A stretch of 64,000 nucleotides of DNA, taken from NCBI GenBank assembly GCA_950295325.1, contig OX485808.1:15522527-15586526 (forward strand), given 5' to 3'. This document shows, one piece after another, positions 1-64,000 of the stretch. The stretch is from Polytrichum commune (lineage: Eukaryota; Streptophyta; Polytrichopsida; Polytrichales; Polytrichaceae). Every line of letters begins with the position of its first letter. Positions within the stretch are counted from its first letter, which is position 1. Under the pieces are notes generated by a model, which worked only from the letters and a program-made list of their open reading frames with translations, made no database searches and was not told the DNA's origin. The translations under genes were made by a program, and so were the position numbers.

Positions 1-2600
1 CGTGCTGGCCAATTTGTCGGCAAATTAGGATGAATGGTATTATATTTGACAGAAGGTTCCGGATGAATGTTATATACGGATGAAAGGCGCTCCCACGGTG
101 CCTCGTGCCGCACTGCCAAGGGTGCTTCCTGCAGAGACTTCCAAAACGGCGGATGACAAAAGCTTATTTTATCGTCGCCTCTGGATGACACGTGTGGCCA
201 TTTGAGATGTCCATGGCGAACGGCAGGAAGAGCCGTGGATGAATCGATGACCTGTTCATCTAATCTAAGCTTAGCCCCTACCGATGTGAATGAATGTGCG
301 CTCCAGAGGATGGATGAATTATGTGGATGCTCCGTGTCTTGGTTTACCAGACGATATTGTGATTGATACTATTCTGGAATGAACATTTGAGTGGACTTGT
401 TAATACACTTGGTATGTGCAATTAAGTTGCCCCACCATGATTTAACAACATTCCACACTATTTTGAGTATTTATTACCACAACAACAAGTATGTTAACTA
501 TATTTTTTTAATTTTGATTGCTATATGGTTGAATTAGCAATTTATAAACTTTTGTGATCCGAATTTGATTGAACGTAAATGTTGTGGGTAAAAATGCAAC
601 TTATTCACGAAGACAATTGGATTGCACATATCAATGTATTGTATTATTTTATCATCTTAGCAACAATGTTGGACTGGTATGTAGGTGTATGCATGGGTAT
701 CGATAATCTAAATCAATAATGGTATCAAGTAACGTATATGTGAGGATTTGAAAATGATAATACTAGTAAAATGTTGATATTTGATGGGTATATCAAGGTG
801 AGAGAATCTTTGTATACTTGCGTTATGAATTGGGTCAATTGCAATCTGAACCATATTGATACTATGATGATTTTAACTAGGTATGAAGTTCATGCGTGAT
901 ACATAGACTTGAATGTTATCAGAAAAAAATGTAGTCCAATACCCATACCCTGTTGGTATCAAGGAAACGGTGAAATCCTCATTACATGTACCTAAATGAT
1001 ATCCATAAAACACCGTGTGTTGGTTAGTAGGCACTTTGCTTGCCGCAATCAATTTTATTCATGCCATGTCACCTTTGCCAAAGGTTCCAATTGTCCAACG
1101 AGTGACAAGCGACACCCTTGCTCAAGATAATTATTATTTTGAAGTGAAACTTATGACGTATCATTGTTATTGATAGGTCCATCATACAACGAGGCAAAAA
1201 TGTGGTGATGTATTGTACTAGGTTTCTAATCTAGCCTCTAGTGGGACTAGTGATGTACACTTTATCTTATAGAAGAAATAAATGCATGTTATAGGGGCAT
1301 TGTTGCCACAATTTCTTCTACAATGTCACCTCAATGTCACATGCCTAGCATGTATCATTCCAAATTGTAATGTGTCAATTGACGTGTGGTTTTTTTCTTC
1401 ACAAGTCACACTCCATATCAAATTCTAAATTGTGCATGTCAATCGACGTGCAATTTTTTGGAGTACAAGTTTTTGTGTGTCAAATGTTAAAAACTTGCAA
1501 AAACTTTGTCAAAAATACACATTGCTTGTTAAAGTGGGACTATTGGTTGGTTTGCATACCTTGCATTGATGTGATGATTGTACCCATGTACATTCATGGG
1601 TTTTCCTATATATAGAGAACCAAAAAGTTAGAATGTATGGCACCCTTTACGGATTTGCCATGAAATGACTTCATCGAAAGTTGAACTGTGTATTTCTAGT
1701 TACGAGTTGACTTTGCAAAGTCAAGTGATTCATCATTCAAGATCCAAGTGAGATTAAAGCGAGTTTGAATTGGTCTCCATGAAGGAGCTCTTGAGACAAT
1801 CTTGGTGTAACATCGTTTATTTTGAGACTCTCTTTTTGTGAGTTTTGAATTTTGAACACGAGGATGTCATATTCAATTGTGCTTGTGAGGCAATCCAACC
1901 ATCTCAACCCAATCTCCAATATTTCAATATTAGATGACAAATATATCAATGCAATTTATCAATAGAAGAGATGAAGCATTCTAGCCTCAATATAGATTGG
2001 AGAAGGGCCACATTTCCGCTCTAATCTCCGTCTCGGTTTTGATCTCAAAACCTCAATAAGATCGAGGTAAGTTGGAATCGTCCCCTCATGCTCAAATAGA
2101 AAGTTGGTCAAGCTAGACGGGGGCTAGTCAAGTTGACCTCAATCCTATTGCGAATTTGTGGGTGGGTTAGGGTTGACGTGAGATTGTCTTTGAGCTTAAT
2201 ACCGGATGTCATCCAACATTGAGATATGCAACTATTGAGTGGGGTTGAGGTTGACGTAAGATGTAGTAGAGGATGATTTATATGAGAGTATGTTAAAAAT
2301 AATCGTGCATAATCATGCATAATTCCGAAAGGAATGAACAAAATTATGCGAATAAATTTCATTCAATAGTTTCCACATGAATTGAGCCTCCCATACCCAT
2401 CGCTGAGAATACGTTAGGTAGTGCCTACGGATGGATAGAATAGATTCATCCATTTGGGTTGCATAGTTCCCGCGCGGGGGGGGGGGGTTTACAGAATGGA
2501 TGAATTTCGGCCCTTGAGCTTACATCCACTTCTAAGCCATGGCTGCCCTGGAACCCAGGAAGGAATATCAGGACCTAGCTAGGGGGCGACTGCTACTGTA
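1..2600. other. Non-genic, AT-rich flank
   Basis: I see no gene in this stretch. The open frames are short, start at random points and resemble no family I know. Part of it (668-1010) is a copy of a dispersed repeat described separately. A run of G lies at about 2477-2487. The last few hundred bases may be distal upstream DNA of the CBP60 gene that follows, but no promoter motif stands out. Confidence 0.5.
668..1010 (-). repeat. Dispersed repeat R2, copy 1 (inverted)
   Basis: Read on the minus strand, this stretch matches two other places in the window, 59131-59459 and 55530-56057. Shared blocks include GTTGGACTGGTAT at the end (668-680), TTGATACCATTATTGAT, and TAGTATCAATATGGT. The best-preserved copy has 13-bp terminal inverted repeats, so this is probably a small non-autonomous DNA transposon (MITE). 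No coding capacity is visible. Confidence 0.75.
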
Positions 2601-3573
2601 AGTCTGGAGCCACCGTCGATGAGAACCGTACGGATGGGATTACTGTAGTCCTATCGATGCGTCCCATTAACACCAACCTCACGTAGAGCGCTAGGAGCGG
2701 ATGAAAGTATGGATGTGGGAGGGATGATTGACATCCACAAAATTGCCCATGTAGAAATGCGCTTGGGACTCACAGTCTTCTCTTTGTTTTGTGTCTGCGG
2801 CCAAACGAAACCCCAGCCGGGTCCCAGAGTCGCCCTTTTTTTGGGAGCTTCGCACGGGAATTGCAAATTTGCACACATCCGATTACAAATAGTCACTGCC
2901 GTCGCAGCGGCAGATCAATTTTCTGCTGTTAAAGTGGAAGTTGCAGTCTCTCTGTCGGCGTCGTGTGCGGGGAAGGTGTCGGATTGCACTCATATGGTGC
3001 CTGCTGAGAGTTAGGGTCTCGAATTTGGCTTGCGCAAGATTCGCAGCTAGGAGTAGGCCGAGGAGGAGCTACGGTGGAAGTTTCCAAAGTCGAGAACTTG
3101 TCGTGGAATCAGAAGCAGGCGGCAGTCTTGTGGTTAATACTTGTAATTCATTTCCTTAGTTGGTTTGGTCCGAAGGAGGAGGAGGAGGAGGAAGAGTAAT
3201 AAGTTAAGTTTAACTCCAGATAAAGTGCGGGAGAGCTGAAATGTTAGTGTGGCGTGGTTGCTTAACTTCGCATGGTGGCCCTGCAGGCCTTGTGACGACC
3301 TCGCGCAGATATTCGGTTTACGGTACAGTGTAAAGAAAGGGAAGATTAGAATACATTTGGAAGTGTTTCCGCCTGCGAGGAACGAGGAGTTGTAGGTGAG
3401 CGGAGGTGCGTAGGGCCAAGGAGGTCGAAGGAGGTTACTTGCTCGGGGAGGGAGGGCTGGTTTAGGAAACGGGAGGGGACAGGAGAATAGTAAGTTTGGG
3501 AGTTTCGAGTAGTTTTGTTTCGTCGGCCATTCTGGCGCACTACGCGTACAGCGGTTCAACGACCAGTGAGAGG
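2601..3573 (+). promoter_or_regulatory. Upstream region and probable 5' leader of CBP60
   Basis: This stretch precedes the CBP60 start codon at 3574 and is richer in G than the surrounding DNA. It contains a purine-rich GAAGGAGGAGGA tract at 3171-3197. Several short open frames on both strands resemble nothing known and are probably chance. The transcription start cannot be fixed from sequence. A long, GC-rich leader is the simplest reading. Confidence 0.4.
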
Positions 3574-6500
3574 ATGGCGAGAGAGAAGCGGCCGCTTGAG
3601 AAATATGCGTTCAAAGATGGCATGCCGGAAGAGAAGCGACAGAGACCTCAGCTTGCCAGGTCTGTGCGTCTTTGGAGAACTATTTATCCCTACTATTATA
3701 CTATACCCTGGTTGTGTTTCGTTGCGGGCCTTTCTATTATCACGCATGAGTTTTTGGAGATCTTGGGAGGCTTTACCAATATTATTGTGCTTATAACTTG
3801 CACACGAAATGCAGTAGAGCATAAATCTGCATGGTCATTAGTACTCGATAAAGGAGCATTCGGCCTTCAAAAATTTGCAAGCTTTTTCACAAGTCAGCCT
3901 GGCCGAGGTTTTTGGGTTCTTTTGGGACAATCTCTGTGTATTTAGTTCACATGTATTTACCGGGGGACAGATACTATATGTTGGAGGTTTAAACTTTTTG
4001 TTGAATTTGTGCTCTAAGAGCATCAATCTAGTGTACGAGAATTGAACTTTACGGGACAGAATTCGGTCAAGTTGTAAAGGATAGGAACTAGTGTGCTTCG
4101 TATAAAGTCTTTTTCTGGAAATGTGCTCTAACAGGTTTGTAGGGCTCAAATCACACTTACACTGGAGAAGGATTCACATTTGCACGAAATTCAATTTTTG
4201 AGCGAGTGTGGAATTGGTGGATAAGAGATGGCTCGTTCAGGAACATCGAATCACTTATGCATACTCTGGGTATGCTGATACGAGTTTGAGTTTGCCTTTT
4301 GGGTGTGCAGTGTCATTGTGGAGGCCGTGAAAATGGACAGTTTGCAAAAATTGTGCTCAACACTGGAACCTCTTCTGCGGAGAGTGGTAAGTCTTCTGGC
4401 ATTTTCCCTGGGGTAGTTGTGAATAGATACCGGAGCATTTACCTCTTGCTTTTGCTACAGAACAGTTGTTCAAGGCTTCTAAACTTTATCAATGCGTTGC
4501 TCTTTGAAGGGTGCCCATCTTTCTGCAGTTTCTTGGAAATAGAGGTTTAATTTGTCAACAATCTGCTGCATATGTGAGTGTGGCACTAGCTTATCTGCTA
4601 GGACCCCTACTTCTAGAAGTTTGTGTATGAAAAGAAAGAGTTGTAGTGCTAGAAGAATATGGTGTTTGCAAAGGTGAACGCTTGGGGTTGTATATGCAAG
4701 GCATTGTAAATAATTGCAATTGGTAGGAGTTTGGTCTTCTAGTACAAAATCTGAACAGGTTGGAGGTTACGAAAGTTTTGGATTACACAACCGCAGGCAC
4801 CTGGCAGTGGAAAAGATACTTATGGATGAGATAGGTGTTCATCCTACTCAGTGACAGGGTGGTGGTTGAGTATTGACAAACAAAGGATGGCTCTGAAAGA
4901 ACAGTTGTGCTGCTCTTGCATTATTACAGGTTGGAGAGGAAGTTGAGCGTGCTCTAGCCAAATTTGCTCCCCCTAAAGTTGGAGTTCGGTATGTGATTTT
5001 GCACCTGATATTTTTCTTCTTCTCATATTGTGTTCATTGAGGAGGTCATTGTGAAATTTTCTTGCTACATATGTGGTTGTTGACAAAGCTCCTTGTGTGT
5101 AGCTTGCAAAGTGTTGTTTTTAATATTTTAAAGTTGGAATTTGACCTGTGCAGGACCTCACCAAAGAGGATACAGGGTCCTGACCAGCGAAGTCTACGGT
5201 TGCAGTTCAGAAATAAGTTAGCTCTTCCTCTATTCACTGGAAGCAAAGTTGAAGGAGAGCAAGGAGTTGCAATCCATGTTGTCTTACAGGACGCTGACAC
5301 GGGACAGGTTATCAGCACTGGTCCTGAAGCATCAGCGAAGCTGGATATTGTGGTTCTGGAGGGTGACTTTGCAGCTGATGATGAGGAAAACTGGTCTCAA
5401 GAAGAATTTGAGAATTTTGAGGTCAGGGAGCGAGATGGGAAAAGACCACTCCTGACTGGGGAGCTTAGTGTCACTTTAAAGGATGGGGTGGGAACTCTAG
5501 GAGAGTTGACATTCACAGACAATTCCAGTTGGATACGGAGTCGCAAGTTCCGATTAGGCGTGAAGATAACTTCAGGATTCTGTGAGGGTTTGCGCATTCG
5601 AGAAGCCAAGACCGAGGCTTTCACAGTGAAGGATCATCGTGGAGAATGTACGCTTCTCCTTCTATCAATGTGATCACTTCTTTATATCAATTGATTTCTA
5701 ACTTTAGGAATTCAAGTTGGAATTATTACATTTTTCAGTAGCAGTTGCATGTGAGAGTAGATGCTGTCCTTGATTATAAAGTGGTTGTGATCTTTAGTTC
5801 CTGTTGCACTGTACCTGATAGGTTCCTGGGAACCCCTTGTTGCTGAATTTTATTGCTGTGAATTTTGAGGTTTCATTATGTATGACTTTTGCAGTGTACA
5901 AGAAACATTACCCCCCAGCATTGCATGATGAAGTGTGGCGCTTGGATAAGATTGGTAAGGATGGAGCTTTTCACAAGCGCCTAAATGTGGCTCAAATATT
6001 GACAGTGGAGGATTTTCTAAGATTGGTGGTTATGGACCCCCAACGGCTTCGCAATGTAAAGTCTCTGACTAAGAATGCCATACTTTGTTTTTGGGATTGT
6101 GTTGATAATATTTTCTCCCATGCTTATTGTATATTTCTCGATCACTCTTTCCATGTACTAGTTGACAATTCTTTTATGAGGCAGTTTGCAAAATTATAAT
6201 CCTGAAAGTTTGTGTGGATTTCTCAGATTTTAGGGAATGGGATGTCCAACAAGATGTGGGAGGGCACCGTCGAGCATGCAAAAACTTGTGTATTAAGTGG
6301 AAAGTTACATGTGTATTATGCGGATGAGAAGCAGAATATCGGCGTTATATTCAACAACATATTCCAGTTAATGGGGCTTATTGCAGATGGTGCTTATATG
6401 TCAGTAGATTCTCTCTCAGATAGTGAGAAGGTAATATACTGGTCCTTCAAGAGATAAATATATGGTTTGTATATCAGTGGTCTGAGAGGTATTTATGACA

Positions 6501-9500
6501 GCTTGACAGTTGTGTACATGCACTAGTGGATCTGTTGGAGTTGAGTTTGGAATCCTCAGAATTCATCAGGCTCTAATAGGGCTTCAGTTCATGACTGTTT
6601 TCTTTTGCTGGCAGGCATTGGTCAGGTTTTGTGATCTTATGATGTCTTAAATTTCTATCCTTTTCATATTATATATAACAATTTTTTTCTTTTCTTTTAT
6701 GAATGCTCAGGTTTATGTGGATAAATTGGTGAAAGTAGCTTATGAAAACTGGGAGAATGTGGTGGAGTATGATGGTGAAGCATTGATTGGTGTAAAAACT
6801 TATCAACCAAGGGGATTCGATAGCCACACTGAAGATCCCCTTGGCGGTCGCAATCACCATTCACAAGGTTTGCATCTGAACAACCAATATTAAGATTTCT
6901 TACCTCCCACACAATTTCTGTATAGTATGAACAATTATCATGCTCCAGCTTTCAGTCTAAATGGGTCTGGAAGGTGTCTGCAGCTTAGTGCATGGTCTTG
7001 ATATGTTTTTCTTTCAGTAAACACAACCTTTGCAATCATGTCCAACAGAGAAACGTTTGTCTTATGGAGTAGAAGTTATGAATGTAGTGGCCTAAACTGC
7101 TCATATGGATGTCTAGTTCTGAAATATCATCCTATCCATACTGTAGTTATCATGTCAAGCCTGCTCAATGACTTTTAGGCTAGTTAATTAGACACTGGTA
7201 CTAGTTTTGTTACCAGCTGGTGTTTGTGGCTTCTGAGCTAATAGTATTGGCTTGATCTGATGTACATCTGAGTATGAGCTGGAGCACTCCTGGTCAGTAA
7301 GTTTATTCAAATGCTTGTGTCCGTAGCATGGACTCAGGTAGTGTTAGATCACTCAAGTGGTGGTTCCACCTGTCATCTTGAGAGGTAGACTTTAGCAGTG
7401 AGTGCAATACTGTTGGAGTGTCAGAGAAGACAAGAACAAAGTGCGTTCTTGGGAACCCTGCTTTTTTGTCCAAATTGAGCTTTAAGTGACAGTATCTTAA
7501 GCTCAAACAAAATTATGTGGGGAGCCAGTCTGGGCAAGTCCATGGCCAATATTAGGGCATGAAATTATAGGATACATGTTTTAATGTTATCAAGGGTGTA
7601 CTCTGCACACACTGTACCAATGAAAAATTCTGATTATCATGAGTCTGACTGAAAGTCTTCTACAAATCTCTCATGGCTGTTGATTGTATTTGAGGAGTAA
7701 CACATCCCTGTTCATGGTGGAAGGGACTTGATTGAAGCATAGTTTTGACACATTGGGTGGACTTACAGATGCAAGATGCTTACGCATATCACCAAGTAGG
7801 GAATTACTTGATCATGATTCCGGGATTCTCAAATTTGAACAGTAGGCCAACCTTTTCCAGTAGAAATTTTCTTTCGGCTTTGGCATGTCAATCATTGGAA
7901 GGTGACTTTTGTCACTATCCTCAAGGGCTTAGATATATGGTTAAGCTGGAGACTAGATTGGTAGTTACAAATCACTAATAATTGGGTCAGGTCTTGCTAA
8001 TCTTTCCTGGAAAGGTTGGTTCTGAAGGACAAATCTTCACACATGCTTTAATTTTGAAAAACATGGAAGATTAGTCCAATTCTTCCTCATCATGGCCTAG
8101 CTTGTGTCTTGTTGGCATATGACACGCGAAGTACTGATAGAAGGTATTATTGGCATGAGTTTACTTGCCAGGGAGATGATGAATGGAGGGGAGTAAGGAG
8201 CTGCTTTGAGTCCTGGTTCCAGATCCCTAGCATGAAGTGGTGTCTGTGCCCTGCAAGCACAACCCACAAATGGTCAATTGAGAGCGTTCAGGTTTATTCT
8301 GGCAAAAAGTTCTACACATTTAGCTGCCATGGTGCTGCAGTCTTGAGTTTTCAAGGCGTTGAGTGTACCATAGGGATCAATACGCCAAAAATTGCTGAAG
8401 CAATTATTTCAGCCTTGTCAAATTTGTGATATCATTGAAGCAACTTCTCAGCACCACGAAGATTGTGGAGTTATTTTGACTCTGCTTCTAAGAATAGGTC
8501 AGCATGTTGGGCTCATGATTTGTAATACTTCTCCCTGAACTGCAGTTTGTTATAATGTATGGTTTACCTGGAATTTGCTGATCATTCTGTTCTGGTTTGT
8601 TTTTCCTGTTTGTGGGACTTCACTGTCTGTGGTCCTTGCAACCCTGCTTTACTTCAGAGGCTTCACGATGCAGGGAGCTGGATAGTAAATGGGGAAAGTG
8701 AAGCATTAGAGTGATAAGTCTATGAAATTGTAATAATGTCTATGACATTGTTACTGGGCTAGTTTTGAGATATAGTGCTGTAAACTGTCATGCACAAGCT
8801 TGACTATCCAGTAGTTATGAGCCACGGGAGAAAACATTCGCCGCTGTTACTCTTAGCATGGGCAAGGAAATTACTCCTGCTAGCACATGTGTGCCTGATC
8901 AAATTGGTTCCAAGGGGTGCTCTGCTACTCCTTATCCAACCCTGCCTCAACTCTCTATCCTGGGATTACTTTTAGCTCTTATGTCTGTGTAGGCGAGTTG
9001 GACCTACCTCAAGCTGATTGGGCATATGTATCCATCACCGTGCAGGTAGTGGAGGAGGAGGTTCACAATCGTATGCACAGGATCAGTTAAAAATGGTCAC
9101 ACGATCGTATTCTGATTCCATCAGCCAGCTGCCAGTCAAGCATAACATGATGGGACCTGTTCTGCAAATGAACAGCAACTTGGAGGCAATCCAGCAACCT
9201 GTCCTGGCAAGTCCCTCTCAAAACCTCATGCTGGGGGGTAACACTGCTTTAACAGGGTTAGCCCTTGGGCCTCCACAAAGTTCCCTGAATGCATCAAGCT
9301 CAGGGATTCCTTCTGTAGGTCCTGGTTTGATATCTGTCAACCCAGGTGCGAATGAATGGCAGCAACGTGGTGGCCGGGACTTGCGGGGTCAGGAGAGCTT
9401 TGGGCGAATTATCCCACATGAGGAAATGCTTAGTGAGGATGATCTCCGTGCCCGAAGCATGGAGTTCTTAGAGAATGAGGACATGCACTCGCAGATCCAA

Positions 9501-9740
9501 CAACTCCTACGCATGTTTAATGGACAGGGAGGGGATATTCCATTTAGTCCATATGGTCCAATCCCAGTGGAGGATAACTTTCCATATGGAATTCCTAGTG
9601 ATAATAATGTAGGAGGAGACCCCAGACCCAGTCCAAGAGTGGGGTGGTTAAAACTGAAGGCTGCCTTGCGTTGGGGTATCTTTATCAGAAAGAGGGCAGC
9701 TGCAAGAAGGGCGCAGCTGGAAGAGGTTGATGATGAATGA
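3574..9740 (+). CDS. CBP60: CALMODULIN-BINDING PROTEIN 60 (CBP60) family protein
   Basis: This is a complete plant-specific calmodulin-binding transcription regulator of 643 residues. Members of the family act in the nucleus; some drive salicylate-linked immunity genes. Eight exons join in frame: 3574-3659, 4311-4386, 4930-4988, 5154-5647, 5895-6055, 6227-6430, 6711-6867, 9046-9740, all with GT..AG introns. The N-terminus is basic ([10 protein letters not shown], then [11 protein letters not shown]). Residues about 30-73 give the usual [22 protein letters not shown] helix. Residues about 74-345 are the conserved CBP60 core, with [32 protein letters not shown] and [17 protein letters not shown]. 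The C-terminus (about 612-640) is a basic amphipathic stretch, [19 protein letters not shown], expected to bind calmodulin. That points to the calmodulin-binding members rather than a SARD1-like member. Intron 7 is 2.2 kb and holds no gene I recognise. The start gives the family's N-terminus, and no better upstream ATG is in frame. Confidence 0.95.
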
Positions 9741-12726
9741 GCTCCCAAAGTGTTGTCTTATTGGTAGAATTCTTTTTTACAAGTTAGATGTGAACCTCAG
9801 ATGATTCCTTGCTTGTGAAGTTGCTTTTTTAGGTGTCTCCTAGTTTAATCCGATGGGCAAGTCATCGTCTGTGCACTGGGGACCTATTTGGCTTGCAGTG
9901 TACAGTTAATGGGGACAGAAAGGATGTCATAGTGTTGTATAATGTGCAATGTGTAGCCCTTGCTCATTAACATCTTGATTCCTTGGACGAGTGACTTGTC
10001 TTTGCATATGTTCTTGTCAAAACGGCAAGGAGTTTTCACTGCGCAGGTTTATGGTCATCGGCCACTGATTTGGGGAAGGGAAGGGAAGGGACGAATAAAT
10101 TTTCTTTGTCTCCCACTCAGCAGTGATGGTGTGAAGTGCGTTCACTGTTGGTCCTCTTTAGCGCGCCACTATTCGTCAGCGGTTTTGTAGTTTTGCTTGC
10201 TCGCTTATAGGACAGTATTCTCTATCAAGTCTTCAGTGGACAAAGGTTTTCCTTGTTGATTATTAATCAGCAACTGGAAGGCGAGGATGCTGGGTTTGAG
10301 GGCTAGAGATCTGATTTATTGCTGTTTAACCCTGTTATTATTGATTTAGAGGATTTTTTTCTTACTAATATTGCAACAAGCAGATGTAGTAGTAAGTATG
10401 TGCACTCAGTACCCTCGGTACCCTCAGTGCTACCATTTCCTTTTGTACTGTAAGTATATCCTAGTTCCAAGCATTTATGTATTTCATTTTAACAAGCTTC
10501 AAATCCTTTTCATTGTAAAGTTTTTCTTAGTATCTTGCCTCTTCCATGTGAGGAATGTGTGATGATGGCCCCCTTTTTTAATTTTTAATTTTTTAAAATA
10601 TTCTGTGTGTATATTGTAGAAGTTTTAGGTTTCTTGGGGTTGATAAATTCAAAATGTGTTACAAGCTACGGCCAGGATATGTCACTAAGTTATTCTATAC
10701 CTCCTCGTTCCCGTCGTATGGATCACTGTGAACTCAATTTTCTTGTGTGTTGGATTTGGGCCATTAAAAAACCTCTTCTATAACTAGCACTAATTTGTCA
10801 ACGCCTTTGGTGAACATCACAGCTTGTGGTTGTATCTTGCAGAGCCTTATGTACAGGGTTCTGGATCTTACTCAAGTGGAGTAAAACGAGAGTATCATAC
10901 GCACTCGTATCTAAATTAAAATAGCTTGAGTACTGCAGCAGTCTGGTTTGTTGATATGTACACTAGTCTCTTCAGACGGGCACAGAGGAGTTGAACTGTA
11001 TTTATGTGATGCTGTTGTTTTGATGACTCATATAGGTGCTTTACAGGGGGACAGCTCTCCAGATTAATTGAATATTTCATGTCTGAATCTCTGATCACTT
11101 TTGTCATTGAGTGCAATCAGAGGCACTGATAGCAGTGAGAATAACAAGTCAATCTGCTAGGTTGAAAAGAAGCCTGAAAAGGGAGAACTACCTTTGTGTG
11201 ATATGATTTCAAATTTATTGGGTGCACATTTAAAAGGGGGTTGTGGAGAAGTGATTGCAATGCTTCGGTGAGTCCTTGTACGTCTACTCAAAATAGAAAG
11301 TACCATGAAATATGGTTCTGTGTATCACCTACAGTTGCTATTTTGAAACGATAATGTAAGTAAAATGAACTGGTTCATCTGGAACTAGATGCTGGATCTC
11401 CCTGTTCATTGGTATCATCAGGAGCATCAAATTTTGAACAACATGAGTTCTATCGTTTGGAACACAATCTGGATTCTATCAAGGGGCTATATAAGTATTG
11501 CAAGTCCAATGAAAAATTTAGGCTCTCAAGTTGAAAGCTCAAGTTCAAGGTGGACTTTGAGAGAGCAAGCATGAGAGAGAGTATCTTGCCCAATGAAGTG
11601 CAGATATAAAGTCTGGGAAGCCAAAAATGAAACCGATGAGAAGGCTCCATTCTTCAAGCTCCCAGTCTTTGAGCTCTCAAACTCTTTAGCCTAAGTTCAA
11701 GAATGTGGGCATCATGTGGTCACTCTTAATCGGACACCTCCATTTAAGTGTAAGGTTTGAAGATATTTTCTCCGGCTACCTATGTGTTTGTACAAAAGTT
11801 CTGTTGTATATAGAATTTTGCAACTAAATAAAATCAGCTTTTCCACATGTGAAGTGAGAGTACACCATTTGAATTAGTTTTGGGGACTCACTGCGAGAGG
11901 GAATTTTTGCATGTGAGGGTATCTCTCATCCATCCAACAAAAAAGCCCTGAGATATATGTAATATCTGGAGGATGCTCTTTTTGGCTGCTTGATATCGGA
12001 ATTAGCTTCAAACGGAATTAGCTTCAAAGACTTTGAATCAGTCTAGTCGAAGTTGTTTGAGATGACTTAGCCAAACATAACGTTATTTAGTTGTTATCAA
12101 CCATTCGAATCCAATAATAATAATACATTGCTTCACCCGAGTTTTTAAGCCCGAATTTGTGCAAAACTAGATTGATTAGTGCAATACTCTGTTGTGAGAG
12201 AATAAACATAGTATAATTTTGAATAGAATCTAGCTTATTCTCGACCCTTCCCAGCGTACAAACTTAGTTGAATAATGTTTTGAATTTATAGGGTTCAAGT
12301 ACTTTTATTGTATGGATGAGAGGTACTCTCATATGTGATAATTCCCTCTCACTTGTAGGTACAATTACGAACAAAACTGAGTACGTTGTACACAAACTCA
12401 ACTTCGGCTCTCATTGTTAGTCAGTTCAAATCACAACAAAGTGATGAAGTGATCAAAGCAAAAGTCCAAGTATTCAATTGCATTAATGTGAAACCAAAAA
12501 GTGAAAAAGGAAATAGGGTTTCTAAAATAAGAAATGTCGAAGTGGTTAGGGTTACATTACTCACTTTTGTTTGCCGCCGCTCTTCCAACATCAACATCTC
12601 TATGTGCATTGTGTAGTTTATAACGTGGTGAGATTTATTGTGCATTGTGTAGCCTTGATTCCATAGTACGTGAGGTGCAATTTGTAGAATCGTTTGTAGC
12701 CGTATTCCTCCGTTGTCTTTAGAATA
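9741..12726. other. CBP60 3' region and intergenic DNA, no gene seen
   Basis: The first few hundred bases after the CBP60 stop are probably its 3' untranslated region. The rest is AT-rich with short random open frames on both strands. I find no conserved protein motif, RNA gene or clear repeat end in it. Confidence 0.5.
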
Positions 12727-13715
12727 GAAGCACCAAGCTTTGGTGCAACTTAAAAGCGGTGTTTCTACTCACAAAGTTGCCACTTTAGTGGGCATGAGCC
12801 AGTCTTTTGTACGCATATGAGAAAGGATGTAGGGGGTGTTATTAAGAGACAAAGATGAGGGTGTCCAAAGCTTCTTGCATACCGAGAGAAGAGGTGTTGT
12901 GTCACTCTCGTTACTGAAGGTCAATTTCGAACTGCATCTGCGATAACAAAACAAGTTCGATCTGAAACACGTAAATTGTTGTCTTACATCATTGTGAGGC
13001 ATGCTTTGAGAGAGGCTAGATCGGGTGCACAAGTGCAACAAAAGAAGCCATTTTTTAATGTAAACATGTTCGTGCACGCTTGAGATTTGCTCAAAGGTAT
13101 GAGAATTGGACCATTGATGGTTGGAAACGTGCGTTTTTTAGTGATGAGACAAAGATAAATAGGTTTAACTCACATGGTAGGTCGTGGTGTTGGATTGGAG
13201 ATGGGAAACACGTTGGACCTCAACATGTCCATCAAACCGAGAAGCATGGTGGTGATTGGTGATGATTTGGGGATGCATGATGGCTTTTGGGCCGGGAGCA
13301 TGGTACAAAATTGAAGGTATGATGGATAGACATTTGTACAATTTTATTTTAGAAATTTCTTGTTGCCACTATACATAATTACAAAATGGATCCAAGTAGG
13401 TTGGTCTTTCAACATGATAATGATCTCAAGCACACGAGCAAGATCGTGCAAAAATGGTTGGCATCACAACCATTTCAACTCCTTCAACAGTCTGCACAAT
13501 CTCCGGATTTGAATCCCATTGAACACTTCTAAGCACATCTCAAACAACGCTTAAACGGATTTACGACACCTCCAAGAGGTATCCAAGAATTGTGGGAGCG
13601 TGTGTATTCAGTGTATCCCAAATTTAATGAACATGATTGCATGGCGATGTATGAGAGCATGCCACGAAGGATTGATGTTGTGTTGAAGAGTAGGGGTTAT
13701 TGGACCAATTACTAA
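12727..13715 (+). pseudogene. Tc1-type (DD34E) transposase, decayed
   Basis: This is a broken Tc1/mariner transposase of the Tc1 (DD34E) branch. Reading across frames, about 12730-12810 encodes a helix-turn-helix like region (LKSGVSTHKVATLVGMSQS). About 12980-13079 gives the second DNA-binding part ending in KKPFF. From 13080 the frame reads LRFAQRYENWTIDGWKR then FSDETKINRF, which carries the first catalytic Asp. A later block holds the second Asp in VFQHDNDLKHTS and the Glu in SPDLNPIEHF, with 34 residues between them. The reading is broken by several frameshifts and stops, including TAA directly after NPIEHF (13527-13529), so it cannot make an enzyme. The natural C-terminus appears to end at the TAA at 13713-13715. 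I could not find convincing terminal inverted repeats on either side. Confidence 0.9.
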
Positions 13716-13875
13716 AGATTTTGTAGGCAACTTGAACCAAATTGGATATTTGTATATAGTTTCTCATTTGGCTTTGCAACAAACTTTCTTATCATAAATG
13801 TAATGTAAAATTTTGCATACATGTGCACAAGTTTGTGCAGTATCATATCCAATTTTCAAATTTGGAAAAAAACAC

Positions 13876-13933
13876 GTTGAGCCAAGATATTAATTCATAT
13901 CGAGGTGGGTTGAGCCAAGATATTAATTCATAT
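13876..13933. repeat. Short direct duplication (25 bp, twice)
   Basis: The same 25 bases, starting GTTGAGCCAAGATATTAATT, occur at 13876-13900 and 13909-13933, 33 bases apart. They lie just beyond the decayed Tc1 transposase. They may be slippage, or part of the old element's end, but no partner is visible on the other side. Confidence 0.85.
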
Positions 13934-15360
13934 GCATAGGTCCAAGCTAGTGATATACAAAGCAAGATATAGAAAACAAGGAATACGTTTGATATTTGCC
14001 AGACAAATAGATGTGGGATGTACAATGTGTAATGAGTCACAAGAATAGAAGCCCCCAATGAACAAGTGCATAAGAACTTCAATACAAGATTGAGTTTGTT
14101 GTTTCACCATTCTTCAGGGTCCTAAGTCACTATTAGATGGGTTGGGCATATGGCCAACTTTGTTGCCTCACAAATATTTTTAGCGATTGGGGAGGTAGGG
14201 CAACCGGGCAAGCACTTAAACAAAAAAGCTAGTGAAAAGCTACTGCCAAGTCAAGCCACTGCGCAAGCTGCAAAATGCAATCAAAACACAACTTACGTTT
14301 ACCTGAAATGCAACAAACACATTGCTTATGGTTTACCAAAGGTAAAAACATGTTTATTGTTGTGTTCATTTTTTCTTTTTTTTCTTTTGATTGTTGTAGA
14401 CTAGGTCTTCAAGGGCTGCCCCAATTTGTGGAAGCCCCATGCCATGTGCCTAGCCCTAGACACTCCACACGGGGTATGTTGCACAAATTAAAGCGTTTTG
14501 CACATTACAATCCACACTTTGTCAATTGTTGTGACAGTTATGTCTCATTCAATTGAGCTTAACATAGATGGATCTTGAATGGTTACTTTTTCCAAATAGC
14601 GATCCACTTCTCCTAGGATATGAAACACGCAATTGGCATGAGATGGGTAACAAATCAAAATCAAGACCTTAGACACTTTACTCACCATGTCGGAGTTGGC
14701 ATAAATATCATACTCATTACCAAAGTGAAGATTCTTAGTGAGCATGTAGGTCCCCCAATTATCCTGGCTATTGAGCTCAGAGTGGTTACCATAATTTGAG
14801 CACGTAACCCACAATTTTCAATCAAGCAGAAACACTCACGCAAGATGATCATAGGTCCGCCTCTAAGACAGTTTTGTGGAGCTGAAGCATGCAGACGGTA
14901 TTTAGATCCACACAAACACGCATGAATTGCAAAAAGTCAGTTAATTATGCGTGTGCCAAAGGATGGAAGATCACACCAACTTCACCGTTTCCAAAATCCT
15001 ACAGAGCAATGCAAACGATGGAGTCTGCCAGCAGAAAATTGAAATTGAAGGAGATACATGGCATTCCTGAGGGCCAAGGGTCACTCATAGCAAAGGAAGT
15101 GTAAATACCTACCAATTTCATCGCTTCCAACATCATACGGGGCAATGAGAGCTACTGGCAGCCAAATTGGTGCCCTGAAGAGCATTTTGATGAGGGTTGA
15201 GGATCATGCATTTGTGAAGTTCACCATATCGGATAAACAACAGATTAAGAATCTCACAACGGGGAACAGAAGAGGATTGTAACCCTATAAAGACTATGGT
15301 TGTTTTGCAAATCTCTTCACAGGATTCTTAAGCATGTGTGAGGATGTTCTCTTTCTATTC
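13934..15360. other. No gene seen
   Basis: Short open frames occur on both strands, but none has a motif or family resemblance I can support. The region is mixed AT-rich sequence between transposon remains and the DUF716 gene. Old transposon debris is likely, but I cannot name it. Confidence 0.4.
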
Positions 15361-15560
15361 TTCCTTCAATAATGAATCCAGAATCGATGTCCTTGATTAC
15401 ATGCATGAATGCCAATTATTGTCAAGAGGCGTTAAACTAAGCTCTCATACTGCCAAAAAGAAGATCTGACACCGAGTGTAGGTGTACTCTCCAAGATGCT
15501 TGCCTATCTAGGGAGAACTTCCACTAGGTACACCAATTAAGAATGCTGTAAGTAGGTATG
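15360..15560 (+). repeat. Dispersed repeat R5, copy 1
   Basis: This stretch resembles 42525-42765, inside a lipoxygenase intron. Shared blocks are TCCTTGATTACATGCATG at one end and CACCGAGTGTA followed by CTCTCCAAGATGC and TAGGGAGAA at the other. The middle has diverged. It looks like an old mobile sequence of about 200 bp without coding capacity. Confidence 0.65.
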
Positions 15561-15660
15561 GAGGCTTTTCCAATTCTCTTGGATAACGAATGGATTTTAA
15601 ATCTTCCAACAAGGATTAGGGTGCTCTCCTACTAAGGTTATCGTATATGGTCACAACAGA

Positions 15661-15842
15661 TTCGCACATCAGAGCTGTAGTCACACTAAAATATTTGATT
15701 TTGCATACGTGAAACCTTATACTGCTGTCATCGAAGAACTTACTGTTAGGGTGTGGAATGCCATACATACATAGGGTTTCCAGCCCGGGGTTTCACCGGG
15801 TCAGTCTCCAGATCCAGATTTCGTGCGACATGTCCCCATTAC
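15661..15842 (+). repeat. Left arm of a long inverted repeat around the DUF716 gene
   Basis: This segment is matched, in opposite orientation, by 20235-20445. Shared blocks include CACATCAGAG, TGCTGTCATCGAAGAACTTA, GGAATGCCAT followed by ACATAGGGTTT, and ACATGTCCCC. By eye the two are about four-fifths identical. The DUF716 gene lies between the arms. The two copies are probably independent insertions of one repeat family rather than ends of a single element. Confidence 0.8.
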
Positions 15843-16586
15843 TTATGCTACATTGCACACCGTAAGCTTCGAGACCGCCAAACCCATCTCTCCAAGTCCA
15901 CAATAGTCATAAGATGTAGCTTCTCCACAGATTTTTCATCAAGTGCAAGCCAAAGTAGCGAGCTAACACCAAGCTCTGAGTTGCGAGGGTTTTTGGGTAC
16001 TGCCAGTTTTCGTGTCTTCACTTGTAGTTGACTGACATCCTTAGTACTTTTTCCTAATTGGAAGCCGAACAGAGTGAAAATTCTAGGATATTTTTCATGG
16101 TTTTGACGAATATTGAAAATAAGTTCATCCGTGTAAAGTAGGGGTTTATTAGTTAGGGTTGGTGAGTTTTCGTATAGTTTCCCATTTCGAGCAGGCTTCA
16201 AGAGGTTGAGCTGGGGTAACTTAAGCTAACTCGGATTTGCTTTTTATCTTTGTGCATTCGTCTGATGAGTTTTTGGGTGAGGTGAGTTTGGCCTCAAGGA
16301 ATTTGATGCAATAATGTATGTATGACGATGATTTTGAGTTTTTTACTGTTCGCTGGAAGGAAGGAAGGACAGGTGTTCGTTCAACTTAGTCAACGTGATG
16401 ATGATGTTGATGGTGCCTTCTCATCACCTCTCTTCCGAAGTGTGTATGTAGCTTAGCGAAGTTCTGCGCACCATTCCTCGGCAGTGCTTTTTGGGTTGAC
16501 TTTGGCGGCACTATCCGATGTTGCCGTAGAAACTCAACATCCCCGAATTTCATCACACCAAATTCTTGCCGCTTTTAGAATGGTCA

Positions 16587-16904
16587 CGCTCCCCGTTCGC
16601 GGAATCTTTTTCTGTTGAAGTCTTCGATTCCGCACCCTAACCCTCTCTCTCGATTTTCTTCAATTTTCTTCAGCTCATCAACATGCATGGAGGCTGATTG
16701 ACCTCGAACCAAATCACGGCAGTTTGGCAGTATTGGTTAAATCTCTTTCCTGATCCCGTTTGCAGAAACTTTTCTGTTGAAATCTTCTATTCGTCACCCT
16801 AACCCTCCACGGCACCCAGTTTTTTTGTGGCGCCAAATCTCTTCACATCCTCAACATGCAAGAAGACTGATTGAGCCCGAACCAAATCACGGCAGTTTGG
16901 CAGC
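16587..16904 (+). repeat. Tandem duplication (~173-bp offset) upstream of the DUF716 start
   Basis: Two neighbouring segments carry the same ordered blocks: TTTTCTGTTGAA, CACCCTAACCCTC, TCAACATGCA, then ACCAAATCACGGCAGTTTGG. The last block ends at 16730 and again at 16903, an offset of 173 bases. The pair lies directly before the start codon, so it probably forms the promoter-proximal region or 5' leader of the DUF716 gene. Any element it carries, such as the CACCCTAACCC telomere-like motif, is present twice. Confidence 0.85.
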
Positions 16905-16921
16905 GTCGATTCAACGTCCTT

Positions 16922-16984
16922 GAAGGATAAGCAATTTCTTTTGAAGGATAGGCAATCTCTATTGAAGAATAAGCAAATTCTTTT
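16922..16984 (+). repeat. 21-bp unit repeated three times before the DUF716 start
   Basis: Three units of 21 bases, each like AAGGATAAGCAATTTCTTTTG, run head to tail and end just before the ATG at 16989. They are in frame with the gene and preceded by another ATG at 16920. If translation starts there, they add three copies of a seven-residue unit (KDKQFLL, KDRQSLL, KNKQILL). Confidence 0.9.
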
Positions 16985-16988
16985 GAAA

Positions 16989-18949
16989 ATGGGTAGCATG
17001 GGGGGGCATGTGTTGCAGGCGATCATATTTGTAGCACTAGGGACATGGCATCTGTCTGCCTTCTTCGCAACATACTTGAAAGCACCACGAGATTACATTG
17101 CACATGCATGGTACCCAGTGAGTGGATTCTCAGGGCGTCTCAAGCACCTGGAGCTTTACCTAATGTTGTTGTTTCTTCCCCTGGCCATATTCTATGACCT
17201 CGGGATCTCCATGCAATTCCAGCCGCTTGTGAATGGGGCTATGCCATGGAGCAGCATTGTGGGATTTGAGCATGTCACCATCCTCTTCATGTTCTGGATA
17301 TTCGCTTTGATTGTGCTGGTGAGCGATACCACTTCAGCATTACCCTTCCCACCTGAGGGATCCTTCCTGTTTGCCAGCCTCGCCTTCAGCTTGCAATGGA
17401 TGTCGATTCAACATGGTGCCGACCTGAGCTCGGATTTAGAAAGGCAATGCTACACCTTGCTTGCTTACACTGCGGCTGTGTGTGCCGTTTCTTCAGGTAT
17501 GTCGGATTTCTTCCAACTTTATCAAATTCACATTTCAGTCTGGGGTTTCTGTTCTTAGTTGCCATCCACTTTAGGAGTCTTAGGGTGAAGTGGGTGAAGA
17601 GAGAATCAGAACACTGAATTGGTAGATGGGTTAACAGAATGGAGGCTTGTTGTGTGGGTTTAACTTTATGTGGCTTGTTGCATGCGAGGTTTCTTGAGAT
17701 ATGTTTAATTTCCTCTAAACTTGTATTGTTAAATGTGAGTCCGGGGCTTGGATTTTGGTTGCCATCCACTTCAGGATTCTTAAGGTGAAGAGGGTGCAGA
17801 GAGAATCAGAACACTGAGTCGGCAGACGGGTTTATAGAATGTGGATTTGTTGTCTGGGTTTCACTTTCATGTGAGGTTTCTTGGGGTATGTTGGATTTCC
17901 TCCAAACTAGTCCATTTAAATGTCAGTCCGGGGTTTGGATTCTGGTTGCCATCCACATCAGGGTTCTTAGGGTGAAGAGGGTTCATCGAGAATCAGAAAC
18001 CTGAATTGGCAGTTGGCTTAAAAGAATGTGGGTTTGTTGTGTGGGTTTAACTTGTATGTTCTGTTTCTTTAAGTGTGTTGGGTTTGCACCGAACTTGTCC
18101 ATTCTAATTTCAGTCTGGGGTTTGCATTCTTTGTGTTTACATGTTGTCATCCTCTTCAGGATTCTTAGGGTAGAGAGGATACATCAAGAGTCAGAATACT
18201 GAATTGGCTTATGGGTTTAACAGAATGTGGTTTCCTTGACTGCTACCCAAACTTGTCATACAAATTTCCATCTTGGGTTAACATTCTTCGTCGTCATCCA
18301 CTTAAGTCTTCTTAGAGTGAAGAGGGTTCATCAAGAAACAGACTACTGATTTGGCTTATGGGTGGATAGAATATGGTTTCCTTGACTGCTATCCAAACTT
18401 GTTGATACAAATTTCCATCCTGGGTTTGCATCCTTTGTTGTCATCCACTTCGAGGATTTTAGGGTTCATCGAGATGTAGAAACCTGAATTGGCAGATGGG
18501 TTAACACAATGTGGTTTTCTTATTGCGCAGGTCTTCTGGCAATCCGACCGAGAGCATTCCTTGTGAACTTGGTCCTATGTCTGGCACTCATCTTGCAAGG
18601 CACATGGCAATTCCAAGTGGCCATGTCGCTCTACTCCGAGCGGTTCATCCCCCTAGGCTGCAGCTACAGACCGAGTGGCACTCCTGGAATGAATGGCGCC
18701 GCGATGTTCAGCAGCACGAAATGTGATCTCCAGGAAATGATTGTGCGGGCGGTCGCATTGATGAACTTCGCATTCAATTGCCATGTCATCGCCGTCGTCT
18801 TCTTTTCCGTCTTCATTTTTGCTGTCGTTGCCAAGGTTTACGGTCACCGCCGTGTGACCTATGATCCCATCAGCTCCGATTTCGACTCCGAGGCCATGCA
18901 ACTCAAAAGCATGGCTGCTACAAACAAGCTGAGTTTCGAGCGGAGATAG
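16989..18949 (+). CDS. DUF716 / TMEM45-like multipass membrane protein
   Basis: This is a predicted membrane protein of 308 residues in the DUF716 (TMEM45-like) family, whose biochemical role is not settled. Exon 1 is 16989-17496 and exon 2 is 18531-18949, joined at a glycine codon across a 1,034-base GT..AG intron. Family features are the start MGSMGGHVLQAIIFVALGTW, the motif HLELYLMLLF after the first loop, GFEHVTILFMFW, and FLFASLAFSLQWMSIQHG. After the intron come LVNLVLCLALILQGTWQFQV and a last helix, VIAVVFFSVFIFAVVAKVYG. About seven hydrophobic segments are visible. The C-terminal tail is short and polar. I chose the ATG at 16989 because it gives the usual family N-terminus. An in-frame ATG at 16920 would add 23 residues made of a seven-residue repeat. 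The intron and both flanks carry tandem duplications. Confidence 0.87.
17537..18530 (+). repeat. About six imperfect tandem units filling the DUF716 intron
   Basis: Almost the whole intron is an array of units of roughly 140-205 bases. Each repeats the order: a TATGTTGGATTTCCTCCAAACTTG-like block, CAGTCYGGGGTTTGSATTCT, a TTGCCATCCACTTCAGGATTC-like block, TTAGGGTGAAGAGGGT, AATCAGAACACTGAATTGGCAG, and AACAGAATGTGG. Copies begin near 17537, 17741, 17922, 18113, 18280 and 18418. The first block resembles the true donor region (17497 on), and the last block runs into the true acceptor at 18530. Confidence 0.9.
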
Positions 18950-19351
18950 CCTCTTTTATTCTGATTTTTTTCAAAAAAAATCTCTCGGTACTATTACTTG
19001 CGACATAACTTGATCCCCAGTTCTTTCTACTCGTCCGACTTGTTTGAGAACATCGAGATTATTATACTTTTGAAAGGAGCTGTTGTAGAGTGTAAGTGTA
19101 ATGTCAAGCAACTCACCTGACAATTCAAGTGATATCATTTCCTGGCATCGAACACCCTAGGATGACCCAACAACACTTCTCACCTGCCAGTGTATGTAAC
19201 CTTGCTGTGGCAAAAAGAAAGAGCATCACAAATCCTTCATCTAAAAGGACCTATTTAAGCCTCCCAGGATTATGGTAAGTAGATTGAGCCACTCTATAAA
19301 ATTAGCTTGAAATTCCTTGTGTCTTAACGAATATATACTTCAGACTGCATG

Positions 19352-19810
19352 CTGTATGAAAAGTTGTATGAAGCTCATTCATGTATGATACCTTTTATGC
19401 TTGCAATTTCATACTAATTTGAGACTGATTTTCTTGAATAGATAGGTCTTTCATTCTTTAGATATAACATTACTGCAAATGACATCCAATTGAATGCATC
19501 TGAGCTTCTGAAGATGCAGTCTCTAGTTTGCTGCAACTGGTGGAAATTTTGGATGAGCCCAAATTCAAAAGACACCTGTTTCATGAAAAATTGTGCGAAG
19601 CCCACTCATGTAAGATACCTTCAATGTGTGCATTTTCATACAACCCTAAACTTATTTTGTTGAATAGGTAGTTCTTGCATATACTGTAGAGTGTAACATC
19701 ACTACTGCAACTGCCTTCCAATCAAATGCATCTGAGCTTCTGAGTATGCAGTCTCTAGTTACTGCTACTGATGGAAATTTGGGATGAGCCCATATCAAAA
19801 GACATCTGAA
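19352..19810 (+). repeat. Tandem duplication of ~230 bp downstream of DUF716
   Basis: Two copies of one segment stand head to tail, starting near 19352 and 19582. Matching blocks are CTCATGTAAGATACCTT-like, GAATAGGTAG, TGCATCTGAGCTTCTGA, ATGCAGTCTCTAGTT and GGATGAGCCCA. Neither copy has a convincing coding frame. The pair is a few hundred bases beyond the DUF716 stop. Confidence 0.88.
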
Positions 19811-20234
19811 TATGTTCATAGATAGGTGTCTTTGAGTGGATACAATTCTTTGCAGCTACAGGCATGTGAATTATGTCTCTGAAAGTTGGGTACAGTTGAA
19901 TTACGAGTCATGTAAGGAGATAAATGATGAGGGCTTGCAGTATTTACAGAAACTAATCTCAGCAGGTAGTTGGAATTCCTCTAAAAGTCTGCACAGGTAG
20001 AGCCCAAATCAGTCGTCAAATTTAAATTATGTGGAAGGTTGTGCCTACTGTTTCCTAGAAAATATCCTAGACTTTTCACTTTGGAAAGTACAAGGGAAGA
20101 CATGCAAATTGGCACGTCTCTAAAAGCCTTGCAACTCACAGCTTCATGTTAGGTTGCTAACTACTAACATAACTTGCACGTGATAGAAATCTATGGAGAA
20201 CTTAATTTTATTCCTACCACTGATGCTTGTAGTA

Positions 20235-20445
20235 ATGCTATGTAGCATGCTGGGGACATGTAGCACGAATTCTGGATCTGGAGGGAAATGGCTTCCTGAA
20301 TCATCACCCGGTAAAACCCCTGGCTGAAAACCCTATGTATGCATGGCATTCCATAACTCTACAAGTAAGTTCTTCGATGACAGCAATATAAGTTTTTAAG
20401 TATGCATAGTCAACGTGTATTTAGTGTGCCTACATCTCTGATGTG
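20235..20445 (-). repeat. Right arm of the inverted repeat around DUF716
   Basis: Its reverse complement matches 15661-15842 along most of its length. On the minus strand it lies directly after the 5S-like sequence at 20676-20794, so it may be the body of a 5S-headed element, while the left arm at 15.7 kb lacks that head. Confidence 0.78.
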
Positions 20446-20675
20446 CTTCATCTTCAAGGTCTAAGTCTACATGGAATCATGAAACAGGCATTATGAGAAT
20501 GAGAGAGCCCCCAAAGACTAACCGCCTCCTTTCAGAGGTGAACACCTTGAATGGGTGCAGACAAGGTAGTTGGCACCTATTATCTCCCCGAGAGCCTGTA
20601 GGTTCCCACATGGTTGGTTGAAACTACCTGGTTCACACAGATACCCCATTATGATTGGGTAGACCATAGGTGGTA

Positions 20676-20794
20676 GGGTGCACCAGCAGTCAAGTGCTAG
20701 GAAGGTCACCCATCTAAGTACTATTCCAGACTTAGACGGCATAACCTTGGAGTGCCCATGGGATCCGGGTTAAGGCCTTGAATTGAAGCCACCC
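20676..20794 (-). repeat. 5S rRNA-derived sequence, 119 bp (SINE3- or Cassandra-type)
   Basis: On the minus strand this 119-base stretch aligns end to end with plant 5S rRNA. It starts GGGTGG and ends TGCACCC, so the closing stem can form. It keeps CGGATCCCAT, ACTCC, ATAGTACT and GATGGGTGACC. The last block is box C of the internal RNA polymerase III promoter. The box A region is diverged, and no T-run follows the 3' end, so it is not a normal 5S gene. Known elements that use a 5S head are SINE3-like SINEs and Cassandra terminal-repeat retrotransposons. The flanking body (to about 20455) does not decide between them. Confidence 0.75.
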
Positions 20795-21827
20795 CGCGTG
20801 AGTGGCATAGCAATTGACAAGGTTTGGAGGTGGATTCAATGTGCAAAACGCTTTCTTTCATGCAATCTACCTCATGGGGTGTAGGGCAAGCGACTTAGTA
20901 GCATGCCCAACAAAACTCATCTTGAATTGAAGTTCTTATGTAATTGTCTATGAGAAGGGCGGCTTCTATTCTTAAAACTCATTTCACATTACACTTCCTA
21001 TATCTGTGAGTTTAGCAAACATCAAAGGTATTGCTTGTTTTCTACATTCAACTTTGGTAATTCATTTTGAAGCTTCAGGAATTGTTCCTATTTTTCCAAG
21101 GATATTTGACATGGAGTAATTCAATGGGCAGTGTGGACCTCGGTGGTGTAGAGAAGCCTATACACAGAGTAAGAGCAGAAAATAGAGCCTATTCATTGCT
21201 ATTTTTCATTTTGGGTCAGTATCTATGGAATAGCTTCACATACTTAGGTGAATGAACTTTGAATTCGGTAAGATGATCAGGAGCAGTGTACCGCTGGTAT
21301 TAGTACTGTTACTCTGAAACTGGAGAACAAATTCAATGTCTTGCTTTAGGTTATACATAGGTACAACGCTACACCGTTTATGGTACTCAGTGTCACTAAT
21401 TGATTGGAGTTATGCAATGCTATAAATTTTCACCAGGTTAAGTCATGTATGTTCTGAATGTGATCAGATTGGGAATTTGCCTCATCTGGTTAGCAATTGC
21501 GAGTTGTCATTTCAAGTTTCTAGAATTTGGAGTTCAGATGCAAAAGTGAATTCTTAATCAAAGTGAAAAGTATAATTTTTTGGGAGTGATCACATAGGCC
21601 CTCTTGATTGTGTTAGCCATGATGTCTATATTTTGAAAACATACTTCAATCTCATCATATTACCACATGTCTATTTAGTGTCCACGGAATATGCAACCAC
21701 CACTAAGAGACAGTGTTGCATAAACTGTCAATACATGCTTACATTTGAGCTTGGATCTATGTCCAAAGGTAAAGCGCCTCTCATTCACATCAACCCCAGG
21801 TTGATGTCTGTCATATCTTTCTCCTGG

Positions 21828-22408
21828 CTAGGTGCAAGACCCACATGAGAAGTCAAAGTGGGCCTCGATGCGGAGCGTGTGGTTGGCGGTTGTGTAGTTC
21901 CCACTCACGGAGGTTGTGAGCGAGCAGCTGCGCGTGAGATAGAACGAGCCCGTGCCCCCAACGATCACCTTCTCTTGCACCGGGAGTGTCATGGTCACTG
22001 TGCTTTGCATCACAAATGTCCCGTTTAGGTTCTTCGCAGGCCATTGGATGTGGTAGTCTTGCAAAAAGTAGATTGTTGTGGAAGGGATCACGGTGCTCTC
22101 GATCCCTCCCCACCTCCCCACCTCCGTGGAGGCTGGGTCAGCCGTCTCCGTGAGGGGCACCTCGGCGATTGATACAAAACCCAATGACGAGTTCGTGACA
22201 GTGACGATGTTGATCCGACCGCTTTGTGTTGGTAGAATACAAGCGCCGTAGGTCGTGTCGAATTTGCTTGAACTGTCATCCGACCTTGCTCTAAAATCAC
22301 CACCAATATGGTGCCAAGGAGCAATCTCTTGAAGAAGACGAAGAACAAAGCTCCTTGAGAAGGTTGGATTTCATTGAACGATAATACCGCCGCCCCTTGT
22401 GAAGCCAA
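21828..22408 (-). pseudogene. Dirigent-like protein, frameshifted
   Basis: Dirigent proteins are small secreted beta-barrel proteins that steer stereoselective coupling of phenoxy radicals, for example in lignan formation. On the minus strand the first part (start 22408) encodes a hydrophobic signal-like stretch (ALFFVFFKRLLLGTILVVIL) and TRPTALVFYQHKA, the usual first strand. The family then continues in another frame: INIVTVTNSSLGFVSIAEVP, PLTETADPASTEVGR, then VQEKVIVGGTGSFYLTR. These match the family's PLTEGPDP..S..VGR and VVGGTGKFR blocks. The switch falls near 22215-22226, and the two open frames differ by one base (or two). The sum, about 190 residues, is normal for the family, and the stop is at 21828-21830. 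Either the gene is dead, or the assembly has an indel here. No intron with good splice sites would repair it. Confidence 0.75.
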
Positions 22409-24402
22409 TGTGGCAAATATTGATTCAAGGTGTGTGTGGGATGCAGACCCGCGATGGGGACTCTAATGAAATCCACTAAGGTTAATTAAGGGCTAGAATG
22501 AGCCACCAAAGCGAATGCGGTGATTAGCGTCAAGGCGTTGGCTTGACAAATCTCAGTGAATCCTGCATGACAACCCACAAACTTGTTAGAATAACTTAAT
22601 TACTCAACTAGAGGATGCTCGTTGATGTCCATGGGATACTTATGCTCAAGAGAATCATGTAAAAAACTTAACATCAAGCCTCCGAGGACCAATAATCCAT
22701 TGAGTTGGACCTATTCTTTGGGAAGGAGTCATTTGGGTCCACATCGGTTGAAAGGTGGACATCACCCTAATGGCCAACAAATAACGAACAAATCGGTCGT
22801 TCTCTAAAAAGCCCTCAAAGTGAACTACAATGGGGCTACAATATGACTCTCTTTAATTGGTGGAATGTTTTTTCAAAATGTCATCACTGCTTTAAAGAAT
22901 ACAATACGAGTTCATGTATGTACATGAAGAATGTTTATTAGGACCTTGGCCTTCTAAGGATGAAAGATGACATAATCTCTACAACTGGAAGGGGGAACAA
23001 CTGAAGAGAAAATGATTGTCCATCACAAATTGCCGAAGAGACATGAAATGATCTAGGTCTTTGTTGGAAATCACAAATATGATTGGCATGTGAGGTTAGA
23101 CCAAACTATGTCAAAATATAACAGTGAGATGTTTGAAAAGTTGCACATGGAGACTCAAATTCAAGTTGAACTCCCAAAATGTCATTGTAATATTCTAAAG
23201 GCCCACGTCATTGAGTAATGTTATGTCCAACTGCCAATTTTTGAAGAGATAATATTTTTTGAACAAACTATGTCAAAATTGCAAGACCAGATGACCATTG
23301 GCCTAAGTTGTGGAGACTCATAGGTCACTACTCCATGCAAATAGAAATAGCTTCACATATCACATCCTATTCGAGTGAACATTCTTGCTAACCACAATGT
23401 GCCCATTTGTGTGTAAGGAAAGTGGGTTTTATGTGGTCACTCATTTTAATTAGACACCTACATGTGAGCATTACATGGCAAGGTGTGTAGTCAAGAGTTG
23501 ACAACAAAAACAAGTGTTACTATGGGATTGGACAATCTGTTCAAGATATAGACACCATTCTAGGATCGATGGTGAACATAATTGGGAGGGATGGTGTGAT
23601 CACTAAAGAGTAAGAAAATAATCACTTTGAGCTCCTATAACTCCTCCATCTCTACTTCAATTAATTCATAAACTTAAAATGACGACAATCTTGTGACCTA
23701 TGAACGGGATGACATACATAGTTCCCAATTCAATCCAACGATCAAAATGTTATGTGGAGTTGAGAGTGCTCACAATGTATAAGGCCACATACTCACCTTA
23801 GAAATTGAACACTGGCCTAAGTTGCAACCGGGTTTGATTTATCGTTGATGCATATAAAAACTACAGCTTTAGAAATCATGTGCTATTCAAGAGAAAATCT
23901 CACCAATCACAAATGTGCTCACTTTGTGTATATAGAATGAAGTGATGAATGGAATGATTGAAATGCCAACACGAAGTTAATTTCCTCCCTACCGCGAAGT
24001 CCCTTAGTGCCGACGTCCATCATCGAGAGAGAGTTGGAAAACATCGTGGAGTTGAGTAATTATATCCATTGAAGTGAGAAACGCATGTGTGAAGAGCCGA
24101 CCTTTGTGAGAATGCACATGGTGACCCAAGCCTTGAGGACAAGAAAAGGGATTTTTTTCCCTTTGTTTTTCTTTCTTGTTGGCCTAAAGGGAGTGGCTTT
24201 TGTGTAATTTATGTGCACTTTTGTGTTAGGTGGACGTCACCGCTAACACGATAGGCACGAGCAAAAGGCCTTTTTCACTATTTATAGCTATAGGCCTTGA
24301 CTTGGCTTGGGTTATGTACGTTCCTATGGGCCATGGTCACGATCATGGTCCTAAAATGGGCACCTATATTTGAGTGGTGTGTGTGGTTGGGTGTGAGTTT
24401 AA
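22409..24402. other. No gene seen
   Basis: I find no coding motif or RNA gene. The open frames are short. Some phrases recall other intergenic parts of the window, such as the GTGGTCACTC block at 23431, but no repeat end is clear. Confidence 0.4.
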
Positions 24403-24810
24403 GAACCGCTTTAGATTACGGTGAAGAAGTGCACGAGTTAAGAATCCTAGGGGAATGGAGTAATATGATTGGTTATGGAATGGGCTCTTCATTGGCCGGG
24501 GTTTACTCCACGGCCAAGGTTTTTCTGGTGGAGAACTTTTAACATAGATGAAAACATGACATGGCTGCAATACTTTTTGTCAGGGGAAGTTTTCTGGAGG
24601 TCAAGTTTCTTGGGCAACCTCAAACCCTTACACAAGAAAGATGGCCTCCAGAGAACTCCAACTTGAGGTTTTTTTTTAAAAATAAAAAAAATAATACAAA
24701 TTTTCTTTTCCATCTTGTTTGCCATATCGACCATTGCCTCAAACAACCTTGTATTGGGCTAAAATTCTTGACCGACAAGTGCACTTCTTCATTGTAGTCT
24801 AAACCGGTCC
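24403..24810. mobile_element. Fold-back MITE (~400 bp)
   Basis: The ends are inverted copies: 24403-24448 (CCGCTTTAGATTACGGTGAA, then GAAGTGCACGAGTTAAGAAT) pairs with 24764-24810. An inner hairpin is formed by CTGGAGGTCAAGTTTCTTG (about 24595) and CAAGAAAGATGGCCTCCAG (about 24636). It codes for nothing I recognise. I could not settle a target duplication. Confidence 0.7.
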
Positions 24811-25074
24811 TAATGACGGACACTAAAAAAACTCTGAAAAGAGATTGGACTATGTGCTCAAAATTTGTTAAGCATTTTAGACGCAATAGTCAACATCATT
24901 GTAAAAAATTATACGATCATTCAATAACTCAAGTAATTTTCACTTTGACAATGAATAGGATATTCATACGAACTCTCAGAACCATAAGGACAATGACTTA
25001 TGGGCACAATTTTGATTGGCTAATCATCTCACACTAATTGCGTGTTTCATATCCTACGAGAAATGGGTGTAGAG

Positions 25075-25488
25075 CAGAGCCCAACATTTTCCTTTCTAAT
25101 TGCACCCATACCCAGACCATGCCCATCAGCAGCGACCTATGCCCACCCATGCCCACCCATAGCATGACATGTGCGCACCCATGCCCACCCATGCCCACAC
25201 ATAGCATGACATGTGCCCACCCATGCCCACCCATGCTATTCAAATTGCGCCCATGTATTCAAAAATTATGTAATGTGTATTGTGTAATTGTGCCCCACCC
25301 ATGCCCACCCATGAACAATAATATCGCAGCCATGCCCACCCATGCCCACCCATGAACAATAATAGCTCAGCCATGCCCAGCCATGCCCGCCCATGAACAA
25401 TAATATTGCACCCATGCCCACCCAAAACCCATGGGCATGGGTGGGTATGGGCATGGGCATGGGCATGGGCGCCCAATGTTGGGCTCTG
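25075..25488. mobile_element. hAT-like non-autonomous element with minisatellite interior
   Basis: This 414-bp element begins CAGAGCCCAACATT (25075-25088) and ends with its exact inverse, AATGTTGGGCTCTG (25475-25488). It is flanked on both sides by a perfect 8-bp duplication, GTGTAGAG (25067-25074 and 25489-25496). An 8-bp target duplication with CAG-starting ends is the mark of the hAT superfamily. The interior has no gene. It is an array of the 10-bp word CATGCCCACC, in higher-order units that include ATGAACAATAATA-like and AGCATGACATGTG spacers. Near the right end the array turns to the other strand (GGGCAT). Confidence 0.9.
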
Positions 25489-25841
25489 GTGTAGAGAGAA
25501 GATTGTCCGTTTAAGGCCCACTTGATTTTGCATGGGGTAAGAGGCAAAGTAGTAACTGCACATATCAGTGGAGATAATTATTCTTAAATATTTGTAGTAA
25601 CTTACAGTAATCCACGTGGGTGGGTGTAATACTCTGTAACCCTAAACCCCATGCAATAAGGGCATCACCACCTATGATGGCGCCCTGCGCTGATGCTATG
25701 ATGCTATTCATTAGTTTTCAGTTCAGTTCAGGTCGCAGATTGTTCAGGTGCCCCACCCATCACTGCATTTTTAGGGTAATTTTCCAATACCTGAGGAGCT
25801 TCAGCTGGTTACTTCTCAAACTCAACCATTTCATTTATAAA

Positions 25842-25983
25842 CTACACTAAATATGATATTTAGGGCCATCAATTCTAATTGAAAATTGTGGTGTAGTGTC
25901 AGCAATACTAAATTTCTATCCAACATTTGCAGTCATTCCTTGTAATTTGTTTTTTGGTTGATTATAGATTTAAAATTATCCAA
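25842..25983 (+). repeat. Dispersed repeat R1, left module (copy 1)
   Basis: This stretch matches 30783-30900 and, inverted, 47644-47782. Shared blocks are CTAAATATGATATTTAG, AATTCTAA, TAGTGTCAGCAATACTAAAT-like, TCATTCCTTGTAATTT and GATTATAGATTTA. It stops being similar at about 25983, where the PIF/Harbinger sequence begins. Similarity to the 30.9-kb copy resumes at about 28550. Confidence 0.75.
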
Positions 25984-26339
25984 TTACTAACAAGCATTTT
26001 TTTAATTATATATCAATTGTTATTTTCTAATATAAAGTATATCATCTAAATTACAGGATACTGTTTGCTAATTTTCCCGAAGTACTAAACTTCAATCGAG
26101 TTCTTCTGAAACACAACCAGTTCATCTATAACTAGCTAGCGGTCGGTTTTCCCCTTTCATTGAATGCAACAATTTTTGCAAAATGAATGTATTATTTTAT
26201 TCACTTACATATACTATTGTTCATTTGCTATTTACAACCTCTCTAAAAAATAACATTCTATGAAATTTAAAATATTTTCATGATAATATACTATCAACAT
26301 ATTGCACTATTGTGTATAAATGCACACATGGATGAGTAA

Positions 26340-27300
26340 CTATAAGTTCCCCTTTAATGCCCACAAATGTTCCATGAGGTCATTTCTAAGCATGTAGTGT
26401 GACCTTTCATCTTGAATCATTTCATGTCCACGTACATAATCTTCAAAGTTTAATCCACGTCTTATTGGTCCATGTTTCCATGGCACATGAATGGGTTGTG
26501 CAATTATGGGCTTCATTTCCTGATCTCTTTCATCTTCAATAATCATGTTATGCATGATTACACATGCCATAAGAATGACCTTGATGGTATTTAGATCCCA
26601 TTGATGACTTGAATTTTGAATAATTTCCAATCTTGATTGCAAAAGACCGAAGCATCGCTCCACATCTTTACGTGCAGCCTCTTGCATCTTCGTATAGTAT
26701 TGCCGTTTTTTTTTCATGAGGATTATGAATTGTTTGTACAAATATAGTCTATTTGGGATAAATCCCATCCGCTTACAAGTGATAATGTAGTTACCTATGA
26801 CCATTTTCTTTTAAATTTCATATCTTGGCCACGACCGTTCAAAAAGTTAGCCACCAAAGGACTACGATCAAGTACATTAATATCATTGTTTCCTCATGCA
26901 AACCAAACAAGGCATGGCATATCCACAAGCTCTGATCTGCAGTAGCTTCCAATATTGTGGAGCTTTTGCCCTCTCTATCTTCCATCAGTTGCATCAGATG
27001 CGATGCCATAAGCTAAAACACGCAATGCTGCTGTGCATTTTTGCAACCCACTCAACCCCAATTGGCCAGTGGCCTCTGGTTTTTGCACAAAATATGAGTC
27101 GTAGTTTTACACACTTTTTAATATTCTAAAAAATAAATGTTTGGACATTCTAAACCTTGGACGAAACATCCGTACGTCATAAATTAGATTCTCGAGAAAA
27201 TAGTCTTTCATCAAATGTTCATGCCTCTCAATTCTTTCCTGTGCAATATTCCGTCTTTTGCTAAGTCTTCAACCCCCACGCCTAGGAGGATCGACCAAGT
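26340..27300 (-). pseudogene. PIF/Harbinger transposase (DDE nuclease), decayed
   Basis: On the minus strand several conserved blocks of the plant PIF/Harbinger nuclease can be read in order. Near 27190 there is DYFLENLIYDVRMFRPRFRM in pieces. Near 27030 is CTAALRVLAYGIASDATD, and near 26850 is INVLDRSPLVANFLNGRGQD. The last part, 26804-26340, is an open frame of 154 residues with RKDVERCFGLLQSRLEIIQ, WDLNTIKVILMACVIMHNMI and IEDERD, the usual C-terminal third including the last catalytic acid. Between these blocks are stops and frame changes, so no full enzyme is made. A divergent open frame at 27749-28276 may be the element's accessory gene. Confidence 0.88.
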
Positions 27301-27748
27301 TCCAATACTTGGTTATGGAGATTGCCAACTAAACCTAAAACTACATCAGAGATATGTAGATTTTTTTCGTGGAGTATTCTAATCACTTCATGTTCTTCCC
27401 TCCTCCCAGTCAATAATCATTATCCATATTATGCTTTGAATAATCTATTATTCAATAATGTGGCTTTAATTTTTTTAAATAAATTTTTAATAAATTTTTA
27501 ATCTATATTTAGTATTCTTTTGTATTTTCACTTTTTTGACTTAAGTTTCACATATATTTACTTTTATTATTTTCAAAGTGAAGTTCATGACTATTTGCTT
27601 TTGAATTTTTTATAAATAGGTATGACATCTTTGACAAATATATCAATTTATTTTGTCGCATCTAATAGTCTCGCCCTTCATACTCAATAAGCTACGTTGA
27701 TTGCATTCAATTTTATTTCAAAGGTGTAAGAGAGGTTTTCGCGTCAAC

Positions 27749-28276
27749 ATGTCAGACGAGGAAGAAGGTAGATCTCGGAGGGTTGAAAATTACTCTCAAA
27801 ATGAAGAGATAAAGGTTTGTCAAAGTCGGATGCATATCAATGAGGATCCGATTGTGGGAGCTGATGAAAACCTAAGGGAATATACGCTAAGACGAACTGC
27901 TGCGGCTGCCACCAACTTGTCCTCTGATTTGGCTAATCGAAACAAAATTGCCAAAGAGCAAAATGATAGATTAGCCGATCAAACAGCTCTCAACCTATTT
28001 GAATTTGCTCAAAAAACAAATCCGTCTTTGGCAAGTAGGTATCGTGATATATATGTTGAGTTACGTATGCAAGAAGAGCTACTACGAGTACAACAAAGGA
28101 TGGCAAGCCAAATTCGACAACACAAAGGGACTCCACAACAACCTGTAGCTCCACCACCACCTCAAGGGACACAAGTAGGTTCATCAACTGTCAAGAAGGT
28201 GACGAGAAGGTCGGAGAAGAGGATGAAGGAGGAAGCTGAAGGAGGGGATGATGAAGAAGATGAATATGCTATGTAA
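27749..28276 (+). CDS. Probable PIF/Harbinger accessory protein (ORF1, C-terminal part)
   Basis: This open frame of 175 residues (from the ATG at 27749; upstream in-frame ATG at 27701) has no stop inside. It starts acidic (MSDEEEGRSRR), has a helical middle rich in Ala, Gln and Glu (RRTAAAATNLSSDLANRN; LRMQEELLRVQQRMASQIRQ), a Pro-rich stretch (VAPPPPQ), and a tail that is basic then acidic (RRSEKRMKEE..GGDDEEDEYAM). This layout resembles the C-terminal region of NAM-associated/Myb-like ORF1 proteins that accompany plant PIF/Harbinger transposases. No Myb/trihelix domain is visible, so it may be truncated. It lies 450 bases from the decayed transposase, in divergent orientation. The assignment rests mostly on this position. 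Confidence 0.5.
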   Translation: MSDEEEGRSRRVENYSQNEEIKVCQSRMHINEDPIVGADENLREYTLRRTAAAATNLSSDLANRNKIAKEQNDRLADQTALNLFEFAQKTNPSLASRYRDIYVELRMQEELLRVQQRMASQIRQHKGTPQQPVAPPPPQGTQVGSSTVKKVTRRSEKRMKEEAEGGDDEEDEYAM

Positions 28277-30250
28277 AATTTGTTGTATCATGGCATGCAT
28301 AATGAAAGGTAAACTTGGATTTGAACAAGTAATATATTTGAGTAGCTCGTCATAAAATTAGAATCATCGAGATATATATATAGTGGTTGGATTCTATTTA
28401 GTGTGTACCTTTTAGAATTATAAATTGAACTCTATGTTCAAGAAGATAATTTGAAGTAAGGTATAACATTGATTTTTTGTGATCGCAACATTAGTAGTCT
28501 ATGCAGTGCTTGTATTTACTTGTCAATTTTGGAGGACAATAGATTCATATAGAGTGTTGCAACTCCAATCACGTACCAAAGTGATTTTTCGTCCAAAATC
28601 CAATCATCCATGGCCATATTTCATCATTAGGTTTAGGGTTGCTGAAGTGCATTTATAAGGCCTTCCGGCCTCTTACAATTTCATGGTCGCTCCGGGCTCC
28701 AGTGGGGCGTCCACGTAGTGCATGGTGCATCTGTTCAGTTTTCATTCAACACATTGAGTCATGGAGTCATAATTTTGCTGCATTTCAGATTGTGAAATAC
28801 AATCAAAGGTCCTCCCAAGCGCTGCCACTCCCTAAACCCTAAACGTGAGGATTCTTTACCTGCCGTTGCAAACCTTTAGAGTGGGTTCCGACGCCTGTTT
28901 TTGATCAGAGTCTTATGTGAGCTCGCTCCCTGCTGCAATTGCTGCAAGCTGGGTTGGTGGGAAGGTGAGGTAAGTGGTGAAGACTGTTTTTTTTCAGTTA
29001 GCAGGTGCGGCGTCAAGAGAGTCATGTTTTAAGTTAACTTTTTGGAGGTCTGGCAGAGGAGTCTCCGAAATGCAACAGATGGATTATATATATATATTAA
29101 ACCTCTTGTGTCCTACTTCTGCCATGCTTTTAACCAGGTGACCTTGAACGTCTACTTCGGTGAGAGAAGAATTGTTTCAAATCAGTGAAAGCAGGACTGG
29201 CAAGGGGAATACATGATGTAATGCATTCTCATATATTGGAGTGAGAGGTGTTTTCTGACAAATTTGCAAATTAGGAAGTGTTTTTTTGTGTCAGGGCCTG
29301 GGGCGAGTGTACCATATTCATCGTCATATGTTGCTGGTATGTTTGCAGTGGGCTTGATATAACATACTATTTTTTTCTTCCTTCTTCTCGTGTATACAAC
29401 GAGGTTGATTGGTGTGTGCGTTTTGATAGCCTTTCGGAAGGCGGGGGGACATGTATGTACGTATTTTTCTTTCAGATTTTCTCCGGTTTCGTGTGTGATG
29501 ATCTTCCTTTATGAGTTTCGGGTTAATTCAGAAATTCGGTGACTGAGTTGGCACAGGTCATTGCAGCACTTGGGTTCTGGTAAGTTTGGCCAAGAACCTT
29601 TCTAAGATGTAGGTTATATGAGAGACAGTGAGAGGCAGGAAAATTCTGTAGTTCACTGCCGACATGAATTATTGCTTATCTTGCGTTTGTGTTGGGTCTC
29701 TGAGGATAAGGTTCGCTCTCCATTGTTGAGCTCCATTTCTTCGCATGTCTAATCGGACCAAGAGAGTTACAGAAACACTGCTCTCCCGAAACATCCCTCC
29801 CTCTTTACGTTAGGGCAAAATCAATGTCCCCATTTTTTTTCCTCCAGGTAAATTATTCGCTTGTCCTATTCTCCCATCACCGCTGCAGTTCAGGACAGCT
29901 TGTCCATTGCAAAACAACTAAGTTTTGCAGGACATTCACTGAAAATGGGTGGGGCAATTCCAGACTGAACTGAACTACTCTACATCCGCTTTTCAATTCA
30001 GTCTGGGATGGGTGGCGATGTTCTAATATCCGGGACACAGCAACGTGCGTCATGTAGGACACTGAATATAGAGTGTTACAGTAAAAGCGTCACGTCTGAC
30101 AGTTTAAAGGGTAAAAGAGATTCCATGCTTCATAATAAAGGGTACAATGAGACATTACTTTGACCGATACATGTCAATATATTCACAAAAATCGGGTTGT
30201 CTTCATGAATGAACGAACGGGGAGAACTGGCTACTGGCTACTGCACTAAT
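28277..30250. other. No gene seen; R1 right module and telo-box motif
   Basis: From about 28550 to 28640 the sequence (GTGTTGCAACTCC, CAATCATCCATG) matches the continuation of repeat R1 at 30910-30980. At 28838-28846 there is CTAAACCCTAAAC, a telo-box-like motif common in plant promoters, but no gene follows that I can support. Beyond that I see only short random open frames. Confidence 0.45.
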
Positions 30251-30782
30251 GGGGCATTCCCACCTGACATTAGTTAGAAGTAGTTTTAGTCTAAAAGCGG
30301 TTTTAGTTATCTAGGGTTCACACATACGGCTCTTTTTAGTGCCGAGCCTAAGTGGCAAATGATGTGGCATGGCTTAAAAGTGGAGGTTTTAAGCCTCAAC
30401 CACCGACCCTCCCATCGGTACCTAAACATAAGGCAAGAATATAAGAACTTTAAAAGTGTCGCCTCCCACCCTTGTGATTGGTTGATTTTTAGTCTTAGCT
30501 ATGAGGGCACGAGGAGCTTCATTAACAAAAACCGATGGTAAGATAGGTGAGTAGTAAAAGGCATTTGGGGATGGGACAAAAACTACCCAACATTCATTGT
30601 TTGGTAGATAAAACCATGAACATGTGTGAAAGCTACTTAACTAAAACCTACTTGAAAATCTCCGGAGCAAGTTCTTGTAGGTGCATTGGGATAGTCGGAT
30701 GCCTCCGCTATAACCGAGGGAGCTTTACCCGGTTTTTAGGAAATACTTTGGGTCTTAACTAAAGTCAAGTGGGAAGGGGGCA
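30251..30782. mobile_element. MITE with GGGGCATTCCCAC / GTGGGAAGGGGGCA ends
   Basis: The left end, CATTCCCACCTGACATTAGT (30255-30274), is answered by an inverted right end, ACTAAAGTCAAGTGGGAAGG (about 30759-30778). Inner parts also pair loosely. The element is about 530 bp and has no coding capacity I recognise. Its class is unclear because I see no clean target duplication. Confidence 0.65.
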
Positions 30783-31135
30783 TAAGTATGTTATTTAGTG
30801 TCACCAATTCTAAGTAAACCACAGTATAGTGTCACCAACACTAAATGTTAACCCAACATTATTTGTCATTCCTCGTAATTTTTTTGGGGGGATTATAGAT
30901 TTACAGTGTTGCAGTTATTGTCACTTATCAAGTGGATTTTCATTCAAATTTCAATCATCCATGACAATGTTTCGTCACAAGTTGTTGACAAGAGAAGGTA
31001 GGGGTTTGACCGATGGATGAACTCATCCATCATCCATGACAATATTTGTTCGCTTTATTCATACAAAATGTCATCTGGAAAGTTACCATACTGACATTAA
31101 ATACCATATGACTCTAAATATCATATTTAGTGTAG
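30783..31135 (+). repeat. Dispersed repeat R1, uninterrupted copy
   Basis: This copy carries both R1 modules without a gap: TTTAGTGTCACCAATTCTAA, GTGTCACCAACACTAAATG, TTTGTCATTCCTCGTAATTT, GATTATAGATTTACAGTGTT, then CAATTTCAATCATCCATGAC-like sequence. It ends at the near-palindrome CTAAATATCATATTTAGTG (about 31114-31132). It serves as the unfilled reference for the PIF-containing copy at 25.8-28.6 kb. Confidence 0.7.
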
Positions 31136-31738
31136 TTATAGATGAACTGGTTGGTTTTCCCCAAATTATTGGTTCAAAATCAAAACCCTAGGAAATGAAC
31201 CGAACCACATTTTGGTGAAAATATACAATTTTACTTTAAGTAGAAATACAAGGATGTACCAAAGCATTTAAATCAATAATTGGTTGATGATAAAGTAGTA
31301 AGGATAGCGACTGGATTTTTGTAAAATGATGCACAATTTGCCTAAACTCTTGAACTTGAACTGGTTATTTCTCAAACTCAACCAGCCCATCTGTAATTAG
31401 CGGTTTGATCTCTCCGTTTGTAGATTCAAGCATCTTCACTGTGGCGTCTACAATGGCGAATTTCAGCGTCTGAACTTGTGTCTGGCATTCGCATTGTGAT
31501 TGCAGAGAGATGAGGTTCATTTGTGCGTGTTTTTGAGGGGTTCATCATGCTCAAAACATGCTACTTATTCATGGATTTGGGTCTGCACTTGGTTAATGGT
31601 AAGGTATGTGGGTGTTATTCGGTTTTGTTTTTCATGTTCTCAATTTACATGAAGAAGCTTGTGTTGCATTAGTAAATCTACGATGAAGTATCAGCAAATA
31701 TTGGATTGAAAATTATACTAACCTTGATTTGGTTATAG

Positions 31739-32073
31739 CACTAGTAGAAAAATCTGGCCAAAAAAACCACAATCGAAATCGACTGCGGTTCTTTTGGCCA
31801 GCCTGATCTGCAGTCGCTAAATGACTACAAATGTTTCTTTTTTCGTTTTGTGACTGTAGTTTTATTTATTTTTGAAGCGTGTAATATACCGTTGGAAAGG
31901 TACTTTCAAGACCTTTCCAACGGTATACTACACGCTCCCAAAATTTTAAAATTTCAGTCGCTAAAAAAATAAAAAATAAAAATGTAGTTGTTTAACGACT
32001 GCAGATCATGCGGGTCAAAAGAACTGCAGTCGATTTCGGCTGCGGTTCTTTTTGCCATAGTTTTCTATCAGTG
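31739..32073. mobile_element. Palindromic MITE with CACTAGTAGAAAA ends
   Basis: This 335-bp element is almost one long hairpin. Its first ~95 bases (CACTAGTAGAAAAATCTGGC onward) pair with its last ~95 (GCCATAGTTTTCTATCAGTG at the end). The centre pairs too: CCGTTGGAAAGG with CCTTTCCAACGG. Ends of the form CACTAGTAGAAAA are typical of plant CACTA-group elements. The flanks, however, show TGGTTAT on both sides rather than a clean 3-bp duplication, so a Mutator-like origin is possible. It lies inside R3 copy A. Confidence 0.85.
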
Positions 32074-32238
32074 TGGTTATCAAAAATGCATGTTTTTGGG
32101 TTTTTTTTTAAAATTGAATTCCTAGGTCTTCCCAATTGTGTTCGTTATTGACTGTGGAGTAATTAATTTAATTTGAAGACGGTAGTCTAATCTCTTTCAA
32201 ACATGGTGTGTATTTCTATTGTGTTTGTTATTTGCATA

Positions 32239-32621
32239 GGGAGGTCACTCCATTGTAAAGTTGAACAATCACGTGCGAACACTTTACATGTAAAAAATCC
32301 TACTTTCTACATAAAGCATCACCAAAATGATATACACGGTACCTATTACATAGTAAAAAATGGTAACTAAATTTGATGATTTTTTATTTATTTTTACAAA
32401 ACATACCATTTCTAACTAGAATGATGCTGAATTGAACTAAAGAAAATACTACTAAAAATGAAGAGGACTGATTTTTTTTTAAAGTATACAAAAGATACTA
32501 TCTATGATTATGTATATGTAGAAAAATATCATAAATTTTAAAATTTTCTATGGCATGTAATATAGGGGTAGCAAACTTTGTTTGCACGTGGTGTTCAACT
32601 TGACATTGGAGTGACCTCCCC
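32239..32621. mobile_element. MITE with GGGAGGTCACTCCA ends
   Basis: Left end GGGAGGTCACTCCATTGTAA (32239 on) pairs with right end TTGACATTGGAGTGACCTCC (to 32621). The match continues inward through AGTTGAAC and CACGTGC. The 383-bp body is AT-rich and has no gene. It interrupts R3 copy A. I see no certain target duplication. Confidence 0.82.
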
Positions 32622-32710
32622 GTGGTTGTTTGATCCTCACTTAACCGCACACCAATCAAATGAAGGTGTTTGATTGAGAAAAATAACTAAATAACACCCA
32701 CAGACCCTTA

Positions 32711-35051
32711 AATTGTTCAAATGTGCTCTACAAATCATGGTGGGGTTTTGTTGTTATTGTTTTAGAGGTCACGGTTGAGTGGGTGTATTTCTCTATGATT
32801 GTGAACAAGAAAAATACAATTTGTAAGTGTGCAAATTATAATTCTTTAGTGTTGTGTACGTATAGGTTTATTCAATGTTGCGGTTAGTTTCATGACAAAC
32901 ATCATGGCATTGTTCAGTTGAGTGACTAGGTTGGGTGGGGCCAACATCATGTCATGCAGGGTGCTAGAATTATACCTTATGGATGCTTGTCTAAACAAAT
33001 TCAATGTAATAAACTTGGGTGAAGCACTGTCAATACATATTATTGATAGTAGTTGAATAATGTTATGATGGGACGATTCGGGGTGAATTGTTTGATATAG
33101 GACTCCAAATTTCTCTCTTAATTGCTATCATTATTCTGCAAGTAGATAGAAAGTCTGATAATGGCCTCAAGAACATGTTTTTGCTAGAGTAATTTGGAGT
33201 ACAGTGTGAGCTTCAAAGGGGCTGCACAGATAAGGTCGGAGGAAATTTGATGTAGGAGGTATAAGGTTGCCCATAAGAGGTTGGTCACTGGTTGTTTTAA
33301 TTGAAGGAACATAACCTCTATTGATGATGTGTATTCTCTGCAGGTTTTTTCCTTCCCTAAACATTTTCCGATGGAAGTCTCCACCCCTCTATCATAGTAA
33401 TACCATGCCCAAATAAGTAACCTTCCCTTGTACACATCATGTTTTTGAGCTAGTTGTGTCAAAAACGATCCTATCTTCAATTGATTCATTCTTCAAGTGC
33501 ACTTTCCAAATTAGTTGGATACCTCAAATTTCAATGTTATAATGAAGATTTGGATTTCAATACATTGTCAACATGGGTGCCAATGTTTTGATCATCAATG
33601 TCACACAAGCATAGTAAAGACAATCACATAAATAACATTATGACAATAAACACTATATGAAATTGGTCACTTAAGAGTATTATATACCTTTAGATTAAGA
33701 GTCCTACCCACCTTATTAGGTCCATGTGGATCCCTCTGGTCTAATATGAGGTTGAGAACTAAGTAATTTACTTTGTTGACTTGGTTCAACATCGTGTTAC
33801 ATAATTGAGGGAGGCTAATAGTGGTAGAGCTCCAACACATAGATAGGAGGTTGTAGAAAACACCTGAAGAGGGGGGTGTCATTGGTGACACTCCCAACAC
33901 CAAGAAGTGCCTCTTGGAATTGTAAATATTTTGGGTATTATACAACTATTATATTTGGTGTCACTTAGCATTTGGACTTATGCAATACTTCAACTATGTA
34001 ATGCATATCTAATATTTTTACCAACAAAGGTAACATTGGTTGTTTTGTCATTATAGAACATTGTCATCTTTACATGGTACAAAATTACATCGGTTGTGAA
34101 ATCATATAGCATTGTGGAACTCCAAATAGTAAGCGACACTAAACATCATATTTAGTGTTCCATGTTGTAATCAATTTTATCCAAATTTGAATAATCCATG
34201 ACAACATTTCACCAAGAATTTACAAGATTTAGCAGTGCCCCGGGGGGTGGATTCTTCATTGGAAACGTAAATGACGTACGTGGGATCAAAAGATATCTTC
34301 TTAAACCCCCTATTCGTTTCACCAACTCCAACCATTCTAAACCACCTCACTTTCATGTTACTATCCAGGTTCTTAAGTTCATCTAGATCAAAAGGATGTG
34401 AGAGAGGGTACGCACCTTGAAGTAGCGAAGAGTGGGAGGAAAGAAGGGTGCAAACAAACACTCATGAAGAACTAGCTGAAAGAGCCTACCACTCCTAAAG
34501 ATAAAATGGGGAGAGCATCCTTCAGGGAAGTCGAAGTTGCCAACCCACTCACACTTGGTGCCTGTCTTTTGGGTATGCATGGTGAATAACTGTTACAACA
34601 TTGGTCATCACGAACCTTGAAACAAGAACGCTCAGATGAATGCATATGCACACAAGCAGTCGAATTTGAGTACAAAAACGGAAAGACTGATGTCATGGTT
34701 GTATTCAACAATTCTGATGAACAGATTTTACAACAAGTGGGTAATTTGTACATCAACATCATGATTCGGTTACTTGTGAAATGTTGATCTGAATTTCTCC
34801 AAGTGCACAAGGTTGATTTGGGCTACTCGTGAATTCGTTAAAGTCCAGGCAATATGAACAGCAAAAATGCGCTTACTTACAAAACCATTACTGACCTACC
34901 TACCTACTCACCTCTGATGGTTCATTAAATGCAGGGCCCTAATAACTACACCACTATTTGTGTCAAATTTTCACATTAGAATACGTATTCAAAACTGGTG
35001 ATGGAGGGTTGCGCTTTCCAAATTACCACAACTACCTGAGCACTCGTTTCA
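32711..35051. other. Intergenic DNA downstream of lipoxygenase, no gene seen
   Basis: I find no supported gene here. Near 34134-34156 the palindrome GACACTAAACATCATATTTAGTGT marks a further fragment of repeat R1, followed by AATCCATGACAACATTT-like sequence. The part next to 35052 is presumably the lipoxygenase 3' untranslated region. Confidence 0.45.
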
Positions 35052-38000
35052 TCAAATCGAGGTGCTGTTTGGGACACCCTTTCCTGTCTTCCCGGAGTCC
35101 GATGAGGGATACAGGAGTTCATATGGTAATTGTACGTCTCCATACCGGTTTTTTAAGCTCCTGTCTTGGTTACGAGTGTCTATCAACTGCTCGATCTCGG
35201 CAATTCTCCTTTGAAATCTTTTGAACGCCTCCAAAACCTGCAAATGCACCAAACGTTCAGAATCACAGTAAGGCATGTGGCCTGGGTGTCGTCGCTTCCA
35301 AGTCCTCGTGTAATTTTGGGCGTTGGCTTGGATTAGGTATTATTTTATCTGGGTAGCAATTGCAAATCACAAAGCCAGTCATTTCAAGTTTCACAATCAA
35401 AACTGAGATGCAAAAGTTATAAGAGGTCAAAGTGAATTTGATTCTCTTTCTATTTAAGGGATCACAATTGATGTCCCAATTGTGTTAGACTATTGAACCT
35501 CCAATGATGTCAATGTGTTGGGCACATAGGTCAATCTCTTTGTGACACGTGTCTTTTTGATGTCCGTGCTTAGCTACAATGCTTGCCATATACCACTCGA
35601 TTGTAAGGTATGTGGGTATTATTCAGTTCTTTTTTTCATGTTCTCCAACTTCTACCAATTTGATTTACACAACAAACTTGTGATGCACCAGATTCTCCCT
35701 CTGTTGTATAATGAATGAGCAGCTTACTTAATCTAGTCCCACTCTTGTTTATAATCTTCGTGGGTGGAATGTGAGAAAAGCCAACCAAGGACTCCAAGAC
35801 CTAAACCGATGAGAGATTGCAATTTGCACAACCAACCCATCATCAGCCACAACCACAACAATTCACAAACTCCAAGGTGAATGAAAAAGCCCATAGTGAT
35901 GGTTGATTGTGGTGGTTATTTATTAATCACAACCACAACCACGTGCACTCATGTAGTGTAAATGGCCCTTGTGAGATCATTTGGGCCTACATTTACATGT
36001 TATATCTATTTGATACCTAAATGAGAAATTTGTTCCAATGATATGCACAATGTGTTCATGGACGGATTTGTGTTGAATTTCATGAACATAAATACTTGCT
36101 AAAGAAACTTGGAGCAAGTATACAATTCAAGTGCCTTGGATCTCCGCTGCCGTTAAATTGAGCAGCTTGTTTAATTTAATTTCAAATGCATTGCTTGTCA
36201 TGTTACACAGGACAAAGATGTCTATATTTAAGAACTATTGTCATAATCGACAAGAGGAGAGTGGATGATGAGACGTCCACCTACTCAAGCTGATTATTGG
36301 GCATAACCGGTTTGCTCAAAGACAAAATTTAAATAAGAGTTTATGAATAAAATGTTCTCCGTGTGGATAGTGAAAAGCGAATTGTTGAAAGTGCTCTCCA
36401 CTTGGATGTCACTGAGCGACTAAATATGTATAGGAAAATGTCTACAGTGGAGTGCAATGTGGAGTTTAAGGGCAACGGCCAAGGGCAGTGCTAAAAAATC
36501 CACATGAACATTCTCACCACATTATGCACACCACAATGGACATTCTCCTACATGAACCTCTCTGGATATCTTTTTGGACATGTGTACATTATGACATGCT
36601 ACATGCACTGCCCACCCCTATCCTTCTATGCTTGCAACATTACACTCTAAAACGAGCATAAATTAACACATGGAAGTTATCCATAACCGTTTATGGGGAT
36701 GATGTGATATTTTAGTACAATTGGACTAAGTCCTAGTCAAGAATTACAACACGCTAAGTTTATCACATGATTCTTTGATACAATACGAAGAGATGACTAT
36801 CACAATATTATAGCACGTGTTTTGAAAAAAAAATTCAGTATCTATCATATGATTTCAATACAGAGTTAACATCAAGACACATAAAAATAAATTCCGTCAT
36901 ATTTTAATATCACAATGACTCCAGTAAGCACTGTGGATTCAGATTCGTCCGATAGAATTTAGGAACATTGGAATTGTACCGACACGAATTCGTCCATGAA
37001 ATCGAGACAACCAGAAGGTGCAATCCTTGAGAATAACATGTCTAGATTTACATAAACACGGGAGTCAGGAAACCCACCTTGTCATCGCTCGTCCAATTCG
37101 GCGTCGAGCGTTGCCCCAGATACTCCTCGTGGGTGGAGTGCGAGGAGAGGCCCTCCGTCGTGGTCGCGATCACCGTCGCCTGGGTCTTGTTCGAGACCGT
37201 CGACAGGTAGAATGCCTCGGGGTCCCGCTCGAGCTCCTCGAACTCGGGGGTGCCTTCGAGGGGCACGAGGCGCCGCGTGGCCGTCGGGTGGTTGGGCATG
37301 AAGGCCGCGTACTCGTATTGCCCAAAGTTCACCGCCGCATGGTGGCACGAGGCCGTCCAAACGACGACGGTGAGGATTTCCACGAGCGACTCCGTGGAGT
37401 CGAGCGCCGGCCACCCGGGCGCATCCTTCTTGTCGAAATGTCCCACCGTGCGGATCTCGGCCCACCACTTCTGGAGCTCCTCGTCCCCGCGGACGGCCTC
37501 GTCACCTGCCAGTGGGAATGTAAGGTATGTGAGTGTTATGCGGTTCGTTGTTTTTCATGTTCTCCAGCTTCTACTGATCAGCAGAATTACACAACAAACT
37601 TGTGTTGCATTGGCGAATCTACAATGAAGCATCGGCGAAAATCGGATCGAAGATTGGACCTCGTCTGATTCAGTAGTGCTTATTGGAAGTGCATGTTTGC
37701 TGATTCCCTTACCTAAACACACAGGTCCTCCCGACAATTGTGTTCACTATTGAGCTTGGAGTAGTGAAATGAAATATGAAGACATAGTCTAATTCTTTGA
37801 AGCATGTGTCTTTAAGGTTTTTGTTCTTGGCCCTCACCTAATTACATACCAGTCAATTATAGATGTTCGATTAAGGAAAGTAAGTGGATAACACCCTCAT
37901 ACCTTATACACAATTTCGGTTAGTATATTCCAATATGGACCCTGCTTAGTACACTTGTCTTGGGTTCACATATGAGCTCGTGGCTATGATTGAGGTGAAG

Positions 38001-41000
38001 CGTCCCTCATTCATGACAACTCTAGAAGTTGGCATCATCTCTCTCTTTCTCTCTCTCTCTCTATTCCAATGTGGACTACATAATTGATCGCTCATCCAAG
38101 AGCATAGGTTCTATGAGGACTTGTCATAATGTTTCATCTGTGTAGTAGACGTGATATCATCCAAAAATTCTCAGATTATATCCATGAACCCATTGGTTAT
38201 GACTAGGTAACCAATGAGAGGAGAGTGGATGATTCCCCGCTTCCGCTGCGAGTCATCCATTCTTCTCTCAATGGTTATCTAGTCCATAACTGGTTAGTGT
38301 ATGGACAAAATTTGGATGGTATGGATGAAATGCTTTGTGTGTGAATAGCAAAATACACAAGAGCAATCAATTATGGGTGATGCTTTATGGTAAGCAAGTG
38401 TTGAACGGTCATTTAAAATTTTGCACCCACTTATCGTAGGTTGCGAAACATGCACTTAGGGCTAGTTCACATGGAATCTCAAGTCCCAAGTCCCACTCAT
38501 GTTGGCAAGCCCCAACATGGAGGCAAAGTCCCAACTTTTGAGCCTCAAGAAACCATTTGAAAATTGTTAGTTATCATTAAAGTTAGATCTTGATTATTTT
38601 ATGCAAAAAAATCATGGGACTTGCACTGAGAATTGGGTCTAGCTTTTTTGCTTGACCCAACTCTCAACACATTTCCCAAGCCGCACCTCCAAATAGTGTT
38701 GTCATGTAGGCATCCATGTTATACATGACTTGGCCTTAGAACTTGGGACTCCATGTGAAGTGGTAAGTCCCAACTTCCATGCTCTCAATGGTTGAGATTG
38801 CATAGTTTGACCTCAAGTGACTTTGGACTTTAGGCTTGGGACCCCATGCGAACCAACCCTTAGAGTTAGATGATTTCCAATTCCAAATCATATCCGTAGC
38901 CATTTTCCTCATAATTTTCAAAGCACATATGAATAACTTATTCATTTTCATAGTGTAGATTCCGGTGGACAATATACGGTCCCCCCCCCCCCCCCAATTA
39001 TGTTGACTAGAAAGTTTAACGTATTTTGAGCACAAAGTTCCAATCTCTTTTCAACATGTGTCCTTTTCTTTCGTCCATTCTTACATCCACACCTAACCAC
39101 ACCACTCAAATATAGTTATCTGATAATAAGAAAAATCGATCTTGAAAGACCGGTAGACCTTTAGGTACTTCAAATAGACATACCAACTCTAACTTGTAAC
39201 AAGAACAAAGTAGAAAATCTTAGTACCGTGGAGGGCTCTCTATTCCGACACAAAATAGTTTTTATTTTACCCTCAAATTTTTAATTTGCCACGTGTCATG
39301 CTCACGTTTGCCACGACCCCACTTATATCCCACGTGGAAACTGCATTCTGGCATATATAATCATGAAATAGGGAGCCCTCTGCGGCACTCTGACAAAAAC
39401 AAGAGTGGACAATACCTCCTGTGTAGAAGAGGCCGACGTACTCGGCCACCCAGTCACGGATCGTGCTCCATAGCTCAAGCCCGTCGGCGGCGAACGGGTA
39501 GTCCTCAATCACAAGTTTAATCCCATGCTTTGCGTTCTCGTCGGCAATCGCCATTCCCCTAATTAAAGAACACACCACAACCGGATCAAAAGGGTTGTTG
39601 GTCTGCTGCATCACAACCTCATCCATGACATAACATTATTGAGATTTGTGAGTTCGTTCCCTCTCTATTTTATTGGATTCAATGAACAATTCTTTTAGGA
39701 ATTGGGGTTCTCATCTCCAGGAATGAATGGAATGCCAAGGATGGTCAAGTGGGGACTTCAAGTGGATAATAGTCAAGTATAAGGCTTCATATTGAGGTCG
39801 GAGGGGGCTATTGAGGCCGACCTCACTTCCATCGAGGTTTTGAGGTTGAGGTTGGGGTGGGAAAGTCTCCGAGCTCAACCTATATTGCAATAGGTGATAG
39901 AATATTATGCATAACTTGTGGAAAAGGTTTCAGGTTTCCTTCCGGAAGAATTAAGGTTTCAGGTTCACCCATTCTAATTTACATCGTATCCTTTCCTCAG
40001 AGTAGAAGTTAATCATCAGGGAAAGAGTTTTCAGATTTGGTGTGTTTTCTCCGCATTTCATACTCTTAAACAAATTCTGGCTGGTACTTGTCAGTAGAAT
40101 TTGATGCAAGAATTTGTAAACGTGTTTCAGGTTTTAATCTGGATAGCAAATCCCTCAAAGCACACCGGGATGGAGAAGGTCGAAATTCTGAGATTTGACT
40201 TTTGTTTGTGGAATGGTAGACCATTCATCATCTTAGTGCAGGAAATTGAGACTTCACGGACACTCATCCACATTCTGATGGTGGATTTTGACGCTGTGGT
40301 TTCTCAGGTTGCCTGGAATTATATCGACATTGTGGAATGATAGACCATTCAGAGTCCTGAGCCTCAGTGCAAGAAATCTCAAGAAGCATTAACCTAATTT
40401 CAGAATGGGACTTCCCATTTGTCAAATCTAGTTGTAGAATTCCGTCTCTTCATGTCAGATCGCTTCGAAGAATATTGCCATGGCGATTATACATCAGGGT
40501 GAGGATTCCTGTGACGTAAGTTAGGGTTTTCAGTTTAAGGTTTAGGATTTAGGGGAGCTTGAGAGACAGGGGCAGGGTTTTGTGTGTGCGCACCTTTTGA
40601 TCAAGTCGACAGGGAGCGCTTGCTCGTCGAATCGCCAGCCATGCTTGTACGCTGCGGAGCTCAATTGCATGCTGTAGGTATGTGGGGTGAATGTCATCTC
40701 GATGATGCCGCCCCCGTTGACGAGCGCCTTGCGCGACGCCGCGTTGATCTCCAAGGTGCTCTTGAAATGCGGGGCCAACGCTTGGTGCAACGGGTGCATC
40801 GCACTCAGCTGCCTGTTTGTGGCAATGATCACGGGCTCCAACACCGCGTGCGACCGCAACCTGCCACAAACACAATCCAAATTTTGTATCAAATTGAGAA
40901 ACAGACAATTAGGGAAGAAAAGAATTCAAGTGATGCATCATCCATGTCGAGGTTAGGTTGTTCACCAGTGGCTAACGAGTTGAGGCAATAGAGGAAGAAA

Positions 41001-44000
41001 ATAATTCAATTGATGCATCACCCATGTCGAGGTGAGGTCGTTTGCTCACCAGTGGCTAATGAGTTGGTGAAACCCTGCGTCGTTGGCGAGGACGTGAGCT
41101 TTTGCGAGCTCCCATAGCAAGTCCCTGTTGCCAGGCATCGGCTGCATGAACACGCGGTTCAACTTCTCACTCCTCCCAGATTCTTCATTCGGCGGGAGGC
41201 TGAGCTCAATCGCGATAGGCCGCAAGGTGCCGTCGCTCGTCAAGAAAAACAAGGTCCTCGTTGCGTACGCCTTGGACACAGGGCGTTCGTTGATCCGGTT
41301 CACGAACGGCAAGTAAGCGTCGTGGTAATCCACCTTGAAGAGCTTGTGATTTGCGATTGCCGTGTCCACACTCATGCCTTCCAGGTACGGAGTGAGGTGG
41401 TCCTCGGTGATGGCCGAGACGGGGTTGCCGTATGTGGCCGCATCAAGGGCGCTCCGCATTGGAAACTCTCGCACTCTCTCTATGACCACCGGGTTGAGTC
41501 CAGCGAGCCTCTCGCGGGCAAACTCCTCATCGAGGTTCCAAGCTTTCTCATCAACTGCAAAACATGACAAGCATCATCATCATTAGAAACTGCAAATGCA
41601 CCAATTCCAAAATTCGGCAAAACGCTTCACATTATGAGAAGGTGGATTGCAGACATCCTTCTGCAAACAGGGTTCACAAGATCACAGGTTGCTAAATCAG
41701 CTTGCTAAATCACATGCTCAAAATTTACAGGTTGCTGAAAATCAATTGCACCGATTCCAAGATACGGCAATACCCCTCACGTTGTGAAAAGGTGACTTGC
41801 AGACCTCCTTGTGCGAAGAAAGTTTCAGAAAGTCACAGGTTGCAAAATAAGGTTGCCAAATCGCATTGCTGAAATTCGATTGCACCAATTCCAAAATGCG
41901 GCAACAACCCCTCACATAAGGGTGACTTGCAGACGTCCTTATGCGAACATTTCAGGCTCATAAAGTCACAGGTTGCTAATTAAACAAAGTTGCTAAATCA
42001 CGTTGCTGAAAATCACAAGTTGGTGATAAAGCATGTGACAAATTGAGCTCCAATATAACAAATTCATATGAATAAAATGAGTTCACCTGCAATGACTTTT
42101 GGTATCGGATAAGGAACCTCAGGCTGGACTTCGTTGACCACGACCTCCTCCAAAGCTTCTGCGAGCTCAGTACTTCCACTGGAAGTGGCGGCCCTGAGTT
42201 TAAATAGATCGGCAACCTCGGTGAAGCTCTCGTACTCTTGTTGCGTGGAGTAGAGCGCGTGAAGCGCCGGCATGAGCTTTCGAGAAGCTCGTTGAATCGC
42301 ATGCTCCTGTAACTCCTCTGTCCGCACCGTGGTGACGAGCTCGTCCCTAGGTATGTAGAAATTCGTCCACAAGTCCCCGCGCTCCTCCTGTTTTGGGTCT
42401 GAAATCGCCCAAAAATCATCATCTCACGTTTGAGCTGAATTAAACATTGCGTTCTTAAGCATGTATAACATAACCGTGTTCTCTCTGTCTATATACTTCT
42501 AGCTTCAAAAAAAGGTGAATCCAAGCATCAAGGTCCTTGATTACATGCATGGATGCGAAGCATAGTCAAGTGGCATTCAAAGCTCTCATTAGTCGACACC
42601 GCATTGTTACCTAGTATCTTCAGACAAAGCCTTCTCCCCTCTAATTACCAAGATTCAACAAAAATTTCTTGCTTAAAAGAATCTCACCGAGTGTACACTC
42701 TCCAAGATGCCTATTTAGGGAGAAACACTCACTACACTACATAGGAATGCTATGACCATTGTAGTCAAAATAATTGTGCCTTTCCGGTGACAGGCATACA
42801 TATGAGAGAGGGTTAGGTTCTTGTTGTACCAGTTTTGGAAGGTGGCCGGCCGGTGCGTATTCTTCGTGGATATGGAAGCTCCTCGCTGCCACCAAGCACA
42901 GGCCTCTTGAGGCACTCGTGCTGATCGCTGTCTCCGAGATCGTTGTACACATCGTAGTCATAAATCCTGTCTGCTTCTTTCCGCACCCCCGTCCCATCCC
43001 CTCGAAGATCCACAAGCTCCTTCTCCCTCAGCTCCCTCAATCCCGCCGGAGTTTCGTGAGGCAAATACACCTGCACCACGCATCCATCCATTCGTTCAAG
43101 TCTTCAAACAAAAAAAATTAAAAAAATCCCTTGTCTATTCTGATCCTTGTTCATCTCGCAGCAGGGGAAAGGGGGATTACACAGGAGTTGCAATGGCGCA
43201 TTGAGATAAAGAATTCTCGAGATAAATGATTCTGATAGCGGTGGATAGGATGAGAACAACTTAGGCAGAGACAATAGGAATGGAGGATTGAACTCGTTTG
43301 TTGCGTAAAATTGATCTCAGTAAGTTTCTATTTTGTGATGTTTTTCTTCACCAACATATTCGTTTTTTTAGTTTGGAGGGCTTGGTTGACACCTTATTGC
43401 TAAAGAACACGCGGTCGGAACGATACTCGTTTGTGTTATAGACACACGAATCACACGGAAAGTGCACCGCCGAGTGACCAGGAAGCTCAATGGTGACGTT
43501 CTTGAGGAAGAACTCGTCCTGGAGGAAGTTTTTGACTGTCAGCGCGCCTGGTATTCCAAAATCCTGCACCACCTTGAAGGTTATCTCGAGCTTGGTGGAG
43601 TTTATCGAAGAGAGGCCATCGGTAGGACTGAGTTGTGCAAAGTGTTTTATCGTCATCTCCTGGCTGCGTTTCCCCTTCCCGGTATCTGTAATCAACATAA
43701 GACGGGGATAAGACCTCAGAAATAATCTAATCTAAATCTTTCCTTACAAAGCCTAAATCTTACTTGATTGTCGTGTAATGAGGAGGGTGAGGCTCCCTGC
43801 AGCATGTTCATGAGTCGAGCTGCTTAGAGATTTAATGCTTGAAGCAGCAAGTAGATAACTTATCATGCAGTACTTTTCTCTGCATTTTGCTCCCGGAAAT
43901 GGCGAAGATGTTGCAATTTGTTGATGCAATTTCTGGACGTAGGAACTTACTTGGATCCGCCTCAAGGCTAATTAACTGCAAGCTCAAGTGCACGTTGCTG

Positions 44001-44413
44001 CTCCACTCTTCATCTTTCTCATGCCCAAGCGAATCCTCGGTTGGCGCAGGCAGGAGTGTGAACTTGTGCAGAAACTCTTTCGTGCTCAACACCACCGTGG
44101 CCTTCAACTCCACGAACTCCACCGATGGTGTCACTAAATCAAAAACACCAAAATGGTGGTCGGTCCTAACATTTCCTTGTGACACCATGCGCACCGCTGC
44201 CGGTTGTGATTCGGTTGCAGATGACCGAGTAGTTGCATATTGACTCCACAGAGCCTTCTTCTTCTTCTTCGTTTCCTGTCCACTCCCTATCCCTGATATC
44301 CTAGCCTCCGCCATAGCCAAATTCTCGCGACAACATCGGTGTTGCAACAAAACTGGCCCAACTCTACATGGAGTTTTGAGCATTAATCCTTTTGATACCA
44401 TAACCTGCTCCAT
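35052..44413 (-). CDS. LOX: Lipoxygenase, plastid-type (PLAT + lipoxygenase domains)
   Basis: Lipoxygenases insert O2 into polyunsaturated fatty acids, the first step towards oxylipins such as jasmonate precursors. Nine exons join in frame on the minus strand: 44413-43951, 43685-43393, 43070-42830, 42398-42087, 41554-41050, 40860-40594, 39558-39416, 37505-37078, 35237-35052. All introns are GT..AG. The protein has 945 residues. Residues 1-90 are a Ser/Lys-rich extension fitting a plastid transit peptide. A PLAT/LH2 domain follows to about 250 ([19 protein letters not shown]), then the catalytic domain. All iron ligands are present: H599 and H604 (HQLISHW), H797 and N801 (HHAAVNFGQ), and the terminal Ile945 ([10 protein letters not shown]). 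The longer N-terminus suggests a type 2 enzyme, likely a 13-lipoxygenase, but position specificity is inference. Exons 5 and 8 are strongly GC-rich against AT-rich introns. The start could also be a later Met within residues 1-34. Confidence 0.96.
35604..35730 (+). repeat. MITE family R3, copy B (truncated), in LOX intron 8
   Basis: This fragment begins TAAGGTATGTGGGTATTATTC at 35604 and follows the family through CATGTTCTCC and ACACAACAAACTTGTG. The right end is missing. It sits in the last intron of the lipoxygenase gene, antisense to it. Confidence 0.75.
37521..37906 (+). mobile_element. MITE family R3, copy C (complete), at LOX intron 7 acceptor
   Basis: This 386-bp copy has both ends: TAAGGTATGTGAGTGTTATG at 37521 and GATAACACCCTCATACCTTA at 37887-37906, an imperfect inverted pair. 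It contains no gene. Its left end is only 12 bases from the AG of the lipoxygenase exon 8 acceptor (37506-37508), so most of the 3' splice region of that intron is transposon sequence. Confidence 0.88.
40210..40370. repeat. Short tandem duplication in LOX intron 6
   Basis: GTGGAATGGTAGACCATTCA near 40210 recurs as GTGGAATGATAGACCATTCA near 40331. Both are followed by AGTGCA and a GAAAT stretch. The copies are about 120 bases apart, inside lipoxygenase intron 6. No function is apparent. Confidence 0.7.
40912..41068 (-). repeat. Duplicated end of LOX exon 5 with its splice donor
   Basis: Segments 40912-40985 and 40991-41069 are near copies (GAAGAAAATAATTCAA, TGATGCATCACCCATGTCGA, CACCAGTGGCTAA). 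On the coding (minus) strand the second covers the last bases of exon 5 and the true donor, CCACTG|GTGAGC. The first, 84 bases further into the intron, gives an identical exon end and a donor-like CCACTG|GTGAAC. Confidence 0.9.
41590..42030. repeat. Three imperfect tandem units in LOX intron 4
   Basis: About three units of 135-150 bases fill most of the intron between exons 4 and 5. Each starts TTGCACCAATTCCAAAATNCGG (41599, 41748, 41882) and continues with CACTTGCAGAC, TCCTT, GTCACAGGTTGC and GTTGCTAAATC. No coding role is seen. Confidence 0.88.
42525..42765 (+). repeat. Dispersed repeat R5, copy 2, in LOX intron 3
   Basis: This matches 15360-15560 at both ends: TCCTTGATTACATGCATG, and CACCGAGTGTACACTCTCCA with TAGGGAGAAA. 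It lies antisense within lipoxygenase intron 3. Confidence 0.65.
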
Positions 44414-45255
44414 GCCGCTAGTACCACTGATCTGTCACTCCACAAGCTTAGCTTGCTCCAAAAACTAGGCTTTCACCACAAAACTCCAAAACACCAGAAA
44501 AAAGTCCACCGATCAACCCAAAAACATCACATACAGCACCAAGCGTCGGCCAGGTCAGATCCACCGGGCTCCCCTTCCCCCAACTCAACCTGACTAGTCC
44601 ACACTCAACCTGATCACATACACATCAAATCTCCAAATTACGTGTCTCCCCAATTTCGCACCACCATCACACTGTCCATGCCACTTCTTCAAGTGAAAAG
44701 CATGCTACTTGTTGAACCCTTGCGCTGCGCCCTGAAATCTCTCCACACTATAAACCTTATCTTAGCAATTAAGTTCACTGGCTCTCTCTCTCTCTCTCTC
44801 TCTCACAAACACGCACACAAGAATGAAATCACCACAGCTCAGAATCAAATCATGGCCGAGGCATGTTCAGACATGCTCGCACCACTGCAGCTGGATTGTA
44901 GGAGTAAGATTCTGGTAGGTGGGTACTTAGGTGAAGTTATGGAGCTTGCTGAATTCCTAGTTTAATTCTCCTCTTGTGCAATCGCGTTTCTCATCCTGAC
45001 CTCCTGGGGTCATGTTTCAGAACCAAGTGCAGGTATTGATGAAATTATGACATGACGAGGGAATCAACACACAACGCATGTCGCTGGAATTGTGGGAATT
45101 GGTGAGTCAAGGTTAACTGTGTGCACTCTCGCTGACCAGGAATGACTGTTGCCCAGATTTCTATTTGTTGGGCTGCCCCCCGAGGCAAGCACGTAAGTAG
45201 CCTACCTACCTACCTACAGTACCTACCTACCTGTCCATGTTGACCACTTTGCATA
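44414..45255 (-). promoter_or_regulatory. Upstream region of LOX with (GA)n tract
   Basis: On the gene's strand a pure GA microsatellite (CT on the plus strand, 44782-44804) lies about 370 bases upstream of the start codon. Such tracts are frequent in plant promoters and leaders. The AMSH gene has a shorter one at a similar distance. I see no clear TATA box. The far part holds a CCTA microsatellite next to the pogo element. Confidence 0.4.
45201..45232 (+). repeat. (CCTA)n microsatellite
   Basis: Two runs of CCTA, CCTACCTACCTACCTA and CCTACCTACCT, are separated by CAGTA. The array sits 24 bases from the left end of the pogo element. Confidence 0.9.
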
Positions 45256-46246
45256 CAGTCTAACCTTGATAATGTCACCCTTGTTAATAGAACACCTTGA
45301 TATTGTCACCTAAAAGTTTGAAACCGATTTTCATAGTGTAAAACTCCCTCGTTATTATCCCTATCACCCTTGGTAATGTCACTATTTTTTTCCAAAATCC
45401 GTAGTGTAAATGTGATAATACCAAGTATGGATGGATTGTATGTGATGGTTGGATGGACAGATTGTTGGAGAAAGTCTGCCATATTGCCTACATAGTGGAA
45501 TGCAGATATCAACAATTTGATGTACGTATGAAGTCCAAAATGGAGGAAGCAACTTTGGAATTGGGCAATCTCATCGCCGCATTGAATTTGGGTTTGGATG
45601 TCGAAGGCAAGCTTATAGAAAAGCTTTGTCCTTTGGAGTACATAAACATGGAAGGTGAAGATGATTTTGAGGTGGAATATTCTAATGAGGAGCTTGTGCA
45701 ATTAGTGCAAAATGGTGAACAAGTTCTTGATTCCATGGAAGTAGACCCATTGATTGTTGATAGCAGTGATGATGAGTCTAAAGTAGTGAAGCTAAGCGAT
45801 GCACAAAAATATGCTAAAGATGTTTTGAATTTTATGGCTAGACAAGGTTCTCAGATTTTCAACACACTGGAGTTGTTAGGAATGGAAAAAATCCATGACA
45901 AACTCTTTAGAATTGGTGTTGCACATTTAACATCAACAAAACAATGTGACATTAGAAGCTTCTTTGTCTCTAGTGAGAGGTCTTTACCAAATCTCAATGA
46001 CACATTATGATGTGCTCTTGTTGTTATTCACAATTTTGAATTAGATTTTACATTCAAAAACATTGAAGTCTTGTATTTGTTATTTTCTTTTTTACATTGT
46101 AATTTATTTTGATTTTCTACCTATTTTTTTTATAATATCACATTATGCACAAATCTTCAAAATGTGACATTATCAAATATGTCACACCTTGTTTATATCA
46201 CTCTTTTTTGTGAAACGGATGGTGTGACATTATCAAGGTTAGACTG
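45256..46246 (+). mobile_element. pogo/Tigger-type element, internally deleted
   Basis: This 991-bp element has perfect 23-bp terminal inverted repeats (45256-45278 and 46224-46246; outer bases CAGTCTAACCTTGATAATG) and is flanked by TA on both sides (45254-45255, 46247-46248). TA targets and CAGT ends are typical of Tc1/mariner-pogo elements. The word CCTTGATAATGTCAC recurs in looser form inside both ends. Only the C-terminal part of a transposase remains, so any further movement would depend on an enzyme from another copy. Confidence 0.93.
45453..46010 (+). pseudogene. C-terminal remnant of pogo/Tigger transposase
   Basis: The open frame codes for 185 residues (from the ATG at 45453). It lacks the HTH/CENP-B DNA-binding domain and the DDE catalytic domain. 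What remains resembles the tail that follows the DDE domain in Tigger-like proteins: a dimer-like helix (VECRYQQFDVRMKSKMEE), the motif EYINMEGEDDFEVEYSNEEL, an acidic stretch (DSSDDES), and a last helical part (LSDAQKYAKDVLNFMARQG). It lies inside the element with perfect ends, which supports the assignment. It has no internal stops, so it may be recent or protected, or simply short. Confidence 0.75.
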
Positions 46247-46803
46247 TACACCATGATCGGATCCTGCTCATGAAATAGCATTTGTCGTCCAGACAACCAT
46301 GATTGGAGTATGCTCATGAAATAGCATTTCTCGTCTGAACAACCATGGCTAGATGGCTGAACAACCACCTCTTTGAGTCAAGGCTCTCACCAGTGTTCAA
46401 CATTGAAGCTCTCATACGAGTTTCATTTTGAAGGGCTCTCAAATTCAGCCCTCCAGTTGAAGGGTTGGTTCAAATCCAAGACGTCAATCTAAGAGTCTAG
46501 ATCTGAAATACAAAACTCATATTAAACTTGTGCATGAATTTTATATGGTACACGTTTCCTGTACAATGTGAAGAATTAAGAATCATCCTTCTAACTCCGC
46601 TTCTTATAGTGACTATGCCCTACGCTTGTTGGTTCTTGTGGTGGGCAGATTATATTGTTGGAGGACTTCAAGTGACGTCTTCAGTTTCAATTCGGGGTTG
46701 CGTTTTGAAGGGTGGTTTTGAGAGAGGTATATTTTGAAGGGCCAAATCGCGTTTGAAGGGCATTGAAGACTTCAATCTTGGACACTGGCTGCCACCACTA
46801 AAA

Positions 46804-46925
46804 TATGGGGTGTTATTCGGTTGATTTTTCTTGTTCTCCAGCTTCTATCGTTTGCTCATATACACAAATTCATATAGATCAACAAAATTACTATGATGAA
46901 ACGCCAACAAATATAGGATTAAAAT
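46804..46925 (+). repeat. MITE family R3, copy D (fragment)
   Basis: TATGGGGTGTTATTCGGTTG and TTGTTCTCCAGCTTCTA, then CCAACAAATATAGGATT, follow the R3 left half in order. The outermost end and the right half are missing or too diverged to recognise. Confidence 0.65.
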
Positions 46926-47643
46926 TTGGAAACGGTTTGGGATCAGTTCAAAGTTCCCACCCATTCTTTGTGCTTCTTGTTTTGGGAGCTCCAAGAAGTG
47001 GAACACTAGGACGTGCCACCTTAATTTGAAAGCTCTAAACAAGATTTTTGCAGCCGTTCTGAACGTTTGGGACACTGGCACGTCACAAACGTTGGTCATT
47101 CTTCTAAGTTGTTCCAACCTTAACTTAAGTTCTCATCCACTTCCACACCAAATTTGATGTTGTGCTCGGTGACACACTTCGTTTGTGGTTAACTTTTTTT
47201 CTCATACTAGTGTGCACCTTCATTGCAAAAGGCATGTGTCTATAATGGTGGAGTTCATTAGGGTTGACAAATTTGCCACCGCCACAACTAGAGCTTCCGA
47301 CATGTTGACTTTCCTAAGAGGTCAACTTCGGTGCATGTAGGCAAAGATGCTTCTAGCTAGGGCGCATACAAATGTGAATGTGGATACACACGTTGTACTA
47401 ATTAAAGCTTGTTGCAGGTGGTGGATAGAAAAGTGAGCATAGTGGAAGAAGGGAGTCATCAACTTCAGCCGAAGAAGAGCCTCGACCACTCATAATTTAT
47501 TAAGTGACCCAATGCCTCTTCATCAAACTTGCCAGACGATGCCAATTAATATCCCGCTATTTCCGTTGCCCAAGGGGCATGGAATTGAACATTGTGCCAA
47601 TGTGGACATTGATGCCGAGGTTTTGGAGGTGCAACGGCCTCCC

Positions 47644-47782
47644 CAAAAATCTTACAAGGAATGACAAATAAGGTTGGGTTAGCATTTAGTGTTGGTGACA
47701 CTACACCCCGGTTTACAATAGGTTTTGGGCAAGAGAATTAGAATTAGTGACACTAAATATCATATTCAGTGAAGAGTACTTT
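47644..47782 (-). repeat. Dispersed repeat R1, copy 3 (inverted)
   Basis: Read on the minus strand it gives GAATATGATATTTAGTGTCA, AATTCTAATTCTC, GTAGTGTCACCAACACTAAA and TTTGTCATTCCTTGTAA, the R1 left module in order. Confidence 0.78.
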
Positions 47783-48054
47783 GCCCCTAGGGTGCTACGT
47801 GATAATAGTTTGGGTAAGTATATGTTAGTAGATTCCAAGCGGGGATTAGGCTGGGGCAAACCAACCCGTACATTGGTTCCTTGGAGGCAAGGGTTTAGGC
47901 ACCCAACAAGGAACGAGTGTATGGGTTGGTTCGTCCAAATCCGGGGACCATGGCCACCCAACATGAGACCACAGATCTAGTGTATAGGAAAACCCCCACA
48001 TAAGTAACATTTTTTGAAGCCAGCGGGTGAAGGCATTAACACCAATGAGCCGGC

Positions 48055-48290
48055 CGCTAGTTGTAGATGAACCGGTTGATTTTGATAAACAACCGGTTGA
48101 AGTTCAAGACCTCAGGAAATTTATCAATCATTTAAGAGAAATTTATAGAATACACCTCAAACTAATGAAGAAAAACCGAAAGATGTCAACATGTCATCGG
48201 TTGAACTTGAACTTGAACACTAGGATCTCAACTGGGTTATGCTCAAAACCCTCCCCGAACACTAATTAACACTCCAGAATGTGTCAGCTA
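48055..48290 (+). repeat. Dispersed repeat R4 (CCGGTT family), copy 1
   Basis: The family is marked by GATGAACCGGTTGA at the start, AAGACYTCAGGARAATT, GAAAGATGTCAACATGT, and ACACTAGGATCT. This copy matches 50890-51125 and parts of 51815-51960 and 57350-57545. Confidence 0.75.
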
Positions 48291-48996
48291 TGTATAAGAC
48301 AAGCAGAAGACAAGGCCAAGTTTTGTGGAACAACTGTTGAACTTGGCACAATTGGGTGTTGCATGGGATTCACGGATTAGTGGCTTTGGAAGTTGTTTGT
48401 AGTGGAAAAAGTGTGGGTCTAGGGATGGATTTAGGAACCTAGGGACAACTGACTTTAAGAACTTGTACTATGTTCATGTGATGCGGGTCATCCATTTTAT
48501 TTTGATTTCTACATGTCTAAGCCAATCTGCTAAGTTAATCGTGCATACCACTAATCCACACGGATTCCAAAAAGTAGGTTAAAACAGCCAGAGGGTTGAT
48601 TTAAACACCATCTTTCTTAATTCCAACTTATGTTGGGTCTTTGATCCCAACTTAGGGGTTTTAATTTCTAGAAGTAGAATCCACCACGCTCAACATAAAT
48701 AATCAACATTTTCACCCTTCCTTCCCTAGTTTGCCCTCCCCCTTAGTAGGCGTTATGGACATTCACCCAAGCTCCACATTTTCGGAGAGAGGGAATTATC
48801 ATTGATGAAGCGTACCTCTCAATGTCCATCCAACAGGGAAACTTGTCCCTTATAGGTTTGTTGCCGATTCATCTCAAATGACCTTGAGTAGATTGATCCC
48901 GAGTCTTTAAAACTAATGTTGGTATCAAACCAACCAAAAATAAGTAACCTCCAAACTGCACCCTATTTCAGAGCTTTTATCTTGGATGAATGAGAG

Positions 48997-50613
48997 CAGG
49001 GTTGTCTATTGTGTCGTGACGGAGGGTAATCCCGGCATAATGTCTTGCCGTCACGACACGTATCCGTCACGACATTATGCCGGATGCTGTCTTTATCCTG
49101 ACGGACTTGAATTTTACCGATTTTTTTGTGTAATTACATTAACCCAATTCAGACACGTAGGATTTACAATGTCCATGTGTGATGACATGTCAACAAAGTA
49201 AAGGTAAAGTGGGGAAAAATTTACTAGAGCCCGTCCGCCCCCCGTCCGCCCCTGTTCCCGACCCCGTCCGCTCCGTTCCCAACCCCGTACGCCCCGTTCC
49301 CCCCCCGTCCGCGCCCCGTTTCCCCCCGTCCGCTCCCCCGTCTGCTCCCCCGTCCGCTCCCCCGTCTGCTCCCCCGTCCGCTCCCCCGTCTGCTCCCCCG
49401 TCCGCCCCAGTTTCCCCCCCCCCCCCCCCTTCCCCGTCCGCCCCATTTTTAAAAAAAAATTCCCCCCCCTCCGTCCACTCCCCCGTCCGCTCCCCCATCC
49501 GCCTTCTTTTTTTTTTTTTTTTTTTCCCCCTTCCCCGTCCGCCCCATTTTAAAAAAAAAAAATTCCCCCCCCTCCGTCCGCCCCCGTTCCCGACCCCGTC
49601 CGCCCCCGTTCCCGACCCCGTCCGCCCCCGTTCCCGACCCCGTCCGCCCCCGTTCCCGACCCCGTCCGCCCCCGTTCCCGACCCCGTCCGCCCCGTTCCC
49701 AACCCCGTCCGCCCCGTTCCCCCCCGTCCGCCCCTCCGTCCGCTCCCCCGTTCCCCCCCGTCCGCCCCTCCGTCCGCCCCAGTTTCCCCCCCCCCCCCCC
49801 CCCTTCCCCGTCCGCCCCATTTTTTTAAAAAAAATTTCCCCCCCCTCCGTCCGCCCCGTTCCCCCCCCGTCCGCCCCAGCTTCCCCCCCCCCCCCCCCCT
49901 TCCCCGTCCGCCCCATTTAAAAAAAAAAAAATTTCCCCCCCCTCCGTCCGCCCCGTTCCCCCCCCCCCGTCCGCGCCCCGTTCCCCCCCCCCCCCCGTCC
50001 GCCCCAGTTTTTTTTTTTTTTTCCCCCCCCCCCTTCCCCGTCCGCCCCATTTTTTTAAAAAAAAATTTCCCCCCCCTCCGTCCGCCCCGTTCCCAACCCC
50101 GTCCGCCCCGTTCCCCCCCGTCCGCGCCCCGTTCCCCCCCCGTCCGCGCCCCATTCCCCCCCGTCCGCTCCCCCGTCCGCCCCAATTTCCCCCCTCCCCC
50201 CTTCCCCGTCCGCCCCATTTAAAAAAAAAAAAAAAAAAATTTCCCCCCCCTCCGTCCGCTCCCGTTCCCCCCCGTCCGCCCCCGTTCCCGACCCCGTCCG
50301 CTCCATTCCCCCCCCCCCCACCCCCGTCCGCCCCACACCCTCCTTAGTCGTTTTTTACTACTTTGATTTTAACAAAATGGTAAACAAAATGGCAAAATGA
50401 TTTACCTGGCGCTAGGCATATCCACGACCACGTCGGCGCTTTCTGCCACATAGGACGCCACCTTGGCAAGAAGGTAAGTATTTTACCCACCCTAGTCCGT
50501 TCCCCCTATGTTGACCCTACGTGGACCCTATTGTGTCGTGACGGAGGGGTCCGTCACGACACGACACGACATGACGGCACGACACCGTCATGACGTCGCG
50601 ATAGACAACCCTG
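48997..50613. mobile_element. hAT-like non-autonomous element with C-rich satellite interior
   Basis: This 1,617-bp element starts CAGGGTTGTCTAT (48997-49009) and ends with its inverse ATAGACAACCCTG (50601-50613). A perfect 8-bp duplication AATGAGAG lies outside each end (48989-48996 and 50614-50621), as hAT insertion produces. Next to both ends are many copies of GTCGTGACGG / CCGTCACGAC. The interior (about 49230-50340) has no gene. It is a satellite of CCCCGTCCGC words, with at least six copies of a longer unit (CCCCGTCCGCCCC, a T-run/A-run, CCCCCCTCCGTCCGC). The plus strand is C-rich throughout, so the minus strand has many G-runs that could fold as G-quadruplexes. Long proline-rich or glycine-rich open frames here are by-products of the repeat. 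Confidence 0.92.
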
Positions 50614-50689
50614 AATGAGAGGTATGCTCGTATGCGATTTTAATTCCCTCTCTCCCATGCTTGCACCTCCTCACACATGCAATGTCCGG

Positions 50690-51125
50690 GGAGATTTTTG
50701 GGTATAATCGGTCAATATCCTAGTGTTTCCAAGTCCAACCAGTTACATGTTAACATCTTTCGGCTTTCCTTTATGGAATTGGGGCATATTCTCTTAATCC
50801 CTATAAAATTATCCGTAATTTTCCTAAAGCCTTGAACTTCAACCGGTTATTTCTCATACTCAACCGGTTCTATGTCCGGGAGGAACCGGCGGTTAGTTAC
50901 AGATGAACCGGTTGAGGTTGAGAAATGACCAGTTGAAGTTGAAGACTTCAGGAGAATTACCGATCATTTTAGAGGAATCTAAAGAAGAATATACCTGAAA
51001 TGAATGAAAGCAAAACCGGAAGATGTCAACATGTAACCGGTTGGATTTAGAATCACTCGGACCTTGACCAACCATTCCCAAAAACTTCCCGGGCCCTCAA
51101 CCGGTTCATCTATAAGTAGCAGCCT
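50690..51125. repeat. Dispersed repeat R4, head-to-head pair
   Basis: The left half (50690-50890) is R4 in inverted orientation (AACCAGTTACATGTTAACAT, TTCAACCGGTTATTTCTC). The right half (50890-51125) is direct (GATGAACCGGTTGAGG, AAGATGTCAACATGTAACC). They meet at CGGGAGGAACCGGCGG, giving a large inverted structure that ends in CAACCGGTTCATCTATAA at about 51100. Confidence 0.75.
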
Positions 51126-51364
51126 GTTCATTGCACACACGGGTCGGATAGGCCCCCAAAGTAGCCTGGTACATAAGTACTTGTAAAGCTTAAAAGACTT
51201 GAGTCAATTACTCATAAGGAAACCAAATAATTGCCAAGTCATGACATCAGCTATGATGCAAAAGGCCACACTATCAAGTCCATGCTGACCGATCCAAGTT
51301 TGCACATGGTGGCCGAGCCTGCCATATATAGCTCATGCTAACAATTAAATGCATTGTGTGTCAC

Positions 51365-51960
51365 CCTACGACCGCTAAAGTTAGTTATAGAAGAGCCGGT
51401 TGAGTTCGAGAATTAAGTTAAACGAGTTCACGTTCAAGATCTTAGCACAACATTGTTTAGTTGCATGGTTGTGTGTTATTCTATATTTAGTATTTGACAT
51501 GGGCCTTCAGTTATCTTATTTTCGTGGGAAGAAACTAATGTTGGTACAAATACTGAATGGTGTTGGAATGAATAATGTTGATACTTTTAGTGGTAGTGTT
51601 GCTATGAGTAGTATTTTTGGTGAATAATATCGGGATGAACAATGATTCCCATGAATAGTGTCGGGAGTATGACTCCATCCAAATTTTCAAGTGTCAACTT
51701 GAATGTATGAATAGTAAGTGAGCAGTCTTACTTTGTTGGGTGGAGGGGCATGTAATATAATTGAACACATTCCAAGGTCATGGAATTGACCCACATGGTT
51801 GAATAATGTCACGAGGCAAATTGCCGATCGTCTTAGAAGAATCTATGGAATACATTCTAAACTATTGATCAACCTTAACAAACAAACAAAAATCAACATC
51901 TAACATGTTGGACTTAGAAATACTGGAGGATCTTGATCGATTTTGCCCAATTTCTTCACG
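51365..51960 (+). repeat. R4 fragments
   Basis: At 51365-51450 the start of R4 appears (GTTATAGAAGAGCCGGTTGA, then GTTCAAGATCTTAG). At 51815-51960 a later part appears (GCCGATCGTCTTAGAAGAAT, TCAACATCTAACATGTTGGA, GAGGATCTTGATCGATT). The DNA between them is not part of the repeat. Confidence 0.55.
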
Positions 51961-51973
51961 TTCAATGTTGCCA

Positions 51974-52099
51974 CATAACATTATGAAGGAATGTGCGTTC
52001 ATATTGTGGGCCCTTAGAATATAACCATAGGATTACCTAACCCGTTGGTTATATTCTCAAGGCCCACAAAACGAACGCACACTACTTAATAATGTCATG
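51974..52099. mobile_element. Near-perfect hairpin, probable small fold-back MITE
   Basis: 51974-52026 and 52047-52099 are inverted copies. Matching blocks are GTGCGTTC with GAACGCAC, TGTGGGCC with GGCCCACA, and AATATAACCA with TGGTTATATT. The loop is about 20 bases. The outer parts (ATAACATTATG / AATAATGTCAT) also pair with mismatches. Confidence 0.8.
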
Positions 52100-52177
52100 C
52101 ACCTTCCTCTTATCTAAATAGTATATCAACTTTGTCCTCTTTACATAAAGCTTACTAGGTTGAGAGCTTGAAGAAAG

Positions 52178-52325
52178 GAGCCTTCTCATTGGTAGGGAGC
52201 TTTTGAGAGCTTAGAAAACGGAGCCTTCTCATTGGTAGGGAGCTTTTGAGAGCTTAGAAAATGGAGCCTTCTCATTGGTAGGGAGTTTTTTAGAGCTTAG
52301 AAAATGGAGCCTTCTCATTGGTGGG
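52178..52325 (+). repeat. 43-bp tandem repeat, about 3.4 copies
   Basis: Units begin GAGCCTTCTCATTGGTAGGG at 52178, 52221, 52264 and 52307, exactly 43 bases apart, and end in GAGAGCTTAGAAAA. The last copy is cut off by a run of G. No coding frame is maintained. Confidence 0.93.
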
Positions 52326-53478
52326 GGGGGCACTTACACATGCTTGTTCACTCACATCCACTTTACACATGAGTTGTCAACTTGAGAGCTTCTACTTTAT
52401 ACTGACCTGACATTGTTCATAGCCTTAGATGGCGCATTTAATGGATCACATGTGTATTTTATACTCTCTTCGTGACAATGCCTATGATATTTTGCATCTT
52501 TTATAATGTTCATATAACGTGGAAAGCCTCCATGTTATCGGGGCTAAGCCACAACACGTAGATGTAACTTAGTCCAATGTGATGAGACGGCCACTACGAG
52601 CCTATGCTACATAGGCAATCGACTTGTGTCACTAGAAAATACATAGATCTTTTGTAACAGTAGATTTCCACATTTCTCAGTGATGTAGGTCAATTCCCTA
52701 GGACTCCCATGCTAGTAGTGTGAGAATCTCACTCATTTCCACTACTCTTAAACGAAGTGCAGTGACCTAACTATCACACAAAACGAGTACGAGGTGAACT
52801 CTCTCGACATTCCTAAAACGTCTTCCATGAAGTAGCTCAGGTTTCCTATGAAACGAGAACCGATACTAAACAAAAGAAAATTCATGACAATCCAATTCAA
52901 GAAGGCTCGTCAAAAACCTGTTGATTTGGACCCCACAAAACGAGTACAAACGAGCATGACCTCGCACTCTTGACGTTCCTCAAGCGACCTCCATGAGATT
53001 AAACTAACAGGATCATAATTTTGACCAAACGCTTGCCAAAAATGACCAAGAGCTTGTTGTAGTCATTCCACGTGGACAACCACCAAGATGACATGCCAAG
53101 TATCAGCCCAATAGAAGAATTTCAATGCTCGCAAGTCCAATGCTCGCAAGTGTACGTTGAGCTTGAGCAAAAACAAGGCTCCGTACTTCAAATTACTGCT
53201 CTCCTGTAAAAGGAGACACCCGAGTCATCCAAAACGCACCCGCCCCAAGTTAGTTATTCACTTAAATCACGGCTCCCCTCATGGAAAGCTTCCTGGAAAT
53301 CGACACCTTCAGCGTCTCGGTGACGAATTTCGTGATATTCCCGGCAACTCGATGCCGTGCATGGCAATTTGGTAATCTGAAGACACACAACCAACAGTGT
53401 GTATTCGAATCGTCGTTTTATTATATGGCTAGAGATCGGTGACGTCTACGTAAGCTCATCCATTGTGAAGGTGAAAAC

Positions 53479-54935
53479 CTAGTGAAATCGCATCATAGCA
53501 TGTGGTTTTACTATGTTTAGGTCATTTGACTCCATAGATGGCATCAGAGTCTCCAGATGAGTCTTGAGACACTGTATGCAATGAAATGGAATTGATCCTG
53601 AAGTCCAGGAAGCCAAAGGGCTTATGGGGCTGAACGTACATGAGGGTGTTGTCAAACCGGCTGATTTTATAGAGTGGCGGTGTGCGGTACTCTCCGTGAG
53701 GTGGAGTCTGATATTGACTTGATGGTCTGGTTGAAAGAAAGACTTGAGGCTCCCTAATAATGTGTTTTCAAATAGTGATAGAAACTTATCTCTGATGGAA
53801 TTATGTAGGGGACACTCCATCAGAAGGTGTGCCTCGTTAATTTTTTAACTACATTATATTAAGAGCAAAAGCAGCATACTCTATTATCTCTAGAGGTAGG
53901 TACAGTCAATCACCGTCCAGTTTCAATGGCAACTTTATAATTCAAGGTGCAATAAAATAACAATGATCTTGCGTTATGGTGGTGGCACCAATTGCTTCAA
54001 GTACAATTCACATTTGTAGTTGAGAAAAATCCATGAGGTGGAGGTAATCTAGGTTCTTCACTCTTTAGCAAGAAAAGCATACGTGATATCATCAAATGTG
54101 ATTATGTTGTATTTAAGTAAATCTGGACATGTTTTCAAATATCTAGACTTTTTGGTTGCTTCAATTCTATCATAGGATCCTACGATGCACTTTTGACACA
54201 CCTAAATTTTATGGGAGATGTGTGACATATATGGTAGACTCAGATTAATACCCCTTTGTGCATTTGTATATACTCATACGTGTTATGGAAGGTGCACCCC
54301 TTGAGATCTTACCATACTTCCCATTGTAGGACCCTATGATAGAATTCAACATGTTATAATCATGGATTTGGACTTAGTCCAATTTTACTTAATCATGTGT
54401 TGATTGTTTATTGTGTTTGGTCATCATGGGTTTCTTAGTGAGATAGATCCCATAACGCCTTTTAGATGATTGTCGATTGGTGTTAAGTTTCATATTCCAA
54501 TCCAGCAAGGTGTTGGGAAAGTGAGGTTACTTTACTTAGTAGCCAAGAGGAGGGTAGGGTGGCAAGCCGTTCTTGAAAACCCATAGTTAGCTTAAGAACG
54601 TATAAGTCCATGGGAAATTCTCCAACTTTTTCCAACAAAATAGGGTAGGTTATGGAAAAATGCACTTTGATGTGAGACATCGTATATGTATGCCCTTTTC
54701 AAAAACCTCCCAATGAGAGTTTTTTCAAGTCACTTCCCCAAATTTCAATGCCATGTGTGAAAGTTGGAAGCATCAAAGCCTTGTATTAGATGGGATTTGA
54801 GTTCCCAATATGTGACTCCACTTAAGGTGGCCGTCAAGGCTTCCAAACCTACAATATGTTGCCTTTTACTTACTGGCGGGAACTAACCATATGAATAGAA
54901 ATCAAACCCAAGGTATTCATATTCATGGGTACTTG
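53479..54935 (-). pseudogene. LINE-type retrotransposon remnant (3' part of reverse transcriptase ORF)
   Basis: On the minus strand, fragments of a non-LTR reverse transcriptase C-terminal region can be read in order with frame changes. They are EYLGFDFYSYG near 54930, then ALTATLSGVTYWELKSHLIQ, then DLYVLKLTMGFQERLATLPSSWLLSK (in the open frame ending 54483), and finally INEAHLLMECPLHNSIRDKF near 53840-53780. The last resembles the Cys/His-type segment near the end of LINE proteins. The gap between 53.9 and 54.4 kb has no readable protein. The upstream catalytic part is absent. The fold-back element at 54982 lies where it would continue, so the LINE may have been cut by that insertion. Confidence 0.65.
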
Positions 54936-54981
54936 CCTAGGTAAAATGCATCTTGGGTTAAGATTTAACATTGAAGATATT

Positions 54982-55983
54982 TTTGGACAAACCACTTGTC
55001 CAAAACAATAAGAAGTGTGCACTAGTGGGGACAATCACATCAAACAACAATAACAAAGCAACAAAGCAACAACATAACAACCACAACTTTGGATGATTGT
55101 ATTTCATTGTTCACCAACCACCATATTGTGAAGTTTTGTGATCTAGTGTATGTCGTATTGGCAGTTGGAATTTTCCAAATTCATGCATAAATCCTAGTAT
55201 ACTAAAGTTCTAGTTTTTATTGGCAACCACCAACCTTGTAGGTTGGTGGTTGCCAATAAAATGTAGGCTCTAGTAAAAACTAATCCCCTGCAAGGTTGGT
55301 GGTTGTCATGATTTTGGTCTTAGATAAATTGAGATCAAGGCTAGAGGAAGTGCAAAACTCATATAGCTTGTTCAAAAGTTCTTTGTAAGCATGCTCTTGA
55401 TTTAAAGAGCGGAACAACATTGTCAACTTAAAGAAGAATGGCAACCACCAACCTTGAAGGGGATTTGTTTTTACTAGAGCCTCTTTATCCCCAATGGATG
55501 AGTTTACATAGGCACCACAACTTCAAAACCGATATTACCATTGAAATATTTATAATGAGGATTTCACCTTTTTGGATATCACACCATACAAGTCTACATG
55601 CCATGCAAGAATCTTTATTTCTACGTAGAACCACTCTAGTATCAATATGGTTTAGAATGGTATCCATCCAAGCAATAACGTGGGTCTACAAAGTTTCTCT
55701 CACCTTGAAATACGCACCATATTTTAACATTTGATTGATATCAATATTCTGATACCATTAAAATCGGATACAAGTGTATTTGGAATTATGCAAGATTTTT
55801 GGACAGTTCCAACCGCCAATATGACATACACTAGACCACAAAACTACACAAATAGGGTGGCACAAGAATATGCACATTTGAAGTTGTGGTTGTTGTGGTG
55901 TTGCCATTGATGTTGTCGTTTGATGTTTTTGTCCCCACAAGTGAACATCCCTTATTATATTTGGACAAGTGGTTTGTCCAAAT
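54982..55983. mobile_element. Fold-back element with ~210-bp inverted ends
   Basis: The left arm (54982-55196) and right arm (55778-55983) are inverted copies along their length. Outer ends read TTTGGACAAACCACTTGTCC and its inverse. Further matches are GTGGGGACAA, ACAACCACAACTT, and TCTAGTGTATGTC with TTGGCRGTTGGAA. The centre holds further hairpins: ATTGGCAACCACCAACCT with its inverse at 55216-55258, and a 45-bp inverted pair at 55263-55309 / 55437-55482. There is no coding capacity. Long inverted ends suggest a Mutator-like or Foldback type. Flanks are too altered to prove a target duplication. Confidence 0.8.
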
Positions 55984-56057
55984 ATACTTAAACATCAAAT
56001 ATTATTGATGTTAATTATTGAGATCATGCATTCACCTATACATCAGTCCAACAATAG
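55530..56057 (+). repeat. Dispersed repeat R2, copy 2, interrupted
   Basis: The sequence follows R2 (ATAATGAGGATTTCACC, CTAGTATCAATATGGT, CTACAAAGTTTCTCTCACCT, ATTCTGATACCATT) to about 55770. It resumes at about 55984 (TTATTGATGTTAATTATTGA, CATGCATTCACCTATACATC, AGTCCAACA). The interruption is the right arm of the fold-back element. Confidence 0.75.
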
Positions 56058-58560
56058 TAAGGTAAGCAAGTGTGAAATGATCGCTTTTCTCTTTGCACCC
56101 ACTTCTCATAGGGTATGAACACACATAACAACTAATTCAAGATGCTTAACAATTCCAAATCATACATGTAGCCAAGAACATAGTATTCATGAAAATGTCA
56201 CATTCACATGTGATTGGTTTTATTTTTTTAAGGCCAACTCAGTTTCTAGTCTTGTGTAGTGCATTCCAACTTCTTCTTGTAAATTGCATTTTGAAACTAA
56301 TTTCGTATGGGCGCCTATTGTACAAGTTCATAGTGTAAAGAAGAAGTCTTTTTATATCGTAAATGTTTTGTTTTGATTGCTATCAAGAGTGTTTGAATTA
56401 ACAATGAAGAACATAACATTCATGATATAAAAAGACATCTTCCCTCATTATCACTTGTACAAGCTACTAGCATTTTATTAATACATCCAGATGTAGTTGG
56501 CAAAAGTTGCCTCCGAAGACCAATTCAAGCCAGCCAACCTTGTATTCAAGAAAATGGCATTTGTGACATTTTTCCGTGCCATGTGATGTTTTCACGAATA
56601 CCATGTTCAAGGCTTTCCTCATAATTTTCAGAACTCATGTGAATATCCTATTCGTTTTCAAAGTGAAGATTCTTTGAGTTGTTAACTAATCATATAGGTT
56701 CCTCTAATTATGTTGACTATAGCGTCTAGAACGGTTAACAAATTTTGAGCATGTGCTCCAATCTATTTTCAACACATATCCTTTTGATGTCCATTCTAAG
56801 ATTCACACCCAACCATACATTATGCAAATATAGGTGTTTGTTTGAGATCAGACACCAAATTGGACACATCTACCTTGTGTACACCTCATACTTTCATGTT
56901 TGTAAAGTGTATAACATCTCAAGCCCTCTTGTCACCACTGTGTAATTAGAGAGAGAAAACGATTGCATACGAGTGCACTTATCGTCCATCTAGCATAAGT
57001 ACTTGACCTCCTATAAGTTTGTGGTTGATTTATCTCAAATGACTTGCACTAGACTAATTCATGACCTGTAGAGCTAATTATGGTGTCAAATCAAATAAAA
57101 TTCTTAAAATTCAGGTCTTTTACATTGGATGAAATGAGAGGCACACTCATATGCGATTTAATTTCCTCACTCCGTGTCGATCGAATGCCGCACTGAGCTG
57201 ACATGACATTGTTTACCTTCAGAAAACGAATGTCACAATCTGACCTCCCAATTTTTATGGCCAGGGACTTGCATTGAGAATTATGTGCACTGTCTACACA
57301 TCTGCATTACTTTGACTCTGCAGTCTCGATCAAGTCCAAGATTACCCTGAAAAAGTATTACCAAAGGAAGAGGACTGTCATGATTTCCCTAGACACCGAT
57401 CGTTTGAGATGAATCTAATGGAATATACCGAGTCAACTTAATAAAGAAAAAACAGAAGATCACAACTTGTAACCAGTTGGACTTAGAGACACTAGGATCT
57501 TGACCAATTATGCCCAAAATTCTCGCTGCACACTGATTAGATGTATCCACATTATAATAGGTCGAAATGAAAAGAACAGCATGCAAATTGAATGAACAAT
57601 CAAAGGACAATATTATACACATCATAATGTGGCCTATTTGTGAGCGCTTCCAACTCCACCCACAATTTGTGCCGTTGGATCAGATTGAGAATTGTCTCAT
57701 CGACAACCCCATTGAGAATCACAAACACCAACATTTCAAGTTTCAGAATTGGCGTTTGAATTGGATGGAAAATTTTATAAATGGCCAATGTGAAGATTCT
57801 CTCCCTCTATAAACAATCCCATGGGCCCTTTAACTTGTATGAACTATTGAACTATGGTGTCTATATTCGGAGCACATAGGCCAATCTCATTTTAACACGT
57901 GTCTTTTCAGCATTCGTTCTTAGCAACAAGCGATGCAACATACCACCCAAATATAGGCATTCAATTGAGAAACTAAATTGCCACACAAGGCCCAAATACT
58001 TTATTTGCAAAGACGAACTAAAATGGTACCAAGTTCACTACGCACATACAGGAAGCCTAATAACTTCTATGGGAACCACTAACCTCATGAGAGGACTCCT
58101 CAAAAGAATACACAATATGAGGCCACCATTTCTGAGCTAGAAATTCAAAACATTTCACCCAGCATTCAAGCAGGAGCCAGTGCTACATTTCCTCTCATGT
58201 AGCAAAAAAGGGCAACCCATGTTTTGGCCACATTGCTTTTATGATTCTCTTGTGCACCTGTGTGAAAAGGCAATAGGATGTGTAAAAATATTCGCAATAA
58301 GACTCTCCTCACAAATAAGGGCAGTCACGTCCTGAGGCAAAAGATATAAATATGAGCAAAGTTGTGGTATCTCTCACATGGTAGATTTCTTTTGCACATC
58401 AATTGCTTAGAAAATGTCCTTACAACCTCTTTAATTGAGACAATAGTGAGGTGCAACCCAGCACAAAGGGGAGCTTTACAAGTGTAATTAATTTAGCTCG
58501 TATGATGTACACCAGCTTCTTCCCGTGTTGGGGGGAAATAAACTGGTACAAGCTGCCCGA
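56058..58560. other. Intergenic DNA, no gene seen; R4 remnant at 57350-57545
   Basis: No gene is supported. From about 57350 to 57545 the sequence resembles repeat R4 (CCGATCGTTTGAGATGAATC, AACCAGTTGGACTTAGAGAC, ACTAGGATCTTGACCAATTA). The stretch 57840-58000 recalls sequence around 35490-35600 (GGAGCACATAGGCCAATCTC, ACACGTGTCTTTT), probably another old MITE. The end next to 58561 is likely the AMSH 3' region. Confidence 0.45.
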
Positions 58561-61500
58561 TTAGCGACAATCAACCACATCAAAATTCAACCTTGGATTC
58601 ATCCAGACATTTGAAGAATGCTCATAAATGGGACCTCCTTCAGGAGGTTCCTCATGTGGATGGAACCCACGTCTTTGACAATTTTGTAAAACCCTTACTC
58701 CCCCTGGATCTGAGAGTCGAAATATGCCATACTTCCTGCAACCCAATTGCTTTGGATCAACCGAGTGCTTCTCAAATAATTCAAAACAAAACTTTTTTTT
58801 TCGAAAAAATTAAAATTAAAAAACAGATCCGGAAGTGAGATACAAACATTGCATCTATAGCAAACGGAAAGTAAGACAACAATACATTTTCCAAACAACA
58901 CAGGTAAATTAAACATGTTGCAATTCAGTCACTTACTGTGATGTGTCTGTAGGTGCCATCACAATCGCTATAGCTTCAGGCAGCATGACCTGTATAGACC
59001 AAAAACATTTAGTGCCAAGAGAAGACCAACCATGCCAACCTGGCTCAGGTTACGTAACGACAACTTACACTTCTTTGAGGTCAGTGCCTATGTGTTTAAG
59101 AAACTTCAGAAATGATGTGTATGGACCAGAGTTGGACTGGTATCTTCTTCTTTTTATACCATTCAGGTATCTATAATGAGGATATCACTTTTTTTGATAC
59201 CAGTAGGGTATGGGCAAAATAATTTTGTTTTCAATACCATTCGGGCCTATATTCCATGCAAGGTAAAATCACCCTAGTATCAATATGGTATTGACCTAAA
59301 TTCTAACTCAGGTGTACAAAGATTCCCTCACCTTGAGGTACCCGCCAAATATCAACATTTGGCTGCTGTTACAATTCTGATACAAACGGGTAGGTTCTTT
59401 GATACCATTATTGCTGTTGATTATTGATACCATGCATTCCACCTATATACCAGTCCAACATTGGCATGGACCAACAAGCATATATGACTTTATTCTAGCC
59501 ACCAGAAGCTTCAAGGTCAAGAAGATATAATACAATGTGATTGTAGTAGCTATGGGTGACATAGAAATCTGACCTGATAAGAATAGTGTGTGTGGAGATC
59601 AACAGATGACATAAAACAACTCTGCTTGGGATGTGTCTGCAAGAATCAATATAAAAGATCATTGTGTCAATCTCAAGGATCAAGAAGATAGTGTGGCATG
59701 AATAATGCAGTGCCCAAACATCAGCAAGATACAAGATGGAAGTCAGTGGATTCTTGATACACCGTATATTTCAATAGATTTTGAATGAAATTTGGAGTTA
59801 TATAATGCTATAAAAATTTAAGGAGGATGCCATAGTGGAACGTAGATAAGCAATGTACACTCTACAGGACGTATCAAGACCTCTGATGGCAGCAGTTAAT
59901 TTCTCTGTAAAGAGTTATAGCATTGTGTAACTCCATATGCTTATCATAACTAATTGAAATAAAAGGTGTTATATCTATGAGCTTTAACATGCAAAAACAA
60001 GGATTCTGTGGATACATACATGTATCCACCCGAGTTGAAAAAGTCCACGCTTGTCTTGTATGTCGAAAATTTCTTCTTCATTCAGAGTCTGACACTGCCG
60101 TCCCACCAATCAAACATTTGGTTACACATTCCTTGATTCCAGTGAAAGATCTTTCAAAGGTATTATACAAGGTGCACGTCCAATTTGAATTGCAAACAAC
60201 TTCATGATCTAGTTGGGACAGGAGTATTTTGAAACCAATAGAAAAAAGAATAAGCTCCAAAATCAACTGATGCTTACAGTATCTGGTGTTGATTCTTGTT
60301 TTGGAATAATAAGAGTTGTGATGTCAAAAACGCCATTTTTCTGAAATCATAACAAAAGACATCAGAATGCAAACTAGAGAAGAAAACACATCTTCAAGGA
60401 ATTTTCACACTTGACAGCAAAGCCAGGTTAACAGAACCCATTAGAAAATGAAAACACTGTGAATTCATTACCAGATGACCGGCAAGGATTCCGCAAGTTT
60501 CAAGATTCCGTTGAGTATTTTGTGCAGCTAGTCTCATAAACTCCTCCAACAAATTTGGGGTCTGCATAAGAGTTGTGAAAGGAATAGCTTGATCAACATA
60601 AGGTTTGTAGCTAGAGATCGGTAATTCCAATGTCTTACAAATGAAAAAACATTCCTAAAATCAATCAAAAGACAATTCAGCAGACAGAAAATTTGTTAGT
60701 GCAAAAAATATTTGGCAAACCATAGCAAGAAAACCATAAGAGGAATGTGGCCATGGGTTTAAATATAGTACAATGTGTAGCTTCTTGGGACCTTTGGTCT
60801 CAGGAAACTGTGTGACCTGTGGAGGTTGTAGCCCAGATCTAAATTGTGTGACCTCTGGAGCTTGTGGCTGATTGTTTGAATAGCCATGCCCGCCCACACT
60901 GAAGGGCTGCATTTGTACAGGAGCATAAACTGGAGGTGGTAAAGGTTGTCTGGGTAAGTTGAAAAAGTGTGGATCTGCAAAAAATTGGTTGGTGTCTGAC
61001 TTGCCCATAGGAGCCGAATCCAAGTTCTCTAGATATGAAACTCTTGAAGGTTGCGGATTAGTGTCCCAGCTCTCTTGCAAGCTACAACACCAATTGACAT
61101 ATTTGTCCACATAACGGTAAGTATTACAATCACCAATGACCTTAAGGGAAAATAAAAATTGGGACACCAAGAAAATTGAACCTATGGGAAATAGAGTACT
61201 TTGTACAAACCCCTAAGCCAATTTATTGGGAGGGAGGACAACCCAGAACTGCATCAAAAAAATACTCTCGCTGTCGAAGAGATTACTAGCACAAAGATGT
61301 GGATGTCATGTCAAAAGCAGACAAACCTTGGGAGCTCAATTGGTGATGTGTTGATGTGGTTTGGATATTGAACCTGCAGTAACCATCCAATATCAATGAC
61401 ATGTACAATTAAAAACCAAAAATAGAGGTATAGTGCAGGATGACATGCCAGTGTTTTCCACTTGTTCGTTTTGGTTGTTGCAACTAAAACTTACAGGGTG

Positions 61501-63552
61501 ATATCCCATTGCTGGTCTACTAGGTACTGGTAGTCTCCGGATTGGTTGACTGCTTGAACCTAGAATAGAATGCCTTGAAAGAGTCTCATCCTTTGGTCGT
61601 GGTATTGGCAAAGATCTGTAATACAGAGCATATGTCGAGTTAGAGAGTGAAGATTCTTCACAGAAAACCTAAATTGAAGACAATGATTGTACACTCCCAA
61701 AGTTACGAAGGGTTTGCCAAGATCACTTCAAATTCATTACATTTGCACTCACGTATTGCTGGTACAATCGTCAAGGTAACTCGGATTAAATACAGGGCTC
61801 TCTGTATTTGAAGGCCTGTTGAGGTAATCTCTCCTACCTGAAGAACCAACCTGTATATAATCCTGCAAGATGATGAAAATCTTAAATTTAATTTTTGCTC
61901 TAAAAACGAAGTCGTCAACAACCCTAGCAAGATGGAGCAACACAGAATGTCAGCAGCTGCTGCCTTATATCAATTATGAAGTGGATATGGGCACGATTTG
62001 GACACAGAAAGACTCTGTAATCACAAAAACATGATGCAGAAACTTACCTTCTGTGACGTACCACTGTAATAAGAATGGCTGGACCTTGTGAAAGTAGGTT
62101 GTGCAGGACCTGGAGGGTATGTTGAATCTTGCGATGAAGAAGCAGACATCTGTTCAATACGCCTCTGAACTTCTGGCTTCAAACTTTCAAGCTCGTTTAT
62201 GATTTGCATCGACCTCTGATGATGCACACCACCACACCCGGAATGATTAGGTTTGCATTACCCTCACTTTCTACTCCTACTGAACCGTTTATCTGGTGTA
62301 ATCTTTCTTATATCCAACTGCCTTCACCTAACTAATGTTTCACTACAACATCATATGTTTCTTGATTTCTTCAATAGCACATCCAGTTGTCAATATAAAT
62401 GCACCAAATTCAACTTAGAGAGGTGTTAAAATGCAGGATTTACAAAAAAAAACAAATGAATATGTAAACTGTACTTTTACTTTCATACTCTAAACGAGTA
62501 GTAACTTGAGTAAAGAACAAATCCCAAACGAATATCAAGTTGGGAAGTGAAAGTATCTGACCATCAAATTCATTATACGAAACTGCCACCAATACCCCTT
62601 TACTTCATCAATTCTCAAAAACATTGATTCTTGCATTTAAAATTAGAGGGGAGAAATTCTTAAGCGAAAGGGCAAAAACCAGTTTGGCATATTCAAAGCT
62701 TTGTGTCTCTAAACAGAAGTATTAGTAAAAAGTCCGATGGGGGGAAGAATTTATACTTTTCTGTACTCAATTCGCAGTGCTGATTGCTGCTGATAATCAC
62801 GATGATTAGGTATAGTATCTGTTACCAAACTGCAAAACGAGAAAACAAGAACCAATAACCATCAAGCCTGAAGCTCGTTGGCAAATTGCAGTGAAGTCGG
62901 TATTCAGCTCAAAGAGCCATTTTAACGTTTCTGACGCAATAATTCCCAACAAAGAGGCTGGATGGCAGTCGTATAAGTAACAATGTACTTCGACTGTCTC
63001 CTTTCTATAACCTGTTCGGGAAACATGACAAAAAAGCTAGAGTAGAAAGAATTGCAAGGAAAGCAGCATCAATAACTGCAGTAAAAGGCCAACTGCACAA
63101 ACCTAGTGAAACGGAGGAGAAGAATATAGAGATCTACAACATTGTCTTCCTCACGGTATATACTAGCCTGCACATCACCACACCAAAAGAAAACAGAAAA
63201 AACATCAATCTCAATTAGTTACTCATCCAAACCCAAGACAAAGATGACACAATCCTAATTCTAGACCAATTCAGTCACACAATAGAAAGACAAGCTTTAG
63301 CCCGGAATTTCATTGAAAATGAGTTACAACACAGATACAAACACAAACACAACACTATCAGGGACGGAGTGGCATTCAAGTCTTGAAATCAGATAGGTTA
63401 TCAAATAAGAATACCTGCTTCAGGAGATTGCTCGCCATGCGATAGTAAAGCCTTATCGATAACCTATTATCGACTTCTACTCTTTTCGTCCTGGATGCGA
63501 TGAAAGCAGGGTACTTCATGTTGTTCCCACCGTAATCCGAAGGAACAGACAT
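58561..63552 (-). CDS. AMSH: AMSH-like ubiquitin thioesterase (JAMM/MPN+ deubiquitinase)
   Basis: AMSH proteins are zinc metalloproteases that cut Lys63- (and in plants also Lys48-) linked ubiquitin chains. They work with ESCRT-III in endosomal sorting and autophagy. Fourteen exons join in frame: 63552-63415, 63167-63103, 62829-62757, 62215-62048, 61862-61753, 61615-61495, 61373-61327, 61081-60772, 60561-60472, 60340-60278, 60094-60020, 59636-59574, 58989-58937, 58735-58561. They give 516 residues, the usual plant size. The N-terminus holds the MIT-like helices (EVDNRLSIRLYYRMASNLLK, VDLYILLLRFT). A linker follows with PIPRPKDETLSRHSILG. The MPN+ domain spans about 345-516. The catalytic Glu is E365 (NLETCGILAG). 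The JAMM motif is complete: H420, H422, S430 and D433 (GWIHTHPKQSCFMSSVD). The end reads GIFRLSDPGG and GGPIYEHSSNVWMNP. All residues needed for activity are present. An in-frame ATG at 63633 would add 27 residues, but the family does not need it. Intron 12 carries an R2 MITE. Confidence 0.96.
59131..59459 (+). mobile_element. MITE family R2, complete copy, in AMSH intron 12
   Basis: This 329-bp copy has perfect 13-bp inverted ends (GTTGGACTGGTAT at 59131-59143, ATACCAGTCCAAC at 59447-59459). ATGGACCA occurs just outside on both sides (59121-59128, 59466-59473), set off by two and six bases, and may be the target duplication. It lies between AMSH exons 12 and 13, antisense to the gene. Confidence 0.82.
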
Positions 63553-64000
63553 CTTTACCGACAACTCTAAACACTTACAAATTCCACTTGTAAGGACAAT
63601 AAATCTGCTTTCAGAGCAATAGCATCCGCACAATCGATCAAAACCTTTCCTCGATTAGCTTGCCTGCCACTCTTCCTCAATTTCAAGAACAAAAAGCTCT
63701 CCTACTGGATTCGTGAACTCTACGAACTCCCTAAACCAAAATATCAGCACAGTTCCCGAGGAGGACATCAAAAGATGATAAACGCAAAGCTACGGCTATG
63801 TGGTGAACCACTCCCAACAGCTAATCTAATCGCAATTTATCTGATTGACTTCACCTTTCACCTTTCACCGTTCCTTGAGCTCTAAAGTATCGTTAGCACA
63901 GTTTCCAAGGATAGAAATGAACCTCCCAGCATGAATCTTGTGGAGTATTCCACTACATACAATTTTCTGAAGCTCTCTCTCTCTCTATGTAACCTTAGGT
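63553..64000 (-). promoter_or_regulatory. Upstream region of AMSH with short (GA)n tract
   Basis: On the gene's strand a GA tract (CT on the plus strand, 63972-63986) lies about 420 bases before the start codon. No TATA box is evident. An upstream in-frame ATG at 63633 would extend the protein, and stop-free sequence links it to the chosen start. Confidence 0.35.

Follow-up and report, generated by a model that had tools for sequence, protein, structure and literature searches.

Introduction

In the Ac/Ds system of maize, insertions are flanked by an 8-bp target duplication, the elements have short CAGGG-type ends, and derivatives with internal deletions retain the parental ends. Ac is ~4.6 kb long and carries one gene, and Ds elements arise from Ac by deletion at short repeats during gap repair. 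CAG-type short terminal inverted repeats are a trait of hAT elements. Ac and Ds represent autonomous and non-autonomous partners, and MITEs, which are usually <1 kb and AT-rich, are considered to derive from autonomous elements by deletion (PMC7385995). MITEs with internal tandem repeats have been described before, for example miDNA4 of Xenopus tropicalis and the (GTCY)n MITEs of Lepidoptera (PMC9659126).

Here, we analysed a 64-kb stretch of DNA from Polytrichum commune (hereafter, the window) containing a short hAT-type element, the interior of which is a C-rich tandem array. By contrast with Ac/Ds, the family to which this element belongs has a gene-bearing form that carries several genes over 14-18 kb, and up to 1.6 kb of satellite is retained in the derivative. 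miDNA4 and the (GTCY)n MITEs resemble the window element in having a tandem array within a short non-autonomous DNA transposon; however, miDNA4 is placed under Tc1-mariner, and the part of the source cited here describes no giant parent with flanking arrays for either (PMC9659126). The Tetris foldback element and DAIBAM of Drosophila virilis resemble the family in their modularity, in their internal tandem repeats and in having rearranged forms along with a short relative with the same ends (PMC4079207). In the cited portion of that work, the Tetris repeats lie in the inverted repeats and also form kilobase satellite-like arrays, whereas here no array was free-standing in a sample of 100 places (PMC4079207). 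Giant eukaryotic transposons (PMC6431247) and Starships are, similarly to the giants described below, large and carry genes beyond a transposase; Starships, unlike these hAT giants, are classed by a tyrosine recombinase. The word hAT has 0 occurrences in the excerpted text of the review of giant eukaryotic transposons (PMC6431247), and in the titles and abstracts of the openly licensed literature we recognised no giant or multi-gene hAT, satellite-bearing or otherwise, and no hAT MITE with arrays.

The giants with the same ends are not visible from the window sequence alone. We argue that the best explanation, to which we assign a probability of roughly three in four, is that the short copies, including the window element, are array-to-array collapse derivatives of giant gene-carrying hATs.

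Results and discussion

The window element is a hAT-type insertion with a C-rich tandem array

The insertion has a length of 1,617 bp and lies at 48997-50613. It is flanked by a perfect 8-bp duplication of AATGAGAG at 48989-48996 and 50614-50621, and its ends are 13-bp inverted repeats, i.e. CAGGGTTGTCTAT at 48997-49009 (plus strand) and its inverse at 50601-50613 (minus strand; ATAGACAACCCTG as read on the plus strand). With 86% identity, these inverted ends stretch to 21 nt. Subterminal words, all on the plus strand, were found at positions 17 and 1539 of the element for GTCGTGACGG (49013-49022 and 50535-50544) and at positions 52, 68 and 1555 for CCGTCACGAC (49048-49057, 49064-49073 and 50551-50560). 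The inverse ends, the duplication and the subterminal words had been noted in a preliminary description of the window and were borne out base for base.

Between a 5' arm (48997-49229, plus strand) and a 3' arm (50346-50613, plus strand) lies the array (~49230-50345, plus strand), which consists of CCCCGTCCGCC and CGTTCCC words, poly-T/poly-A blocks and higher-order units, and the minus strand of which is G-rich. The tandem repeat listing gave many overlapping periods for it, among them 12, 20-24, 97, 134 and 174, and the units are arranged head-to-tail as in a satellite. The preliminary description had counted a higher-order unit at least six times in this C-rich interior, and we counted six of its poly-T/A blocks. 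Long open frames within the array are taken as a by-product of composition. It had also predicted G-quadruplexes on the minus strand; in agreement with this, the window copy has 20 quadruplex motifs on the minus strand and 0 on the plus strand, while 200 single-base shuffles gave a mean of 5.4 and a maximum of 10. Rfam and tRNA scans of the 64-kb window gave no match.

Array-free empty sites exist for three copies

The target of the insertion is an older dispersed repeat, the left part of which lies at 48784-48996 and which continues at ~50622-50654. Among 40 scored of 2260 candidates, other copies of this repeat are 77-80% identical. Four paralogs are uninterrupted over the insertion point with 77-79% identity; exactly one AATGAGAG is present in two of the four (L075 and L076), and a one-base variant in the other two. 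The target repeat is old, ~245 bp long and partly palindromic with reversed matches (48784-48996 and 50622-50654), and is perhaps another old short DNA transposon.

In a search for further empty sites, the joined flanks of 32 copies were compared with five giant members of the family (A-E, described below), and two were found, i.e. for L011 and L022. The L011 site lies in the RING gene and was matched over the junction in all five giants, with 94-96% identity in A, B, C and E, 78% in D, and small gaps in B and D. The L022 site lies in the kinase gene and was matched in four of the five (B, C, D and E) with 92-97% identity. Because both sites are inside giant genes, the giant relatives are themselves targets of the short element, which inserts there together with its array. 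L011 and L022 are young short copies lodged in the RING and kinase genes of such relatives.

In total, three inserted copies, including the window copy, have array-free paralogous empty sites, which answers a check proposed in the preliminary description. The window element is confirmed as a real insertion of the hAT type.

Short copies form a family with uniform ends

We searched the 408-Mb genome (64 contigs) with the ends of the window element allowing ≤3 mismatches. The 26-bp 5' end matched 585 genomic places and the 25-base 3' end 562, both counts including giants, while the reversed controls gave 0; the 585 matches versus none in the control place the ends far beyond chance. A whole-genome search with the two ~80-bp terminal regions had been suggested before. 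The complete arms are similarly common to hundreds of copies, i.e. 40 scored of 594 candidates are 98-100% identical over the 5' arm and 40 scored of 606 are 99-100% identical over the 3' arm.

The first sample comprised the window copy and 20 copies from the overlap of two top-40 arm lists (20 of 24 such pairs), and leans young because it was drawn from this overlap. All 21 copies have perfect 8-bp duplications, which all differ except for one shared by L001 and L002, and all 21 have a C-rich core of 513-1,592 bp; the mean identity of their arms is 99.5%. The second sample was made by taking every fourth entry among the first 78 exact 5' ends listed (19 on C1 and 1 on C2), and leans to well-kept ends because it was taken from exact matches. 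Eleven of its 20 members end within 2.3 kb, with lengths of 574-1,846 bp and 3-46 CGTCCG words; nine of these have perfect 8-bp duplications and two have duplications with one mismatch. Among the nine other members, L024, L029, L031 and L038 are giants, L034 is a short copy of ~600 bp, L033 carries a module with a 188-aa frame behind its 5' array, and L021, L028 and L039 make up the remainder. L037 and a copy of 2,726 bp (I) contain extra internal DNA, by eye apparently nested insertions. Some older short copies are 574-979 bp long.

As in MITEs, the short copies are non-coding, high in copy number and uniform at their ends, with terminal inverted repeats and target site duplications. However, they lack the usual MITE traits of a length <1 kb and AT-richness, the 21 copies of the first sample being 1,018-2,097 bp long with C-rich cores. 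Because of this length and composition, we refer to them as Ds-like, MITE-like non-autonomous hATs rather than as typical MITEs.

The array travels with the element and changes in place

Array length varies between copies, and the array travels with the element. L001 and L002, which are ~62 kb apart and share their duplication and flanks, have 0 differences in 1,106 bp outside the array; inside it they differ by 12 indels (56, 44, 41 bp and smaller) and 13 mismatches. Likewise, in L025 and L026, which have the same duplication, the array differs by a single 13-bp indel and the 877 bases outside of it by one. These differences demonstrate that the array changes once it has been inserted; for single-base indels in homopolymers, assembly error may be the cause.

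The array word CCCCGTCCGCCCC is present at 2,425 places genome-wide (reversed control, 5), of which we followed the first 100 listed (C1, up to 16.6 Mb). Eighty-five belong to clusters that lie no more than 1 kb from a listed exact element end. Four clusters without a listed end nearby, accounting for eight places, were fetched, and all four have arms beside the array. The last seven places are beside RING or kinase genes of the family: one (7128340) between a 3' end and a kinase gene, three (14035072-14035270) beside a kinase gene, and three (16338343-16345074) behind an exact 5' end and around RING and kinase genes. Thus, no free-standing array outside the family was seen among these 100 of the 2,425 places (C1, up to 16.6 Mb), and a free satellite seeded from elsewhere is unsupported in this sample, in which all places are near family arms or genes. 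The preliminary description had proposed a route by which a satellite is seeded at new sites. An array does arrive with each insertion; however, none in the 100-place sample had grown into a free-standing one.

Giant relatives carry genes and similar arrays

One hundred listed exact 5' ends were paired with listed exact 3' ends. Sixty-one were without a listed exact partner; of the 39 that paired, 20 were 0.74-2.7 kb from their partner, 16 were 13.7-19.7 kb from it and three were 30-46 kb from it. The 19.7-kb pair (Q) and a 46.5-kb pair are probably false because the 3' end in both is that of the 2.7-kb copy I, leaving 15 giants. These giants are 13.7-18.4 kb long and have the same ends as the short copies. 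Five were read through (A, 17,411 bp; B, 15,635 bp; C, 17,474 bp; D, 13,737 bp; E, 18,404 bp) and eight more were read at their ends; all 13 have perfect 8-bp duplications.

A hAT transposase, with an open frame in four of them, is present in all five fully read giants, alongside a kinase-like gene, a RING/coiled-coil gene and similar arrays; the genes occur in three arrangements. With M1 denoting the transposase and RING gene, M2 the 188-aa region and M3 the kinase region, the order in A, B and E is array-M1-array-M2-M3 (reversed)-reversed array-array, in C it is array-M1-array-M2-array-M3-array, and in D it is array-M3-M2-M1-array; the modules have been rearranged among the giants. In all five, arrays lie near both arms; A, B, C and E also have them between the modules, while D has none between its genes. 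In E, ~2.8 kb separates the last two arrays. The last kilobase contains three array words in giant J and 0 in giant O. Arrays were considered as drivers of module inversion and rejected in this role, the A/C breakpoints being at AT-rich edges adjoining arrays and not inside them. Giant D (L047) contains a tandem repeat with an 83-bp step at element positions 5142-5618, within the 188-aa module.

The transposase frame is open over 1,084 to 1,093 aa in A, B, C and E and broken in D; in A it matches DUF659 (3e-35) and Dimer_Tnp_hAT (3.7e-10) above cut-off. Together with the 8-bp duplications and the 13-bp inverted ends, a hAT transposase between the same ends identifies the family as hAT. Genome-wide, 42 scored of 316 candidates are 96-100% identical to this transposase, and nine of ten places on C1 are within 20 kb of a listed exact element end, as compared to 4.8% of random positions; hAT transposases in general are abundant in the genome (150 scored of 1,060 candidates). 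The RING-like gene lies behind the transposase on the opposite strand and is open over 788 aa in E. Its finger matches zf-RING_2 (2.9e-5; 24.7 bits) below the curated Pfam cut-off of 27.3, and its PDB match is RNF38 (8.6e-5); genome-wide, 57 of 264 candidates were scored. The kinase-like gene is present in A-E, shortened in A. Its product matches Pkinase (3.1e-6; 27.2 bits) below the curated cut-off of 31.7, with a best PDB kinase match at E 0.0022; 69 of 268 candidates were scored genome-wide, and 19 of 20 places on C1 are within 20 kb of a listed exact end (random positions, 4.8%). The 188-aa frame, a further module, had no Pfam match. Frames without stops make up 31 of the 42 scored for the transposase and 41 of 69 for the kinase-like gene, versus five of 60 listed matches at full length for the RING gene. 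Pairwise NG86 dN/dS values were 0.46-0.52 for the kinase, 0.40-0.60 for the transposase, 0.38-0.59 for RING parts and 0.74 for the 188-aa frame; these values, from few pairs and without a formal test, suggest that the cargo is under modest constraint similar to that on the transposase.

At C1 21.83-21.97 Mb, seven listed 5' ends in alternating orientation are 14-32 kb apart and include three giant-size pairs as well as the short copies L025 and L026 with their common duplication CATTTAAT. This region is an inverted block that has multiplied recently.

Short copies are probably collapsed giants

The preliminary description had read the array as cargo of a hAT MITE. A hAT insertion that carries an array is what we observe, given the duplications in 21 of 21 copies and the empty sites; foreign cargo is not the best reading of the array, as the giants bear related arrays. 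Because of these related arrays, the array is better read as part of a giant gene-carrying hAT family, and the short copies are probably collapsed members of it.

In the mechanism that we propose, the window element would be Ds-like and non-autonomous, and would belong to a family in which the members with genes are giants of 13.7-18.4 kb with C-rich arrays beside their arms and often between their genes. Loss of the interior between the 5' array and the 3' array would produce a short member in which one array joins the two arms. This loss would probably proceed via excision-gap repair, or via slippage or recombination between direct array words. The short derivatives could then be moved in trans by the transposase of the giants, as the shared ends and the many open transposase frames suggest. 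Finally, the array gains and loses units in place, and in the window lineage it would have expanded into the poly-T/A higher-order units.

The giant D lineage contains a junction of this kind. L030 (979 bp) corresponds to D 1-335 (93.7% identity) followed by D 13068-13719 (86.7%), with a split score against D of 1448 of 1958 as compared to 371 or 689 when a single end is used. In L032, the match to D runs from the 5' end and resumes at D 13068, the first 29 bases there being present twice in L032; its split score is 1160 of 1870, versus 381 and 482 from one end alone. In L030, the switch occurs at a 12-base word, CCCCGTCCTCCC, of which each of the two end arrays of D has a single copy (421 and 13068). 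Immediately to the left of the switch, the sequence agrees with D 347 rather than with D 421; later change of the array has blurred the breakpoint, and its precise position is not fixed. These alignments place the D-lineage joint within array sequence, as loss between two arrays would predict, and a single event may explain both copies. Moreover, both arm trees group giant D with the short copies L030, L032 and L037. The array text of L037 and I hints at a second D-lineage junction, with matches that overlap too much to fix it.

For the window's own lineage, which would have been born in the same way, no giant parent was found in the arm trees or in the arm comparison with the giants. The arms of the five giants are 87-92% identical to those of the window element at the 3' end and 91.5-97.2% at the 5' end. 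In enlarged trees, young short copies are intermingled with giants C, F and J by their 5' arms, O being sister to them, while by their 3' arms they fall into a clade of their own together with older short copies. Support for a split was weak when four young copies were compared with giant C (window copy, 1207 of 3234), and a comparison of the left and right parts of the window array by giant 5' and 3' words gave no clear split. Counted with one pattern in giants and short copies alike, poly-T/A units are present in all 24 young short copies, but in none of the 8 other short copies and none of the 17 giant arrays. Because these units are absent from all 17 giant arrays, most of the window array was not inherited as such.

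More tentatively, the arrays at the inner arm edges of the giants could be a built-in collapse site, at which elements of 14-18 kb were repeatedly converted to short array-only derivatives that outbred them, roughly as in the formation of solo LTRs, while the modules of the giants were reordered and inverted.

Alternative explanations

The order of events could be the reverse, i.e. a short array-bearing element came first, and the giants resulted when its array took up the genes for the transposase, RING protein and kinase. That both D-lineage short copies switch at the first base of the 3' array of the giant (D 13068) fits gene insertion at one site, and old short copies exist; however, a short element would need a prior source of transposase with the same ends, the giants are a distinct size class with mostly open transposases, and MITEs are considered to derive from autonomous elements by deletion (PMC7385995). 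We therefore regard the reverse order as quite unlikely. In another version, which is that of the preliminary description, the short element took up an unrelated genomic satellite as cargo. This would account for an array that makes up the whole interior and is unlike both arms in composition, and for the poly-T/A units of the window lineage, which are missing from the giants read. It is nevertheless highly improbable given that the sampled array places (100 of 2,425) were all near ends, beside arms or beside family genes, and that the giants have related arrays. Copies with the same ends and ordinary interiors had been named as evidence against any link between array and element; the gene-bearing giants come close to this case, yet they carry related arrays.

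The arrays could have a role in the element, for example in gene spacing, in promoting heterochromatin, or as G-quadruplexes that stall repair and favour internal deletion. Such a function, to which the arrays near both arms of the five giants and between the modules of A, B, C and E could point, as could the 20 minus-strand quadruplex motifs of the window copy, is unlikely because array content is poorly shared between lineages and because giant D manages without arrays between its genes. Finally, long homopolymers and near-identical units assemble poorly, and the window stretch could be a collapsed or artificial assembly; with dozens of copies that differ in flanks, duplications and arrays, and with empty sites, the chance of this is close to negligible.

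With a giant, a derivative and a junction in one genome, the family is a readable case of how short non-autonomous elements may arise from a large parent, and it joins two topics that are usually separate, i.e. gene-carrying giant transposons and the birth of satellites. Near-identical insertions with differing array lengths provide a clock for satellite change, and the many open transposase frames (31 of 42 scored) make mobility testable.

Other features of the window

Frames with plant-type domains are present in the window. A piece of a PIF/Harbinger-type transposase at 26340-26810 (minus strand) matches Plant_tran (3.3e-23); a second, unmatched frame lies nearby at 27701-28276 (plus strand). 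At 16875-19000, a DUF716-like frame (6.2e-5, just below cut-off) adjoins imperfect tandem repeats of 187 and 147 bp. Another C-rich tandem array, ACCCATGCCC, with units of 42 and 41 bp, lies at 25135-25470 and is by eye unrelated to the array of the hAT element.
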